A stretch of DNA of 64,000 nucleotides from Verrucomicrobiia bacterium (GTDB lineage Bacteria > Verrucomicrobiota > Verrucomicrobiia > Verrucomicrobiales > Akkermansiaceae). The DNA lies in NCBI GenBank assembly GCA_030432565.1, contig JAUIGV010000005.1, positions 124,001 to 188,000 of the forward strand, given 5' to 3'. Below, piece by piece: positions 1-64,000 of this stretch. A model generated the notes under the pieces. That model searched no databases. It was not told where the DNA came from and saw only the letters and a list, made by a program, of their open reading frames with translations. A program made the translations under genes and the position numbers. Each line of letters begins with the position of its first letter. Positions within the stretch are counted from its first letter, which is position 1.

Positions 1-1977
1 TTGATCGTTGTCACCATGGCTATCAACCACCGCAAATGATCCCCTCGCCGTCAGGATGGTATCAAAGGGAAGAGCCCAGTGCTTGGTCCCGGATCCCGAT
101 ACCGTGAAAGTATCGACTTCACCACCAAGGAAACCACCGGCGTAGGTCACACCGAGATCAACCTTGTGTCCCTTGCGGGGCAATTGGTTGCTGTCACGAC
201 TATCGTAAACGTAGTTGAGGGAAATCGCACTCCGGAGGTATTTGTCTTCCTCATCCTTGAAGGCCTGTGAAGTGTCGCTCTCAGCTTCGATCTCTATTGT
301 TTCGATGCGGTATTCTCCTTTAATATAACTCCGGCGACCAACTGGCTTCCGGAGGAAAACAGAGGCTCCAATATTGGTTTGATCAAACTCCGGGCTGAGG
401 AAAATGAGGTCGCGATAATAGAGATCGGTTCCGAGCGAGAGCTTCTGCCCAAGGAACCAGGGCTCCACCAGCGAAACCCGGAAATCCGTGCGCTGTGCAC
501 CAATCTGCAGGTTTACGCTGAAACGCTGTCCAGCACCGGTAAACCTCCCCCAGTTCGTGATATCAAAGTTGGATTGCTCGAGGTTAATCCGGCCAATCAC
601 ACTATCGATGGAACTAAACCCGACTCCAAAGTTGATCGATCCGGTCTTTTGCTCCTGAACGAGAATGTTCACATCGCGGTAACCGTCTTGCGAACTGTTC
701 GAGCCCGTCACTTGGACGTCTTGGAAATAGCCCAGATTCTGAAGGCGGCGCTTCGTGGTCTCGAGATCCACCGAATTGTAATTTTCACCCGGACGCATGG
801 GCACCTCTCGGCGAATCACGCGGTCCTGACTCTTGGTATTCCCCTGAATGTTGACCCGCCCAACACGCTTCCGCGTTCCAGGAGTGATCCGGTAAAAAAT
901 GTTCACCCTGGCTCCCTCGGTCTCGCGAACATCAGGAACAACCGAGACATCGGCATACCCGCGTGAACCGTAATAACTGCGAATCATCCGGATATCATCC
1001 CTCATTTTCTTTGAAGAATAGGGCATGTTGCCGATGAGGCTCAACGCAGGCATAAGCTCTTCCTTCTTGAAAACCTTGATTTCGGGGAAGGCAATCGCAT
1101 TGACGGTATAGCGGGGTCCCTCGACAACCGGAATGACGAGGTCCACGCCATCACCCTTGCGTGGAATCCGCTTCGGCGAGCCCACTCGGGCACGCCAAAA
1201 CCCCTTGCTCTTATAAAAATCCTCCAGCTTCTGGATATCCTCATCAAGGATCAGGGCATTAATCCGCCCTGATTTGGACAAGAAGGAAAACCATCCCTTT
1301 TCCTTGGTCGACATCTCCTTGCGCAGGTCGGCGTCCTTTAGGATGCGATTGCCCTCGAAACGAATATTGTAGACTTCATTTTTCTCCCCTTCTCCGATCA
1401 AGAACACCAAATCAGCATAACCGTCCTTACCCGTCGACTGAAGCCGGTGACTGACGGTGACATCCGGATAGCCGTAGCCTTCGTAATACTTTTCGATATT
1501 CTGGCGCGCTTTCACAATCTCCGCATCGCTCAAGATTTGACCTACCGTCACTTTCGTTTCTCCCGCCAATTTCTTGTCGGAGAATTTCGCATTCCCGTCA
1601 AATCCGACGCCCCGGATCAACGGGCGCGTAACCACTTCGGCGATCACCTTGACGCCACCGGCAACATCTTCGGCAAAAAACTCCACATCATCGACGAGAC
1701 CACTTTCGTAAAGAGTCCTAATATCGCCATCGAGCATGGTCTGGGAGTAGGTCTTCCCCGGCGCAACTGCCATGTGAGTCCGCAGACGAGCTTCGTTCAC
1801 GGTCTTCGCCCCGCGATAACGAATCTCAACCGCAGTAATCTTCTTATCGTCAAAGAGAGCGGCTTCGCTCAGAAAATCCTGCCCGGTGGCACACCCCACC
1901 ATGACCGGGCTGGTAAATAAAAGACTGCCCAAGGTAAAGGCCCTGAGGGATTGTTTCGGAGTCACAGATGATCGCAT
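1..1977 (-). CDS. bamA: Outer membrane protein assembly factor BamA (3' end off window)
   Basis: Open to the window edge, 659 codons visible from the ATG at 1977. BamA is the Omp85 beta-barrel that folds and inserts outer-membrane proteins; this implies a diderm envelope. The translation has a signal sequence, then serial POTRA-like repeats (short motifs such as VRYRG/IRFEGN and KYYEGYGYPDV typical of POTRA 3), then alternating beta-strand sequence with many Gly and aromatic residues toward the window edge. The signal ends in PVMVGC followed by ATGQD, which resembles a lipobox, unusual for BamA. The gene is divergent from tig and has its own good promoter at 2006-2034. Family assignment is secure; the lipoprotein idea is inference. 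Confidence 0.88.
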   Translation of the reverse strand, partial: MRSSVTPKQSLRAFTLGSLLFTSPVMVGCATGQDFLSEAALFDDKKITAVEIRYRGAKTVNEARLRTHMAVAPGKTYSQTMLDGDIRTLYESGLVDDVEFFAEDVAGGVKVIAEVVTRPLIRGVGFDGNAKFSDKKLAGETKVTVGQILSDAEIVKARQNIEKYYEGYGYPDVTVSHRLQSTGKDGYADLVFLIGEGEKNEVYNIRFEGNRILKDADLRKEMSTKEKGWFSFLSKSGRINALILDEDIQKLEDFYKSKGFWRARVGSPKRIPRKGDGVDLVIPVVEGPRYTVNAIAFPEIKVFKKEELMPALSLIGNMPYSSKKMRDDIRMIRSYYGSRGYADVSVVPDVRETEGARVNIFYRITPGTRKRVGRVNIQGNTKSQDRVIRREVPMRPGENYNSVDLETTKRRLQNLGYFQDVQVTGSNSSQDGYRDVNILVQEQKTGSINFGVGFSSIDSVIGRINLEQSNFDITNWGRFTGAGQRFSVNLQIGAQRTDFRVSLVEPWFLGQKLSLGTDLYYRDLIFLSPEFDQTNIGASVFLRKPVGRRSYIKGEYRIETIEIEAESDTSQAFKDEEDKYLRSAISLNYVYDSRDSNQLPRKGHKVDLGVTYAGGFLGGEVDTFTVSGSGTKHWALPFDTILTARGSFAVVDSHGDNDQ

Positions 1978-2005
1978 AAGGTGAAATGTTTCGTTGATGA
2001 GACCA

Positions 2006-2034
2006 ATTACGCCGCTCACGAGCCTTCCAGTCAA
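2006..2034 (-). promoter_or_regulatory. Predicted sigma-70 promoter of bamA
   Basis: Read on the minus strand: a -35 TTGACT (2034-2029), a 17-base spacer and a -10 CGTAAT (2011-2006). A second overlapping TTGACC lies just upstream. Initiation would fall near 1999, about 20 bases before the bamA ATG. Predicted by eye only. Confidence 0.45.
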
Positions 2035-2102
2035 GGTCAATGACCCCTCAACTTGGTTACCTTTGTTCAAAAAAAGAAGGAAAGAAATCCCTTTTCCCTC
2101 CC

Positions 2103-2131
2103 TTGACCTCTCCGCACTTACTCCCTAGCTT
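2103..2131 (+). promoter_or_regulatory. Predicted sigma-70 promoter of tig-clpP
   Basis: TTGACC (2103-2108), a 17-base spacer and TAGCTT (2126-2131), about 35 bases before the tig start. The same TTGAC-N16/17-TAG layout recurs before other genes in this window (6488, 14686, 46946), which raises confidence that it is a real promoter class here. Confidence 0.45.
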
Positions 2132-2166
2132 CTCGCCCCCGCGAATAGCGCAAAATTTAAGTAGTC

Positions 2167-3498
2167 ATGAATATCCGCCTGGAGAAAAAAGAAAAGTGCC
2201 TCGCCACCCTCAGCATCGAGGTCCCCGCTGAAACCGTCGCTGATGAGCGCGCCAAGGTCTTAAAAGCCTTCGTGACCCAGGCCCGTATTCCCGGCTTCCG
2301 TCCGGGCAAGGCGCCCAAGGCCGTGATCGAAAAAGCCCACGGCGAGGACATTTCCCGGGAAGTTGAATCGCGTCTCATCCAGAACAGCTTCCAAGAGGCT
2401 CTCAAGGAAAACGAAGACCTTAAGGTCCTCAACGTCAAAAACCCCGAGAATGTCACGCACCAACCCGATGGCAGCTTCACCTTCGATGCCGAGCTTATCA
2501 CATCGCCCGAGTTCTCCCTGCCTGAATACAAAGGGCTGGCTATCGATGTTCCAAAGGTAGACGTCACCGACGAAATTGTTGCCGAAAACCTCGAGCAACT
2601 TCGCCAGCGATTTGCCGACTATGAAGACATCGAAGGACGCGCCGCTGAAAAGGGCGACCTCGCTGTGGTCAACTACACCGCCACCATCGATGGCAAGCCA
2701 CTCGATGAAGTCGGCGGCGAGCAAGCCAAGCCACTTGCCTCCAACGAAGGTTACTGGATTCGTATCGACGAAGAAGCCTTCTTCCCCGGCTTCACTGACG
2801 GACTCATCGGTCTCAAGCCAAATGAAGACAAGGAGATTACCGTCACCCTCCCCGACGATTTTCCGATCGAAGCGATCCGTGGAATGGATGCCGTCTTCGC
2901 CGTCACGGTAACCGGACTCAAGAGTGAAAAACTTCCCGAATTGGACGACGACTTCGCCAACCAAATCGAACAGGGCAAGTCGCTCGATGATATCAAGGCA
3001 CTCATTCGCGATGACCTTGAAATGCGACAGAAGCGCCAGCTCGAAGAAATTAAAATCAACAGTGTTCTCGCCAAGCTGAATGAACTCGTCGACTTCGACG
3101 TTCCGGAAGACTTCCTTCAGTCCGAAACCCAGGGTCAGGCCGATGCCATGGTCAAGGAAGGCATAGAGGCAGGAATGTCCGAGGAGGAAGTTCAGGAACG
3201 CCAGGAAGGGCTCTTCGAAGAAGCCCAGGTCCGGGCCAAGAACAGCCTCAAGACCAACTTCCTTCTCACCGAAATCGCCGAGGCCGAGGGACTGAAAGTT
3301 GAAAACAGTGACATGCTCCAGCGCGTCACCATGATGGCCAAGCAGGCCAAAAAGCCCGTTAAAGGATACATGAAGGAACTTCAAAAATCCGGTCAGCTTG
3401 GAAATATTCGCCAGAATATGCTCTTCAGTAAGGCCATTGACTTTCTGGTCGAGCACGCGAACGTGACAGAGGTAGAACCTGAAACCGAAGAAAAATAA
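2167..3498 (+). CDS. tig: Trigger factor, ribosome-associated chaperone and prolyl isomerase
   Basis: 443 residues, the usual family length. Trigger factor binds the ribosome exit tunnel and shields nascent chains. The N-terminal ribosome-binding domain is visible with the signature GFRPGKAP near residues 41-48. An FKBP-type PPIase domain follows around residues 150-250 (GDLAVVNYTATIDG, FFPGFTDGLIG), then the long helical C-terminal domain. The start is the ATG at 2167; no clear Shine-Dalgarno sequence precedes it. clpP begins three bases after the stop, so the two are almost certainly one operon, a common tig-clpP arrangement in bacteria. Confidence 0.96.
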   Translation: MNIRLEKKEKCLATLSIEVPAETVADERAKVLKAFVTQARIPGFRPGKAPKAVIEKAHGEDISREVESRLIQNSFQEALKENEDLKVLNVKNPENVTHQPDGSFTFDAELITSPEFSLPEYKGLAIDVPKVDVTDEIVAENLEQLRQRFADYEDIEGRAAEKGDLAVVNYTATIDGKPLDEVGGEQAKPLASNEGYWIRIDEEAFFPGFTDGLIGLKPNEDKEITVTLPDDFPIEAIRGMDAVFAVTVTGLKSEKLPELDDDFANQIEQGKSLDDIKALIRDDLEMRQKRQLEEIKINSVLAKLNELVDFDVPEDFLQSETQGQADAMVKEGIEAGMSEEEVQERQEGLFEEAQVRAKNSLKTNFLLTEIAEAEGLKVENSDMLQRVTMMAKQAKKPVKGYMKELQKSGQLGNIRQNMLFSKAIDFLVEHANVTEVEPETEEK

Positions 3499-3501
3499 TT
3501 C

Positions 3502-4158
3502 ATGATCCCAACCTCTCATTCCGGAGACTCTACTCCGCAAAACAACTACTACATTCCCACCGTCATCGAATCCGACGGCCGGGGTGAGCGGGCCTTTGAC
3601 ATCTACTCCCGTCTTTTAAAGGACCGCATCATCTTCATCGGAACGGGCATCGATGATGGCGTGGCCAACTCGGTCATCGCCCAGATGCTCTTCCTCCAGA
3701 TGCAGGATCCTAAAAAAGACATCCACATCTACATCAACTCGCCGGGCGGCTCGGTCACTGCTGGTCTCGCCATTTACGATACCATGCAGTTCCTCACCTG
3801 CGATGTGAACACCTATTGCATTGGAATCTGTGCCTCCATGGGATCCGTTCTTCTCACTGCCGGAACCAAGGGCAAGCGCTTCGCCCTTCCCAACTCACAT
3901 GTCATGATCCACCAGGTCAGCGGTGGTGCCCAGGGAACGGCGGCGGACGTCGAACGGACTGTTGAGTTCATGTATAGCCTGAAACGTCGCTTGAATGACA
4001 TCCTCGCCTACCACACCGGAAAATCCTCCGAGCAGGTGGAGAAGGATGCGGACCGCGACAACTATATGTCGGCCGCAGATTCGGTAGCCTATGGTCTCGT
4101 GGATAAGGTCCTCGAGAACAAAAAGGAACTCCCCGAGCCGAAGGAAGGCGAAAGCTAG
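3502..4158 (+). CDS. clpP: ATP-dependent Clp protease proteolytic subunit
   Basis: 218 residues. ClpP is a serine peptidase that assembles into a barrel and degrades proteins fed by ClpX or ClpA. The catalytic triad is intact: Ser112 in CASMGS, His137 in VMIHQ and Asp186 in ADRDNY, with the same 25 and 49 residue spacings as the E. coli enzyme. The [16 protein letters not shown] motif is also present. An N-terminal stretch of about 15 residues may be a propeptide. No clpX follows; the operon stops at the hairpin at 4185-4212. Confidence 0.96.
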
Positions 4159-4184
4159 GCCGATCGCTTCGGGACTAATTCAAT

Positions 4185-4212
4185 AGCGGCAGTCTCCGGA
4201 CTGCCGCTTTTT
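4185..4212 (+). terminator. Rho-independent terminator of tig-clpP
   Basis: A perfect 10-base-pair stem, AGCGGCAGTC (4185-4194) with GACTGCCGCT (4199-4208), closed by a TCCG loop of the UNCG class and followed by TTTT. The opposing gene ends at 4214, so the hairpin sits exactly between two convergent genes. Confidence 0.85.
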
Positions 4213-4213
4213 G

Positions 4214-5578
4214 TTAGCCGAGAGACGGATGCTTGTAGCCTTCCCGATAAGGCCTTGCCAGATGCTTGTTGGCTTCATCGTCGTTCTTGACCGTCCGGGC
4301 CGCCGCATCCCATTCGAGGGACCGGCCCAGCTTTTGCGACATGTTCGCGAGGATACAAGCCGAGGTGGATCGATATCCTTCTTCAATGTCCGCGATTGGA
4401 CGACCGCGGTCCGCCGTTCTTAAAAGCAGATCCCGCATGTGTTCACGGACCGCCGGAGCGACATGTTTTTCAATTCCATCCTCGGTCTGGTCCTCCGGAT
4501 ACTTTTCGAGTTCAAAAACAACCTCACCCGCCAGCTTCCTGCCTTTTCCCCGCGGAATAAACTCCCACTTGTGAACATCAGCCTTCAGCGTGCCCTTGTC
4601 ACCATAAAGAAAAAAGGCCCACGGATATTCGGGGTCCGGAGCATCACCCCAAGTACGATGATTCCAGACCACTTCCAGCCCATCAAAAGTAAAGGTCGCG
4701 GTCTGGGTGTCCGGAATATTCGCGATACTCTTCTTATCGACATAAATCCCCCCGCTCGAAGAGACCCGCTTCACCTCCCCCAGCCCCAGCATCCAACGCA
4801 CTGCATCGAGCATGTGAATACACATATCACCCACGATGCCATTTCCATATTCCTCAAAACCCCGCCACCCCCTCGGATGGACCACCGTGTTAAATGGACG
4901 CATCGGCGCAGGTCCCGTCCATAAATCCCAATCGAGGTAATCCGGCACCGGAGCGAGCGCATTCTCCGGAGTCTTGCGCGACCTCATGTGATAATAACAA
5001 CACACTTCCGCGTGGCCAATCTCTCCCAACAAGCCCGCATCCACCACCTGCTTCTTGGCATCTCGCAAATGCGGAGTGGAGCGACGTTGCGTTCCAACCT
5101 GAACCACCCTTCCCTTCTTGCGCGCTGCATCAAGAATGGCCTGCCCCTCGGCGATATCCACCGAAACCGGTTTCTGAAGGTATAAATCTGCACCCGATTC
5201 AATCGCCGCCATCGCCGGAAGGGCATGCCAGTGATCCGGAGTGTCAATCAAAACGAGATCAGGCTTCTCCCGATCCAAAAGCTCCTGGTAATTCTTAAAA
5301 GTCGGCGGCTTCCGACCGTTCGCTTGGCGGGTTCCAACAATATCAGCAGCCCCGGCGAGCATTTTGGAATCGACATCGCAGAGCCCCACAACCTCAACCG
5401 GAGCCACCTGGATCAGCCTTAAGAGGTCGATCTTGCCATACCAACCCGAACCGATCAGCGCGACCCGCTTCTTGAAATCTCCAAAGCCGCCGTAGCTCGC
5501 AGCGTGGGATTTCGAAGTCATTAAAAAGGGAGCCCCTGCGAAAGCTGCAGATCCGGACACAAAAGATCGTCGATTCAT
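4214..5578 (-). CDS. Gfo/Idh/MocA family oxidoreductase, Tat-exported
   Basis: 454 residues. NAD(P)-dependent dehydrogenase fold probably acting on a sugar or cyclitol. The N-terminus has a twin-arginine type signal (MNRRSFVSGSAAFAG). The Rossmann motif GSGWYG lies near residue 43. The family signature DTPDHWHAL, then LQKPVS with the conserved Lys-Pro, and the VQVGTQRRS segment are all present, followed by the C-terminal alpha/beta domain (WDLWTGPAP). A periplasmic location is inferred from the signal; such Tat-linked members are abundant in PVC bacteria. It is convergent with clpP and divergent from the hydrolase at 5659. The substrate cannot be told from sequence. Confidence 0.88.
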   Translation of the reverse strand: MNRRSFVSGSAAFAGAPFLMTSKSHAASYGGFGDFKKRVALIGSGWYGKIDLLRLIQVAPVEVVGLCDVDSKMLAGAADIVGTRQANGRKPPTFKNYQELLDREKPDLVLIDTPDHWHALPAMAAIESGADLYLQKPVSVDIAEGQAILDAARKKGRVVQVGTQRRSTPHLRDAKKQVVDAGLLGEIGHAEVCCYYHMRSRKTPENALAPVPDYLDWDLWTGPAPMRPFNTVVHPRGWRGFEEYGNGIVGDMCIHMLDAVRWMLGLGEVKRVSSSGGIYVDKKSIANIPDTQTATFTFDGLEVVWNHRTWGDAPDPEYPWAFFLYGDKGTLKADVHKWEFIPRGKGRKLAGEVVFELEKYPEDQTEDGIEKHVAPAVREHMRDLLLRTADRGRPIADIEEGYRSTSACILANMSQKLGRSLEWDAAARTVKNDDEANKHLARPYREGYKHPSLG

Positions 5579-5608
5579 CGTTTCCTAGAATGACGGATTG
5601 TCCGCCCC

Positions 5609-5636
5609 TTGTCCAATCCTTCACTCGACCTATTTC
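5609..5636 (+). promoter_or_regulatory. Possible promoter of the alpha/beta hydrolase gene
   Basis: TTGTCC (5609-5614), 16-base spacer, TATTTC (5631-5636), about 22 bases before the ATG at 5659. It lies in the short divergent region shared with the leftward oxidoreductase gene. Weak consensus match. Confidence 0.3.
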
Positions 5637-5658
5637 AAACACCGATCAATATTCACTC

Positions 5659-6486
5659 ATGGACTGGAAAAGAATTCTCATCGGAAAGTGGTCGTGGAAG
5701 CGCCCGCTCTACACGATTTTCTGGTGCTACATCCTTCTCGCTCTTTACGGCTGTTTCATGGCTGACAGTATCATTTTCCAACCTCCCGGAACCCCCTACC
5801 CCGAGAACAGGGCCGGATTTTCCAGCCTCGGCGAGGGCGAAGAGGCGATCGCGATTATACATCTAAAACCCGGCCCTAAAATGCCTACCATTCTCTGGTC
5901 ACACGGGAACGCACAAAACCTTGAATCACTCAAACCTGCTCTCGAGTCATTTCACATCAGGGGTTTTGGGGTTATCTCATACGACTATCCCGGTTACGGC
6001 GAGAGTGGAGGAAAGCCCACTGAAAAGGGCTGCTATCGGGCCATTGAAAAAACCTACCGCTACCTTGTCGACGAGGAGGGAGTTGCTCCGGAGGATATCA
6101 TTTTGTTGGGACAGTCGGTCGGATCCGGCCCAACCTGCTGGCTTGCGGACCGCGAGAAACACAATTCCGTCGTTCTCATTTCACCCTTTCTCAGCGCCTA
6201 TCGGGCCATCACCCGCATTCCTATTTTCCCGGGTGATCGATTTCCCAACTACCGCCATCTTAGGAATGTCGATTCCCCGCTCCTTGTCATTCATGGAGAG
6301 GACGATCAGGTCATTCCATTCTCCAATGGTAAAAAGCTGTTTGAACTTTCCCCCTCATCCGACAAAAAACTCATCCCCGTTCCGGGCGCGGGACACAACG
6401 ATCTCTTCCTGAAAGGCGACTTTGATCTAAGCCTTCTTATTCTCGAACTGTCACAACAGTTTGACTGTTGCAGCTCCAGAGGTTGA
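5659..6486 (+). CDS. Membrane-anchored alpha/beta hydrolase (ABHD17/Bem46-like)
   Basis: 275 residues from the ATG at 5659; an in-frame start 69 bases upstream would place charged sequence before the anchor and is less likely. One N-terminal hydrophobic segment (about residues 14-32) anchors it, with the catalytic domain probably outside the cytoplasm. Hydrolase fold marks are clear: the HGNA oxyanion motif, nucleophile Ser in GQSVGSG, acid in HGEDDQVIP and His in GAGHND. Closest in layout to serine hydrolases of the ABHD17/Bem46 group; substrate unknown, plausibly a small ester or thioester. Confidence 0.82.
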   Translation: MDWKRILIGKWSWKRPLYTIFWCYILLALYGCFMADSIIFQPPGTPYPENRAGFSSLGEGEEAIAIIHLKPGPKMPTILWSHGNAQNLESLKPALESFHIRGFGVISYDYPGYGESGGKPTEKGCYRAIEKTYRYLVDEEGVAPEDIILLGQSVGSGPTCWLADREKHNSVVLISPFLSAYRAITRIPIFPGDRFPNYRHLRNVDSPLLVIHGEDDQVIPFSNGKKLFELSPSSDKKLIPVPGAGHNDLFLKGDFDLSLLILELSQQFDCCSSRG

Positions 6487-6487
6487 C

Positions 6488-6515
6488 TTGACGAATTCAC
6501 CTCAATCTCTAGCTT
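6488..6515 (+). promoter_or_regulatory. Predicted promoter giving a near-leaderless GYF_2 transcript
   Basis: TTGACG (6488-6493), 16-base spacer, TAGCTT (6510-6515). The ATG at 6522 is six bases after the -10 box, where transcription would be expected to start, so the mRNA may be leaderless. It overlaps the stop region of the hydrolase gene. Confidence 0.42.
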
Positions 6516-6521
6516 CGGGCC

Positions 6522-7763
6522 ATGAGCGATCAAGAGTGGCGGGTGTTGGACGGCGAGGGTAATGAACAAGGCCCCTACTCGTTTCAGGATCTGCAATCGT
6601 ACTACACCTCGGGAAATATCACGCATGAGACCATGATCTGGACCGAGGGTCTTGAAGCTTGGGTTCCAGCCGGACAAGTTGAAGGCCTCTTGCCGGAAGT
6701 CCCGCAAGCCATTCCTCTTGCTCCTGCACCCACCGTGGCCGCGGCCGCACCGATGGCCCAGCCCGTGGCCGCCGGTGGCATCAATCTAAGCCCGCAGATT
6801 TCCGGGGTCACAGCTGGAGCAGCACCGGGCGCCCCACCTGCTCAAGCACCTGCGAAAACCGGAGCTCCAACCTGGCTGAGTATTGTGACGATCGCCAGTG
6901 GGGTCATCGCCCTGATTCTCTACTTCTTCCCGTGGGTTTCGGTCTCACAGGACATGAATTTTTTTAAAGCGGAAAAAAATATCATTAAGCTCGCCACTCA
7001 AACGGGCATCCAGTCCATCACGCAAACCGAGACGGTCACCGACGAAGCCATCTCGGAGCAAGCCAAACAGTTTGGTGTATCCGAGGATGAAATTCGCAAG
7101 AATATCGAAGGCGATGGTGAAAAGGAGAACGATGAAGAGGAGGAAAATTACAAAAGTTCAACGCTTAACCTGATTGCCCTGATTGCGATTGGAACCGGAG
7201 TCTTCCTCGCTTTAATCGGCCTGCTCAATAAGGCAAAGGTTCTGACCATGATGGCCCAAATCCTCTTCGCAGCATCCGCGATCCTGATTGGCGTTCAAAT
7301 GGCCCAGAAGTTTCCAATGATTAAAGCCTACATTGAACTTCAAGAAAAGATGCAGAAATCCATCGACGAATCGGTGGAAGCCCAGGAAGAACTGACCAAT
7401 GCAGTCACAAGTCTGACCGACAAAGCGGCTGAAGCGGTTGGCGAAATGGAAGACAAGGAGGCTCAAGCCAAAGCCGAGGCCGATCTGGAAAAACAGAAAA
7501 CTCAAATGCAGAATGAAATGGCCAAAGCGAAAGCAAAAGCTTCCAACCGCTATGCAACTGCTTTTGAACCCAGCTGCTTTATCACCGTTGGTATTCTCGG
7601 AATTTCGATTCTCCTGGTCGTCGTGACCATGTCCACAGGTGACGGCACTACTCTTATTGTTGCCAATCCGGGGCTTCAACCGCAACCGCTCCCGGGGCAA
7701 CCACAGCAGCCTGCCCAACCCCAACAACCTCACCAACCGGGAAGCGGCCTTAAGTTCCACTAA
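6522..7763 (+). CDS. GYF_2-domain multi-pass membrane protein of unknown function
   Basis: 413 residues. Residues about 5-58 form a GYF_2 (DUF4339) domain, with the GPYSFQDL motif, an ITHETMIWTEGLEAW segment and conserved Trp; this domain usually binds proline-rich peptides. An Ala/Pro-rich linker follows to residue 116. Four hydrophobic segments are visible at about 117-138, 213-234, 239-260 and 350-370. Between the third and fourth is a charged coiled coil (about 265-345) rich in Glu, Lys, Ala and Gln. The C-terminus is Pro/Gln-rich, a possible ligand for its own GYF domain. No enzymatic motif; a scaffold role is only a guess. Confidence 0.72.
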   Translation: MSDQEWRVLDGEGNEQGPYSFQDLQSYYTSGNITHETMIWTEGLEAWVPAGQVEGLLPEVPQAIPLAPAPTVAAAAPMAQPVAAGGINLSPQISGVTAGAAPGAPPAQAPAKTGAPTWLSIVTIASGVIALILYFFPWVSVSQDMNFFKAEKNIIKLATQTGIQSITQTETVTDEAISEQAKQFGVSEDEIRKNIEGDGEKENDEEEENYKSSTLNLIALIAIGTGVFLALIGLLNKAKVLTMMAQILFAASAILIGVQMAQKFPMIKAYIELQEKMQKSIDESVEAQEELTNAVTSLTDKAAEAVGEMEDKEAQAKAEADLEKQKTQMQNEMAKAKAKASNRYATAFEPSCFITVGILGISILLVVVTMSTGDGTTLIVANPGLQPQPLPGQPQQPAQPQQPHQPGSGLKFH

Positions 7764-7982
7764 GAGGCCGTCTGAAGAATGCCGAATGAGTGCTGCGGAG
7801 GAATTTCATCCCAAAAAAGACGCCAAGAGGACGCTGGTCGAGACCAGTGACCGGGGTGCCACGCACTTGATTTTAAAGGTCTCGCGGACCGACAGGCTGT
7901 CTTTTCTAATCAATCGACGCCTCTGCAACTCTTCATCACATCGAATCTGAAAAACCCGTTGGGCAGATTTCAGACGACCTCT
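7763..7982 (+). ncRNA. Structured intergenic element, candidate 6S-like RNA
   Basis: This fills the gap between two convergent genes and folds, by inspection, into one long rod. The outer 14-bp stem pairs 7763-7776 with 7969-7982 (one mismatch). Next, GAGT-GC-TGCGGAGG (7788-7801) pairs with CCTCTGCAACTC (7920-7931) with a 2-base bulge. Then comes an unpaired bubble (7802-7814 opposite 7906-7919), and beyond it AAAAGACGCC (7815-7824) pairs with GGC-T-GTCTTTT (7895-7905), enclosing two small hairpins. A closing stem, a central bubble with GC flanks and a terminal domain is the plan of 6S RNA, which mimics an open promoter and binds RNA polymerase. The bubble sequence ATTTCATCCCA (7803-7813) closely resembles the E. 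coli 6S bubble. A short palindromic mobile element is the main alternative. Confidence 0.42.
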
Positions 7983-9195
7983 AAGAGCCGAACGGCCAGA
8001 AGGTCTTGATCAATTCCTTCATTTTTCCTGCCCCAATCGAAGGTTTTTCCTCGTCCAAAATTTGGGCGTATCGGATGAGACCCAATGCCGTCGCATATTG
8101 GGGATCCTTAAAGTAGGCATGCACTCCGCTCACATCCGGCTGTTCCGGTTTATAAACCGGAAGATCAAAGACTTCGCATGCCAGCTCACCAATCCCACGC
8201 ATCTGACTGGTGCCGCCCGTCAAAAAGACGCCGGTTCCAATCTGCTCCAGTGCTCCCGAAGGAAGCCCTTCGATCACAAGTTCGAAGGCCTCTTCCAGCC
8301 TTCCCCGAATAACATCATTCAAAACCTGACGCTTGATCTCAATCGGCGGAAACCCTTTCTCATCCTCCACCTTCACAATTCCGACTGAACTCGCGGGATC
8401 GGCGGAGGCATTGCCCTCGGCAATCTTAACCTTCTCCGCTTTCGAAAACGGGATATGGGTCACCAGATGAATATCGTTTGAAACGTGATTCCCCCCCACG
8501 GGAACGCAGCCCGAGGCAGCAATCGCACCATCAATATAGAGAACGTAGTCGGTCGTCTCTCCGCCAATATCAATCACCAAAGCCCCATCCTCCTTGCGTT
8601 CCCGGTTCAGACAAATCTGAGCGGAAGCAATCGGAGCAAAAACAACATCATCGACATCCAAAGGGATTTCACGAACACATTTGATACTGTTCTGAATACG
8701 GGTCCGCACTCCATGAACAATGTGGTAATCGGCTTCAAGACTTCGCCCCAAAAGTCCGTAGGGCACCGTCGAGTGGGCCTGTCCGTCCAGCGTAAAGTGT
8801 CGCGCCAGATGGTGAAGGTAGACGTGTTCGCTGGGAATGGCAATATCCCGGGCGATCTCCTTGACCTCCTCAAGATGATGTCGATCCACCTCTTGCTCGT
8901 CATCAGGAAGACGAAATGTCCCGGTGTTATTCACGCCCTTGATGTGGGCCCCCGTGACTGAAAGAAAAACGCTCTTGATGACGACATCACTCACGTCCTC
9001 CGCCTCAAGCAAGGCGGACTTCACACAGGCGCGAACCTGCTTGTAATCGGCAATCTCCCCTTTCCTCACTCCAGCCGACCGGGTCTCGCCCATCCCCAAA
9101 ATCTTTGCCGATTCGTCCGGCTTGATTTCTGCCACCACCATGACGGTCTTGGTGGATCCGATCTCGAGACCGACGTGAATCTTGGAACGTGCCAT
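7981..9195 (-). CDS. ftsA: Cell division protein FtsA
   Basis: 404 residues, actin-fold ATPase that tethers FtsZ filaments to the membrane and recruits later divisome proteins. Visible features are the N-terminal VGLEIGSTKT phosphate-1 motif, the 1C-domain segment with SVTGAHIKG, the phosphate-2 motif VIDIGGETTDY and the adenosine-motif region GVFLTGGTSQM. The end KELIKTFWPF is a short amphipathic helix suited to membrane targeting. The gene is the third of a ddl-ftsQ-ftsA run; ftsZ, normally next, is missing here, and the stop codon abuts the intergenic RNA-like element. Confidence 0.93.
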   Translation of the reverse strand: MARSKIHVGLEIGSTKTVMVVAEIKPDESAKILGMGETRSAGVRKGEIADYKQVRACVKSALLEAEDVSDVVIKSVFLSVTGAHIKGVNNTGTFRLPDDEQEVDRHHLEEVKEIARDIAIPSEHVYLHHLARHFTLDGQAHSTVPYGLLGRSLEADYHIVHGVRTRIQNSIKCVREIPLDVDDVVFAPIASAQICLNRERKEDGALVIDIGGETTDYVLYIDGAIAASGCVPVGGNHVSNDIHLVTHIPFSKAEKVKIAEGNASADPASSVGIVKVEDEKGFPPIEIKRQVLNDVIRGRLEEAFELVIEGLPSGALEQIGTGVFLTGGTSQMRGIGELACEVFDLPVYKPEQPDVSGVHAYFKDPQYATALGLIRYAQILDEEKPSIGAGKMKELIKTFWPFGS

Positions 9196-9211
9196 GGAAT
9201 CAAATTACGCT

Positions 9212-10105
9212 TCAACGATAGTGAATCGGAACAAAGCGACGTGGGATAAGGTTTACTTTTGCGAGAGATTTCCCCTGCAGCTCGGCATGGGAAACGAGTC
9301 TTTCCAGATTATGCATTTGCCGCTCCTGATCGTAGTAGGAGAAGGTGGCCAAAATGCCGTTGAGAGTTTTCATTTCGAGCATGATTTCATCTTTCACCAC
9401 GACCCAGGCCGGGCGCTCCACCCCCTCGAACTTTTCGTTGGCGCGCTTGACGAGCTCCAGCGCAAAATTCAGCCCTTCGTGCTCAATTGAACGCCCGTCT
9501 TCGATCTGACCACGCTCGGCGGACTGCACCATGACCACAGGAAGCTTCTCTCCCACCTTCCAGAGTTCACCGGAATCACACCGGAAGGCTGTACCGTCTT
9601 CATCGACAAGAAAGCCGCTTTCGCGATCACGCTCTTTAATCTGCAAAGACCGACACGCCACCCAGGCGACCGGATGCCTCTCCTCAACTTCGATCTTGAG
9701 GACGCCCGGAAGTCTTCGACTGACCTTCGCGGTCTTGATTTCCGGCAGCGCTTCGATCGCGGTCTGGAGTTCATCGGTATCGATGGCAAAGATCGTTTTC
9801 TCAAGATCAATCCCGGTTTTCGAGACGAAGCGATGGTGAGTCAAAAAGCGCGCATTCTCGCCCTCCGGAGTCAGAATTTTTACATCGGCAATTTCAAACT
9901 CGCTGTTCTCCACAAAAAGCTTCTGCCAACCAAAACTCAGGCCAATTCCCAGTCCTACCATCAAAAGGATGGCAATTCCCAGCTTCATAAAGCGCGCACA
10001 AAACTTCACGAAATCGAAGAACATAATTCGCGGGGAGCTCACCTTGAGGTGGAGCATGCGCTGACGCGACTTACGGGTTCGAGCTGATGTGCGGCGGGAA
10101 AACAT
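9212..10105 (-). CDS. ftsQ: Cell division protein FtsQ
   Basis: 297 residues. FtsQ (DivIB) is a bitopic divisome protein whose periplasmic POTRA domain links early and late division proteins. A basic cytoplasmic tail of about 39 residues precedes one transmembrane helix (about 40-59). A POTRA-like region follows (FEIADVKILTPEG) and then the FtsQ domain with the typical LPEIKTAKVSRRLPGVLKIEVEE-type segment ending in RHPVAW. It lies between ddl and ftsA, separated by 12 and 16 bases, which supports an operon. Identification rests on both the domain pattern and gene order. Confidence 0.88.
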   Translation of the reverse strand: MFSRRTSARTRKSRQRMLHLKVSSPRIMFFDFVKFCARFMKLGIAILLMVGLGIGLSFGWQKLFVENSEFEIADVKILTPEGENARFLTHHRFVSKTGIDLEKTIFAIDTDELQTAIEALPEIKTAKVSRRLPGVLKIEVEERHPVAWVACRSLQIKERDRESGFLVDEDGTAFRCDSGELWKVGEKLPVVMVQSAERGQIEDGRSIEHEGLNFALELVKRANEKFEGVERPAWVVVKDEIMLEMKTLNGILATFSYYDQERQMHNLERLVSHAELQGKSLAKVNLIPRRFVPIHYR

Positions 10106-10117
10106 GGGATAATTCGG

Positions 10118-11047
10118 TCAGGGCCTCGCGGCCAGAGAAAGTTCGGCAATCTTCACGCAAAGATCTCCAAATGAATAACCGGCCTCAGCCGCGCCCATGG
10201 GCAACAAACTGGTTTCGGTCATCCCGGGAATAGTATTGGCTTCTAAAACGTAAGGATCTCCAAACGAATTCAACAACACATCGACCCTGGAGTAAACCTC
10301 AATTCCTAGCGCATCGTAGGCTTTTTTTGCTGCAGACTGCACAATTGCCGTCTCTTCGAACGTCAAATCGGCGGGACAGGTGTATTGGCTGCCCACTTCT
10401 TTTCCACTCAACCAAGGGTATTTTGTCTCCATATCATACCAATCTCCCTCCGGGGGAGCGATTTCCACCACCGGAAAAACTTTGCCATTCAGGACACCGA
10501 CCGTGAGCTCCCGCCCCTCGACAAACTCTTCCACCAGCAAATCAGAGCTGAATTCCGCTGCATGCTCCATCGCAGCCATCGCCTCGGAAGACTCCTTCAC
10601 CACCCGGATCCCCACGCTTGATCCCTCGCGCGGTGGCTTCACCACAAAAGGAACCGGCATCCCGGGCAACTTCGGCCCGTCCGAGCAGTCGACGATTTCC
10701 GAACCGGGAGTCGGAACTTCGTGTTTCAAAAAGCACTCCTTGCTGAGATTTTTGTCGAAAGCCACCTCGCTGCTCTTCACCCCCGCTCCAGTGTAACGAA
10801 CCCCCAACCCTTCCAGATATCGCTGTAATCCTCCGTCTTCCCCGAAAGTCCCGTGAATGACGTTGAAGGCCAAATCCGTCCCCTCCGGCAACGTCGGCTC
10901 GGTATCCACCACGTCGACTCCCACCACCCGATATCCCTTTTCCTCCAGCGCCTTCACCACGGCCTTTCCGGAAGCAATCGAAACCTCCCTTTCGGCTCCG
11001 GGTCCACCCATAAGAACGGCAATCAGCATTTCCTCAGTCAATTTCAT
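10118..11047 (-). CDS. ddl: D-alanine--D-alanine ligase
   Basis: 309 residues from the ATG at 11047, chosen because AGGA lies five bases upstream and the protein then begins just before the conserved IAVLMGGPGAEREVS motif; an in-frame ATG 45 bases upstream is less likely. An ATP-grasp enzyme joining two D-Ala for peptidoglycan. Present are FNVIHGTFGEDG, KPPREGSSVGI (ATP-grasp loop), EEFVEGRELTVG, and the Mg/ATP site YVLEANTIPGMTETS. First gene of the leftward ddl-ftsQ-ftsA division cluster. Confidence 0.94.
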   Translation of the reverse strand: MKLTEEMLIAVLMGGPGAEREVSIASGKAVVKALEEKGYRVVGVDVVDTEPTLPEGTDLAFNVIHGTFGEDGGLQRYLEGLGVRYTGAGVKSSEVAFDKNLSKECFLKHEVPTPGSEIVDCSDGPKLPGMPVPFVVKPPREGSSVGIRVVKESSEAMAAMEHAAEFSSDLLVEEFVEGRELTVGVLNGKVFPVVEIAPPEGDWYDMETKYPWLSGKEVGSQYTCPADLTFEETAIVQSAAKKAYDALGIEVYSRVDVLLNSFGDPYVLEANTIPGMTETSLLPMGAAEAGYSFGDLCVKIAELSLAARP

Positions 11048-11118
11048 TGTCCTGCAAACGTCTCTCCTGAAATCACATCTTTCAATTTTCAAATCTCACA
11101 TTTGAATGTCCCCACCCC

Positions 11119-11367
11119 ATGGAAGAAATCCCATCCACGAAAACCGGACGCTGGCTCTACGTGTTTGGAGCAACCTATCTGGTCCTGTTTCTTTTTATGC
11201 GACCTGATCAGGAAACCACAGCCCACATTCGCTGGATTGGCTTTTTCATCCTGACGCAAGGCCTCATCCAAATCATCTTCCCCCAATTCCGCTGTTCAAG
11301 GTCAACAAACTTTAGTGTCGCCACTCTCGTTATCATCACCACAATCGTCATCTCACTTGATTCATGA
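11119..11367 (+). CDS. Small membrane protein, unknown function
   Basis: 82 residues. Two or three hydrophobic segments: about 12-27, 39-55 and 66-80. I recognise no family. The case for a real gene is that its stop overlaps the start of the following sulfatase in an ATGA arrangement (11364-11367), which normally means translational coupling. It might be a helper for sulfatase export, or simply a neighbour. The region upstream is a short divergent gap shared with ddl. Confidence 0.5.
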   Translation: MEEIPSTKTGRWLYVFGATYLVLFLFMRPDQETTAHIRWIGFFILTQGLIQIIFPQFRCSRSTNFSVATLVIITTIVISLDS

Positions 11368-13145
11368 AACTACTCAGTTGCTTCCTGTCCCTCATTGCCA
11401 TGGCCTCGGGCCAATCGCGCCCCAATGTCGTCATCGTCATCACCGATGACCAGGGCTATGGCGATCTCGCCTGCCACGGCAATCCCGTTATCAAGACTCC
11501 CAATCTCGACAAACTCTACTCCGAGTCCACCGTTCTCACGGATTACCACGTCGCCCCAACCTGCTCACCCACCCGCGCCGCACTTCTCAGCGGTCACTGG
11601 ACCAATCGCACCGGGGTCTGGCACACCATCATGGGCCGATCCATGATTCGCGAGAACGAAGTCACCCTGGGACAACATTTCCAAAAAGACTACGCCACCG
11701 CCATGTTCGGGAAGTGGCATCTGGGAGACAACTATCCCTACCGTCCCGAAGATCGCGGCTTTGAAGAAGTCTATCGTCACGGCGGAGGCGGTGTTGGCCA
11801 AACCCCGGACGTCTGGGATAACGCCTACTTCGATGGCGCCTACTTTCACAACGGACAAATCGAGAAAGCCAAAGGTTTCTGCACCGATGTCTTCTTTGAT
11901 CAGGCAAACAACTTCATCAGGAAGGCTGCGACCAAAAATGAGCCATTCCTCGCCTACATCTCGCTGAACGCCCCCCACGGCCCGATTCACTGCCCTCAGA
12001 AATACCTCGATCTCTACAAAGACCAGAACGCAAACATCGCCTCCTTCTTCGGGATGATTACCAATATCGATGACAACGTTGGCAGGACACGCAAGCTCCT
12101 CTCGGATCTCGGCATTGCCCAAAACACCATCTTCATCTTCACCACCGACAATGGAACCGCCAGCGGGGCAAACGTGTTCAATGCCGGTATGAAGGGGAAG
12201 AAAGGCTCCCCCTATGACGGAGGTCACCGCGTTCCCATGTTCATTCACTGGCCCGCCGCCGGACTCAACAAGCATCGCAAAATTGACACCCTCACCCACG
12301 CCATCGACTTCGTCCCCACTCTCATGGACGTTTGTGAGGTTCCAAACACGGCCGAGGTGAAATTCGACGGAGTTTCTCTTAAAAGCCTCATCGATCCCGA
12401 CACCAAGGTCCAGTGGCCCGACCGCTTCATCATCACTGATTCACAGCGTGTGATCGATCCCATCAAATGGCGTCAGTCTTCGGTCATGTCGCAGCAATAC
12501 CGCCTCATCAACGGCAAGGAACTCTACGACATCAAAGCCGATCCCGGTCAGGAAAAGGACATTGCCGGCAGCAATCCGGACCAAGTCGAAAAAATGCGTC
12601 GGTTCTATGAAGCCTGGTGGACCGAGCTTGAGCCAACGTTTTCCAAAACCACCGAGATCTACCTCGGCCATCCCAACGACCCGGTTTCAACCCTCACCGC
12701 TCACGACTGGCTCAATACCGGCCCACCTTGGAATCAAGGTCACATTCGCAAAGCCAACGCATACGGGAATGTGAACCACAAAAAACAAAAAGAGCATAAA
12801 GGCTATTGGGCCGTGAAGGTCATCGCCGATGGCACCTATAAGATCAGCGCCTATCGATGGGCACCTGAAGCAAACCACCCAATTACCTCCGGACTGCCTG
12901 CCGGGAAGAACGTGCCGGGAGCCTCCAAGGCTTTTCGAACCAACGTCGGTACCACACTGCCGATCACGCAAGCCACCCTTCGCCTGAACGGGGAGGACCT
13001 GGAGCAGAAGCCCGTGGGAGAGAAGGACACCAGAATCACCTTCACCGCCAAGCTTACCAAAGGTTCGCATCAGCTCTCGCCCGTCTTCCTCACCGATAAA
13101 GGGGAAATTGGCGCCTACTACGTCACCGTCGAAAAACAACCCTAG
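11364..13145 (+). CDS. Secreted sulfatase, Cys-type (CSPTR)
   Basis: 593 residues. Sulfatases hydrolyse sulfate esters using a formylglycine made from a Cys or Ser. The signal peptide covers about residues 1-17. Metal-binding Asp28-Asp29 lie in ITDDQGYGD, the modified Cys67 in CSPTRAAL, GKWHLG is intact, and TTDNGT carries the later metal site. After the catalytic domain (to about residue 450) there is a C-terminal domain of about 130 residues, also found in the sulfatase at 48936, so the two are paralogues. Starts with ATGA overlap with the small membrane protein gene. The substrate is unknown; sulfated polysaccharide is likely. Confidence 0.92.
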   Translation: MKLLSCFLSLIAMASGQSRPNVVIVITDDQGYGDLACHGNPVIKTPNLDKLYSESTVLTDYHVAPTCSPTRAALLSGHWTNRTGVWHTIMGRSMIRENEVTLGQHFQKDYATAMFGKWHLGDNYPYRPEDRGFEEVYRHGGGGVGQTPDVWDNAYFDGAYFHNGQIEKAKGFCTDVFFDQANNFIRKAATKNEPFLAYISLNAPHGPIHCPQKYLDLYKDQNANIASFFGMITNIDDNVGRTRKLLSDLGIAQNTIFIFTTDNGTASGANVFNAGMKGKKGSPYDGGHRVPMFIHWPAAGLNKHRKIDTLTHAIDFVPTLMDVCEVPNTAEVKFDGVSLKSLIDPDTKVQWPDRFIITDSQRVIDPIKWRQSSVMSQQYRLINGKELYDIKADPGQEKDIAGSNPDQVEKMRRFYEAWWTELEPTFSKTTEIYLGHPNDPVSTLTAHDWLNTGPPWNQGHIRKANAYGNVNHKKQKEHKGYWAVKVIADGTYKISAYRWAPEANHPITSGLPAGKNVPGASKAFRTNVGTTLPITQATLRLNGEDLEQKPVGEKDTRITFTAKLTKGSHQLSPVFLTDKGEIGAYYVTVEKQP

Positions 13146-13201
13146 CGCAAGTATCCTGCCTGTGTCACCGGCCTAAGCAAAACAACCTTTCATCCACAGA
13201 A

Positions 13202-14170
13202 ATGCTCGCATTCTCCACCTGTTGGAACAACTCCCGCCACACCGATGGCGAGGAGATGATCGATGAAATCCTCGAACTCGGCTTCGACACGCTCGAGCTT
13301 TCCCATGGCATGACCATTGCGAAACTCCCCGGGATCAAAAAGGCTTTCGCCGCCAACAAATTCAAGTGCGTCGGCGTCCACAACTACTTCCCCTCGCCCA
13401 CCGAGGTCATGATTGACGCGCCTGATGCCTACGAATTTTCTTCAGACAACAAAAACGAACGCGACAAGGCTTTCCGGGAAACCTTGAAGACGCTGGAGAT
13501 CGCCCACGAATTCGGGGCCTATTACGTCGTCCTCCACATGGGATCCGTGGCCACCATGCCCCACAAAAAATGGACCGGCGCTCTCACCAAAAAACTCGCC
13601 GCCGGAGAACAACTCACCGACGACTATGCCGATGACAAACTCGAGTGCGTCAAGCGCCGTGAAAAACAGGGCCCCAAATATTTTAAGCGAGCCATCGACA
13701 CCCTTGAACGCCTCATCGAACCCGCCAGGCAGGCCGGGGTCAAACTCGCAGTCGAATCCCGCTCCAAATATGAAGACGTCCCCGACGAACGAGAGATGAT
13801 CCGCCTTCAGGAACATTTCAAAGACTGCCCGCAAATCGGCTACTGGCACGACTTTGGTCACGTTGGACTCAAACACAACCTCGGTCTCCTCGACCACGAC
13901 CAATGGCTGGGAAAAATGGCCCCCTACCTGATTGGAGCCCACCTTCACGACGTCCAATGGCCAAAACGTGATCACCGCGTTCCCTTCACCGGCGAGCTGC
14001 CCTACGACGACCTTCTCAAGCATTTCAAACCCGAAATGCCCTTTACCTGGGAGCTTTCTCCCTCGCGTAAAACCGAGCAGATTCTTCCCGCGGCCCAAGT
14101 CTGGCGAAAAAAATATCCCGAGACCCAGATCTCTCCAGATTATTGGCAACCGAAAGCCCCTCAGTCCTGA
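13202..14170 (+). CDS. Sugar phosphate isomerase/epimerase-type TIM barrel protein
   Basis: 322 residues, AP-endonuclease-2/xylose-isomerase-like TIM barrel. Motifs: ELGFDTLELSHG near the start, VVLHMGSV, KLAVESRSKYEDVP, GYWHDFGHV and the LIGAHLHDVQ strand, which together supply the His, Glu and Asp residues that bind metal in this fold. No signal peptide, so probably cytoplasmic. It follows the sulfatase by 56 bases and may process a released sugar. The 3' end overlaps a convergent small gene by ten bases. Confidence 0.8.
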   Translation: MLAFSTCWNNSRHTDGEEMIDEILELGFDTLELSHGMTIAKLPGIKKAFAANKFKCVGVHNYFPSPTEVMIDAPDAYEFSSDNKNERDKAFRETLKTLEIAHEFGAYYVVLHMGSVATMPHKKWTGALTKKLAAGEQLTDDYADDKLECVKRREKQGPKYFKRAIDTLERLIEPARQAGVKLAVESRSKYEDVPDEREMIRLQEHFKDCPQIGYWHDFGHVGLKHNLGLLDHDQWLGKMAPYLIGAHLHDVQWPKRDHRVPFTGELPYDDLLKHFKPEMPFTWELSPSRKTEQILPAAQVWRKKYPETQISPDYWQPKAPQS

Positions 14171-14466
14171 TCTTCGATCTCGATTCCAAGTTCCTTTCGA
14201 AGCAAGAGATTCAAATCCGACTTCCCGGGAGAGAGACATTCCGATCTCCCCAGTTTCACAATCTGTACCTTTTTGTCGGTCGCCCCGATCGCGAGGAAAA
14301 GGTCTCTTCCATCCGCAAGACCGGAATAACGGGTCGCGATTACCTTTCCTAGAAAGCGACCATCTCCCCCCTCGCTCGTCATCATCTCACCGGATTCCGA
14401 AGTGAAGTCTTTAAAACCCGCACCAATGGCGGAATTGATGTATTCCTGAATCTCCTCAGTCGTCAT
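14161..14466 (-). CDS. Small conserved-looking hypothetical protein
   Basis: 101 residues from the ATG at 14466 (MTTEEIQEYINSAIGAG). Longer in-frame starts exist but add low-complexity sequence without a plausible fold. The protein looks soluble, with a helix followed by alternating strands (GKVIATRYSGLADGRDLFLAIG). I do not recognise a family. It ends inside the last codons of the convergent TIM-barrel gene, so the two transcripts would overlap at their 3' ends. Confidence 0.45.
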   Translation of the reverse strand: MTTEEIQEYINSAIGAGFKDFTSESGEMMTSEGGDGRFLGKVIATRYSGLADGRDLFLAIGATDKKVQIVKLGRSECLSPGKSDLNLLLRKELGIEIEDQD

Positions 14467-14660
14467 TGCCCCAAAATCTTCGCCCGGGTCACCCCGGGAG
14501 ACCAGCGTCAAACACCCGACCTGGTCACTTTGACATCGGCGAAAAGACACGAGCAAAAGACGACCGAAAAGAGCCCATTGTAACCCACCCACCAGTGCCG
14601 GAGGGAAATGACCAAACAAGTCCGACCAAACCGGCTGCCCATCACAGCCTTGGCTGAGTC

Positions 14661-14682
14661 TTTACATGTCGTTTACACATCG
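14661..14682 (+). promoter_or_regulatory. Tandem 11-base direct repeats, possible operator
   Basis: TTTACATGTCG (14661-14671) is followed at once by TTTACACATCG (14672-14682), 9 of 11 bases identical, ending three bases before the predicted -35 box at 14686. Spacing of one helical turn and position directly upstream of -35 fit an activator or repressor site. Confidence 0.3.
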
Positions 14683-14685
14683 TCC

Positions 14686-14714
14686 CTGACTTCCATGTTA
14701 ATTTACCCTAGTTT
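14686..14714 (+). promoter_or_regulatory. Predicted promoter of the 14739 gene
   Basis: CTGACT (14686-14691), 17-base spacer, TAGTTT (14709-14714), 24 bases before the ATG. It follows the TTGAC-N16/17-TAG pattern seen at 2103, 6488 and 46946. Confidence 0.35.
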
Positions 14715-14738
14715 GGTTCGCCCCTCACTTTGAAAGTC

Positions 14739-16373
14739 ATGAAACTAAAACAGTTAGCCCACCCTCAACTCCTCCTCATCATTGCCGCTACGGTGCTGAC
14801 TCTTACCTCCCCCGGAAGCACCAAAGCCAAACCGGAGATCAAACTCCCCACTGGAGGATTTGAAGTCACATTTTCCAACGGCGTATTTCAAAAATGCGAA
14901 TTTTTCGAAGACGCCACAGTGAAGGTCACCCAGGACGGACGGACGGCAACCGGAACGGTCAAAGTCACCGACGGTAAAATCATGGTCAGATATGAAGATA
15001 ACCGGATCGAGCAGTGGAGCGATCTTGATGGAGCCTACTTCGTCAATCACTGGCATCCAACTTCCGCCTATCCCGAGCAGGCATCACAAATGGGCACCGC
15101 CGAAAAACACCTCGAAGGGAAACTCGAAGTCCACGAATGGGGAACCTTCACCATTCTGCAAGGATCCGACGGCAACCCCATCCCCTGGTATCAAGCTCCA
15201 GAGAAACTTGTCGATCTTCCCCCATTCGTCCAACAGCAAGCAGGGGCATTCTCAAAATCCATGCCCTTCAACTTTGCGAATGACCTCGACTCTATGCGGA
15301 TGGAGACTCCTGTTCTCTATTTCTACCCGGAGAAAGCCATGGATGTCCGCATTTCAGCCAGCTTCCCCAAAGGCCGGATCACCGAGGTCTTCCCTCCGGT
15401 TGCCTATCAATTCAGCATTCTCCCAACAACCAATACCCTCTGGCGCGGCACTCTCCTCCCGCCAAATGCTCCTGAAAAAAGCCGCATCCCCGAAGCCACC
15501 GGACAAAATGGCCGCCACTATGCCGCAGCTCGCGCGGTTCCAGATGCCTGGCTTTACAGCCAAATCACCCCTCGCACCGAAGCTGCTCTGGAAGCCGCCA
15601 AAAAGGCCAAGGCTAAATCCGACACCCCATTCCCCCTCCCTCCCGCCCCCATCGACCACTTCATCTTCTATCGCGGTGCGGGTAATGCCGGGAATTTCCC
15701 CATTCGGGCCGTTGAGCAGGACACTCCGGGAACCTACCTGCTGCACTCCCAATACCATCAAACGATCCCTAAACTCTTCGCCCTTCGCGTCGTCGACGGA
15801 AAGAGCAGCTGGGTCGCCATCGATCAACTCGCTCGCATCGACTACGACAAAAAGGAAAAGAAGACCCTCAACCAAAAAGAAATCATCTTCCCCGAGGCCA
15901 CCAAGTCGACCAAGGAGGTTGCCAGTGAACTTCGACACGCAATGGTAGCGGCTCTTCACTCCGAAGGCCTCACCAAAGACGAAGCCAAAGCGATGGTCGC
16001 CACGTGGGACGATCTCTGGTTCACCGACCCCGGCACCCGTGTCCTCGCAATCCTGCCTCAGAGTTATGCCGATGAAATGGTTCCCCTTAAGATCTCTCCA
16101 AAACCTGCCAAAGTTGAAAGGGTCTTCGTAGCGCGCCTCGAGCTGTTCAACAAAGCCCAGGAACAAATACTCTCCAGCATCCTCGATCCCATCAACGGTA
16201 TGGATGATAAAATCGCCAGCGAAAAACTAGCAGCGCTTAATCTCGGCCGCTACTCTGCCGGTGGAATGGCTCGAGCCAAAACTTTGATCGCAGATCAAAT
16301 CGAGAGCCGATTTTCAAGGCTCGAAAAACTGCAGAAAAAGCAAATGGATACAGAGACCGCCTCTACTCGCTAG
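14739..16373 (+). CDS. Secreted protein of unknown function with VHEWGTF motif
   Basis: 544 residues from the ATG at 14739; a TTG nine bases upstream is the only longer start. A signal peptide spans about residues 1-30. A small N-terminal beta domain (about 35-105) precedes the main domain, which opens with KLEVHEWGTFTILQGSDG, a segment I have seen in uncharacterised planctomycete and verrucomicrobial proteins. No catalytic motif that I can name. A lysine-rich stretch lies near residue 285 and the C-terminus is helical. Its end overlaps the convergent methyltransferase gene by 11 bases. Own promoter and possible operator upstream. Confidence 0.75.
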   Translation: MKLKQLAHPQLLLIIAATVLTLTSPGSTKAKPEIKLPTGGFEVTFSNGVFQKCEFFEDATVKVTQDGRTATGTVKVTDGKIMVRYEDNRIEQWSDLDGAYFVNHWHPTSAYPEQASQMGTAEKHLEGKLEVHEWGTFTILQGSDGNPIPWYQAPEKLVDLPPFVQQQAGAFSKSMPFNFANDLDSMRMETPVLYFYPEKAMDVRISASFPKGRITEVFPPVAYQFSILPTTNTLWRGTLLPPNAPEKSRIPEATGQNGRHYAAARAVPDAWLYSQITPRTEAALEAAKKAKAKSDTPFPLPPAPIDHFIFYRGAGNAGNFPIRAVEQDTPGTYLLHSQYHQTIPKLFALRVVDGKSSWVAIDQLARIDYDKKEKKTLNQKEIIFPEATKSTKEVASELRHAMVAALHSEGLTKDEAKAMVATWDDLWFTDPGTRVLAILPQSYADEMVPLKISPKPAKVERVFVARLELFNKAQEQILSSILDPINGMDDKIASEKLAALNLGRYSAGGMARAKTLIADQIESRFSRLEKLQKKQMDTETASTR

Positions 16374-17454
16374 GACTTCCTCCGCTCCAGACCCCACAAG
16401 CCCATCGCCACGTTTCGGGGTCTGTCCAGTCCTTCACACTCAGAGTAATCTCAAGTTCATCTCCTTCTTCGGCCTGAACTTGATCCAAACGTAGGATCCG
16501 GAATCCCCAGTGCGGGGCTCGATTTGGATCCAATGGACTCGAACTCAGCTCCAGATCATCATCGACTTTTGCCTTCATAAAGACAACCAGGCCATCGAGG
16601 ATTCCCGGGTTGATCACCTTCCGCTTGAAGTTCACGTTCTGGGGCAGGCTCGATTCGGTGATGGTGTTCAAATCAACTTCAAGTAGCGGCTCCGCTTCCC
16701 CCAAGAACTGCTTCACCACACCGAGGTCGCAGCTCACAAGGCCATTGTATTCCGCATCATAGGGACGACTCGCCTCCATGCTGGAAAAATCGAAACCGTA
16801 AACATCATTGAGTTCCCAAATGTAGGGCTCACGACGATCATCGTGCATTGTCATGGGCTCGCAGTAGAATTCGAAATCACTCGGTAAAATCAACCCTCCC
16901 GGCTTCAACAATCGATCCCGCAGATCACACACGTTTGGCACCATTGCTTCGTCAAAAAGGAAGTCACCGATCTGTTCGTGAAGAATTACATCCACCTTCT
17001 CATCGAGATATAATTTCGAGCTGTGCACATCCTCGAAGTCCACATTCTCAATGCCATTCTCCGCCGCCAACATCTTGGCATGCTCGATGATCGAGGAGTG
17101 ATCAACCGCATACACCTTCCCCGCTCCCTGCCGCGAAGCAAAGGCCGCCAGTATTCCCGTTCCCGTCCCCAAATCAATCACCCGGTCACCCGGCTTAATC
17201 TTTCGCCTGATCGCTTCATGGTAAAAGGCCATGCGTTGTTGATCCGCCAGCATCCGCTCCTGGGTGTGCAGGTCGGAGAAGTAGTTTACATTCACCTCCC
17301 GGTATTTCTCCGCCGGAGTCACGACCTTCTCGGGCGGATAAAACCACTTCTTGAGCTTGGGGCTGCCACGCAACCACTTGCCCAAGGAGCAGCACTTGCT
17401 TCGCACGCGTCCGGAAATCGACACCGTAAATTTTTGTATTGAAGAAATAGACAT
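16363..17454 (-). CDS. PRMT-like class I SAM-dependent methyltransferase
   Basis: 363 residues. The domain order matches protein arginine methyltransferases. An N-terminal YFSDLHTQERMLADQQR segment parallels the PRMT YF-IHxxMLxDxxR motif. The SAM site DLGTGTGILAAFA is at about 94-106. A double-E loop, HEQIGDFLFDEAM, holds Glu160 and Glu169. VYGFDFSSM follows, and the C-terminal barrel has APHWGF (His315-Trp316) in place of the THW loop. In PRMTs the two Glu residues grip the arginine guanidinium, so an arginine or guanidine substrate is plausible. Such proteins are uncommon in bacteria. About 60 basic residues precede the core. No export signal is obvious. Confidence 0.75.
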   Translation of the reverse strand: MSISSIQKFTVSISGRVRSKCCSLGKWLRGSPKLKKWFYPPEKVVTPAEKYREVNVNYFSDLHTQERMLADQQRMAFYHEAIRRKIKPGDRVIDLGTGTGILAAFASRQGAGKVYAVDHSSIIEHAKMLAAENGIENVDFEDVHSSKLYLDEKVDVILHEQIGDFLFDEAMVPNVCDLRDRLLKPGGLILPSDFEFYCEPMTMHDDRREPYIWELNDVYGFDFSSMEASRPYDAEYNGLVSCDLGVVKQFLGEAEPLLEVDLNTITESSLPQNVNFKRKVINPGILDGLVVFMKAKVDDDLELSSSPLDPNRAPHWGFRILRLDQVQAEEGDELEITLSVKDWTDPETWRWACGVWSGGSPSE

Positions 17455-17554
17455 CTCGATTTGGACGCGACATTACCATGCCGGATTCACAACCCTAGGT
17501 TGACCTCGCCAAGTCAAAAGCCGAATATCCGGCGATTCTACTCCGGACCATCGC

Positions 17555-18532
17555 ATGCCCCCCGATCTAAACCTCCGCTTCCAGGAAAGCATCCTTTCCG
17601 CAACCGGTGCGTCATCACTCGAGGTTGAAGAGGTCCTGCAGGAACTCTGGAGCGGATACGGCCACATCCTGCGAGTCAGGCTCGACGGATCTTCAAGCGT
17701 CATTGTGAAGCACATCCAAATGAAGCCTGCAGGATCTCATCCGCGTGGCTGGAATTCAAACCTCTCCCATCAACGCAAACTCAAATCCTATCAGGTCGAA
17801 ACATCCTGGTATCGTGATTGGAGCAGGCACTGCAGATCAGATGCTCGAATTCCAAAACTGGTCACCTTTGACGAACTGGACGGCGAAATCCTCCTCGCCC
17901 TCGAAAATCTTGATGCCTCGGGATACCCGGTCCGCCTTCGCTCTGTCACTCTAACAGAACTACAAGCTTGCCTCGATTGGCTGGCAAATTTCCACGCCAC
18001 CTTTATGGGGGCGGCACCTGACAAGCTCTGGGAAACAGGAACCTACTGGCACCTCGCAACCCGCAGTGAAGAACTCAAAGCCCTCGACGATCTGCCTCTT
18101 CAAAGTGCCGCACCGGCCCTCGACCAAATCCTTTCCCAAGCACGCTTCCAAACATTCGTCCATGGCGACGCCAAACTTGCCAACTTTTGTTTTTCAAAAT
18201 CAGGAGACCAGGTCGCTGCGGTCGATTTCCAATACGTCGGCGGAGGTTGCGGAATGAAAGACCTCGCTTATTTCATGGGCTCCTGCCTTGACGAATTAGT
18301 CTGCGAGGAAAGAGAATCCGAACTCCTCAATCACTACTTCGCGACGCTCTCCAGCGCTCTCGCAATCAAACATCCGCACCTCGATGCCAAAGCGGTCGAA
18401 TCCGAATGGCGCGCGCTCTTCCCTGTCGCCTGGACTGACTTTCACCGCTTCCTGAAAGGATGGAGCCCGGGGCATTGGAAAATCAATTCCTACAGCGAAC
18501 GCCTCGCACGCGAAGTCCTCGCTTCCCTTTAA
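17555..18532 (+). CDS. Small-molecule phosphotransferase, APH/EcKinase-like
   Basis: 325 residues, protein-kinase-like fold. The ATP-grip strand ([21 protein letters not shown]) sits near residues 34-54. The catalytic Brenner motif HGDAKLANF starts at His203 and the metal-binding [18 protein letters not shown] follows, a pattern shared with choline, ecdysteroid and aminoglycoside kinases. It lies ten bases before an inositol-monophosphatase-type gene, so a kinase/phosphatase pair acting on related substrates is possible. Substrate unknown. Confidence 0.78.
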
Positions 18533-18542
18533 AAAAACACCC

Positions 18543-19418
18543 ATGCAACTCACACTCGAACATCTTACCGACCTCGAATCAATTGCCATTGAAGCGGCCC
18601 TCCGTGCCGGCAAAATGATTCGGTCCAAGACGCCCGGCGATCATGAGGTCCAACATAAAGAAGGTGGCAATTCCCAAGCGTCGCGGGTCGTCACCGCGAT
18701 CGACCTCGAAAGTCAACGCCTCATTCTCGAAACCATCGAAGACACTTTGGATCGGTATGAACTCGGTCTCCTCACCGAAGAAAGCCCCGACGACTCCAGC
18801 CGCCATCAACACGACCATTTTTGGTGCATCGACCCGCTCGATGGAACTCTCGCTTTCACCAAAGGCACCCCCGGATACTCGGTGTCGATCAGTCTTGTTT
18901 CCCGGGAGGGCCAACCGCGGATCGGAATCATTTTCGATCCTGTCACCTCGACTCTCTACCATGCCGTTGATCAAAAAGGTGCCCGCAAAAATGGCGACCT
19001 CTGGAAACTCCCGCCGCCTCCGGTGGACGCCCCGCTTACCTTGATGATCGACGACAGCTTTATCGCCCGGGCCAACGCCCCTGCCTTCCGGAGAAAGCTC
19101 GCCGCTTTTACATCACAGTGCGGACTCCACGGCACTGAAATTATCGCTCACGCTGGAGCCGTCCTCAATGCCTGCGGGGTCGCCGAACACGCGCCTTCTC
19201 TCTACTTCAAACTCCCAAAATCCGATCCCGGCGGAGGTTCACTCTGGGATTTTACCGCCACCGCCTGCCTCTTCAATGAACTCGGTCTGCCCGCCAGCGA
19301 CATTCATGGACGCCCTCTTCAGCTCAATCCCGCCGGCGATACCTTTATGAATCGCAACGGCGTCCTCTTTGCCTCAAGCCCGGATCTCGCAACCAAGGCG
19401 TCCGCATGGTTCAAGTAG
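18543..19418 (+). CDS. Inositol monophosphatase family phosphatase
   Basis: 291 residues. Metal-dependent phosphatase of the IMPase/CysQ superfamily. The metal ligands are visible: Glu in LLTEES, Asp97 and Asp100 in IDPLDGT, and Asp236 in SLWDFTATA. It could act on inositol phosphate, 3'-phosphoadenosine 5'-phosphate or histidinol phosphate; motifs alone do not decide. It follows the kinase by ten bases and its end overlaps an alternative upstream start of the next gene, which suggests a three-gene operon. Confidence 0.87.
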   Translation: MQLTLEHLTDLESIAIEAALRAGKMIRSKTPGDHEVQHKEGGNSQASRVVTAIDLESQRLILETIEDTLDRYELGLLTEESPDDSSRHQHDHFWCIDPLDGTLAFTKGTPGYSVSISLVSREGQPRIGIIFDPVTSTLYHAVDQKGARKNGDLWKLPPPPVDAPLTLMIDDSFIARANAPAFRRKLAAFTSQCGLHGTEIIAHAGAVLNACGVAEHAPSLYFKLPKSDPGGGSLWDFTATACLFNELGLPASDIHGRPLQLNPAGDTFMNRNGVLFASSPDLATKASAWFK

Positions 19419-19489
19419 AGCAATTTTCAATCAAGGAGAGTTTGCAGGTCTTTCGTAAATCCCCCAGACTACGCCGTAACCAACACAAA

Positions 19490-20218
19490 ATGAGCGATCC
19501 GGAGGAAACCCCGCCCAAAAGAAACCGTCGCAGACGACGTCGCCGGAGTTCGCCCTCTGCAACAACTGGCACCCCAGACCGGGACTCTCCTGTTCCACAG
19601 AAAAAAGCCGCAAAGCCACCCGGTCTGACGGGCCCCTCAAAAACAGAGACCGCTCTCCTGCCACCATTCACCGGGCTCTCCCTCGAACAGATCCACATCC
19701 CCTCATCGCGGTCAGAGTGCCACGATGCCGTCGATGAAATCCTCGCCGCAGGAATCGGAGGCTTCGATACCGAGGCCAAACCCACCTTCCGCGCCGGACA
19801 AAAAAGCGGCGGCCCCCACGTCGTGCAGTTCTCCCTCACCGACAAAGCCTTCATTTTCCAACTCCATCATCACGAGTGCGAGAAAGCCACCTCGGAGCTT
19901 ATTGCCTCGACCGAAGTGCTAAAAGTGGGATTCGGATTGCAAAACGACCGCGGCCAAATCCGCCACCGACTGGGAATCGACCTCAATCACGTCCTCGACC
20001 TTGATCAAACCTTCCGCAAGATGGGATATCGCGGACAGATTGGCGTTCGGGGTGCCATGGGCGTGCTCTTGAAACAATGCTTCAAGAAATCAAAATCGAC
20101 CACCACCAGCAACTGGGCCCGCCCTGACCTCAGCCCGCGGCAACTGACCTACGCCGCCAATGATGCCTACGCGGCGCTCAAAATCATGGAAGCACTTGAA
20201 CTAAAAGGGCATCTTTAG
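19490..20218 (+). CDS. DEDDy 3'-5' exonuclease, RNase D-like
   Basis: 242 residues from the ATG at 19490; the frame is open 84 bases further upstream but that part overlaps the preceding gene. A basic, Arg-rich N-terminal tail (about residues 8-20) probably binds nucleic acid. The nuclease domain has all DEDDy residues: Asp93 and Glu95 in GFDTEAKP, Asp153 in GLQNDRGQI, and Tyr221 with Asp225 in TYAANDAY. No HRDC domain is present, so it is a minimal exonuclease, similar in plan to the Werner-type exonuclease domain. Probably RNA or DNA trimming in the cytoplasm. Confidence 0.85.
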   Translation: MSDPEETPPKRNRRRRRRRSSPSATTGTPDRDSPVPQKKAAKPPGLTGPSKTETALLPPFTGLSLEQIHIPSSRSECHDAVDEILAAGIGGFDTEAKPTFRAGQKSGGPHVVQFSLTDKAFIFQLHHHECEKATSELIASTEVLKVGFGLQNDRGQIRHRLGIDLNHVLDLDQTFRKMGYRGQIGVRGAMGVLLKQCFKKSKSTTTSNWARPDLSPRQLTYAANDAYAALKIMEALELKGHL

Positions 20219-20296
20219 CAGCTCCCCGAAGGCCCCTGCGCAAGACCTCACACCAGTGTTTCCCATCTCCAAAATCCATGCTAACTCTTGTCGAGC

Positions 20297-21580
20297 ATGA
20301 AACACGAAACACTTTGCCTCCACGGTGGTCACCAGCCTGATTCCGACACCCACTCCCGCGCCGTTCCCATCTATAAGAGCACCGCATTCACTTTCAAGGA
20401 CACCGAACACGCCGCCAACCTCTTTGCCCTCAAAGAGCTGGGGAACATTTACACCCGGTTGATGAATCCCACCACCGATGTCCTGGAAAAGCGCATTTGC
20501 CTGCTTGAAGGGGCCCACGAACTCGCCGGCCTCGCTCACTCCTCCGGCACCGCCGCGATTTTTAATTCCATCATCAACCTCGCCCAGGCTGGCGACAACA
20601 TTGTCTCCGCCCGCAATCTTTATGGCGGCAGCTACACCCAGTTCAACGACATCCTTCCCGCGCTTGGGATCGAGGTCCGCTTTGTCGACTCGCAGGATCC
20701 CCGCCAATTCGCCGACGCCATTGACGACAAGACTCGCGCCCTCTTTTGTGAAACCGTTTCCAATCCCGCCCTCGAAATTACCGACCTTGATGCCGTCGGA
20801 GCCATCGCCAAGGAAAACGGCATTCCCCTCATCGTCGATGCGACCTGCTCGACTCCATACCTCACCAATCCCCTCAATCACGGTGCCGACATCGTCGTCC
20901 ACTCCCTCACCAAGTGGCTTGGTGGACACGGCACCGGCCTTGGTGGCATTGTCATCGATTCCGGCCGCTTCAACTGGGGCGGCGGCAAGCACCCTCTCTT
21001 CGACAATCCCGATAACTCCTACCACGGCCTCCGCTGGGGCCATGACCTCCCCGACATGCTCGCACCGCTGGCCTACATTCTACGCATGCGCACTGTCCCC
21101 CTCCGCAACCTCGGAGCCTGCATCGCGCCCGACAATTCCTGGCAATTTCTCCAGGGCATCGAAACCCTGCCTCTCCGCATGGAACGCCACTGCGAAAACT
21201 CCCTCGCAGTCGCCAAACATCTCAAGGGTCACCCCGGCGTCGAATGGGTCCGCTTCCCCGGGCTCGAGGACGATCCTGAATTCGCCAAAAACCAAAAATA
21301 CCTCCGCGGTAAAGGTGGAAGCGTTGTTGTCTTTGGAATTAAAGGTGGAGCAGAAGCGGGAGCAAAGTTCATCAACTCGCTCCAATTGTTCTCCCACGTT
21401 GCCAACCTTGGTGACGCCAAGTCGCTGGCGATTCACCCGGCCACCACGACCCATTCGCAGCTCACCTCCGAGCAACAACTCGCCGGTGGCATCCGCCCCG
21501 AACTTGTCCGCCTCTCCGTCGGCATCGAGCACATCGACGATATCCTCGCCGACCTCGACCAAGCCCTTGCCCAAGCGTAA
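20297..21580 (+). CDS. metY: O-acetylhomoserine/O-succinylhomoserine sulfhydrylase
   Basis: 427 residues from the ATG at 20297 (a TTG nine bases earlier is in frame). Cys/Met-metabolism PLP enzyme that adds sulfide to an activated homoserine. Present are the N-terminal ETLCLHGG, IYTRLMNPTTDVLE, the SSGTAAIF phosphate-binding loop, and the PLP Lys206 in VHSLTKWLGGHGTG. The C-terminal TTHSQLT and VRLSVGIEHIDDI blocks are typical of the sulfhydrylase branch. The usual DNTFATP is DATCSTP here. A repeat element follows directly. Confidence 0.88.
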   Translation: MKHETLCLHGGHQPDSDTHSRAVPIYKSTAFTFKDTEHAANLFALKELGNIYTRLMNPTTDVLEKRICLLEGAHELAGLAHSSGTAAIFNSIINLAQAGDNIVSARNLYGGSYTQFNDILPALGIEVRFVDSQDPRQFADAIDDKTRALFCETVSNPALEITDLDAVGAIAKENGIPLIVDATCSTPYLTNPLNHGADIVVHSLTKWLGGHGTGLGGIVIDSGRFNWGGGKHPLFDNPDNSYHGLRWGHDLPDMLAPLAYILRMRTVPLRNLGACIAPDNSWQFLQGIETLPLRMERHCENSLAVAKHLKGHPGVEWVRFPGLEDDPEFAKNQKYLRGKGGSVVVFGIKGGAEAGAKFINSLQLFSHVANLGDAKSLAIHPATTTHSQLTSEQQLAGGIRPELVRLSVGIEHIDDILADLDQALAQA

Positions 21581-21584
21581 ATCG

Positions 21585-21719
21585 TTGACCACAGAGAACA
21601 CGGAGAAAGCAGAGGCTTGAGACGAGAATTCCAGGCGAACCAGAAAAACACCCGCACACTTAGGCGACTCGTTTTCTCCACTTCACGATGCTCAAATAAT
21701 TGGCGACCTCTGTGGTCAA
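21585..21719. repeat. MITE-like palindromic element with ACCACAGAG ends
   Basis: TTGACCACAGAG (21585-21596) and its exact reverse complement CTCTGTGGTCAA (21708-21719) bound about 135 bases. Inside are further complementary segments (GGAGAAA with TTTCTCC, ACGAG with CTCGT), so the whole can fold on itself. Sequences beginning ACCACAGAGAACAC are familiar as dispersed intergenic repeats in several bacterial groups. No transposase gene is present. It fills nearly the whole gap between metY and the Lon-domain gene. Confidence 0.5.
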
Positions 21720-21737
21720 AACTCCTCGACTCAAAAA

Positions 21738-22358
21738 ATGGACTCATTAGAAATTCCAAAAACCTGCGGTGTCATCCTCCTCCCAGACACCGTGCTCTTT
21801 CCACACGGCGGAATGCCCCTCCATATTTTTGAGCCGCGTTATCGGCAAATGATCAATGACGCCTTGGAGGGGAACTGCATGTTTTGCGTGGGCAACCTCC
21901 TCGGCGACGATAGCTCGGACCCCGACCGCTGCGCCGCTCCCGTTGGAACCATCGGCCTGATCCGCGCCTCGCGGGAAGCTGACAACGGCACTTCAAACCT
22001 CCTCCTCCACGGAGTTTTCCGCGTCTATTTCGAGGAATGGCTCGAGGACAAACCCTACCCATACGCCAGGATCAGGCCCATTCTCGACACCACGCTCGCC
22101 GCTGACGAAGAAGCGGAATATCTCGGAAGACTCCGTCGCACCATCAATCGAACTCTCTCCGGATTTCCCTCGGAGGTGAACGAGCAAATCAACACTACGC
22201 TCGATAAAGCCGGGGACTCCGCGACCTGCTCCGATGCTGTCGCGCAGCAATTTATTCACGACCCAAATGACCGTCAACGCCTGCTTGAAACCCCCGAAGT
22301 TCGAAAACGAATCGATTTTTTAATTCAGTTTCTGGAAAAAGCAGGTCCCTCCGTCTAA
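21738..22358 (+). CDS. Lon protease N-terminal (substrate-binding) domain protein
   Basis: 206 residues. Matches the stand-alone LON substrate-binding domain: ILLPDTVLFPHGGMPLHIFEPRYRQM at the start, followed by the beta-barrel VGTIGLIRAS and a helical C-terminal bundle. There is no AAA+ or peptidase domain. Such proteins are widespread but their role is unclear; peptide binding or regulation of proteolysis is inferred. Six bases separate it from the next secreted protein gene. Confidence 0.85.
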   Translation: MDSLEIPKTCGVILLPDTVLFPHGGMPLHIFEPRYRQMINDALEGNCMFCVGNLLGDDSSDPDRCAAPVGTIGLIRASREADNGTSNLLLHGVFRVYFEEWLEDKPYPYARIRPILDTTLAADEEAEYLGRLRRTINRTLSGFPSEVNEQINTTLDKAGDSATCSDAVAQQFIHDPNDRQRLLETPEVRKRIDFLIQFLEKAGPSV

Positions 22359-22364
22359 CCTCTC

Positions 22365-23237
22365 ATGAAACCCCTCTTCTTTCTCTTACTCATTGCCCCG
22401 CTTGGAGGCCAAACCCTTGGCGGCTTCGAACCATTCACCCAACAAGATAATGGTGAAAGCTGGATCTTCTATGACTACGCGAACGAAGAGGCGATTGATG
22501 CTCCGTGGAACTTTTCAAATTCCGGAGACCCCGAAATCTATGCTCCCTTCACCCTGGACTTCGGCGTCTCCCTCTTCGCCAATATCATGTCATCCAACGG
22601 CTTCTTTGTCGGAAGCTACGCCGATGCCGGGATTAACACCATCATTTGCGATGTCTTCATTGAGGACATCAACAGTTTCTCAGATGTCGAATTCTATATT
22701 CTTGCCGGAGGCACCTTCTACTACAGCGATTTCTACGTCATTGAACAATCTGGCTGGGTTGGCCTCCAAAATTCATTCTCGAAAGACCAGTGGTATTTTT
22801 ACGACGACGATGATCGGGAATTTATCGAAGTGGATCTGACCCCTGCCATTCTCTCCGACGTCTCCGAAATCGGTCTCAATTTCTACCCCGTTCTGGGACT
22901 GACGGATGAAGAGGGAAATCCGATTCTCGATGGCGACGGGAACCAGATATTCCCGGGTGATGGCAGGGTCGTAGCCCTCGACAATTTCACCCTCCTGCCG
23001 GACCTCACCGCCCCGGAAGTCGCTGTTTCGACTCACCCCCCCTCCGCCAAGATCACATTCACCGGAATCGAAGGCATGGAATACACCATCCAAACCTCAA
23101 GCAACCTCCGGGCAAACAGCTGGACAAATGTGGGGAGTCCCTTCGAAATTGTCGGGGAATCGTCGACCAATGTCCCCATGACAAACAGGGGCTTTTTCAG
23201 GATCCTCAGCCAGCCATTCTACGTCGAGGCTCCATAG
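22365..23237 (+). CDS. Secreted protein with C-terminal SxNL/FyRv beta domain
   Basis: 290 residues. A signal peptide covers about residues 1-16. The central part is beta-rich, aromatic and acidic. The C-terminal 70 residues ([19 protein letters not shown], then GFFRIL) resemble the C-terminal domains of the proteins at 30999 and 33183 (EASSNLSDW and FYRVVEQ; YSTDLENW and ARLRV). I read this as a shared surface or secretion module. A short Asp-rich stretch near residues 145-150 and another near 190 may bind calcium. Function otherwise unknown. Confidence 0.7.
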
Positions 23238-23286
23238 CGAAAAAAAACTTTCGCAAAGTCCGCCACTCTGCCTTATCCCAGCGGCG

Positions 23287-24573
23287 ATGAAAATTGTGGT
23301 CGCATACTCTGGTGGTCTTGACACCTCCGTCCTCCTCCTCTGGCTCAAAGAGAAATACAATGCCGAAATCATCGCCTATTGCGCTGATGTCGGACAAGCG
23401 GAGGAACTCGACGGGCTTGAAGAAAAAGCTCTCAGCACCGGCGCCTCCAAGTGCTATATCGGTGATCTTAAAGAGGAATTTGCCGCGGACTACATCTATC
23501 CGATGTTCCAGGCCAACGCTGTTTACGAAGGCCGCTACCTTCTCGGCACCTCCATCGCCCGCCCCTGCATTATCAAGGGCATGCTCGAGGTCGCCCGTGC
23601 CGAAGGGGCCGATGCCATCGCCCATGGTGCCACCGGAAAAGGAAACGACCAGGTTCGCTTCGAACTCTCTTTGAACGCCCTCGCTCCCGACATTAAAATG
23701 ATCGCTCCCTGGCGCGATCATTCCTTCCGCGAGCAATTCCCCGGCCGCGCCGAAATGATTGCCTATTGTGAAGAGAACGGCATCAAGGTTCAGGCTTCAA
23801 ACAAGAAGCCCTACTCCATGGACCGAAACCTCCTTCACATTTCCTTTGAAGCCGGTGCCCTCGAAGATACCTGGTATGACGGTTCAACCGAAACCGATAA
23901 AGACATGTATGTCCTCTCCGTCTCCCCGGAGGATGCTCCCGATACTCCTGAATATGTCCAGTGCCTCTTCGAAAACGGGAACCTGGTCGGCCTTAAAAAT
24001 GACAACCTTGCGGGGTATATCTCCGAACTATCCGACTTCGAGGTCAAAGGCGAAAAGGACGGCTACACCCTTCTTACTCCTTACGGGGTGATGCGCGTTC
24101 TCAACCACCTCGGTGGCAAGCACGGCATCGGCCGCATCGACATCGTCGAAAACCGCTTCGTCGGCATGAAATCCCGAGGCATTTACGAGACTCCCGGAGG
24201 CACCATTCTTCTCGCAGCCCACCAGGATCTCGAAACTCTTACCATCGACCGTGAGGCCCAACACGTTCGCGACTCCCTGATCCCGAAATATGCCCAACTC
24301 GTTTATAACGGGTTCTGGTTTGCTCCCGAACGCGAGGCCATTCAAGCCCTCGTCTCCGAGACCCAAAAAACAGTCAACGGCGAAGTACGACTCAAGCTCT
24401 ACAAGGGCAACATTATCAACGCCGGCCGCCGTTCTCCAAACAGCCTCTACGACGAGGATATCGCCACAATGGAAGGCGGCCAGGAAGAAGCCTACAACCA
24501 AAACGACGCCTCCGGCTTTATCGCGCTCAACGGGCTCCGCCTAAAACAGTTCGCCCGCGTGAATCATAAGTAA
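23287..24573 (+). CDS. argG: Argininosuccinate synthase
   Basis: 428 residues, normal length. It joins citrulline and aspartate using ATP in arginine synthesis. The N-terminal [14 protein letters not shown] is the PP-loop; [13 protein letters not shown] and the [23 protein letters not shown] segment are diagnostic. The ATG at 23287 directly precedes the conserved start. Monocistronic: a clear terminator follows at 24612-24644. Confidence 0.97.
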
Positions 24574-24611
24574 TACGGGCTTCCAGCCTGTGTCTCTTGA
24601 AATCACTTCCC

Positions 24612-24644
24612 AAAACCGAAGCCTCACCGGGCTTCGGTTTTTTC
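24612..24644 (+). terminator. Rho-independent terminator of argG
   Basis: AAAACCGAAGCC (24612-24623) pairs perfectly with GGCTTCGGTTTT (24630-24641) around a six-base loop, followed by further T. Twelve base pairs. The A-rich 5' flank makes it bidirectional, serving the convergent DUF1501 gene that ends at 24658. Confidence 0.9.
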
Positions 24645-24657
24645 TTTGCAGTATTCT

Positions 24658-26067
24658 TCAACCCAAAATCTCCCCGGCAGCGCTTTCACCTTCATTCAGA
24701 TCCACCCTCTCCGGCCTTCCCTTGTGCTGGTAGATCACCTTGTTGTGATCAAGCCCCAGCAAATCGAGCACTGTCGCATGAAGATCGTGAACATGCAGCT
24801 TGTCCTCGGTCGCATACAAGCCCAGGTCATCCGTCGCCCCGATCGTCTGGCCACCTTTCACCCCGCCACCCGCCATCCACATCGTGAACCCGGTCGGATT
24901 GTGATCACGACCATCGCCCTTTTCACTCATCGGGGTCCGGCCAAATTCCCCTCCCCAAATCACCAGTGTTTCATCGAGCAACCCCCGCTGTTTTAAATCC
25001 TGAATCAAGCCCACAATCGGTTGATCAACGTTCCCGCAAAGCCGGGCATGGTTTTTTTCCATCCCGCTGTGGCTGTCCCACTTGCTCCCCGCACCATGAT
25101 ACAACTGCACAAATCGCACCCCGCGCTCCACCAACCGCCGCGCCATCAGGCACTGACGTCCAAACACCCTGGTCTGCTCGTTTTCAAGCCCATACATTCT
25201 TTTGACGGCAGCCTGTTCACTTTCCAGATCTATCGCCTCCGGCGCTTCCGCTTGCATCCGATACGCCAGCTCGTAGCTCCGAATCCTCGCTTCAAGCTCG
25301 GTGTTCGATTGCCTGCCCATCAGGTGTTCCTCGTTCAGCCGATTGAGAAAAGACAACTTCCCCCGCTGCCGCTTCTCCGTCACCCCCTCGGGCAAATTCA
25401 AGTTTGCCACCGGCTCGTGACCCGATTCAAAAAGCGTCCCTTGATAACTCGCCGGCATAAAGCCCGACCCCCAGCAGCGGGAACCGTTCACGACCATCGC
25501 ATTACTGTCCTTGATCACCGTAAACGCCGGCAAATTATCACTCACTGATCCCAACCCGTAGTTCACCCACGCCCCCAAGGAAGGTCGTCCCCCAAACACC
25601 GAACCCGTATTCATCTGGGAAACCCCACCCGCATGATTAATCCCGTCTGAGACACACGATCTAATCACACACAAATCATCCGCAATGCTCGAATGCCGGG
25701 GCAACCAGTCGGATATCCAAAGCCCACTCTCTCCGTGCTGCTTCCATTCCCGCTTTGATTCAAGCAAAGGCGAACCCGCTTCTCCCATCGCTGTTACCGG
25801 CCGCTCAAAACTCTCCGGCAGGGGGCTCCCCGCCAACTTGTTTAACAAAGGCTTGGGATCAAAAAGATCAAGATGGCTCGGCCCTCCCTCCATAAAGAGA
25901 AAGATCACACTCTTTGCTTTCCCCAAATGATGCGGGATCTTCTCTGCTACGGGATTCCTCGTCCTTAATTCACTTCCATAAAGCCTCTCTCCCGTTAGCG
26001 CCGACAAAACAACGCCGCCAAACCCGGCTCCCGAGTTCATCAGAAATTGCCGGCGCGAGTGCGGCAT
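24658..26067 (-). CDS. DUF1501 family protein, Tat-exported
   Basis: 469 residues from the ATG at 26067 (MPHSRRQFLMNSG); an ATG at 26088 in frame would add seven residues. A twin-arginine signal is followed by an alkaline-phosphatase/sulfatase-like fold: VIFLFMEGGPSHLDLFDPKP, GGEFGRTPM and DHNP with conserved Asp and His likely to bind metal. DUF1501 proteins are a hallmark of planctomycetes and verrucomicrobia and nearly always accompany DUF1549/DUF1553 proteins, as here, where the partner gene ends 28 bases upstream. Biochemical role unproven; periplasmic hydrolase of glycan substituents is a common guess. Confidence 0.9.
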   Translation of the reverse strand: MPHSRRQFLMNSGAGFGGVVLSALTGERLYGSELRTRNPVAEKIPHHLGKAKSVIFLFMEGGPSHLDLFDPKPLLNKLAGSPLPESFERPVTAMGEAGSPLLESKREWKQHGESGLWISDWLPRHSSIADDLCVIRSCVSDGINHAGGVSQMNTGSVFGGRPSLGAWVNYGLGSVSDNLPAFTVIKDSNAMVVNGSRCWGSGFMPASYQGTLFESGHEPVANLNLPEGVTEKRQRGKLSFLNRLNEEHLMGRQSNTELEARIRSYELAYRMQAEAPEAIDLESEQAAVKRMYGLENEQTRVFGRQCLMARRLVERGVRFVQLYHGAGSKWDSHSGMEKNHARLCGNVDQPIVGLIQDLKQRGLLDETLVIWGGEFGRTPMSEKGDGRDHNPTGFTMWMAGGGVKGGQTIGATDDLGLYATEDKLHVHDLHATVLDLLGLDHNKVIYQHKGRPERVDLNEGESAAGEILG

Positions 26068-26095
26068 TATGATTCGACGACAAGACATGACTCAA

Positions 26096-28945
26096 TCAGT
26101 GAAGGTACAGGAACTCGTTGGAGCTTAGTAATGCGTGACAGAAATCTTCAAAAGCCTCTCTTTCCGGAGAGCTCGCTGCAGAGAACTTTTCGTGACCACC
26201 CCACTTGGCGCCCGAAGGAAGCCCGGCAAGGTCGACGACGTTCAGATCAATGACAGGATCTGGAAATTCCGGCAAGTCCCGCTCGTGCAGTAATTTTCGT
26301 GTCAGTCTCAACCTCGCCACTTCTCCTCGCCACAAATGCCCGCCGCCACTACGCGCGCCCAAGAAAACCTTTCCACTCTTCCGCTGAATGCCCCCCACGA
26401 CCTTGTGCCCCACCTCGACCCGCTGCATTTCCCCGTCCGACCTCGACAAATCCTTCAAATAAAAGGTCACCCTGCCCTGCCCTTCGCCTCGCGCATTGAC
26501 AACCACCGCCACGAAAACCGGAACCTTCAACGGAACCCTGAGATTCGAAGCCACGACCTCATACTCAAGGTCACCACCCGGATTTAATCCCACTAATTGC
26601 ACAATTAAATTCCTTGGTCCGTAGCGGCTCTTTTCGCTCGTCACCCCGATGGACCAGCCCTGGCTTTGATGGTTGCCATTCCATTGTGACAACAATGTGT
26701 TCACACGCGCATCATCGTGAACTTCGTCGAGCCGGACCACCGCGGAAGCCGAAAATTGATCTTCCGGGAGTTGAACTCCGGGCAATTCCAAATACTCCCA
26801 CTTGCTTCCGGGCTTTAGGGAAAAAGCCCCCCTGGCACCTCTGGCCAGATAGGACTCCGCACCCTTGAAAAAACTCTTCAAAGCAACCAATCCCTTCTGA
26901 TCCGAAGCGCCCCCGGCCCGCTGATCCTTTTCGGTGTTCTTGCTTTGCGAGGACAAGAATTCCATCGCAGCTTTCACCTCCTTCTCTTTTGCCTCACGCC
27001 CCCAAACCATTCGATAAGCCTCCCTCACATCCCCGCCTTCCGCGCTTCCCTTCGCTCCCAGAATCCGGCCAGCCAAGGCCCGGGCCCTGGCCAAAGGCCA
27101 CTCGCTGTTGGCCAATAGCAAGGACTGTGTCGGAGTCGTCGTATTCAACCGCTCCGGCTCGGAAGCAAATCCCGCCGGGCTGTCAAAACACTGCAAAACT
27201 CGCTCCGGAGTGTTTCGCATCTTCCTTAAATAAATGGACCGCACCGGCGAAGAACCACCTTGGGCCACCCCTCCTTCCAAATGCTTCAATTCGCCAGACA
27301 AAGCCAGCATGGCATCCCTGATCTGTTCCGCGCCGAGTCTCCGCGGCGGAAATCTCCAGAGCAACTTATTCCCCGGATCCGTTTGAACCTGAGCATTGCT
27401 GGGCTCAAATCTTGCCGTCTGACGGTAAGCCGCACTTGTCATGATCAACTTGTGCATCCGTTTTACCTTCCACCCGCCACTCATAAACTCACCAGCCAGC
27501 CAGTCCAACAACTCCGGATGAGTCGGCTCCTCTCCCAGCATGCCAAAATCATTCGGAGAGGCCGCAATCCCGCGCCCAAAATGATGCTGCCAGATCCGAT
27601 TCACCATCACTCGTGCCGTAAACGGATTCTCACTCGCCACAATCCAATCCGCCAAAGCCGAACGACGCCCGGTGGTTGTCTCCCGCCTCTCAATTGCCGG
27701 AGCGGCCTCCCCCAGCAATGTTAAAAATCCCGGCATCACTTCTTCCGAGTTCAGTTGAACAACCGCAGCCTCGCTTCCCGTATCCGTGCTCATGAAGGAC
27801 TTCGGCAGTGGCTCGGGCTTGAGCCGGTCAAAAGCACTCAGTTGCGTCTCCAGTTCTTCATAGCGCAAACGCCCGGGACTGCCCTTCTTTAAAACCTGCT
27901 CCGGCTTGGCCCGCGTCTCCACCTCCCGAATCGCCTGACGTTCCACCAGAAAAGAAATCTGGCGCTCATACGAACTCTGCTTCTCCCGCGGCTTGGCAAA
28001 CATCTCCTGCACCTCCGGCGGAAACGTCTTCACGTGAGAATTGTATTTTGCTCTCTGCCCGGCCTCAACCAACAAGGCCATCTCCGCCCTGATCTCCGCC
28101 GTCGCCTCTTCCCATGCCCGATACCGCTTCTGATACCCGGCAAGCTCTTCGGGAGTCGCGAAAGACCTGTCGTCCGGCCAATAGACCGACGATAGAAAGG
28201 CCTGCAGCGCGAAATAGTCCTTCTGCAAGATGGGATCAAACTTGTGGTCATGGCACTGGGCACAGCCGATTCCCATTCCTAAAAACACCTCAGCCGTTAC
28301 GTCCGTGATCTCATTGATCATGATCTCCCGCTGCATCTCCGCGTTGCGCTGGTTCCACTCGTAAACCCCGTTGCGCAAAAAACCTGTCGCCACCACTCGC
28401 TCCGGATCACTCGCCGCAATTTCATCACCCGCCAACTGCTCCTTCACAAACTCGTCGTAAGGTTTGTCCTCGTTGAAGGCCCGAATGACATAATCCCGAT
28501 AACGAAACGCCGCCGGACGAAAATCATCCGCCCGATAACCATCACTATCGGCATAGCGAACCACATCCAGCCAATGCTGCCCCCATCGTTCTCCATACCT
28601 TGGGCTCGCCAAAAGTTCATCAATCAGCTCATTCACGGCCACATCACGATCCTTTTCCCACGCCGTTAAAAACTCTTCCACTTGCCCGACCGCCGGAGGC
28701 AAACCGTGCAAATCAAAGTAGGCCCGCCTCACGAATTCCTCCGCTGAAGCCTCCTCCGACATCATCAATCCGGCCTGCCCCAACTTCCTTTCCACAAAAA
28801 AATCCACCGCATGCCCGACCTTCGGCACCACCACTTTCCTCACTGGCTGCACCACCCACCAGGCTTTTTCTTTTTCAGTGAACTCACGACCGCTTCCCAC
28901 CATCACGGTGAAAAATCCCAGAAGAAATCGGAGTAGGCAATTCAC
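26096..28945 (-). CDS. DUF1549/DUF1553 (PSD1-type) protein with inserted LamG-like domain
   Basis: 949 residues from a GTG at 28945, chosen because it gives a signal peptide (NCLLRFLLGFFTVMVG); upstream in-frame ATGs lie inside the divergent NHL gene. DUF1549 spans roughly residues 45-260 and has a heme-type CAQCH motif at about 228-232. DUF1553 follows (YRQTARF, GKLLWRFPPRRLGAEQIRDAML). Before the canonical DUF1553 ending LLSSNEFLYLH lies an extra region of about 190 residues with concanavalin-like strands (FSASAVVRLDE, SIGVTSEKSRYG, KVFLGARSGGG). This insertion is not part of the usual family. Partner of the adjacent DUF1501 gene. Confidence 0.88.
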   Translation of the reverse strand: MNCLLRFLLGFFTVMVGSGREFTEKEKAWWVVQPVRKVVVPKVGHAVDFFVERKLGQAGLMMSEEASAEEFVRRAYFDLHGLPPAVGQVEEFLTAWEKDRDVAVNELIDELLASPRYGERWGQHWLDVVRYADSDGYRADDFRPAAFRYRDYVIRAFNEDKPYDEFVKEQLAGDEIAASDPERVVATGFLRNGVYEWNQRNAEMQREIMINEITDVTAEVFLGMGIGCAQCHDHKFDPILQKDYFALQAFLSSVYWPDDRSFATPEELAGYQKRYRAWEEATAEIRAEMALLVEAGQRAKYNSHVKTFPPEVQEMFAKPREKQSSYERQISFLVERQAIREVETRAKPEQVLKKGSPGRLRYEELETQLSAFDRLKPEPLPKSFMSTDTGSEAAVVQLNSEEVMPGFLTLLGEAAPAIERRETTTGRRSALADWIVASENPFTARVMVNRIWQHHFGRGIAASPNDFGMLGEEPTHPELLDWLAGEFMSGGWKVKRMHKLIMTSAAYRQTARFEPSNAQVQTDPGNKLLWRFPPRRLGAEQIRDAMLALSGELKHLEGGVAQGGSSPVRSIYLRKMRNTPERVLQCFDSPAGFASEPERLNTTTPTQSLLLANSEWPLARARALAGRILGAKGSAEGGDVREAYRMVWGREAKEKEVKAAMEFLSSQSKNTEKDQRAGGASDQKGLVALKSFFKGAESYLARGARGAFSLKPGSKWEYLELPGVQLPEDQFSASAVVRLDEVHDDARVNTLLSQWNGNHQSQGWSIGVTSEKSRYGPRNLIVQLVGLNPGGDLEYEVVASNLRVPLKVPVFVAVVVNARGEGQGRVTFYLKDLSRSDGEMQRVEVGHKVVGGIQRKSGKVFLGARSGGGHLWRGEVARLRLTRKLLHERDLPEFPDPVIDLNVVDLAGLPSGAKWGGHEKFSAASSPEREAFEDFCHALLSSNEFLYLH

Positions 28946-29021
28946 AGGCTTTAAACAACACCACAGACGGATGTCGGTGGAAGATAAAAACGAAATCGCC
29001 CACTGGAATCTCTCAACCACA

Positions 29022-30014
29022 ATGAAAACATTTCTCGTCAGCCTCACGATTACCCTTCTCACCCTCATCGCAGAATCGGCCCCGCAAATCGTCACCGGCA
29101 TCATCCAACCCTTCTCCATCGTCTTCGACCAACAAGGTACCATCTACGGCGTGGAATATGAAAATGGCAACCGTATCTTCCGTCTCAAAGACGACCAACT
29201 CTCCTTCATTGCCGGCTCCAAAACCCCGGGCGGCAAAAAACTCGGCGACGTTGCCGCAGGCGATGGCGGCAACGCCGGAAAAGCCCGCTTCAATGGCATG
29301 CATGATCTCGCGCTTCACCCCGATGGCCGACTTTTCATCGCCGACACCTTCAATCAACGCATTCGTGTCCTCGACCTCAAAACAAACACCATCTCCACCC
29401 TGGGTGATCAACACCTGAAATTTCAATCTCCCTACACTGTCGACCTCCACCCCGATGGAAAGCACCTACTCGTTGCTGATCTCGAGAAACGCCAGGTTCT
29501 CGAAATCAACCTCAAAACCCTCACCGCCAAACCCCGCGCCGGAAACGGAAAAAAAGGCAAGCCTATCGAAGACTCACCCGCCACTAAATCACCCCTCCTC
29601 GCTCCCCGGGCCGCGATCTACGGAAAGGACGGATCCATCTTCCTCGCCTCCCGCGAAGGCCATGCCATTCGCCAGGTCACCCCCGAAGGCACCCTAAAAA
29701 CCATTGTCAATCTTGCTGGCAAGAAAGGCTCTGCCGGCGACGATGGCCCCGCCATCAAAGCCCGCCTCAACGGCCCAAAGCATCTGGCACTCGATCCTGA
29801 AGGCAACCTCGTCATCAGCGATGACAACAACCACATCCTGCGCCTCTACAAACATGAAAGCAAAACTCTCCACCTCCTTTACGGAACCCCGGGCAAAAAG
29901 GGTAACGCTGCCACTGAACTAAACCGCCCCCATGGAGCCCGCTACGCTCCCGACGGATCGCTCTGGATTGCTGACTCTTTCAACAACCGACTCGTCAGGG
30001 TTCTCCAGCCTTAA
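29022..30014 (+). CDS. Secreted NHL-repeat beta-propeller protein
   Basis: 330 residues from the ATG at 29022 (MKTFLVSLTITLL), which begins a clean signal peptide; the frame is open further upstream but without reason to use it. NHL-type blades are easy to see: LALHPDGRLFIADTFNQRIRVLD, TVDLHPDGKHLLVADLEKRQVLE, LALDPEGNLVISDDNNHILRLY and ARYAPDGSLWIADSFNNRLVRV. It forms a six-bladed propeller, probably extracellular or periplasmic, for protein or glycan binding, or as a lactonase-like enzyme. Divergent from the PSD1 gene; 76 bases separate the starts. Confidence 0.85.
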   Translation: MKTFLVSLTITLLTLIAESAPQIVTGIIQPFSIVFDQQGTIYGVEYENGNRIFRLKDDQLSFIAGSKTPGGKKLGDVAAGDGGNAGKARFNGMHDLALHPDGRLFIADTFNQRIRVLDLKTNTISTLGDQHLKFQSPYTVDLHPDGKHLLVADLEKRQVLEINLKTLTAKPRAGNGKKGKPIEDSPATKSPLLAPRAAIYGKDGSIFLASREGHAIRQVTPEGTLKTIVNLAGKKGSAGDDGPAIKARLNGPKHLALDPEGNLVISDDNNHILRLYKHESKTLHLLYGTPGKKGNAATELNRPHGARYAPDGSLWIADSFNNRLVRVLQP

Positions 30015-30191
30015 CTAAAAGGTTATTCAGGCCGGAAAAAACAGCGGAGCCCAAAGACGGCAACACCGAGAAGCGTGAAGGAGAGGATCAAGAGAGTGAT
30101 CCTTCAACCCGGCCAGTTAATTGGGATCCTTCTCATCCTGGGTCTCACCAAGACAGAAGGAACCTTTTTTTTCTTTCAATGCGATGGCGGT

Positions 30192-30220
30192 TTGACACCT
30201 TGAGAGGTGCCGGAAAACTT
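30192..30220 (+). promoter_or_regulatory. Possible promoter in the 30015-30233 intergenic region
   Basis: A consensus -35 TTGACA (30192-30197) lies 42 bases before the ATG at 30234. The -10 at 17-base spacing (AAACTT, 30215-30220) is poor. The rest of 30015-30233 shows a small hairpin, GGATCA-AGAGAG-TGATCC, near 30085-30102 and no gene. Confidence 0.3.
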
Positions 30221-30233
30221 TTTCAATCAACAA

Positions 30234-30941
30234 ATGAACTTCAAACTCGCAATCATCCCCGTAATTTTCCTGCCAGCAGGAATTCAAGCAGCCACCATCA
30301 CCTTCGCCGGAGTTGTCAATGACGACAGCGGCTCCGAGATTTCGGAGTGGAAAACCGCATCAACTGTCAAATCCCTCGATGGCGACGGCGACAATGTCTA
30401 CGGCACCCTCGCCCATCTCTTCTACCGCATCGAATTCAAGGGGCAAAACACCCTCTACACCTTTAATAGCTCCGATAGACAGGTGGGGCCTTTTGCGGGA
30501 TATGCCGTCGTAGACCACCCCGACGGGGTCTCTCCCGACACCCAGGTTCGCACCACCACCAATGATGCAGCCGGCCTGGCGGATGACGTCATGTTCACCT
30601 TCACCGCTCTGGCGGGCTCCCCCGGGGACGTGCGGATCGGGATCGCCACCGACGGATTGAACGGGAATCAGTTTTCACCCGCTTCCATCGGACTTCGACA
30701 AGTCGCCGGATCGTCAGCCGAGCACACCCTGACCTCGGTGAACAGCACTCTCGACATGGTCTTTTTCGACGTCACCGGAGTTTTGGCGGGAGATCAGTTC
30801 GAAGTCTTCGGCGATTCGGGCTCCGGAAACTTCGCGACTCACCAAATCGTCACCTGGGACACCCTGACCATCCCGGAACCGGGGAGCTGCCTACTCCTCT
30901 CGCTTTCCTTCCTCCTGATTTCCATCAAAAGGAGGCGCTAG
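30234..30941 (+). CDS. PEP-CTERM sorted secreted protein (duplicate N-domain)
   Basis: 235 residues from the ATG at 30234. A signal peptide covers about residues 1-19. The body is a beta-rich domain of about 185 residues with several Asp/Asn-rich turns (DGDGDN). The end is a textbook PEP-CTERM signal: IPEPGS, a hydrophobic stretch, then KRRR, recognised and cut by an exosortase that is not in this window. The domain is almost identical, also at DNA level, to residues 25-210 of the next protein, which carries a quite different tail. The function of the shared domain is unknown. Confidence 0.8.
   Translation: MNFKLAIIPVIFLPAGIQAATITFAGVVNDDSGSEISEWKTASTVKSLDGDGDNVYGTLAHLFYRIEFKGQNTLYTFNSSDRQVGPFAGYAVVDHPDGVSPDTQVRTTTNDAAGLADDVMFTFTALAGSPGDVRIGIATDGLNGNQFSPASIGLRQVAGSSAEHTLTSVNSTLDMVFFDVTGVLAGDQFEVFGDSGSGNFATHQIVTWDTLTIPEPGSCLLLSLSFLLISIKRRR
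30312..30862 (+). repeat. Tandem duplication, copy 1 (about 550 bases)
   Basis: Matches 31074-31624 at a constant offset of 762 bases without indels. I count about 20 differences by eye, most of them silent. It covers the domain shared by the PEP-CTERM gene and the following gene but neither signal peptide nor tail, so the similarity starts and stops abruptly inside both genes. Confidence 0.9.
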
Positions 30942-30998
30942 TCACCGCGCGCTATTTTCCACTTCATCCTCTTTGGAACAAATTAAACTAACGGAATC

Positions 30999-33113
30999 AT
31001 GAAACTAAAAATCATCGGCTCCCTGCTCGCTTTGCCAATGGCAGCCCAATCGGCGCAGGTTAGCTTCTCCGGGGTTGTCAATGACGACAGCGGCTCCGAG
31101 ATTTCGGAGTGGAAAACCGCATCAACTGTCAAATCCCTCGATGGCGACGGCGACAATATCTACGGGACCCTCGCCCATCTCTTCTACCGCATCGAATTCA
31201 AGGGGCAAAACACCCTCTACACCTTTAATAGCTCCGATAGACAAGTGGGGCCTTTTGGGGGATATGCCGTCGTGGACCACCCCGACGGAGTCTCTCCCGA
31301 CACCCAGGTTCGCACCACTACCAATGATGCAGCCGGCCTGGCGGATGACGTCATGTTCACCTTCACCGCTCTGGAGGGTTCCCCCGGGAACGTGCGGATC
31401 GGGATCGCCACCGACGGATTGAACGGGGCTCAGTTTTCACCCGCTTCCATCGGACTTCGACAAGTCGCCGGATCGTCAGCCGAGCACACCCTGACCTCGG
31501 TGAACAACACTCTCGACATGGTCTTTTTCGACGTCACCGGAGTTTTGGCGGGAGATCAATTCGAAGTCTTTGGCGATTCGGGCTCGGGAAACTTCGCGAC
31601 TCACCAAATCGTAACCTGGGACATTCTCGTCACTTCAGACCTCACCGACCCGACAGATAGTGATAACGACACCATGGGCGACAACTGGGAAACCTTCTAC
31701 TTCGGCGACCTCACCACCAGTGACGGCACCGGTGATAACGACACTGACGGCGCCACCGATTTGCAGGAATGGAATGCCTCATCCAATCCGAACCAACCTG
31801 ACACCGATGGCGACGGGCTCACTGACGGTGATGAAATCAATACCCGAAATACTGACCCCACCTCCAACGATTCCGACTCCGATGGCCTTCCGGACGGTTA
31901 TGAAGTTGCCAACAACTTCGATCCCAATCTCGACACCGGTGATGATGGAGCAAGTGGCGATCCGGATATGGACACTCTGGACAACATCACCGAATTTGGT
32001 TTGGGAACAAATCCCAACGAGGAGGACACCGATGACGACGGCTACAATGATGCTGTCGAAAATCTAAGCGGCGTCTGGTTCGATGCCTCCGCAACAGGCT
32101 CCGATCCACTCAACCCTGACACCGATGGAGACGGGCTCGTGGACGGTGTGGAAAATCCCGACCTTGCCTTTGATGCCGGAAACCCCACGACCCAACCCGG
32201 GACAGATCCCAATCTCCGGGACAGTGACAGCGACGGAGTCAGCGATCGCCTTGAAATCGAAAACGGCACCGATCCTACCAATTCTGCAAGCACCCCTGGT
32301 CCGTCACCTAATGTTCTGAGTGCAGACTTTCAAGGAATCCCCGGAGGAGCATTCACCAATGAGCCCGTTCTCATGGAAGGTGGCAGCCCGCAGTCTGAAT
32401 ACCTTTCCGGAATCTGGAACGCACTTGATGTCACGGGCCACGATGGCACCGACATCGATCCATCCTGGACCGACCTGGTAAACGCCCTGGGCAACCCGAC
32501 CTCCGTCAGTGTCAACATCACCGGGGTTGTTTCTGCTTGGACCAATCCCCAAAACGAAAGACCAATTTTTGACGACTACCTCTTCGTCAATGCTGGCAAT
32601 GCCGATCCAAATATCGCCTGGAACATTGCAGGGCTTCGTCCCGCAAGCACTTACAGATTCTTCCCCTATGGTGGCGTGGCACGGGACCACACGATGACCG
32701 TTGACACCAACGGGGACGGCGATCTTAGCGACGAAACACCCACGCGGGTTCCACCAACAGGCGGTGTCGAATTTGCCGTCACTTCCGACGCCAGCGGTCA
32801 AATTATCGGAACCATCACTCCCGGCAACTCGGGCGAAGCAAATTGGGGCGGATTTGAACTGGTGGGAAATCTGCCAGGGGCTTCCGGCGCAGAATTGAAT
32901 ATCGAGGCGATCACCTACGATGGTGAAGACGTGACTCTCACCTGGACCAGTATCCCGGGTGCAACTTACAACATCGAGGCCAGCAGTAATCTGAGCGACT
33001 GGTCTCCCATCTCCATTGGTATCAACGCCGCTGCCGGCCCGGCCACCACCACCAGCCAGATTGTTGACACCACGTTTGACGCTGCGAAGTTTTACCGGGT
33101 TGTTGAACAGTAG
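30999..33113 (+). CDS. Secreted modular protein: duplicate domain, TSP3 calcium repeats, C-terminal beta domain
   Basis: 704 residues. Signal peptide about 1-19, then the domain duplicated from the preceding gene (about 25-210). Residues about 219-436 are thrombospondin type 3 repeats (TDSDNDTMGD, PDTDGDGLTDGDE, NDSDSDGLPDGYE, PDTDGDGLVDGVE, RDSDSDGVSDRLE), which bind calcium and form a stiff rod. Next comes a module with DYLFVNAGN and TVDTNGDGDLSDETP that recurs in the 33183 protein, and finally a C-terminal domain ending in YNIEASSNLSDW and FYRVVEQ. No PEP-CTERM tail is present. Likely a surface or matrix protein. Confidence 0.85.
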   Translation: MKLKIIGSLLALPMAAQSAQVSFSGVVNDDSGSEISEWKTASTVKSLDGDGDNIYGTLAHLFYRIEFKGQNTLYTFNSSDRQVGPFGGYAVVDHPDGVSPDTQVRTTTNDAAGLADDVMFTFTALEGSPGNVRIGIATDGLNGAQFSPASIGLRQVAGSSAEHTLTSVNNTLDMVFFDVTGVLAGDQFEVFGDSGSGNFATHQIVTWDILVTSDLTDPTDSDNDTMGDNWETFYFGDLTTSDGTGDNDTDGATDLQEWNASSNPNQPDTDGDGLTDGDEINTRNTDPTSNDSDSDGLPDGYEVANNFDPNLDTGDDGASGDPDMDTLDNITEFGLGTNPNEEDTDDDGYNDAVENLSGVWFDASATGSDPLNPDTDGDGLVDGVENPDLAFDAGNPTTQPGTDPNLRDSDSDGVSDRLEIENGTDPTNSASTPGPSPNVLSADFQGIPGGAFTNEPVLMEGGSPQSEYLSGIWNALDVTGHDGTDIDPSWTDLVNALGNPTSVSVNITGVVSAWTNPQNERPIFDDYLFVNAGNADPNIAWNIAGLRPASTYRFFPYGGVARDHTMTVDTNGDGDLSDETPTRVPPTGGVEFAVTSDASGQIIGTITPGNSGEANWGGFELVGNLPGASGAELNIEAITYDGEDVTLTWTSIPGATYNIEASSNLSDWSPISIGINAAAGPATTTSQIVDTTFDAAKFYRVVEQ
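31074..31624 (+). repeat. Tandem duplication, copy 2 (about 550 bases)
   Basis: Partner of 30312-30862 (offset 762). The left edge falls just after the signal peptide region and the right edge at TWD, a few codons before the TSP3 repeats begin. Confidence 0.9.
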
Positions 33114-33133
33114 AGTCCTGCCATTGAGTCTTT

Positions 33134-33167
33134 AAGGGGAACGGTCTCCGGACCGTATCCCCTTTTT
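33134..33167 (+). terminator. Rho-independent terminator after the TSP3 protein gene
   Basis: AAGGGGA (33134-33140) pairs with TCCCCTT (33158-33164), and inside it CGGTC pairs with GACCG around a TCCG loop; a T run follows. The GTC-TCCG-GAC core is identical to that of the clpP terminator, a stable UNCG-type loop. It ends 16 bases before the next ATG. Confidence 0.85.
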
Positions 33168-33182
33168 CACACCCTCATCCCT

Positions 33183-36100
33183 ATGAAAAAAGCCATCCTC
33201 GCTACCCTCTTTGTCACTCAAATTCTGAGTGCACAAGACAGCGTTGTCGTATTCAACGAGATCCACTACCACCCGGCGGGAAACAATTCCTCGCTCGAGT
33301 TCATCGAACTCTACAACCAGCTCGCCATCGACACTGATATCTCAAATTGGCGACTCGATGGTGACGTCCAATTTGACTTTCCCGAAGGAACCACCATCCC
33401 CGCCCAAAGCTACCTCGTCATTGCTCGGGACCCCGCAGCACTTCAAGCCGCTACCGGATTTTCCGGAGCCCTCGGACCTTACGAAAACTTCCTCTCCAAC
33501 TCGGGCAACACCCTTCGCCTCTACAACAACAACCGTTCGTTCATCGTCTCCAACTCGGCACCGCCCGCCTTTCGCGCGGAGACTCTTTGGAATGTCGACA
33601 TTCAGGGAAATGGCAATGGAGGATTTGCGGGCCAACTCTCCCCGCCCGGCAATATGTCAGGCACTATTAACGGACTTGGCGGCACCTGGAATCACTTCAC
33701 AGTCGGCGGTCATTCCACCACAAGCAGCAATCCCTCGCTCAACCTCGTCGAGAGCGATGGCTCCGCATCCCAGGTCACCTTCACCATCAACGGCACCGTC
33801 AGCGGATGGAGCCAAAGCGGCGACGCCCTCTTTTCCGACTACCTCTTCGTGAACGCCGGTAATTCCGACAGGAATCTCGATTGGCAAATCACCGGGCTCG
33901 ACTCCGGCAAAACCTATACCCTCATCGCCTATGGGGGCGTCGGCCGTGATGCGACCATTACCGTCGATACTGACGGAGATGGTAGTCTCACAGACGAAAC
34001 TCCCGTCATCGCTCCGGCAAACGCAGGCGTCGCCATCGAGAGCATCACTCCCTTCCCCGGAGCTAATCCCCTCATTCTCGGAAGAGTTGAATCCGGGAGT
34101 GTCAGCGAGGGAAACTGGAGTGGTTTCCAACTCTTCATTCCCTCCGAAGGTGACGGCGGTGGCGGTGGGACGACCACTGGAGGAGTCCCCACCAACTCCC
34201 TCGACAAGCGCCGCATCATGGACGAATTAAGTTATTCCGATACCTCACCCTGGCCCATCGCACCCGATGGCTCGGGCTTCACTCTCTCCAAAATCAACCC
34301 CGCATCCGGAACCCGGGAAGCAACCAACTGGAGCATCAGCAACTCCCCCCACGGTTCACCCGGTTCCCCCAACACCACCGCTTCTTCCTCGTCTCTCCTC
34401 TTCAACGAAGTCGCCGGGGAACTCAATACCACTTTTCAAGTTGAAATCATCAACTCCACCTCCTCTCCAATCGATTTCACCGGTTTTATCATCACCTCTT
34501 CGGACCCGCTTCATTCCGACTACGTTCTCCCTGCAGGCGTTCTCGGCCCGGGAAAATTCCTGACCATTGAAGCAGCTACTCTTGGCTTTACTCCAGGCGA
34601 CAACGATCGCCTCTTCTTTTACTCACCCGAAAAAAACAACATCCTCGACGCCGTCCGCATTGACGACCGTCCACAGGCCCGCTTTCCCGATGCCACTGGC
34701 GAATGGATGCGCCCCGACTCTCCCACCTTCGGGTCGGAAAATCTCATCACGCTCGAAGACAGACTCGTAATCAACGAAATCTTCTACCACGCCTATCCCG
34801 ACCGGGGCACCCCCGGCTCTCCCGCACCCACCACCACAACAACTGTTCTCAATTTCGATTCAGTTTGGAGATATAACCTCGACGCCGGACCCACCGGCCT
34901 TCCCTCAAACTGGGCGACCACCGAGCACCCCGCAGACAACACAAGCTGGGCCCAGGGCCCCGGACTTCTTGGCCGGGAAAATACGATCCTAGGCGAACCA
35001 ATCGGCACCGAAATCACGCTCTCTTCCAAGATCACTTACTATTTTGAGACCGAGTTCACTTACTCCGGCGATGGCCCCGTCAGCAAGATGATCCTCAATC
35101 ACTACATCGACGATGGTGCCGTCGTCTTTCTCAACGGCATCGAGATCGACCGTATCGGCATGCCCGTCGGCATAATCACCCCCACCACTGCAGCCTCCCC
35201 CGGAGTTGGCAATGCCGCTCCCGCCACCCTCACCATCAACAATCCCAACGTGCTCGCCGGAAGCAACCGCCTCTCTGTCGAAGTCCATCAGGCCAACACC
35301 AACAGCAGCGATCTTGTCATGGGGCTGGAAGTGATACTGGAAGCACCAGCCGGAGGTGGCGGGAACCCAGCCTCAACCTACACGGAACGCGACGAAGAAT
35401 GGATCGAACTCTATAATCGATCAGAAACCCCCATCGACCTCACCGGATGGAAAATCGGGGGCGGCATTAGCTTCAGTTTCCCTTCCACCTCGATTGCACC
35501 CGGCTCGTATCTCGTCATTGCAAAAGACGCCACCGCTCTATCAGAAAAGCATTCCACCGCCACCATCATCGGAGACTACTCCGGCCAACTCGCCAACGGC
35601 GGTGAAACCATCCGCCTCATCGATGCCAATGGAAACCCTGCCGACGAAGTCCGCTATTACGATTCCGGCAAGTGGCATTCAAAGGCCGATGGAAACGGCT
35701 CAAGCCTAGAACTCCGCGATCCCAAAACCGACAATAACGCCGCCGGTTCATGGGCTCCCTCCATCGAATCCGGCGAGTGGCAATCCTTCACCTACACCGG
35801 CACCGCCATCAACGATGGTATTGGCAATAATGTCTACCACGAGTTTCTCATCGCTCTCCTCGACTCCGGGGAATTCCTCCTCGACGACGTCAGTGTCATC
35901 GAAAGCGGCAGTATCGAATTTATCCAAAACGGAGATTTTGAATCCGACACTCCCGGCCGCCCTGCGGACAAATGGCGGGCCGTCGGCACTCATGGCAGTC
36001 ACAGCCGGACAGTCGTCGTCACAGATCCCGATGACCCGGGCAACCAATGCCTCCACGTTGTCGCCACCGGACCCACCGAGGACAAGCACAACAAACTCGA

Positions 36101-38798
36101 AACAACCTTCGCCAACTCCGAACGCGTCGTCATCGGTCGTGAATATACCATTTCATTCCGTGCCAAATGGCTCTCCGGCTCGAACCAGGTCAATTCCCGC
36201 CTTTACTTTAACTACCTGCAAAAGACCCAGCTTCTCGACGTCCCCGAAAGCTGGGGAACTCCCGGGTCAGCAAACTCGACGGCCCTCTCAAACGCCGGCC
36301 CCGCGCTCAGCGGCCTCTCCCACTCACCCGCCGTTCCCAATGCCGGACAGGCTGTCACAGTTTCCATCGATGCCACCGACCCGGATGGCATCAGCGACCT
36401 TGCTCTCTTCTACTCCGTCAACGGCGGGAGCTTCAACAGCGTGCCGATGACCCTTGCATCAAATGACTCGTTCCAAGGAAGCATTCCCGGACAAAGCGCA
36501 AGCCGCATCATCCGCTTCTATGTTCGCGGACGCGATGCCTCTTCCAATGACTCCTTCTTCCCTGTCGACGCTGATGAAGGTGGAGCCTTCTATAAGGTTC
36601 AAGATGGACTCGCCGACAACTCCGGACTCCGCCACAACTTCCGCATTATCATGTCGGACAGCGATCGTTCGTTTCTGTTTCTAAATACCAACCGCATGAG
36701 TAACGATCGCTTCCCGGCCACCGTCATTGAGGATGAGGAAAAGGTCTATTACAATGTCGGGCTCCGCCTTAAGGCCAGTGGCTTCGGTCGTTTCAACAGC
36801 GGACACTATGGATTCAATATTCGCTTTCAACCCGACAATCTCTTTCGGGGAATTCATCAAAGCATTTCCATTGAGCGCAGCCCCAATCTCAAGGAACTTC
36901 TGGCAAAAAATCTCATGAACCGCGCAGGCGGCGGCTACTGGTCATTCTACGATGACGTCGCTCACATCATCACGCCAACCACCGGAGACCGCGGCATTGG
37001 CCTCCTCTCCATGAGCCGACAAACCTCCACCTTTTTCGATGGCTTGTTTCCTGACGCAGATCACCCCGGCACCCTCTTTAACCACGAGCTTCTCTACAAC
37101 CCCAACGGCACCACCGGCGGTGCGGAAGGGCTGAAAATAGGCAATCCCTATAACCACACCGGTGGCCGCTATGATCTCGAAGACCGTGGCTCAGATAAGG
37201 AGCCCTACCGCTGGGGCTTTCAGATCCGCTCTTCCCGGGGTCGTGACGACTACTCCCAGCTCGTCGCTCTCAACCAGGCCATGGACCTCAGCGGCACCTC
37301 GCTAAAAGCAGCCCTCGATGAGCTCATCGATGTCGATCAATGGATGCGGACCTTCGCCATGATGTCACTCAACGGAACAGACGATATTTACAGCCGGATT
37401 TGGGAACATAACTTCCGCTACTATGTTCGCCCCACCGACAACAAGATCATCATCTTCCAGTGGGACCTTGACCGTTCATTCCAACTTGGAACCACCTCGT
37501 CCGTCATTCCCAGCCGAAATAGTGTCGTTAAACTTTTTAGCATCCCGCAGTATCGCCGACTTTTCGACGGACATCTCAACGACCTCACCGTCACAACCTT
37601 TAATTCCACTTACGCCACTCCCCTCGCCTCCCACCTCACGACTCTGACTGGCGACAATCTCAACGGAATCCCCGGCTATATTAGCGGACGGGCCGGCCAT
37701 GCCGCAAACTCCCTGCCTTCCCAGGTTCCCTTCACCATCACGACCAATAACGGCAACGACTTCTCCGAAGCAGACAGCGCCGTCGATCTCGCTGGCACGG
37801 GGTGGATCGACATTGCCTCAATCCGGATCAACGATATTCCCACTGAAATCACCTGGGCCGATTCTGATTCCTGGCAGGTCACAATTCCAATCGGGGTGGG
37901 AGCAAACCTTCTCGAACTCAAAGCTTACAACCGTCAGGGACTTGAAGTCGGAAGCGACAGCATCACGGTGACCAACACCAGCGCCATCGACCTCGCCAGC
38001 TCAAGGAACACCATCATTAGCGAACTTCACTACAATCCCTCCGATCCAACTCCAGACGAAATCACAGCCGGCCATAATGACAGTGATCTCTTTGAGTTTC
38101 TCGAAATTCTCAACATCAGCGAGACCATCGAAGTTGACCTGAGCGGCGCAAGCTTCACCGACGGTGTGGCCTTCACCTTTCCGCAAGGGACTACGCTGGC
38201 ACCTGGCGAAAGACTCGTCATCGTTTCAAAACAGTCGGCGTTCGCATTCCGTTATGGTCAGGGCGTTGCAACCATCGCCGGAGAGTTTTCGGGCCAACTC
38301 AGAAACAGCGGCGAGCACATTCGCTTCGAAGCGAGCGACACCTCTGCGATCGCCGACTTCACTTATGAAGATGGCAACCCGTGGCCGGAAAGTGCCGATG
38401 GAGGCGGCTATAGTTTGGTCTTCTCCGGCGCTGATCCCAATTTACCTCTCGACTGGAGAACAAGCCTCACGGCCGGGGGCACTCCCGGAGACGATGATGG
38501 ACAGCCCTTCTTTGGGACCAGCGACGAGATCATTGCTTACGCCATCGCTTCAACGCCGCAAGGTTCAATCAGCGCAGATCGCTTTTCGTTCACGTTTCTT
38601 CAGAATTTGAATGCCGATGATGCCATCATCGTAGCCGAATACTCCACTGATCTGGAAAATTGGATTCCGCTTTCATCCGACCACCTTCGATCACGAATTA
38701 ATCAAGGAAACGGGACTTCTTTGATCACTTACACCACCCCTTTCATGGCTTCGGTCCACCCGGCACAGTTTGCCCGCCTCAGGGTGATCAGTCGATAG
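33183..38798 (+). CDS. Giant secreted protein with lamin-tail domains and a CotH kinase-like domain
   Basis: 1871 residues. Signal peptide about 1-17. Lamin-tail (LTD) domains near 20-115, 395-500, 525-860 (interrupted) and 1605-1745 carry the NEIHYHP/NEIFYH/SELHYNP starts and EFIELYN or EWIELYN strands. A DYLFVNAGN module lies near 220-300 and a Gly-rich linker near 325. Carbohydrate-binding-like beta domains occupy about 860-1035. A CotH domain spans about 1145-1480, including FQWDLDRSF (Trp1427), which in CotH kinases holds a metal-binding Asp. The last 90 residues resemble other C-terminal beta domains here. Probably a surface protein; kinase activity is unproven. Confidence 0.85.
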   Translation: MKKAILATLFVTQILSAQDSVVVFNEIHYHPAGNNSSLEFIELYNQLAIDTDISNWRLDGDVQFDFPEGTTIPAQSYLVIARDPAALQAATGFSGALGPYENFLSNSGNTLRLYNNNRSFIVSNSAPPAFRAETLWNVDIQGNGNGGFAGQLSPPGNMSGTINGLGGTWNHFTVGGHSTTSSNPSLNLVESDGSASQVTFTINGTVSGWSQSGDALFSDYLFVNAGNSDRNLDWQITGLDSGKTYTLIAYGGVGRDATITVDTDGDGSLTDETPVIAPANAGVAIESITPFPGANPLILGRVESGSVSEGNWSGFQLFIPSEGDGGGGGTTTGGVPTNSLDKRRIMDELSYSDTSPWPIAPDGSGFTLSKINPASGTREATNWSISNSPHGSPGSPNTTASSSSLLFNEVAGELNTTFQVEIINSTSSPIDFTGFIITSSDPLHSDYVLPAGVLGPGKFLTIEAATLGFTPGDNDRLFFYSPEKNNILDAVRIDDRPQARFPDATGEWMRPDSPTFGSENLITLEDRLVINEIFYHAYPDRGTPGSPAPTTTTTVLNFDSVWRYNLDAGPTGLPSNWATTEHPADNTSWAQGPGLLGRENTILGEPIGTEITLSSKITYYFETEFTYSGDGPVSKMILNHYIDDGAVVFLNGIEIDRIGMPVGIITPTTAASPGVGNAAPATLTINNPNVLAGSNRLSVEVHQANTNSSDLVMGLEVILEAPAGGGGNPASTYTERDEEWIELYNRSETPIDLTGWKIGGGISFSFPSTSIAPGSYLVIAKDATALSEKHSTATIIGDYSGQLANGGETIRLIDANGNPADEVRYYDSGKWHSKADGNGSSLELRDPKTDNNAAGSWAPSIESGEWQSFTYTGTAINDGIGNNVYHEFLIALLDSGEFLLDDVSVIESGSIEFIQNGDFESDTPGRPADKWRAVGTHGSHSRTVVVTDPDDPGNQCLHVVATGPTEDKHNKLETTFANSERVVIGREYTISFRAKWLSGSNQVNSRLYFNYLQKTQLLDVPESWGTPGSANSTALSNAGPALSGLSHSPAVPNAGQAVTVSIDATDPDGISDLALFYSVNGGSFNSVPMTLASNDSFQGSIPGQSASRIIRFYVRGRDASSNDSFFPVDADEGGAFYKVQDGLADNSGLRHNFRIIMSDSDRSFLFLNTNRMSNDRFPATVIEDEEKVYYNVGLRLKASGFGRFNSGHYGFNIRFQPDNLFRGIHQSISIERSPNLKELLAKNLMNRAGGGYWSFYDDVAHIITPTTGDRGIGLLSMSRQTSTFFDGLFPDADHPGTLFNHELLYNPNGTTGGAEGLKIGNPYNHTGGRYDLEDRGSDKEPYRWGFQIRSSRGRDDYSQLVALNQAMDLSGTSLKAALDELIDVDQWMRTFAMMSLNGTDDIYSRIWEHNFRYYVRPTDNKIIIFQWDLDRSFQLGTTSSVIPSRNSVVKLFSIPQYRRLFDGHLNDLTVTTFNSTYATPLASHLTTLTGDNLNGIPGYISGRAGHAANSLPSQVPFTITTNNGNDFSEADSAVDLAGTGWIDIASIRINDIPTEITWADSDSWQVTIPIGVGANLLELKAYNRQGLEVGSDSITVTNTSAIDLASSRNTIISELHYNPSDPTPDEITAGHNDSDLFEFLEILNISETIEVDLSGASFTDGVAFTFPQGTTLAPGERLVIVSKQSAFAFRYGQGVATIAGEFSGQLRNSGEHIRFEASDTSAIADFTYEDGNPWPESADGGGYSLVFSGADPNLPLDWRTSLTAGGTPGDDDGQPFFGTSDEIIAYAIASTPQGSISADRFSFTFLQNLNADDAIIVAEYSTDLENWIPLSSDHLRSRINQGNGTSLITYTTPFMASVHPAQFARLRVISR

Positions 38799-39130
38799 AT
38801 CACTCCCAGACGATATCGCAATCGAATCGTTCAAGCAGCTAACATTCCTGCGCTTCCCCTGCTGAGGGTGGTTGCTGGCATAACCTTGGCCGCCTTTAGC
38901 TTTTGAATAGTCCGGGCCCCGCTACCGAAGCCCCGCCGACCGGAAAAATTCAGCGCAGACCGCCCGCCCCATGATACTTGATGCAAAACGCGTCCGCTAA
39001 AAAAGCAACCCCACCCCGACTCCGGAACTTTGGATAGGGCCGGGATCGGGAATCGCAGGCCGATTCCTTGCATGCAAAACTCAAGAAAACGACAGGACAG
39101 ACCCGAATCTGCCGTTATACTGGCCAAGAT
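38799..39130 (+). other. 332-base intergenic region with a probable -10 box
   Basis: No gene that I can support; an antisense open frame here has unconvincing composition. A good -10 TATACT lies at 39116-39121, ten bases before the RND gene ATG, with only a weak -35 (CAGGAC, 39093-39098). The transcript would have almost no leader. No terminator hairpin is obvious after the giant gene. Confidence 0.35.
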
Positions 39131-42100
39131 ATGATCCGCTGGTTTGCCAAGAATGACATTGCCTCCAATCTTCTGATGTTGGCAATCGTCCTCGCCGGGC
39201 TATACACCGCCTTCAATAAAATCCCGCTTGAAGTTCAACCCAGCTATGACATCGGGGAAGTTGAAATCAACATGCGCTTCCGGGGCGCGAGCCCGCAGGA
39301 CGTTCAGGAACATATCGTCAAGCCGATTGAGCGGGCTCTTCGAGACCTTCCCGGGGTCAAATTGATCGATTCCAAAGCAAGGAGCGGGTCTGCAAATATC
39401 GATGTGGAGGCGGAGGATGGAGTGGACCTTCGGGAGCTGCGCGACGAAGTCGAAGCCCGCGTCGGCGCGATCAACACATTTCCCGGAGAGACCGAGCGAC
39501 CCGAAATTCATATTCCCAACATGTCGAATTACAGGGAGGTTCTCACCATTGCGATCACCGGGGAACTCAGCGAAAACGACCTCTACAAAACAGCCCGACG
39601 AGTCGAAAACGAGCTTCTTGATCTGCCCGAAATTTCCCGGACCGACATGCGCGGCACCCAACCACTCGAAATCAGTATCGAGGCCGACGATCAAAAACTG
39701 CGCGACTACGGCCTCTCCTTTGAGGATCTCGTCAACGCCATCCGCAGGTCCTCCCTGGCCCTCTCCGCCGGCTCGCTCCGGACTCCGGTGGGTTCCATCA
39801 TGATCCGCACCGATGGTCAGGCCTACACCCAGGAAGACTTCGCCAACATCGTGGTCACGGCCCAGGATGGTGCCCAGATCCGGGTGGGCGATCTTGCCTA
39901 CATCAAGGATGGTTTTGAGGACGCCCAAATGATGACCCGTTTCAACGGAGAGCCTGCCATCATGATCGACATTCTGAGAGCGGCCGATGAAAACGCGATC
40001 GAGATCTCCGACGCAGTTCAACGATATATTGAGAACACCTCTCCACTTTTGCCAAACGGCGTCAGCCTCTCCGCTTGGGATGACGAATCAATCCGCATTC
40101 GTGGCCGGCTTTCAACTCTCGGGAATTCCCTGATCATGGGTGCCGGCCTTGTCCTCCTCGTCCTCGGACTTTTCCTTCGACCCATGCTTGCTTTCTGGGT
40201 GGTCCTTGGCATTCCGATTAGCTTCGCAGGCGGTGTTCTCCTGATGCCCTACTTTGGCATGACCGCCAATACGATGAGCATCTTCGCCTTCATCATCGTC
40301 CTCGGAATCGTCGTGGACGACGCCATCGTGACCGGGGAAAACATCTACACGAAACTCAGGGAAAACCTCACGCCGCTCGACGCCGCCGTCATTGGAACGA
40401 AGGAGGTTGCAACCCCGGTCACCTTCGGTGCCATAACCACCATCGTAGCCTTTATCCCTCTTTCCTACTTCCCGGGCTTCTGGTCGGCCTGGACCAGTCA
40501 AATCCCCCCCATTGTCGCCTCGGTCCTGGTCTTCTCGCTCATCGAGTCAAAACTCATTCTTCCCTCGCACCTCAAGCACCTCAGCACAAATCGCCGGAAA
40601 ATGGGCGGCTTTGCCCGGTTCCAAAAATGGGTGGCAGATTCCTTGGAGCGAGCCATCGAGAAATTCTACCGCCCGGTTCTAGCTCTTGCCTCGAAATACC
40701 GCTACACCACGATCGCTCTTTTCTTTGCCCTCGCCATGGCCGGATTCGGCTACCACAAAAGCGGGGAAATCGGATTTGTCGATATGCCCAAAGTCGAGCG
40801 TTATCGAATTTCTGCCTACCTCAGCATGATCGACAACACCCCGTTTGAGGAGACCGACAGGCAGATCTCTCACATCGCGGCTTGCGCTGAGGAAATGAAA
40901 AGAGAATTGATTGATCCGGGCACCGGAGAATCCCTCGTTCGCAACATCATGACCAGCACCGGAGCCTCGCGCTGGGGTGGCGCGGGTGATCCCGAGCAAG
41001 GATTTGCGTCCCTTGAAATCATGCCTCCGAGCGAGCGAAGTGAACCTGGCCCAACCAACGCTGAAATTGCAAAGATGTGGGAGGAAAAGATTGGTGAGAT
41101 TGAAAACGTTCGTTACCTCAGAGTCTCCGGCGAATGGGGCAGCCGGAGCCGTGGTCAGGAGGAACTCAACAGCCTGAGTGTGGAACTCCGGGGGGAAGAC
41201 AGTGAAGAAAAGCGGGCAATCGCCGAAGAAATCGAACTCTTGTTTGAAGCGCAAGAGGGCATCCAGGGAGCTCATGCCGACAACCAACGCCAGCGCGAGG
41301 AGTTCGCAATCACCCTGAAGCCAAGGGCACTTGAGTTGGGAATCACACAGAGAGCGCTCGCCCAGCAAATCCGTCAGGCATTTTATGGAGAGGAAGCCCA
41401 GCGCCTCCAGCGTGATGGCGAGGAAATCCGTGTCATGGTTCGACTCCCCAAGGAAAAACGGGAATCAATGTTCACTTTTGAGAATCTCACCATCCAGGCG
41501 CCAAATGGATCGATCATCCCCTTCTCAACCGTGGCGACCGCCAGCCTCCAAGAGGCGCCGGGAACCATCGAAAGCCTCAACGGCGCGCAGGTTTCCTACA
41601 TCAATGCGCAACCGAAAAACCAGGAAGTCAAAATTATGGAAATGGCCGAAAGGCTCAGCCCCCAAATTTCCGAAATCGTCGCCAAAAGCTCGGATCTCAG
41701 TTGGATTTGGGCCGGCTACATCAAAGAGCAAAGGGAGACCAGCAGCCGATACACTTGGCTTTATGGACTCTTGATTCTGACCCTCTACGGACTTCTCGCG
41801 ATTCCTTTCAAATCCCTCCTCCAGCCCTTTATCGTTCTTCTCGCAGTGCCTTTCGGAGTGATTGGAGCCTACGCCGGTCACATCCTGCTCGACATTACCC
41901 CGTCCTACCTCTCGGTCTTCGGCATCATGGCCCTGACCGGAGTTGTCGTGAATGATTCACTGGTTCTTGTCGACTTTATCAACCAAAAGAGACGCGAGGG
42001 CATGGACCTTCACGAAGCTGTTCGGATCTCCGGCGTGCGACGTTTCCGCCCCATCTTCCTTACTTCAATCACCACCTTTGCAGGCCTCATGCCTCTAATG

Positions 42101-42316
42101 TTCGACCGCGCCATCCACGCGCAATTTCTGAAACCCATGGCAGTTTCACTGGGTTTCGGAATTCTCTTTGCCACCATCATCACTTTGTTCCTCATCCCGA
42201 CCGCCTATCTGGCGCTGGAGGATCTCAAGGCACTCTTCCGGCCACTATGGCGGTGGTATGCCAAGCCCTTTAAGGACGAAGAGGAGCCTGAAATATCAGC
42301 GACCAAGGAAATCTAA
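39131..42316 (+). CDS. RND family efflux transporter, inner-membrane pump
   Basis: 1061 residues from the ATG at 39131 (MIRWFAKNDIASNLLM), which places the first membrane helix at the usual position; a longer start is in frame but adds polar sequence. AcrB/MexB-type superfamily with twelve predicted helices and two large periplasmic loops. The proton-relay pair Asp396-Asp397 is in GIVVDDAIVTGENI of helix 4, and the FGAITTIVAFIPL and GVVVNDSLVLVDFIN helices are typical. No periplasmic adaptor or TolC-like gene is adjacent, although RND pumps are normally encoded with an adaptor. Confidence 0.9.
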   Translation: MIRWFAKNDIASNLLMLAIVLAGLYTAFNKIPLEVQPSYDIGEVEINMRFRGASPQDVQEHIVKPIERALRDLPGVKLIDSKARSGSANIDVEAEDGVDLRELRDEVEARVGAINTFPGETERPEIHIPNMSNYREVLTIAITGELSENDLYKTARRVENELLDLPEISRTDMRGTQPLEISIEADDQKLRDYGLSFEDLVNAIRRSSLALSAGSLRTPVGSIMIRTDGQAYTQEDFANIVVTAQDGAQIRVGDLAYIKDGFEDAQMMTRFNGEPAIMIDILRAADENAIEISDAVQRYIENTSPLLPNGVSLSAWDDESIRIRGRLSTLGNSLIMGAGLVLLVLGLFLRPMLAFWVVLGIPISFAGGVLLMPYFGMTANTMSIFAFIIVLGIVVDDAIVTGENIYTKLRENLTPLDAAVIGTKEVATPVTFGAITTIVAFIPLSYFPGFWSAWTSQIPPIVASVLVFSLIESKLILPSHLKHLSTNRRKMGGFARFQKWVADSLERAIEKFYRPVLALASKYRYTTIALFFALAMAGFGYHKSGEIGFVDMPKVERYRISAYLSMIDNTPFEETDRQISHIAACAEEMKRELIDPGTGESLVRNIMTSTGASRWGGAGDPEQGFASLEIMPPSERSEPGPTNAEIAKMWEEKIGEIENVRYLRVSGEWGSRSRGQEELNSLSVELRGEDSEEKRAIAEEIELLFEAQEGIQGAHADNQRQREEFAITLKPRALELGITQRALAQQIRQAFYGEEAQRLQRDGEEIRVMVRLPKEKRESMFTFENLTIQAPNGSIIPFSTVATASLQEAPGTIESLNGAQVSYINAQPKNQEVKIMEMAERLSPQISEIVAKSSDLSWIWAGYIKEQRETSSRYTWLYGLLILTLYGLLAIPFKSLLQPFIVLLAVPFGVIGAYAGHILLDITPSYLSVFGIMALTGVVVNDSLVLVDFINQKRREGMDLHEAVRISGVRRFRPIFLTSITTFAGLMPLMFDRAIHAQFLKPMAVSLGFGILFATIITLFLIPTAYLALEDLKALFRPLWRWYAKPFKDEEEPEISATKEI

Positions 42317-42392
42317 CTTTCCTTAATTAAATTCTCGTCCGGTTGGTCTCCACATGGTAGCGTTCCCGAGCATTCCCCAACGCTCAAGCCCC

Positions 42393-43013
42393 ATGTCTAC
42401 CACCTTCGATCGAAAACAGCACATCAAAGTTCGCGAAACCCAGATGGAAATTTCCGCTGAAAAAGCCGCTTTCACCGAAGACTTTGAAGGTAAATTGGCG
42501 GATGCCCAGACCCAGCTCGAAATGCTTCAGACCCAACGGGCCGAACTCGAGCGGCAGAAGGTTGCGCTACAGGATCTAAACCAGCGTAAGCAGGAATTCC
42601 TAAACGGTCAGCTCGACCTGACTGAAAAATTTGCCACCGCCATCACGACCATTGAGCGTGAGCTTTTCGAATCAAAACAGGAAATCGACGACCTCGACCA
42701 AACCCGGGCTGCCTTCGTCAATCACCTCAACCGAATCGAATCCTTGAATCCCGAGGCCTGGCCCAAAGAATCCCTCAGCACCGAGCTCCAGAAAGCCCTC
42801 GTCATTCTCGACAAGGCCGACGAGGAGTTCGAGCAAGCGGTCTCCTACTTCGCCGGAACCCGCAAGAGCAGCATCTTCGGCGGTCCTTCGGGATCTGTTC
42901 GTGGGATCTCCACCCAGGGCGACTTCCAGACCATGCTTCGCAATGGCCTTGCCTTCAATCTCCCTGTCATCGTTCTGGGCTCCCTCGCCCTTCTCATCTA
43001 CCTCTTCAAATAA
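42393..43013 (+). CDS. Coiled-coil protein with C-terminal membrane anchor
   Basis: 206 residues from the ATG at 42393 (MSTTFDRKQHIKVRETQ). A long charged coiled coil runs from about 15 to 105, with Leu/Ile heptads and many Glu, Gln and Lys, followed by a second helical part. The last 20 residues are hydrophobic (FNLPVIVLGSLALLIYLF), giving a tail-anchored layout. No known family recognised. It is followed 12 bases later by another coiled-coil plus C-terminal membrane segment protein, so the two may form a complex. Confidence 0.65.
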   Translation: MSTTFDRKQHIKVRETQMEISAEKAAFTEDFEGKLADAQTQLEMLQTQRAELERQKVALQDLNQRKQEFLNGQLDLTEKFATAITTIERELFESKQEIDDLDQTRAAFVNHLNRIESLNPEAWPKESLSTELQKALVILDKADEEFEQAVSYFAGTRKSSIFGGPSGSVRGISTQGDFQTMLRNGLAFNLPVIVLGSLALLIYLFK

Positions 43014-43025
43014 ACCGATAAAGCC

Positions 43026-43367
43026 ATGTTCTTTCGAAAAATGAAGCGCCAGCCGGGCCCTCCCTCTCTCGACGAGCTTTCTATTTTGGACTCGGAGATT
43101 GAAAAATACGAGGCCCTCATTGAGAACGCCCCTCTGAAGCTCCTTGAGCAAAAAGAGCGGGAACGGACCACCATTCCGGCCCTCGACGATCGCGAGCAAC
43201 GCCAACGCGAAAAGAGATTTTACGCCCAAATGACCCGGGGCCAGCTCATCAACGAACGACGCTACCGGACCAGAAATACGGTTCTCTTCGTCCTGCTTCT
43301 CGCCGCCACCGCATCTCTCTGCTGGTGGATTTACAGCGAGCTGGTGCGCAACGGCGTCCTCTCGTAG
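43026..43367 (+). CDS. Small coiled-coil protein with one membrane segment
   Basis: 113 residues. Helical, charged residues 14-80 (SLDELSILDSEIEKYEALIE, then an Arg/Glu-rich stretch), then one transmembrane helix at about 85-105 ending WWIYSELVRNG. Family unknown. Its design mirrors the preceding gene: soluble helical rod plus C-terminal anchor. Both probably sit on the cytoplasmic face of the inner membrane. The 271 bases after it, before gatC, hold no gene I can support. Confidence 0.6.
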   Translation: MFFRKMKRQPGPPSLDELSILDSEIEKYEALIENAPLKLLEQKERERTTIPALDDREQRQREKRFYAQMTRGQLINERRYRTRNTVLFVLLLAATASLCWWIYSELVRNGVLS

Positions 43368-43638
43368 GTTGCCTCAATCTTTCCCGGCCGACTCATCGAT
43401 CACCCGGTTCGTACGATCACAGACGCTTGAGTTTCGCTCCGATAAATCGCGCCTCTCCGTACTGGAACGCGACGAATTTGCCATCGCCAGTTGAAAACTC
43501 CTCTCCACGCCGCCCACTTTCCCAAACACCCGGTCTTCCGCATTCCAGATCAACTCTCCGCGCCCGAGCCGCCAGTCGATTCCGCGATTCAATCCAAAAC
43601 CAATTGCCACTCCCGCCTCTCCGGTACATCCTCCGCCC

Positions 43639-43929
43639 ATGGCTGAGCCCCACATTGATGTCCGCTATGTTGCAAACCTCGCCCGGATCAATTTGAGCGA
43701 CGAGGAAGTGGCCCGCTACAGCTCACAGCTCGAAGATATCGTGGGCTACATCGAGAAGCTCGGCGAAGTGGATGTTGAGGGAGTCGAACCCAGCGCCCAC
43801 CCCATCGAAATGTCGAATCGTGTCCGCAAAGACGAGCCGGTTTCCAGCCTGCCCGCCGAAGGATTTCTCCAAAACACCCCGGACCAGTCCAATGGCCAAC
43901 TTCGGGTTCCCAAGGTCGTCGACGCCTAA
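43639..43929 (+). CDS. gatC: Asp-tRNA(Asn)/Glu-tRNA(Gln) amidotransferase subunit C
   Basis: 96 residues, typical length. GatC stabilises the GatA-GatB complex that converts Glu-tRNA(Gln) or Asp-tRNA(Asn) to the amide form. The family pattern is clear: VRYVANLARINLSDEEVARY, then DIVGYIEKLGEVD, VEPSAHPIE and the C-terminal VPKVVD. gatA follows after 12 bases. gatB is not in this window. Confidence 0.93.
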   Translation: MAEPHIDVRYVANLARINLSDEEVARYSSQLEDIVGYIEKLGEVDVEGVEPSAHPIEMSNRVRKDEPVSSLPAEGFLQNTPDQSNGQLRVPKVVDA

Positions 43930-43941
43930 GCTTTTCCCAAC

Positions 43942-45354
43942 ATGTCTCTCGCTTCCTCATCCCTCAGCTCCCTGCGGCAAAAGCTCGTCGCCGGGGAAAT
44001 TACCTCCCGTGATATTGTCCAGGACGTGATCGATCAAATTTCATCACGCGATCAGGAGATCGGCGCTTTTCTCTCCTTTGATCCGGATTCCGCTCTCTCC
44101 GCAGCTGACCAAGCCGATTTGTCACTCCCTCTAGGTGGGCTCCCCATCGGGATCAAGGACAACATCAACGTCGAAGGCCAACCTTGCACCTGTGCCTCCA
44201 AGTTTCTCAAGGGAGCTTACACCGCCCCCTACGACGCCACTGCTATTGCCAGACTCAAGGCCGCCGGCGCCATTCCATTTGGGCGGACCAATCTCGATGA
44301 ATTCGCGATGGGATCATCCACCGAAAACTCGGGACTCCAAACGACCCACAATCCATCCGCCCCCGGTCACATCCCCGGCGGATCCTCGGGCGGATCCGCG
44401 GCAGCCGTGGCCGGCAAACTCATCCCGGCCACCCTTGGCTCCGATACCGGAGGTTCAATCCGGCAACCGGCCAGCCACTGCGGAGTGGTGGGCTTGAAAC
44501 CCTCCTACGGGAGAGTCTCTCGATTTGGTCTCGTCGCCTTCGGATCTTCGCTGGACCAAATCGGCCCACTCACCCACACGGTCCAAGATTCAGCACTTTT
44601 GCTCAATGCCATCGCCGGAGAAGACCCGCGCGATTCCACCTCGCTGCACGAGCCGGTGCCCGACTATACCGAGGGCCTCGATCAAGGAGTCGCCGGAATG
44701 AAGCTGGGCCTGCCCAGGGAATATTTCACCGACGGAATTTCACCACAAGTCCGCGAGCGCGTGGAAACAGCCGCTAAAAGTCTGGAATCCCAGGGAGCTG
44801 AGATCGTGGAAATCTCTCTCCCTAACACCGAGTATGCCGTCGCAACTTATTACATCATTGCCCCGGCCGAAGCCTCTTCAAACCTTTCCCGCTTCGACGG
44901 AGTCCGCTACGGAAATCGCACCGGGAATCCCGAAGACATGCTCTCACTTTACAAAGACAGTCGCGAAGCCGGGTTCGGCCCCGAAGTCAAACGCCGGATT
45001 ATCCTGGGCACCTACGTTCTCTCCTCGGGATACTACGACGCCTACTACCTCCGCGCCCAAAAAGTCCGTACCTTGATCCGACGCGATTTCGAGCAAGCTT
45101 TCGAAAAGGTCGACGCCATCCTCACTCCCGTCGCTCCGGAAACCGCCCCTAAAATGGGCGATGCCACCGGCGATCCGCTCAAGCACTACCTCGCCGACAT
45201 CTTTACCATTTCGGCAAACCTCGCCGGCAACTGCGGAATCTCGGTTCCTCTTGAGCCCATCGACGGAAAGCCAGTCGGGCTCCAGATCCTCGGCCCCTAC
45301 CTTGGCGAAAAGGAAATCCTCCGATGCGCACGGGCTGTCGAAGCCAGCGAATAA
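43942..45354 (+). CDS. gatA: Asp-tRNA(Asn)/Glu-tRNA(Gln) amidotransferase subunit A
   Basis: 470 residues. Amidase-signature glutaminase that releases ammonia for tRNA amidation. The Ser-cisSer-Lys triad can be placed: Lys72 in GIKDNI, cis-Ser about 148 in PGGSSGGSAAAV and nucleophile Ser172 in GSDTGGSIRQPA. GSSTENSG and the YDAYYLRAQKVR segment are GatA hallmarks. Co-transcribed with gatC and ended by a hairpin at 45391-45422. Confidence 0.95.
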   Translation: MSLASSSLSSLRQKLVAGEITSRDIVQDVIDQISSRDQEIGAFLSFDPDSALSAADQADLSLPLGGLPIGIKDNINVEGQPCTCASKFLKGAYTAPYDATAIARLKAAGAIPFGRTNLDEFAMGSSTENSGLQTTHNPSAPGHIPGGSSGGSAAAVAGKLIPATLGSDTGGSIRQPASHCGVVGLKPSYGRVSRFGLVAFGSSLDQIGPLTHTVQDSALLLNAIAGEDPRDSTSLHEPVPDYTEGLDQGVAGMKLGLPREYFTDGISPQVRERVETAAKSLESQGAEIVEISLPNTEYAVATYYIIAPAEASSNLSRFDGVRYGNRTGNPEDMLSLYKDSREAGFGPEVKRRIILGTYVLSSGYYDAYYLRAQKVRTLIRRDFEQAFEKVDAILTPVAPETAPKMGDATGDPLKHYLADIFTISANLAGNCGISVPLEPIDGKPVGLQILGPYLGEKEILRCARAVEASE

Positions 45355-45390
45355 AGGAAATCTTCCAAAGACATTCCTCGTTGAACGAAA

Positions 45391-45422
45391 AAAAGACCGC
45401 CTTCATTCAGGTGGTCTCTTTT
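45391..45422 (+). terminator. Rho-independent terminator of gatCA
   Basis: AGACCGCCT (45394-45402) pairs with AGGTGGTCT (45409-45417), one G-U pair, loop TCATTC; A run before and T run after. It can act in both directions and lies just before the end of the convergent peptidase gene at 45446. Confidence 0.75.
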
Positions 45423-45445
45423 GCATCAGTTAAAGTGACCTTCTT

Positions 45446-46060
45446 CTACCAATCCACGTTCTGACCGCGGGTATCGATGTGGGTAAAGCTGGAGTAGCGA
45501 CCGATGCCCCCTTTGAAGAAACCCTTCGAGCGGACGGCTCGGGCGGCACGGGCCACCGTACTTGGCGAAGCGTTGAACTTCAAGTCGAGCGCAAAGTTCT
45601 GCATGTGCCATGAACGGGACTTGGCACCCGGACAGCGGCGGTTGTAGGCGGGACTGCGGTAGGCCGAGGTCACCTCTTTCACCGGTTGCCCGATGGTCGC
45701 GGCGACACGGTCGGCAGCCTTTAAGGTTCCTCCCATCGATCGCCACATGTTACGTGGAGGAAGGCTATTCCAAAGACTTCCCTTGATCTTGGCGTGAGCC
45801 TTAATGACCTGAATAGGGCTGACATACTTCAAGCGAAGTCCTTCAAGATACTTGGCGTAGCTCTGAATCTGCTTCTCCCCCTGCCGTGAAACCCAGGACT
45901 TCGGAAGAGAGCTTAGATCGAGCGGTGGCGACTGCCGGAATAAGAATCCGTGTGAGGTCTGGGTCGTGGCAACGAGGCCGGTCGCGGCTGCTGCAGTGGC
46001 CGCAAGGAAGTTGCGGCGAGTGGGTAAAATGATCCGGTTTTCCGTTTCAGTGGCTGGCAT
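45446..46060 (-). CDS. DUF882/M15A-type peptidoglycan peptidase, Tat-exported
   Basis: 204 residues. A Tat signal (PTRRNFLAATAAAA) is followed by a compact domain of the YcbK/M15A class, zinc peptidases acting on peptidoglycan peptides. The zinc and catalytic residues can be placed: SAYRSPAYN, His152 and Asp159 in SWHMQNFALDL, and His194 in FTHIDTRG. Usually periplasmic and involved in wall remodelling. The 320 bases upstream form an AT-rich intergenic stretch. Confidence 0.87.
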   Translation of the reverse strand: MPATETENRIILPTRRNFLAATAAAATGLVATTQTSHGFLFRQSPPLDLSSLPKSWVSRQGEKQIQSYAKYLEGLRLKYVSPIQVIKAHAKIKGSLWNSLPPRNMWRSMGGTLKAADRVAATIGQPVKEVTSAYRSPAYNRRCPGAKSRSWHMQNFALDLKFNASPSTVARAARAVRSKGFFKGGIGRYSSFTHIDTRGQNVDW

Positions 46061-46381
46061 TGCGGCGACAGATTGCCTTCAATTTCCCATTTGGCCACAA
46101 AAAAATAATAAACGTCGCCACCCAAATATTTCTTTCATCTTCTCTAACGTTTTACAAAATTTTGACGAAGTCTTTCACAATGAGATCAATTCCCCATCTC
46201 AAGCGGCATTCGCAGCGCTGGCGCCTTTTTTTTCATGCCCTTTTGGCCACAACGCTCCCCCTTTTCAATGTCCAACCCACCTTTTTGATTAAAAATCCCT
46301 GACTATCAGATTATCCTGATTAATCTGACCCTCGGAAAGTGAGTTTGAAATGACACTTCCTGCGCTCATCGGCAACTAAAG
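46061..46381 (-). other. AT-rich 321-base intergenic region with an inverted repeat
   Basis: Markedly more AT-rich than its surroundings. TCAGATTA (46306-46313) and TAATCTGA (46321-46328) form an exact 8-base inverted repeat with a 7-base spacer, about 55 bases downstream of the BLUF gene stop. It could be a weak terminator for BLUF (T-rich sequence follows on the minus strand) or an operator for the leftward peptidase gene. No gene seen. Confidence 0.35.
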
Positions 46382-46957
46382 CTACAGGGGAACCGAACGG
46401 AAAAGTGCGATCACCTTGAGAAGCTCAACTTCCTCTTTGGTAATATCTGTAAGCCCCTCGCCCGCCGACATTCTTGCATGCATGGCGTGGAATTCCTGCA
46501 TGAGCGATTCGGGAGCAGTCGAACCAGCACCGCTAACCAGGCTCCAGCACGAAAGGAGGCGAGTCCCCTGTTCGCTCCCCGACACCTGACGAACACCGGT
46601 ATGACGAGGATCTCCCGAAATTTTCGCGAACAGGCTTTCCACCGAGTTTTTCTCACCCTCGAGGACCTGCAGAATCTTCCCCTCGTCCATAATTAAAAGA
46701 CCGGTGATATCCGCCTCCGCGTTTCGCTCGGCCGACTTACGCCCAATCTCGCTCAAATCATCCGGCCCAAAGCAATCCGAGGCTTCGCTCACGTAAGCCA
46801 ACCGAAACATCGACGACAGATCGGCCCGACCCGCCTCTCTCATCGCGGACTTCAAGCGACCTGACATTCCCTCCTGATCCTGCATCGTGGCAGGCTCATG
46901 CAGATCCGGAATTTCGCAAGGTTGATCATCAGGTAAATTTGCGCTTTGACTTCGCAT
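46382..46957 (-). CDS. BLUF-domain blue-light photoreceptor
   Basis: 191 residues from the ATG at 46957 (numbering below counts one GTG codon earlier). BLUF domains bind FAD and change hydrogen bonding when lit with blue light. The core FRLAYVSEAS, SAERNAEADITGLLI and ILQVLEGE is canonical. The four photoactive-site residues fall at Tyr56, Asn80, Gln98 and Trp139, with spacings 24, 18 and 41, identical to AppA Tyr21/Asn45/Gln63/Trp104. About 50 polar residues precede the domain and about 45 helical ones follow; there is no fused output domain, so signalling must go through a partner. None is obvious nearby. Confidence 0.9.
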   Translation of the reverse strand: MRSQSANLPDDQPCEIPDLHEPATMQDQEGMSGRLKSAMREAGRADLSSMFRLAYVSEASDCFGPDDLSEIGRKSAERNAEADITGLLIMDEGKILQVLEGEKNSVESLFAKISGDPRHTGVRQVSGSEQGTRLLSCWSLVSGAGSTAPESLMQEFHAMHARMSAGEGLTDITKEEVELLKVIALFRSVPL

Positions 46958-46973
46958 CACGCTCGACTAGCCT
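46946..46973 (+). promoter_or_regulatory. Predicted promoter of tRNA-Arg
   Basis: TTGACT (46946-46951), 16-base spacer, TAGCCT (46968-46973). Initiation would be near 46980, about ten bases before the tRNA. The -35 lies within the first codons of the leftward BLUF gene, so the two transcription units overlap at their starts. Confidence 0.45.
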
Positions 46974-46989
46974 CCGGCACCTTTTTGGA

Positions 46990-47064
46990 GGGCCTGTAGT
47001 TCAATGGATAGAACAATGGTTTCCGGTACCATAGATCGGGGTTCGACTCCCTGCGGGCCTGCCA
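46990..47064 (+). tRNA. tRNA-Arg (anticodon CCG)
   Basis: Full cloverleaf by hand: acceptor GGGCCTG with CGGGCCT (two G-U pairs), D arm GTTC-AATGGATA-GAAC, anticodon stem ATGGT/ACCAT with loop TTCCGGT giving CCG, a short variable region, T arm CGGGG-TTCGACT-CCCTG, discriminator G and encoded CCA at 47062-47064. It reads the CGG arginine codon. Confidence 0.95.
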
Positions 47065-47327
47065 GCTAAAAGCACTTAAAAATCGACGAGCAGAGAGACC
47101 GCACTTCCACGGCGGCAATCCCGGACTTCATTTAGCCAGATCCGGGGCGTCTCGCGGCAGAAAGTAGTAATCCCGTCGGTATCACTATTCCTACCGCATT
47201 ATTTCAGCGAGACCGGTTCCAGTCATACTCGAAGGGAATTGATACGCCTCAAGACCTGAAACATCCGACTCGATTTCGATGACTTTTCCGTCGAAGGTCA
47301 CCCCCCGAAGGAGTAAAAGGCGACATC
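47065..47327 (+). other. 263-base leader region upstream of a sulfatase gene
   Basis: No gene seen. It contains CGGTA (47193-47197 region) and TACCG in inverted orientation about ten bases apart, and AAGGAG about 18 bases before the sulfatase ATG, too far for a standard ribosome-binding site. Confidence 0.3.
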
Positions 47328-48827
47328 ATGAAAAAGCCATTTTTTGTCCTCTCTCTCCTTTCAAGTCTCATTCCGCTCCAGGCAGAACAAGCAAGACCTC
47401 CCAACATCGTCATTCTCTATGCCGACGACATGGGCGTGGCCGATGTCTCTTATGGGGACCCAAAGGCCAGGATTCAAACTCCCAACATTGATCGCCTCGC
47501 CCGCAGGGGCATGACCTTTTCCGATGGCCACAGCTCCTCGGGAATCTGCACCCCCAGCCGTTTTGCCCTTCTCACCGGCCAGCACCATTGGCGTCGGTTT
47601 CACGGGATCGTCGGAGCCTTTGGCAAATCGGTTTTTAAGCCTGACGACTTCACCATCGCCAGGATGCTGAAGAAGCAGGGATATCGCACCGGCTGCTTCG
47701 GCAAGTGGCATCTCGGTTGGGATTTCGAGGCCATTCGCAAACCGGGCGAGGCCGGGAAAAAGCAAATCGCCGCGGAATCCTACGACTGGACCGGGCGATT
47801 CCCCGGCGGGCCGCTTGACCAGGGATTTGACCGCTACTTCGGAGACGGCACCATCAATTTCCCACCCTACTGCTGGATCGACAACGACCGTTTCCTCACC
47901 ATCCCCACCCGGCCCGTCATCAAATCAAAACCACTCGCCGGTGGGGGGAACTTCCGTCCCGGACCAATGGCCGAGAGCTGGAATCCCTATGACATCCTTC
48001 CCACCATCACCAGGAAAACGGTGGAATGGATCAGTGAGCAAAAGGCCGACCAACCTTTCTTCACTTACCTCGCTTTCAACTCTCCCCACTACCCCATTGT
48101 GCCCAACAAGGAATTCCACGGGAAATCGAAAGCGGGCTACTACGGTGACTTCATAATAGAGACCGATGCCATGGTCGGACGAGTAATGACCGCCTTGGAA
48201 AAAAACGGACTCGCCGAAAACACCCTCATCATTTTCACCGCCGACAACGGAGCGGAGAATCTGGGCTTCGAGCGACTCGAAAAATTCAACCATTGGAGTT
48301 CGGGTAAATTCCGCGGCCTCAAACGGGACATTTACGAAGGTGGTCACCGCGTCCCCTTCATCGTAAGCTGGCCGGGAAAAATCAAAGCAGGCTCGAAATC
48401 GGATGAAGTCGTCAGCCAGGTTGATTTTGCCGCTACCTTTGCCACGATCGCCGGATACAAGCTCAACAACAACGAGGCCATCGACAGCTACAACCTCCTG
48501 CCTGCTCTCACCTCCAAAGACTATCCGAAGCCTCTCCGGGTTGCCACGGTGCAAAATACTGCCAAGGACAAATATGCAATCCGCCAGGGCGACTGGGTCT
48601 TCATCAACACATCCTCCGGCGCAGCGCAACGTGAGAAAAAAGAATACCTCGAGCACTTCAATCTCAAAACCTATCCCAAGGACACTCCGGGCCTGCTATT
48701 CAATCTGAAGAAAGACCCCCGGCAGTCAACGAACCTCTACCGGCATCATCCCGAAAAGATCATCGCCATGAACAAGCTCTTGCAACGTTACCTTGGTGGA
48801 GAGCGCTGCGCTCCCGCCAGAAACTAA
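47328..48827 (+). CDS. Secreted sulfatase, Cys-type (CTPSR)
   Basis: 499 residues. Signal peptide about 1-19. The metal pair Asp33-Asp34 is in YADDMGVAD, the formylglycine Cys74 in CTPSRFAL, an intact GKWHLGW and TADNGAEN follow. Between about residues 150 and 220 lies a Pro/Gly-rich insertion. The family arrangement is that of arylsulfatase-like enzymes acting on sulfated glycans. It opens the 47-64 kb sulfatase-rich block. Confidence 0.93.
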
Positions 48828-48935
48828 AGAGGTCGGCGTGATGAATTCGATCCTCCAGAACTTACCTCCTGCCAGGTCGTTCATCAAGATCACCAGGACA
48901 ATCCAAAAAGTGCACGCATCAGGAACTCTAGCAAA

Positions 48936-50750
48936 ATGAAATCATTTCACCTCCTCATCCATACCATCGCAGCGGCCTTGGTCTCATCGCAGGCCACCGA
49001 ACGCCCCAATGTCATCATCGTCATGACGGACGACCAAGGATATGGTGACTTGGGCTGCCATGGAAACCAGATCTTAAAGACACCCAATCTCGATCAATTG
49101 CACGCGGAGTCGGTTCGTTTCACTGACTTCCACGTCAGCCCATTTTGCACGCCTACCCGGGCAGCTTTGATGACAGGAAACCATCCTGGATTCACCGGAG
49201 CCTACCGCACCAGCGCGGGGCGCTCAATGATGCATCCGGATGAGAAAACCATCGCTCATCTTTTTGCAGAAGCGGGCTACACCACCGGAATGGTGGGCAA
49301 ATGGCACCTTGGAGACAACGCTCCCCACCGTCCTCAGGACCGGGGTTTTCAAGACGTGGTCTGGCATCGCTGCGGCGGGATCGGCCAGGCCTCCGACTAT
49401 TGGGGCAACGACTATTTTGACGACACCTATGAACGCGTCAAACCAGGGAGTCGAAAAGGAACCTTCGAAGCCTTCAAAGGATATTGTACCGATGTCTTTT
49501 TTAGGGAGGGCATTCGTTTTGTCGAAGATAATCAGAACAAGCCCTTCTTTCTCTATCTCGCCCTCAATGCACCCCACGGCCCCTACCGGGTCCCCCCCGA
49601 ATGGGCCGCGCCCTATCAGGGAAACAAGGATGTCGCCAATCCCAACTTCTACGGGATGATTGCGAATATCGATCACAATATGGGGCTCCTGCGAGGTCGC
49701 CTGAAAGAACTGGGCCTCACCGACAAGACCATCCTCATCTTCATGACCGACAATGGCACTTCCGCCGGAGCCAAATTTAGAGGATTGGATTCCGAAGCAT
49801 TGCGGGGCTTCAACGCCGGCATGCGGGGGAAGAAGTCATCAGTTTACGATGGCGGCCACCGGGTTCCCTTCTTCATGCATTGGCCGGGAGGCGGCCTCGT
49901 TGGCGGGCGTGATATCGAAACCCTTGGAGCACACATCGATGTCCTCCCGACTCTTGCAGATCTTTGCGGCATTTCTCCCGGTAAAGATTTCCAGTCTGAT
50001 GGCCTCTCTCTCAAACCTCTCCTCAACGGACCACCCGCGCGATGGCCCCGAACCCATCACACCATCCAATATCACGGGGGCGCCTATGGCAAAGCCATGC
50101 CCCCGGGTCCCCTTGCCTACTCGGTCGTGCTCACCAAACGCTGGCGCTTGGTAAACTCAGACGGACAAGCCCTCTTCGATATCGGACAAGACCCCGCGCA
50201 ACGAAGGAACCTCGCGGCCCAACATCCGGATATCGTGGCCCAACTGCGATCACAGTATGACGTATTTTGGCAAAAAGTTTCACCGCGCCTCACCCCTGTC
50301 CGGATTGACCTCGGAAATCCAGGAGAACCTAAAACCCGCCTTTGCTCGCAGGACTGGCACATGCCAAAAGGAAATCCACCGTGGAATTTCACTTCCATCA
50401 GAAAGCTCCCGAAGGTCAACGCGCCATGGTTGGTTGATGTGAAACGCGCCGGGCGCTATCGCTTTAGTCTCCGCCAATGGCCTGCGGAAGCCAACAAACC
50501 TGTCATCGCCGAACGCGCTAAAATTACCATTGCCGGACAGACGTGGAAAGGATTGGTGACCTCCGGGTGCAAAGCGATCGTTGCTGAAATCGATCTTCCA
50601 ACCGGCCCGACTGAACTCCTGACCTACCTCTACGACCAACAAGGCAAGGCTGGAGGAGCTTACTTCACTGACGTCGAATGGTTGGGCGGGAGCCACTCCC
50701 TTCCAGCCCGCTCCGAAACGTCGATCGAGAAAACCGGTCCCCGGGAATGA
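48936..50750 (+). CDS. Secreted sulfatase, Cys-type (CTPTR)
   Basis: 604 residues. Signal peptide about 1-20. Asp32-Asp33 lie in MTDDQGYGD, Cys71 in CTPTRAAL, and GKWHLGD and MTDNGTS are intact. The last 130 residues form an extra beta domain (LVDVKRAGRYRFSLRQWP, GGAYFTDVEW) like that of the 11364 sulfatase (IGAYYVTVE near its end), so these two belong to one subfamily, probably with the same type of substrate. It follows the previous sulfatase by 108 bases. Confidence 0.93.
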   Translation: MKSFHLLIHTIAAALVSSQATERPNVIIVMTDDQGYGDLGCHGNQILKTPNLDQLHAESVRFTDFHVSPFCTPTRAALMTGNHPGFTGAYRTSAGRSMMHPDEKTIAHLFAEAGYTTGMVGKWHLGDNAPHRPQDRGFQDVVWHRCGGIGQASDYWGNDYFDDTYERVKPGSRKGTFEAFKGYCTDVFFREGIRFVEDNQNKPFFLYLALNAPHGPYRVPPEWAAPYQGNKDVANPNFYGMIANIDHNMGLLRGRLKELGLTDKTILIFMTDNGTSAGAKFRGLDSEALRGFNAGMRGKKSSVYDGGHRVPFFMHWPGGGLVGGRDIETLGAHIDVLPTLADLCGISPGKDFQSDGLSLKPLLNGPPARWPRTHHTIQYHGGAYGKAMPPGPLAYSVVLTKRWRLVNSDGQALFDIGQDPAQRRNLAAQHPDIVAQLRSQYDVFWQKVSPRLTPVRIDLGNPGEPKTRLCSQDWHMPKGNPPWNFTSIRKLPKVNAPWLVDVKRAGRYRFSLRQWPAEANKPVIAERAKITIAGQTWKGLVTSGCKAIVAEIDLPTGPTELLTYLYDQQGKAGGAYFTDVEWLGGSHSLPARSETSIEKTGPRE

Positions 50751-51028
50751 TGCCCCGCGCCTGGACTCGCAAAAAGGCCACTTACAAAAGAACAAAATGA
50801 GCGTTTCGGAGAAATCTCTCTGCATAAAGACTGGAAGGACGAAAACGGCCTCTCCGTAAAAATCTCTGGAAAGGCCGGGAAAACGTAAAAAGCCCTTCCC
50901 AAAATCTCGAAAGGCATCAAAAACAAGGCCCCTGCGAACGGTGGTTGAATGAACGACAAAAAACTTCAAGCCAAACGACCCGGACCGGACGACCTGCTTT
51001 GCAATCCCAAGAATCTCAAAATTGACCT
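50751..51028 (+). other. 278-base intergenic region, no gene seen
   Basis: Purine-rich with repeated AAAGGCC-like words (near 50773, 50869 and 50905). No convincing open frame, hairpin terminator or promoter. Confidence 0.3.
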
Positions 51029-54000
51029 ATGAAAAAACAAATCCTGACAAGATTAACTCTCCTTACCTCCGCCGGCGCGCTCGTTCCTTTGGAGGCCAAA
51101 CCACCACTCGATTTCAGCGCACCCACGCCGGTCGCCGCTCCGCAGGACAAGAAAAACAGTCAGGCAACCCCTAAAAAAGCAGCGAGGAAAAAGAAGCAGG
51201 CCGCTTCTTCCGACACGAAACTCGCTCGCGGCGTCCTGCCTCCCATGAATCCCGAAAGCGTTCCTTTCGAACTCAAACCGGCACCCGAAAAGCTCACCCT
51301 CAAGGAAGGCGACAGCGTCGTGATCATTGGATCAGGAATGGCTTCCCGGATGAACCACTTCCCCCATTTCGAAACCGAGCTCTTCCTCCGCTTCCCCGAC
51401 AAAAACATCACCATCCGCAACATGGGCGACGAGGGAAATACTCCCGGCTTCCGCCCCCACCCCGGCCGAAATCAGGACAAGCAATATGCCTTTCCGGGCG
51501 CCAAGGAACTCCTGCCAATCGAATTGCAGGCATCCTCAAGACCACAAGGTCACTTTGAAACACCGGACCAATGGCTCACTCGTCTCGGAGCAGACACCAT
51601 TATTGCCTTTTTCGGATACAATTCTTCCTTCGCAGGCCCTGAGGACCTCGATCGTTATAAACAAGAGTTACAAGCCTTCATCAGGCACACTCTCTCACAA
51701 AAATACAACGGCAAATCGATTCCACAGCTTGCCTTGGTCTCCCCCACGGCTGTGCAGGACCTTTCGGATCAATTCAGCGTTCCCGATAGCTCGGCCATCA
51801 ACAAAAACCTCGAGCTCTACACCAAGGCCAGCAAAGAGGTCGCCGAAGCCAATGGCGCTCTTTTCGTGGATACCTTCTCCGCCAGCAAGGACTGGTCCGG
51901 AGAACTCACCGTGGACGGTGCCCTTCTCAACGAGGCCGGATACGAAAAACTGGCCCCGGTGCTCGCCGATGGACTCTTCGGCAAAGGCAGGATCGATGAA
52001 AACAAGCGACCCTCGGTCCACACTGCCGTCGTTGAAAAGAACTTCATGTGGCTCAACGATTTTAAAGTCCCCAACGGAGTTCACGTTTATGGCCGCCGCT
52101 ACAATCCCTTCGGCCCCGACAACTATCCCTTCGAACTGAAGAAGACCCGCCAGATGACCGCAAATCGCGATCAGGCGATCTGGGCCACCTTGCAAGGCAA
52201 GCCCTTCGATCTTGTCGCGGCTGATGCCAAAACCATCGAGCTGCCGCCCGTTCAATCAAACTACAAGCCAAGCGCCAAAAACGGCACGGTCGAGTATCTC
52301 CCCGGCGAGATCGCGGAGACAAAAATCACGACACCAGAGGGCTATAAGATCGAACTCTTCGCGTCCGAGAAAACCTTCCCTGATCTCAAAAACCCGGTGC
52401 AGATTGCCTTTGATAACAAGGGCCGCCTTTGGGTCGCCACCATGGAAAGCTATCCGCACTACCGCGTTGGCGATCCCCGGCCGAAGGATAAGCTTCTCAT
52501 CTTTGAGGACACCGACAATGACGGCGTGGCCGACAAGCAAATCGTATTCGCCGACGACCTGCACATCCCAATCGGTTTCGAGATCTCACACGATGGAGTA
52601 TATGTTTCCCAAAGCGGCAGCCTTGTTCGCTTGCAAGATACTGACGGAGATGACAAATACGACGTTTCCGAGTTGCTCTTGAGTGGCTTTGACGATCACG
52701 ACACCCACCACGCGATCTCAGCCTTTTGCGCCGACCCCAGCGGTGCCTTCGTCATGTGCGAAGGAGTCTTCCTTCACTCCAATACCGAGAGCGTCTATGG
52801 TCCCGAGCGCGGAACCAACGGAGGCTTCTGGCGCTATAGCCCGCAACGCAAAAACATCCTCCGTTATGCGCAATATAGCATCCCAAACCCTTGGGGTGTC
52901 GCCTTTGACGACTATGGCCAGGACTTCTTCCTGCACACCTCGGGTCCTTCCATGACCTGGATGCTTCCCGGAACCGTGAATGCCCGCTATGGCGCAAACT
53001 TCAAAGCACCCGATCTTCTCACGAGCAATCGCGTCCGCCCCACTTCGGGTATTGAGATCGTCTCCAGCCGTCACTTCCCTGAAGAGGCCCAGGGAGATAT
53101 CCTCATCAACAACAATATCGGCTATCTCGGAGCAAAACAGCACAAGCTCATCGAAAATGACACTGGCTTCACCACCGAATACGTTCAGGACCTCTACGTG
53201 TCGAAAGACCTCAATTTCCGTCCGGTCGATCTTGAGTTCGCCCCGGATGGTTCACTCTACGTCGCCGACTGGCAAAATGCCCTCATCGGCCACATGCAGC
53301 ATAGCGCGCGTGACCCCCTTCGCGACCACGAGCACGGCCGCATCTACCGGGTGACCTATCCATCACGCCCCCTCGTCAAGCCGGCCAAAGTTGACGGAGC
53401 ATCCATCGATGAACTTCTCGCCAACCTGGCTCTTCCCGAGTATCGCACCCGCTATCGCACCCGTCGCGAACTACGTGGCCGCGATGCCATGGAAGTGTCC
53501 AAAGCCGCCAGCGCCTGGGCTGCCAAACAGAGCGACGATCGACTCAAGCTCGAGGCACTTTGGGTGACTTGGGGAGCCGACCAGATCGATGCCAAACTCC
53601 TCACCGAGCTTTCCAACTCCAAGGACCATCGCATCCGCGCAGCCGCAGTCCGGGTCGCCCGCTTCAACGAGCACAAGCTGGCCAACCTGACGGAGATTCT
53701 CTCCAAAGCAGCAAACGACGAACATGGTCGCGTCCGTCTCGAAGCCATCGCCGCCGCATCCTACCTGCCCGCCGATCAAGGTCTCGCCGTCCTTGCCATC
53801 GCCGAGGCCAAGGGCATCGATTCCACGATGAAGCAAAGCTTCGAATTCGCCCAAAATGTCTTCTCCGGCAAGGCCGTCAAAGGCGAAGTCGCCAAAAAGG
53901 TCATCGCTCCCAAGCACCTTCAAAAAGCCGACGCCGTCCGCTTCGTCAAAGGAGCTGAGATTTACGGTCGCGAGGCTCATTGCATCACCTGTCACCAACC

Positions 54001-54340
54001 CGATGGCAAGGGACTTCCTGACTCCGGCTTTCCTCCGCTAAACGGCACAGAATGGGCCCAGGGAGATTCCAATCGCCTTATCAAGCTGACCTTGAAAGGC
54101 CTGATGGGCCCCATCGAAGTCGCCGGCAAAAAATACCCCGGTCAGGTTCCCATGACTCCCTTCGAGTCTCTTCTCAATGATGATGAGATTGCTTCCGTCC
54201 TGACCTATGTTCGCAACTCCTTCGGGAACAAGGCCTCTCCAATCCGCCCCGGAGACGTGAAAAAAGTGCGCGCTGAAATCAAAGGCAAGGTCGGACTTTA
54301 CAGCCCCGATGAATTGCTGAAACAACATCCGCTCAAGTAA
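51029..54340 (+). CDS. PVC-type SGNH/propeller/HEAT/cytochrome c fusion protein
   Basis: 1103 residues. Signal peptide about 1-24, then a Lys/Ala-rich linker. Residues about 90-320 resemble an SGNH (GDSL-like) hydrolase: EGDSVVIIGSG in the Ser block position, RNMGDEGN, FFGYNSSF and DGALLNEAGYEKLA. Residues about 430-790 form a six-bladed glucose/sorbosone dehydrogenase-like propeller (GRLWVATMESYPHY, FAPDGSLYVADWQNALIGHMQHS). HEAT-like helices run about 800-960, and a C-terminal cytochrome c domain has Cys985-Ile-Thr-Cys-His989 and a likely Met ligand in PMTPF. This is the PVC heme-binding architecture; its redox partner and substrate are unknown. Confidence 0.87.
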   Translation: MKKQILTRLTLLTSAGALVPLEAKPPLDFSAPTPVAAPQDKKNSQATPKKAARKKKQAASSDTKLARGVLPPMNPESVPFELKPAPEKLTLKEGDSVVIIGSGMASRMNHFPHFETELFLRFPDKNITIRNMGDEGNTPGFRPHPGRNQDKQYAFPGAKELLPIELQASSRPQGHFETPDQWLTRLGADTIIAFFGYNSSFAGPEDLDRYKQELQAFIRHTLSQKYNGKSIPQLALVSPTAVQDLSDQFSVPDSSAINKNLELYTKASKEVAEANGALFVDTFSASKDWSGELTVDGALLNEAGYEKLAPVLADGLFGKGRIDENKRPSVHTAVVEKNFMWLNDFKVPNGVHVYGRRYNPFGPDNYPFELKKTRQMTANRDQAIWATLQGKPFDLVAADAKTIELPPVQSNYKPSAKNGTVEYLPGEIAETKITTPEGYKIELFASEKTFPDLKNPVQIAFDNKGRLWVATMESYPHYRVGDPRPKDKLLIFEDTDNDGVADKQIVFADDLHIPIGFEISHDGVYVSQSGSLVRLQDTDGDDKYDVSELLLSGFDDHDTHHAISAFCADPSGAFVMCEGVFLHSNTESVYGPERGTNGGFWRYSPQRKNILRYAQYSIPNPWGVAFDDYGQDFFLHTSGPSMTWMLPGTVNARYGANFKAPDLLTSNRVRPTSGIEIVSSRHFPEEAQGDILINNNIGYLGAKQHKLIENDTGFTTEYVQDLYVSKDLNFRPVDLEFAPDGSLYVADWQNALIGHMQHSARDPLRDHEHGRIYRVTYPSRPLVKPAKVDGASIDELLANLALPEYRTRYRTRRELRGRDAMEVSKAASAWAAKQSDDRLKLEALWVTWGADQIDAKLLTELSNSKDHRIRAAAVRVARFNEHKLANLTEILSKAANDEHGRVRLEAIAAASYLPADQGLAVLAIAEAKGIDSTMKQSFEFAQNVFSGKAVKGEVAKKVIAPKHLQKADAVRFVKGAEIYGREAHCITCHQPDGKGLPDSGFPPLNGTEWAQGDSNRLIKLTLKGLMGPIEVAGKKYPGQVPMTPFESLLNDDEIASVLTYVRNSFGNKASPIRPGDVKKVRAEIKGKVGLYSPDELLKQHPLK

Positions 54341-54385
54341 TCAGCTGAAGGAATGACGAAGGGGATCCTTCTCAGTCCATTTCTC

Positions 54386-54418
54386 AGGGCGGCCAGTATC
54401 CTGGCCGCCCTAATTTTA
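54386..54418 (+). terminator. Rho-independent terminator after the heme protein gene
   Basis: AGGGCGGCCAG (54386-54396) pairs perfectly with CTGGCCGCCCT (54401-54411) around TATC and is followed by AATTTTAT. Eleven base pairs, very GC-rich. Confidence 0.85.
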
Positions 54419-54664
54419 TAATATCGGCCGAGGCCGTGGACAGCTCGCAAAAAAGGAACCCTTCTTTCTCTCCTGCACTCACAATGATCCCCATCCCCCT
54501 TGCCAGGCGGGCAAGCTCTTCAGAGGCTCCTCCAAAGGAGCCGTCCGTAGCGACATCATACAGGAAACGGACTGGGTAAACATTCCACCAGAAACGGCAA
54601 AACTCATCCCCAAAGAACAACCAGCCCGCCCCAGCGATCACAAGAAATTCCGATTAAAGAAAAA
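54419..54664 (+). other. 246-base leader region before the sulfatase-hydrolase fusion gene
   Basis: No supported gene. It contains two short self-complementary words (GGCTCCTCCAAAGGAGCC near 54533-54550, a 7-bp stem with TCCA-type loop) that may form a leader hairpin about 115 bases before the ATG. Confidence 0.35.
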
Positions 54665-57148
54665 ATGACCTTTCCAAAAATCACCTTCACCATCCTGCTT
54701 GGATCGATGCTCTCATTGGCCGCCGCCAGGAAGCCCAACTTCGTCATCATTTTCACCGACGATCAAGGCTACCAGGACCTCGGCTGTTTCGGTTCCCCCG
54801 ACATCTCCACCCCAAATATCGATCGCATGGCCGCCGAAGGCACCCGTTTCACCTCCTTCTATGCGCAGACAATCTGCGGTCCCTCGCGAACGGCCTTGAT
54901 GACTTCGTCGTATCCCCTGCGGGTCGCCCAGGACAAGAACCGCTGCGAAATCCACCCCGTCGTTCACTCCAAGGAGATCACCATCGCCGAAGTCCTTAAA
55001 CCCCAAGGCTACAAATCAGCCGTCTTTGGAAAGTGGGATCTCGCTACCCATTCGCAGAAAAACTGGATCGACGAGCTGCTGCCGCGTGGCCAGGGCTTCG
55101 ACTACTTCTTTGGCACTCCCACCAGCAACGACAGCGTCGTCCACCTTCTTCGCAACGAAGAGGTCATCGAACGAAAGGCCGACATGTCCACCCTCACCCA
55201 ACGGTATACCGACGAGGCCCTCAAATTTATCGAGCATAACAAAGACAACCCATTCTTTGTCTACCTCGCCCACACCATGCCCCACACAAAACTTGCCGTC
55301 TCGAAGGAATTCAAAGGCAGGTCCAAGGGCGGATTCTACGGAGATGTCATTGAGGAGATCGACCACAACACCGGCCGCGTCCTTAAAACAATCAAGGATC
55401 TTGGCTTGGACGACAACACCTACGTGATCTTTACCAGTGACAACGGACCCTGGCTCCTCCGCAAAGCCCACGGCGGAAACGCCCTCCCCCTCCGTTCTGG
55501 TAAAACCACCTGTTGGGAAGGCGGTCTTCGTGTCCCCTTTGTCATTCGTGCTCCCGGAAAAATCCCCGCCGGTAAAACCAACGATCTCCTCACCGCCACC
55601 ATCGACCTCATGCCGACCATCGCAAAACTTGCAGGTGCCAAATTACCGACCGACCGCGTCCTCGACGGGATCGACATTTCAAAGGTGTGGCACGGCACTC
55701 AACATGAACTTGATCGCCCCTACTTCTACTACCAACATTTTTATCTTCGTGGCGTCCGCAAAGGCGATTGGAAGCTCATGCTCAAGCACGACGAAGGCCC
55801 CAAAAGCTTCACCGCCAAATGGAGAAATCACGTCGCCGCCAAGGACTCAAAACCACTCGACTCCCACCAACTTTTCAACCTCAAAGAGGACGTTGGAGAA
55901 ACCACCAACCTCGCGAAAAAACACCCGGATCAAGTCGCCGAGCTCCTCAAACTTGCCGAATGGGCCCGTAACGACATCGGGGATTACAACCGCCTCGGCA
56001 AGAATGCCCGCTTTTTCGATCCAGAGCCCAAGCGTATCGCCGGCCAAACAGACGCCAAGACGCTTCCAGATTTCAGTTGGGACACCATTCCCAGATACAT
56101 GCACGTCCGCAAAACCACCGCTTTTACCCCCGACGAGATCAAACACCTCGCAACCTTCCCTCTCATCACCTTTGAAAAAACCACCGGCGTCAAAGAATTC
56201 GGGAGCACCGAACGAGGAACTGAGATGGCCGCCAAAGCCGTGAAGCAAATCAATCCTGACTCAAAAATTCTCTACTACCGCAACATCTTCGTTCACTACG
56301 ACTGCTACGCCGCAGACGAGCAGCTCAAGCTCATCGAAGCCCCCTTTCTCGCTGACACCAAAGGCAATACCAAACTCATCCGAAACAGAGTCCCCGCCTA
56401 CGATCTCTCAAACACAGACCTTCAAGATTGGTGGCTCGCAAGCGCCCAGGCTGTCTGTGCCTCCGACAATATCGACGGCCTCTTCATCGATGGCAATATC
56501 AAGGCCCTCGAAAAGAATTACCTTCGCGGCAAGATCGGAACCGCCAAGCGCGAGGAAATCATTAAGTCCTACCACCAAATGATGACTCGTCTCCCGGAGA
56601 CTCTCGGCGAAAACGAGCTCATCATCGGCAACACCATTCGTGCCCGCTTTCCACAAGCAGGCCTCGAGCACCTCGGATATTTTGATGGATCCTACATCGA
56701 AGGATTCGAGCACCCCGTCAAAGGGATCTCCAGAAAGGACTACGTTGCCAAAGGGATCTCCGCCATTCAGAAAGCCGCCCGCTCCGGCAAGATCATCGCT
56801 TTCACCATCGGCGCGAATGGCTACGCAGACACCGAAATGGACGCAGAGAAAAACAAAACCAAACGCGCCCCGCGAAGCTTCCAGGACCGCTTCGATTACG
56901 CCCTCGCTCTCTTCCTCATCTGTGCCGAAAAACACAGTTACTTCATGTTCAGCGATGGCTACGGAGTCGATGGAAACCAAAACGAACTCTGGATGAACGA
57001 CCTCCCGGAATACTCCAAACCACTCGGCCCACCCAAAGGCCCGGCAACCCAAAACGGCTATCTTTACCAACGTTCCTTTGAGAAGGCCGAGGTCACCATC
57101 GATATCGATAAGGAAACTGCAAACATCATCTGGACGCTTTCAAAATAG
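54665..57148 (+). CDS. Bifunctional fusion: sulfatase plus putative glycoside hydrolase (GHL15-like)
   Basis: 827 residues. Signal peptide about 1-21. Residues about 24-470 are a sulfatase: Asp32-Asp33 in FTDDQGYQD, Cys71 in CGPSRTAL and TSDNGPW. The normally invariant GKWHLG is GKWDLA here (Lys123, Asp125 replacing His), a change at the active site. Residues about 500-827 look like a TIM-barrel hydrolase of the GHL15 type: LITFEKTTGV, ILYYRNIFVHYD, the acid-containing NIDGLFIDGN (Asp604, Asp609) and YIEGFEHP. One chain could therefore desulfate and cleave a glycan, or the sulfatase half may have altered chemistry. Secreted. Confidence 0.85.
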   Translation: MTFPKITFTILLGSMLSLAAARKPNFVIIFTDDQGYQDLGCFGSPDISTPNIDRMAAEGTRFTSFYAQTICGPSRTALMTSSYPLRVAQDKNRCEIHPVVHSKEITIAEVLKPQGYKSAVFGKWDLATHSQKNWIDELLPRGQGFDYFFGTPTSNDSVVHLLRNEEVIERKADMSTLTQRYTDEALKFIEHNKDNPFFVYLAHTMPHTKLAVSKEFKGRSKGGFYGDVIEEIDHNTGRVLKTIKDLGLDDNTYVIFTSDNGPWLLRKAHGGNALPLRSGKTTCWEGGLRVPFVIRAPGKIPAGKTNDLLTATIDLMPTIAKLAGAKLPTDRVLDGIDISKVWHGTQHELDRPYFYYQHFYLRGVRKGDWKLMLKHDEGPKSFTAKWRNHVAAKDSKPLDSHQLFNLKEDVGETTNLAKKHPDQVAELLKLAEWARNDIGDYNRLGKNARFFDPEPKRIAGQTDAKTLPDFSWDTIPRYMHVRKTTAFTPDEIKHLATFPLITFEKTTGVKEFGSTERGTEMAAKAVKQINPDSKILYYRNIFVHYDCYAADEQLKLIEAPFLADTKGNTKLIRNRVPAYDLSNTDLQDWWLASAQAVCASDNIDGLFIDGNIKALEKNYLRGKIGTAKREEIIKSYHQMMTRLPETLGENELIIGNTIRARFPQAGLEHLGYFDGSYIEGFEHPVKGISRKDYVAKGISAIQKAARSGKIIAFTIGANGYADTEMDAEKNKTKRAPRSFQDRFDYALALFLICAEKHSYFMFSDGYGVDGNQNELWMNDLPEYSKPLGPPKGPATQNGYLYQRSFEKAEVTIDIDKETANIIWTLSK

Positions 57149-57174
57149 TCCCATCTTTCCCTGCCCCCCACCCG

Positions 57175-59310
57175 ATGAAACTCCTCTCTCTTAGTCTTCT
57201 CCTCCTAATCCCAACGAGCGCCGCCGACTTCCACCTCTCTCCACAAGGGAATGACCTCGGCTCAGGAACCTTGGAGGATCCCTTTGCCACTCTGGAGCGA
57301 GCCCGCGACGCAGTGCGGACACTCAAGGCACGGACACAAAAGAACATTGTCGTCCAGATTCGCGGCGGAGAATACCGGCTGGGAAAAACCGTCGTCTTCG
57401 ACCTGGCTGACTCCGGTAAGAACTCCACCATCACCTACGAAGCCTTCCCCGGAGAAACTCCCGTCTTCAATTCCGACTTAAGTCTCGCGGGGTGGAAGAA
57501 ACTGGATCGCCCACTTCCCTTCCTTCCCAAGAACGCCCACGAAAAAGTCTGGGTCGCCGACATTCCTAAATCCTCCCCCGAGCGATTCTACACCCTCTAC
57601 GATTCCCAAGGCCTCCTCCCAAGAGCCCGTTCCGCTGGCTTCATTCCAGTCGAATCAAACGGAGCTTCCAGATACAACTTCCCCTATCCGAAAGGGACCA
57701 TGCGCGCATGGCCAAACCTCAATGATGCGGAACTCGTCGTCCGCCCGCACCACGCCTGGATCGTCAACATTCTCCAGATTAAGTCACTCGATCCAAAAAA
57801 ACAAATCGCCACCACCTCCGTCCCCGCCACCTATGCGATGAGTTCTCTTCATTTCCTCCCGAAGACAAAATCTGCGTGGGTGGAAAATGTGATCGACGCC
57901 CTCGACGAGCCCGGAGAGTGGGTGCTCAACACCAAGGAGGGAAAGATTTACCTTTGGCCCCGGACAGATGGACCGCCAAAAGATATACGCATTCCCCGCC
58001 TCAGGGAATACATCCGCATTGAAGGTCAATCTGATCTCAAAGGCCCAACCGACACGCCGGTCCGCAACCTCCACTTTAGGGGGCTGACTTTTACCCGAGG
58101 TGAAGCTGATCGGATGGCCGCTGACGATAAGGGGCTTCAACATGACTGGCAATTCCACGACAAAGGCAATGCGCTTATTCGATTTCGTGGCACCGAAAAC
58201 TGCTCGATCGAAAACTGCCGCTTCTTGCAAAGCGGTGGCACCGCGATTCGGGTCGATCTACACGGCCAGAAAAACCTTATCCGATCCAATCATATCGAAC
58301 ACATTGGCGGCACCGGCATCCTGATCTGTGGATACGGTCCGGGCACCAAAGACCTCAGCCACCAAAACCTGATTGAGAACAACCATATCCATCACACCGG
58401 ACGGATCCATGCCCACTCGCCGGGCATCTTCCTTTGGCAAACCGGCGAAAACCTTGTCTCCCACAACCTCATTCACAACACCCCATACTCCGGCATAATC
58501 ATCTCCGGTGTCATGACCCAGTTTTTTGCGAAAAAAGGGAACTCCCGTGAACTGGTAAGGACTATTCGTCGTCACGAAGTCGGCTCCCCAAAAAAGGCCA
58601 CACTCGAAGAAATTCGTCCGTTTCTGCACACCCATGACAACGTCATTGAATACAACGAGATCCACCACGTCATGCAGCAGCTTAACGATGGCAACGGCAT
58701 TTACATCCGCGGAGCCGGTGCCGGAAACATTATCCGTCGCAACTACATTCACGATCTCCTGGCCCCCACCGTGATGCAATCCTCGATCAGAACCGACGGC
58801 GGTCAACGTGACACCCTCATCACTGAAAACCTCGTCTACCGTTGTGTCGCCCAAGGGATGCAGATTAAGTTGAACAACAAGGCGATCAACAACATCATCG
58901 CCGACATTCGACCCGGCACCCACAAGGGTGAGGAGCGCACTCCCATGTTTCTCAAACTCTATGAAGGGCCACTCACCGGAGGAGCCTACCTGCGCAACAT
59001 TTTCTTCCACCCTGGCAAGGAAGTCATCTTCTATCAGGAAACAAAGAACTTCCGTACCCCGGTGGGAGCATTTGCCAAAGATGCCGACACCAACCACAAC
59101 ATCTACTTCTGTGCAGGCAACCCCGCCCTCGGAAAAGCTTTTCTGGCGCAGAAGCAAAGAGAAGGGGTGGACGAGGACAGCATTGCCAAAGACCCACTCT
59201 TCGTTGACCCCGCAAACGGTGATTTTCGGTTCCAGACAAACTCCCCCGCATTCAAGATGGGAATCGTTCCCATCGACCTTTCAAAGGTCGGGCTGTTTAA
59301 AATACAGTAG
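57175..59310 (+). CDS. Secreted right-handed beta-helix enzyme (GH141-like layout)
   Basis: 711 residues. Signal peptide about 1-17, then FHLSPQGNDLGSGTLEDPFATLERARDA, the standard opening of PL6/GH-type parallel beta-helix proteins. Repeating coils with Asn/Ile ladders are plain from about residue 300 (ENCSIENCRFLQSGGTAIRV, NLIRSNHIEHIGGTGI, NLIENNHIHHTG, NVIEYNEIHHV, NIIRRNYIHDL). The length and the N-terminal beta insert fit GH141-type fucosidase/xylanase relatives, but a polysaccharide lyase is equally possible. It starts 26 bases after the fusion gene, so probably the same operon and glycan substrate. Confidence 0.82.
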   Translation: MKLLSLSLLLLIPTSAADFHLSPQGNDLGSGTLEDPFATLERARDAVRTLKARTQKNIVVQIRGGEYRLGKTVVFDLADSGKNSTITYEAFPGETPVFNSDLSLAGWKKLDRPLPFLPKNAHEKVWVADIPKSSPERFYTLYDSQGLLPRARSAGFIPVESNGASRYNFPYPKGTMRAWPNLNDAELVVRPHHAWIVNILQIKSLDPKKQIATTSVPATYAMSSLHFLPKTKSAWVENVIDALDEPGEWVLNTKEGKIYLWPRTDGPPKDIRIPRLREYIRIEGQSDLKGPTDTPVRNLHFRGLTFTRGEADRMAADDKGLQHDWQFHDKGNALIRFRGTENCSIENCRFLQSGGTAIRVDLHGQKNLIRSNHIEHIGGTGILICGYGPGTKDLSHQNLIENNHIHHTGRIHAHSPGIFLWQTGENLVSHNLIHNTPYSGIIISGVMTQFFAKKGNSRELVRTIRRHEVGSPKKATLEEIRPFLHTHDNVIEYNEIHHVMQQLNDGNGIYIRGAGAGNIIRRNYIHDLLAPTVMQSSIRTDGGQRDTLITENLVYRCVAQGMQIKLNNKAINNIIADIRPGTHKGEERTPMFLKLYEGPLTGGAYLRNIFFHPGKEVIFYQETKNFRTPVGAFAKDADTNHNIYFCAGNPALGKAFLAQKQREGVDEDSIAKDPLFVDPANGDFRFQTNSPAFKMGIVPIDLSKVGLFKIQ

Positions 59311-59373
59311 GTTCGCGGCCTTGCTCGTTACGGATCAGCCTGAACTCTTCAACGACAAGACCGCGTCTGACTC

Positions 59374-60834
59374 TTACACCTTTCCGGAAACAGGAATCTC
59401 GAAGCCTTTGCGGTTTGGATCCTTAAGAAGGGCATTGGCAGCTGCAGCACCTTCGCCAATGTGCTTCTCGGTTTTGGGATCAAAAGCAAGCCAGGGCCCG
59501 ACTACATATTCAGCCTCATTCTCGGGAACTCCGACTCCTTCCGACATAATATTGTGAAGTTTCCCAAAGTGCTCGGCCGCCGCCGCGTTATCGCCGAAAC
59601 GTCCCGCTTTGGCATTAAACGGAACCTTCTCGCCAAGACGATATGAATTGTTCATGAGGTGCCCCAGAACGCAACCGTAGTGCGCCTCAAGAACGTTCCC
59701 GTTCGCCATCTCCGGTTTTCCTTCCCGGCAGGCGGCAATGAAGCTCCCCCAGTTTCCGCCCGGAGTGACATCACCTTTGGGAACTTTAACCGGCTCACCT
59801 TTATCGGAGCCCGGCGCGTAGTATTTGTTGCGAATGATGCGGCCGCCGTCTTCAAAATAATATTCGTTCTCAACCTGACGTTCGTAGCCCTTGTAGTTCA
59901 CATTGCGGACATTAAAGAAGGCCCATTGTCCGTTTGGATACTCCGCCATACCCATCATGGTGTTCGGAGTTTCGCCCTGGTCGTTCCATTGAAAACGACC
60001 ACCCAAAGACATGACCCGCGAGGGATTCGTTTGATCTGCATCAAGAGCCCACGCCGCGACATCGAGTTGATGGGTGCCCTGGTTGTTCATGTCTCCGTTA
60101 CCGGTTTTCCAAAACCAGTGCCAGTCGTAGTGGGCGTAGTTGGCGTGATAGTGATCGATCCGGGCGGGACCACGCCAAAGATTCCAATCAAGGTCCCCGG
60201 GAGGCACGGAGGTTTTTTCAAAGCCGATTCCGCTGCGGGGCTTGCAGCAGTATCCGTAGGAAATTTTGAGGCGACCGAACTTCCCGGCACGGATCGCTTC
60301 ACTCAATCCGGCGATCCCGGCATCCGAGCGACGCTGCGTCCCATGTTGAATGACGATCCCGTATTTTTGCTGGGCTTCGACACAGATCCGCCCTTCTGAG
60401 ACATCGTGGCTCATCGGTTTTTCAACATAAACGTGCTTCCCGGCCTGGGCCGCCCAAATTGTCATGAGGGAGTGCCAGTGATTGGGAGTGGCGATAGAAA
60501 GAGCATCGAGATTCTTGTCACCCAGTGCTTCCCGGACATCGGAAATCCCTTTCGTGGTGAAGGGCAACCCTTTGCCTTCGACTTTTTTGCGAAGGTCGGC
60601 CATGCGCCTGGCGAGAACCTTTTTGTCGGGATCAATCAAGTAGGCAATCTCGACTCCCTTTTGCCCAAGAAATCCGTCAATGTGGCTTTTCCCACGGCCA
60701 TTCAGCCCGGCGACCGCGAGGCGAAGGCGGTTGTTGGCGCCGATGATTTGGGCCCCGGCGATTCCACCGGAAATGAAAGGGCCAATACCAGCGGCAAGAG
60801 TGGATTTAAGGAAGTGACGACGTTTGTTGATCAT
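59374..60834 (-). CDS. Gfo/Idh/MocA family oxidoreductase, Tat-exported (second copy)
   Basis: 486 residues from the ATG at 60834 (MINKRRHFLKSTLAAG), which gives a twin-arginine-type signal; the frame is open 111 bases upstream but would add unlikely sequence. Rossmann motif AVAGLNGRGKSH, TPNHWHSL, VEKPMSHD with the conserved Lys-Pro, HGTQRRSD, and the C-terminal WNLWRGPA and GNGDMNNQGTHQLDV. The same subfamily as the 4214-5578 gene. It faces the rightward sulfatase operon and follows the alkaline phosphatase gene on the same strand. Confidence 0.88.
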   Translation of the reverse strand: MINKRRHFLKSTLAAGIGPFISGGIAGAQIIGANNRLRLAVAGLNGRGKSHIDGFLGQKGVEIAYLIDPDKKVLARRMADLRKKVEGKGLPFTTKGISDVREALGDKNLDALSIATPNHWHSLMTIWAAQAGKHVYVEKPMSHDVSEGRICVEAQQKYGIVIQHGTQRRSDAGIAGLSEAIRAGKFGRLKISYGYCCKPRSGIGFEKTSVPPGDLDWNLWRGPARIDHYHANYAHYDWHWFWKTGNGDMNNQGTHQLDVAAWALDADQTNPSRVMSLGGRFQWNDQGETPNTMMGMAEYPNGQWAFFNVRNVNYKGYERQVENEYYFEDGGRIIRNKYYAPGSDKGEPVKVPKGDVTPGGNWGSFIAACREGKPEMANGNVLEAHYGCVLGHLMNNSYRLGEKVPFNAKAGRFGDNAAAAEHFGKLHNIMSEGVGVPENEAEYVVGPWLAFDPKTEKHIGEGAAAANALLKDPNRKGFEIPVSGKV

Positions 60835-60901
60835 GGTTATAAAAAGACTTCCGACGACACTGGAGAAGCCCCTCGCGAAGTGCAAGGAGGGAAAACGCCA
60901 T

Positions 60902-62311
60902 CTACCCCAGAAGAAGCCCCAGAAGACGCTCGCGGATTGAATCATTTCTCACCAGACCTGAAAACTCTCCTGCTCCCGGGCCGATGGAGGTGAGCTGGGT
61001 CGGATCGGAAGTGTGACAAATCCCGGTCCATCCAACGCCTGTCACGTTGCCAACAATCTGCCCCAACAACCCTACTGGATTTGAGAGTTGATGACTCCAT
61101 TCCGTGACCTTCTTCCCCGCGCACCGGTCCATGAGAGCCTCCAACTCCTGTGGTGAAGGTTTGAATCCATACGTCGCCTCCATGAGCTGATTCAGCTTAG
61201 CGGCCGATTTTGATTGGGTCTGATTCCAGCGCTGGAGGAAGAATTCAGCGGACCCCTTGATCTGTGCGATTTTTGCAAAGTGATCATTGGTTTGGCGATA
61301 GCCCGCTCCAGTCCCATTCAACCCCGGGTTGGCATTTCCGTGATCACTTGTCAGGATAACGAGAATATCATCGTGACCTTTGGTCATGGCGAGGACTTTT
61401 GCCACCGCATCATCGAAGGCCATCTGCTCGTGCAAGATCGCACCAATGTCATTCTTGTGCGCGGCATGATCAATCCTGGCGCCCTCGATCTGAAGCAGGA
61501 AAGGAGCATCATCATCAAGAAAGCGGGACACAGCCGCTCCGCTCATCTCGGCAAGAGTCGGCACCATCTTCTGCATCTCTTTGTCCTGGTCGCGATCAAT
61601 GGTGTAGGGAATGTAGCCCGGTGAAAAAGTCCCTAGAATTTTTCGTGACTTTGATTTTAAGAGCCCATCCCGGGAGCGCACCACATCATATTTTTCACGC
61701 GCAAAGCTCCCAAAAAGATCCTTCTTGTCCCTTCGAACCTTGGGATCAAAGAACCTGGACCCTCCTCCCAGAATGACATCCACGCGATTCAGGTATTGCG
61801 GAGCGATAAGATCTTCCTGACCTCTTTGAATGACCGAGGAGGCAAAACCCGCCGGGGTTGCGTGGGTAATACTTGCCGTCGAAACCAAACCGAGCCTCAC
61901 CCGTTTCTTCTCCAGGGTCTCACCAATTGACTCCAGCCTCCTGCCATTGGCATCAAAGTTGATCTGGCCGTTTGGGACGCGTTTTCCAGAACTCCAGGCC
62001 GAAGAGGCTGCCGCCGAATCTGTGACCATGGAACTCGATGAGGCTGTGTCCATGAGTCCGAGCACAGCCTGACCTCCTGCCAATAACTCCCACCACGTTG
62101 TTCCTTTCCCTCTCAGCTGATTGGAAAATGCCTCGGTCATGGAAAGAACGCCCTGACTCATTCCATCCGAGACACAAAAAATGATGCCGCGGGGCTTCTT
62201 GCGAATCGTGTCCGCTCCACCCCCCTCCTGCCCTTTGACCAGACCAGACAAAATACCGGCGGCACCCCCGGCCAAACTTCCCTGTAGTAAATGACGACGC
62301 GAATAGCTCAT
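60902..62311 (-). CDS. Alkaline phosphatase, Tat-exported
   Basis: 469 residues from the ATG at 62311 (MSYSRRHLLQGSLAGG, Tat signal). PhoA-type metal-dependent phosphomonoesterase. Asp49 in CVSDGMSQG is a metal ligand; the nucleophile Ser99 lies in VTDSAAASSAW; EGARIDHAAHKND, TSDHGN and ICHTSDP supply the remaining zinc and magnesium ligands. Periplasmic. Adjacent to sulfatases of the same superfamily, so it may strip phosphate from a mixed-charge polymer, or it may simply serve phosphate supply. Confidence 0.9.
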   Translation of the reverse strand: MSYSRRHLLQGSLAGGAAGILSGLVKGQEGGGADTIRKKPRGIIFCVSDGMSQGVLSMTEAFSNQLRGKGTTWWELLAGGQAVLGLMDTASSSSMVTDSAAASSAWSSGKRVPNGQINFDANGRRLESIGETLEKKRVRLGLVSTASITHATPAGFASSVIQRGQEDLIAPQYLNRVDVILGGGSRFFDPKVRRDKKDLFGSFAREKYDVVRSRDGLLKSKSRKILGTFSPGYIPYTIDRDQDKEMQKMVPTLAEMSGAAVSRFLDDDAPFLLQIEGARIDHAAHKNDIGAILHEQMAFDDAVAKVLAMTKGHDDILVILTSDHGNANPGLNGTGAGYRQTNDHFAKIAQIKGSAEFFLQRWNQTQSKSAAKLNQLMEATYGFKPSPQELEALMDRCAGKKVTEWSHQLSNPVGLLGQIVGNVTGVGWTGICHTSDPTQLTSIGPGAGEFSGLVRNDSIRERLLGLLLG

Positions 62312-62422
62312 GTGACGATCAAGATACGCCACTGAGAGTGGTTGCGCTATCAGGAAAGCTCGGGGTTGGTGTCTTTTAGGTTGGTGTCATCCTCGATTTT
62401 TACTTCTCTAAGCACTCTTCTT

Positions 62423-63868
62423 ATGAAGTTCATTACGATTCTCAGCCTGCTCGCTCTTCCCTTGCTCGCAGCCTCATCTCAAAGAAAGCCCAACATCGTT
62501 GTGATCCTTGCCGATGACCTCGGGTATGGGGATCTCGAATGCTACGGCCACCCGCACATTAAGACGCCCCACTTAAATGCCTTGGCGAAAGGCGGGATCC
62601 GCTTCACTGATTTTTATTCCGCCGCGCCGGTGTGCTCTCCTTCCCGCGTCGGCCTCATGACTGGTCGCAGCCCAAATCGCGCCGGGATCTACGACTACAT
62701 TCCGGGAAATCGTGGCATCTTCATGCGAACCTCGGAAACAACCATTCCCCAACTTCTCAAAAAGGCGGGTTATGCCACCTGTCTTTCCGGGAAATGGCAC
62801 TGCAATGGTAAGTTCAACTCTCCTGCCCAACCCCAGCCAGATGCGGCTGGATTTGATCATTGGTTCGCGACGCAAAACAACGCAAGCCCATCACACGCCA
62901 ATCCAACCAACTACGTTCGCAATGGCGAAAAGGTCGGTCGCCTCGAAGGCTTTTCCTGCGGAATTGCAACAGACGAAGCAATTGGTTGGATCAAGTCGCT
63001 CAGAGAAAAAAAACCCGAAAAGCCCTTCTTTCTCTACCTTGCCTTCCATGAACCTCACGAGCCCGTGGCTTCGCCCGAAGCGCTTGTCGAGGAATACCGC
63101 GAGTCTGCCCGCCAGGAAGAGGAAGCTCAATACTTTGCCAACGTCGCCAACCTTGATGCCGCGGTTGGAAAACTCAACGCGGCTCTCAAAGAGCTCCAGC
63201 TGGAAAAAGAGACAATCATCATTTTCACCTCGGACAATGGCCCCGAAACCCTCAGGCGATACAACCGGGCCAAAAACTCCTTCGGCTCGGCCGCTCCTCT
63301 TCGTGGCATGAAGCTCTGGACCACCGAGGCCGGCTTTCGCGTCCCCGGCATTGTCAGTTGGCCCGGCACCATCGCCCCCGGACAAACGTCAGGCCAACCC
63401 GTTTCGAGCCTCGATTTCCTACCGACTTTTTGCCAACTCGCCGACACCACTCCGCCGTCCGACCTCCTCCTTGATGGAACCAACGTCCTCCCGCTCCTCC
63501 TCGGAGGAAAGAACGTTTCGCGGGAGAAGCCGCTTCTTTGGATCTTCTACAATGCACTCAACGAGCGCCGTGTTGCCATGCGGCACGGAGATTACAAAAT
63601 CCTCGCCCGCCTCAACCTTCCCACCTACATCGCAGTTAATTCAGCCAACTCCGGGAAAGTCAAAAACGCCACTCTCTCCGACTTCCAGCTCTTCAAGGTC
63701 TCAACAGACCTCCACGAATCAAAGGACCTCTCCGCAATCGAACCTGGAAAATTTGCGGAACTCAAAAAACTTCTCGAAACGGAGTATGCCTCACTCGTGG
63801 AAGACTCCCACGTTTGGGAAGACGAAACTCTGAAAACCACCGGTCATCGTGGAAAAAAATCGAAGTAA
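62423..63868 (+). CDS. Secreted sulfatase, Cys-type (CSPSR)
   Basis: 481 residues from the ATG at 62423 (MKFITILSLLALPLL signal peptide); an upstream in-frame start would spoil the signal. Asp31-Asp32 lie in LADDLGYGD, the formylglycine Cys71 in CSPSRVGL, GKWH is kept (followed by CNG instead of LG), and TSDNGPE is present. The stop TAA is followed immediately by the ATG of the next gene, a tight operon. Divergent from the alkaline phosphatase gene. Confidence 0.93.
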   Translation: MKFITILSLLALPLLAASSQRKPNIVVILADDLGYGDLECYGHPHIKTPHLNALAKGGIRFTDFYSAAPVCSPSRVGLMTGRSPNRAGIYDYIPGNRGIFMRTSETTIPQLLKKAGYATCLSGKWHCNGKFNSPAQPQPDAAGFDHWFATQNNASPSHANPTNYVRNGEKVGRLEGFSCGIATDEAIGWIKSLREKKPEKPFFLYLAFHEPHEPVASPEALVEEYRESARQEEEAQYFANVANLDAAVGKLNAALKELQLEKETIIIFTSDNGPETLRRYNRAKNSFGSAAPLRGMKLWTTEAGFRVPGIVSWPGTIAPGQTSGQPVSSLDFLPTFCQLADTTPPSDLLLDGTNVLPLLLGGKNVSREKPLLWIFYNALNERRVAMRHGDYKILARLNLPTYIAVNSANSGKVKNATLSDFQLFKVSTDLHESKDLSAIEPGKFAELKKLLETEYASLVEDSHVWEDETLKTTGHRGKKSK

Positions 63869-64000
63869 ATGAAAACTCTCACATTGCTCTCACCATTCTT
63901 CCCCGGATTACTCATCGCGGAACTCACTGTGGCTTCGCCATTCACCGGGAACGCGGTCTTGCAAAGTGGTCAAGCCATTCCCGTTTGGGGAACTTCCGAT
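63869..64000 (+). CDS. Sialate O-acetylesterase-like protein (5' end only)
   Basis: 44 codons, running off the window. A signal peptide (MKTLTLLSPFFPGLLIAEL) is followed by the sequence PFTGNAVLQSGQAIPVWGTSD, which matches the usual opening of SASA-family esterases (FSDHMVLQ-G-PVPVWG). These remove O-acetyl groups from glycans. Directly follows the sulfatase stop codon. Confidence 0.7.
   Translation, partial: MKTLTLLSPFFPGLLIAELTVASPFTGNAVLQSGQAIPVWGTSD

Follow-up and report, generated by a model that had tools for sequence, protein, structure and literature searches.

Near-identical domains on neighbouring surface-protein genes with different tails in Akkermansiaceae: probable gene conversion within an exchanged cassette

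Two adjacent genes in an Akkermansiaceae genome (Verrucomicrobiota) encode almost the same domain and then end in entirely different tails, which raises the question of how the two domains came to be so alike and what the likeness might be for. In the window, by which we mean the whole stretch of 64,000 nucleotides that was analysed, the best-scoring ungapped segment at an offset of 762 bases spans 560 nt and holds 19 differences (96.6% identity) and no indels. The original prediction, made from the letters of the DNA, had described a repeat of about 550 bases at this spacing with about 20 differences and wholly different flanks, and both descriptions hold. Beyond the ends of the repeat, identity drops immediately to 20–50%. 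The repeat starts directly after two unlike signal peptides (53% nucleotide identity at 30280–30309) and stops at two unlike tails. Because the signal peptides differ, what is repeated is the mature domain only and not the whole gene. We refer to this unnamed N-terminal mature domain, common to both genes, as domain X, and to the genes as A and B (Table 1). In the 5.9 Mb genome only these two copies of the repeat were found.

The tails are as different as had been proposed, one being a PEP-CTERM signal and the other a run of TSP3 repeats followed by a further C-terminal domain. The tail of A scores 17.2 bits against TIGR02595 (NCBIfam, cut-off 16) and 13.8 bits against PF07589 (Pfam), under the latter's cut-off of 20.7. 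Three PF09721 exosortase loci lie above cut-off in the same genome, and A is by these sequence matches a predicted PEP-CTERM exosortase substrate. B scores above the curated cut-off for bacterial TSP3 repeat proteins. The idea that the shared domain is given two destinations stands for A, as far as a sorting signal goes. A and B are likely co-transcribed, judging from the gap of 57 nt between them. B is followed by a terminator-like hairpin, which a consensus scanner did not flag as a terminator. Downstream lies gene C, which in the window is without domain X, whereas C of the type III branch described below has one. B and C of the window have a second module in common, with 32277–32861 (residues 427–621 of B) and 33549–34133 (residues 123–317 of C) being 40% identical; C of three relatives (G016, G068 and G060) is without a counterpart of those C residues.

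Table 1. Positions of genes, domains and block ends in the window
Feature	Position	Strand	Details
Gene A	30234..30941	+	Signal peptide, domain X (type I) and PEP-CTERM tail; 235 aa
First repeat copy (domain X of A)	30302..30861	+	Ungapped alignment
PEP-CTERM sorting tail of A	30870..30938	+	TIGR02595 above cut-off; PF07589 below cut-off
Gene B	30999..33113	+	Signal peptide, domain X, TSP3 repeats and C-terminal domain; 704 aa
Second repeat copy (domain X of B)	31064..31623	+	Ungapped alignment
TSP3 calcium-repeat region of B	31638..32303	+	PF18884 28.9 bits, cut-off 25; four repeats
C-terminal part of B	32304..33110	+	
Hairpin followed by a T run, terminator-like, between B and C	33134..33168	+	-22.8 kcal/mol, z -3.7
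Gene C	33183..38798	+	Four lamin-tail (LTD) domains and CotH-like region, without domain X; 1871 aa
Left end of the block replaced relative to G016	30299	.	95% identity stops at the signal-peptide/domain-X boundary of A
Right end of the block replaced relative to G016	39076	.	95% identity resumes at the RND transporter gene

Searches with C and X in related genomes, most of them metagenome-assembled, recovered the same order of A (PEP-CTERM), B (TSP3) and C (LTD/CotH) at seven places, namely in G014, G016, G019 and G001, which belong to the genus of the window, in G068 and G060, both from a different genus, and at locus L126. A further cassette, in G005, is cut by the contig end, with the last residues of A still present. 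Every relative cassette that could be read whole has the A–B pair, with a domain identity between A and B that ranges from 50% to 92%. The pairing is therefore old, and only the sameness of the two domains is recent. Of the two origins first proposed for the repeat, recent duplication is accordingly set aside and gene conversion is retained, the direct evidence for it lying in the relatives.

Domain X itself comes in three types with about 15–30% identity between them: type I in the window, type II in G014, G068 and G060, and type III in G016, G019, G001, G005 and L126. A and B begin with the same type in all of these cassettes, as does C in G016, G019, G001, G005 and L126. A type-specific profile search found one X type per genome in 8/8 genomes checked, the weak type II match in the window genome being the type I pair itself. 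The profile comparison of X types took in the PEP-CTERM tails, and its probabilities are inflated by them. A type I profile freed of the tail finds type II but not type III, so that the evidence for the kinship of type III to the other types is weaker. The matching of types is not universal, since in genus g13 a large type-III-like X protein adjoins a type I PEP-CTERM X protein (L040, L041 and L043, in G171, G217 and G232). In an order-wide search, 23/70 X matches lay by hand count within about 6 kb of another, and the tandem X pairs that were measured are 38–84% identical. In G068, B has an additional copy of X in its interior, 80% identical to the N-terminal one (L036, G068:C140:8222-8827).

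A comparison of the window with G014 sets the behaviour of X apart from that of the genes around it. The tail of B is 70% identical and C 80–81% identical between the two, and X is only about 24% identical, in A and in B alike. At the same time the X of the window shares 51–53% identity with a PEP-CTERM protein in G080, a member of another genus, around which no such cassette was found within the 10 kb of contig read. An X that is nearer to another genus than to its cassette sister is not expected from gradual divergence, and we conclude that X was replaced in both genes. As a pattern, A and B switched X type together.

The clearest evidence for how the two copies become alike comes from G060, where A and B hold 483 identical nucleotides within flanks of about 55% identity, a codon run reached by 0/5000 codon shuffles. 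In the same genome the paralogues are closer than the orthologues, A and B being 92% identical to each other but only 72% (A) and 68% (B) identical to their counterparts in G068. Shorter A–B tracts were seen in G001 (33 nt, 0/5000), G019 (74 nt, 59/5000) and L126 (47 nt, 92/5000). These weaker tracts are soft and should not be over-read, since long codon runs also appear in two comparisons between orthologues (A of G016 and G019, 6/5000; B of G060 and G068, 21/5000). The codon-shuffle test gave no conversion tract in any A–C or B–C pair to which it was applied. Paralogues were not closer than orthologues in G014, nor clearly so in G016, G001 and L126, and in the tree the G060 and window copies group by genome and the type III copies mostly by gene. 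In G014 the two domains are about 50% identical; the A–B pairs of G014, G068 and G016 stay at 50–68% without clear tracts, which indicates that homogenisation is occasional.

For the window pair, a check of synonymous divergence along the repeat had been suggested as a way of detecting conversion, and it gave a divided answer. In the core of the repeat, 10 changes are synonymous and 7 non-synonymous (dS 0.079, dN 0.017), and this dS is lower than that between the window genome (G000) and its sister species G016 in the backbone, 0.140 for the NHL gene and 0.169 for the RND gene, so that the copies of A and B became alike after that split. The 19 differences are evenly scattered and unclustered (385/5000 codon shuffles), and sharp-ended tracts inside the repeat, clear in G060 and weaker in G001, G019 and L126, are absent from the window pair. 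Conversion in the window is thus deduced from the dating, from the confinement of the repeat to the mature domain, and from the relatives. Taking the locus and its relatives together, we think it very probable that gene conversion keeps the X domains of A and B alike.

The rival that fares best is a history without repeated copying in the lineage, in which a type I A–B block arrived complete from elsewhere, or a single duplication carried X into B at the change of type. The even spread of the window differences is what a single event would leave, type I has its closest relative in another genus, and cassettes do move between species (see below). A single duplication could not, however, produce the partial tracts of the relatives, and if B already existed, complete with signal peptide and tail, a replacement confined to its mature domain was needed in any case, which is itself conversion-like. 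We regard this history as unlikely, though deserving of serious consideration. A recent tandem duplication of the whole gene with later change of the tails would fit the high identity, short distance and common strand of the copies, but their signal peptides, upstream sequences and tails are all unlike, and in the relatives both tails are present already and follow the same order; we reject it as very improbable. That the repeat is an assembly artefact is hardly credible given the scattered differences, the unique flanks and the same layout in independently assembled relatives.

The exchange of cassettes can be followed in the interval between argG and the RND transporter gene (24574–39068 in the window). 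On either side of the cassette the window is 95% identical to G016 (27837–30308 and 39076–40637), and the cassette between is different. The left break lies three bases before the start of the repeat. In G016 the signal peptide of A survives as an orphan frame (42 codons), with a new A gene further down; a source was sought for the 370 nt between them and was not found. C of the two cassettes is only 62% identical, and C of G016 is 82–86% identical to that of G005 and G001; the RND gene of those two genomes has only 64% identity with that of the window. The G016 cassette therefore most likely came from outside, and we hold it as highly probable that the cassette was replaced in one member of the G000/G016 pair. 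A second recombinant, again at the edges of X (L114:7921-10538), joins a type II X to a type-III-like end of B, followed by a type III C from which X has been deleted in frame. The content of the argG–RND interval is variable between relatives: it holds DUF1501, DUF1553 and NHL genes with the cassette in the window, DUF1553 and NHL genes with the cassette in G016 up to the reach of the contig, and DUF1553/DUF1501-type genes in G026 and G003; in G014 DUF1501 alone was seen. Nothing was found between argG and the RND gene in G019, G012, G021 and G023. As the two genes adjoin in several relatives, the site is an insertion point.

Our preferred account, to which we give a probability of roughly 0.6, combines an old A–B pair, homogenisation of its X domains by conversion, and exchange of cassettes at the edges of X. 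A and B would be surface proteins with a common head (X) and different tails, an exosortase signal in the one and a TSP3 stalk with a C-terminal domain in the other. Conversion would copy one X over the other between adjacent segments lying in the same direction, the account being neutral as to which serves as donor. The edges of X would also serve as recombination points when A–B–C cassettes are exchanged between lineages, and through such an exchange both A and B of a genome would acquire a new X type at once.

As a rule, conversion between paralogous surface-protein genes is regarded as a source of diversity. The visible effect here is that one head is kept the same on differently anchored neighbours, while between close species it is the entire cassette that changes type. 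The nearest known case is that of babA, babB and babC in Helicobacter pylori, paralogous surface-protein genes that swap segments by intragenomic recombination and so form chimeric genes (PMC4552749). The likeness lies in the exchange of segments between surface-protein paralogues of one genome. The bab genes, however, lie at separate loci, their products are outer-membrane proteins of one kind, and their exchange alters expression and adhesion, whereas here the genes are neighbours, the tails differ and what is seen is matching heads. The PEP-CTERM/exosortase (EpsH) system is a second point of comparison, through the sorting tail of A and the three exosortase loci, and its module is known for rapid expansion within lineages (Haft et al. 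2006, PMC1569441). It differs as described in that the cargo domain is here common to, and homogenised against, a neighbour that lacks the tail. Our search of the literature on PEP-CTERM proteins together with gene conversion found no report. Gene conversion among surface-protein paralogues is thus already known, and it is the matched-head arrangement that we found undescribed.

What the head does is a separate question. Domain X has no family match in Pfam, NCBIfam, PHROGs or PDB sequences, and type III X gives only below-cut-off matches in NCBIfam, largely to PEP-CTERM tails. X is predicted to fold as a beta sandwich (type I model, pLDDT 62, pTM 0.72), and the fold models are weak throughout (pLDDT 62 and 56, Z at most 8.2). 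The type I model resembles CBM35 and CBM6 among other jelly rolls, all middling matches with Z under 8.3; that to CBM35 (Z 7.8, rmsd 3.4, 123 aligned) is no better than those to unrelated jelly rolls. Fold matches of type III are generic, and a second look did not favour CBMs. Architecture is the stronger clue to the role of X. As an accessory module it occurs on sulfatases (L037, L038 and L257), a GH43/GH32-type protein (L257), a BD-FAE esterase (L259) and LamG proteins (L034 and L007), and in G117 it is present both on a PEP-CTERM protein and on the sulfatase next to it, at 84% amino acid and 87% nucleotide identity between the two. Placement on sulfatases, glycosidases and esterases, along with the weak fold resemblance of type I, is what X has in common with carbohydrate-binding modules of the CBM6/CBM35 jelly-roll type. 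Taken with the weak jelly-roll model, this placement suggests glycan binding, and we give even odds to X being a putative jelly-roll glycan-binding module.

X could instead be a structural, self-assembling beta sandwich, such as a fibre or coat subunit, with A nucleating, at the cell, an assembly that B builds up. In Foldseek the type I model matches an archaeal bundling pilus subunit best (E 0.0012), and co-assembly would go well with copies that match; for a module found on sulfatases, a glycosidase and an esterase, however, glycan binding is the more natural role. The fold evidence does not decide between the two, and we consider the structural role improbable, with perhaps a minority share of the likelihood. 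If X does bind glycans, the cell-anchored A and the extended B would have one polysaccharide as their common target and would hold the cell to it.

That the matching of heads is itself under selection we put forward tentatively. Were it so, it would point to a shared ligand or to a head-to-head partnership, and would offer a way of testing the function of a Verrucomicrobiota domain that has no name and is also found on sulfatases and glycosidases. More speculative still, and in our judgement a long shot, is a matrix-compatibility locus, in which binding to the strain's own matrix would require X heads that match on anchored A and on extended B and C, conversion would restore the match after a switch, and exchange of the cassette would change matrix type in one step. 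The sharing of N-terminal domains between neighbours may extend beyond X: the B–C pair of L064 has a different N-terminal region in common (282 aa, 78% identical, LamG-like by eye), and the B–C pairs of L215 and L216 have another unnamed N-terminal domain in common at 33–35% identity.
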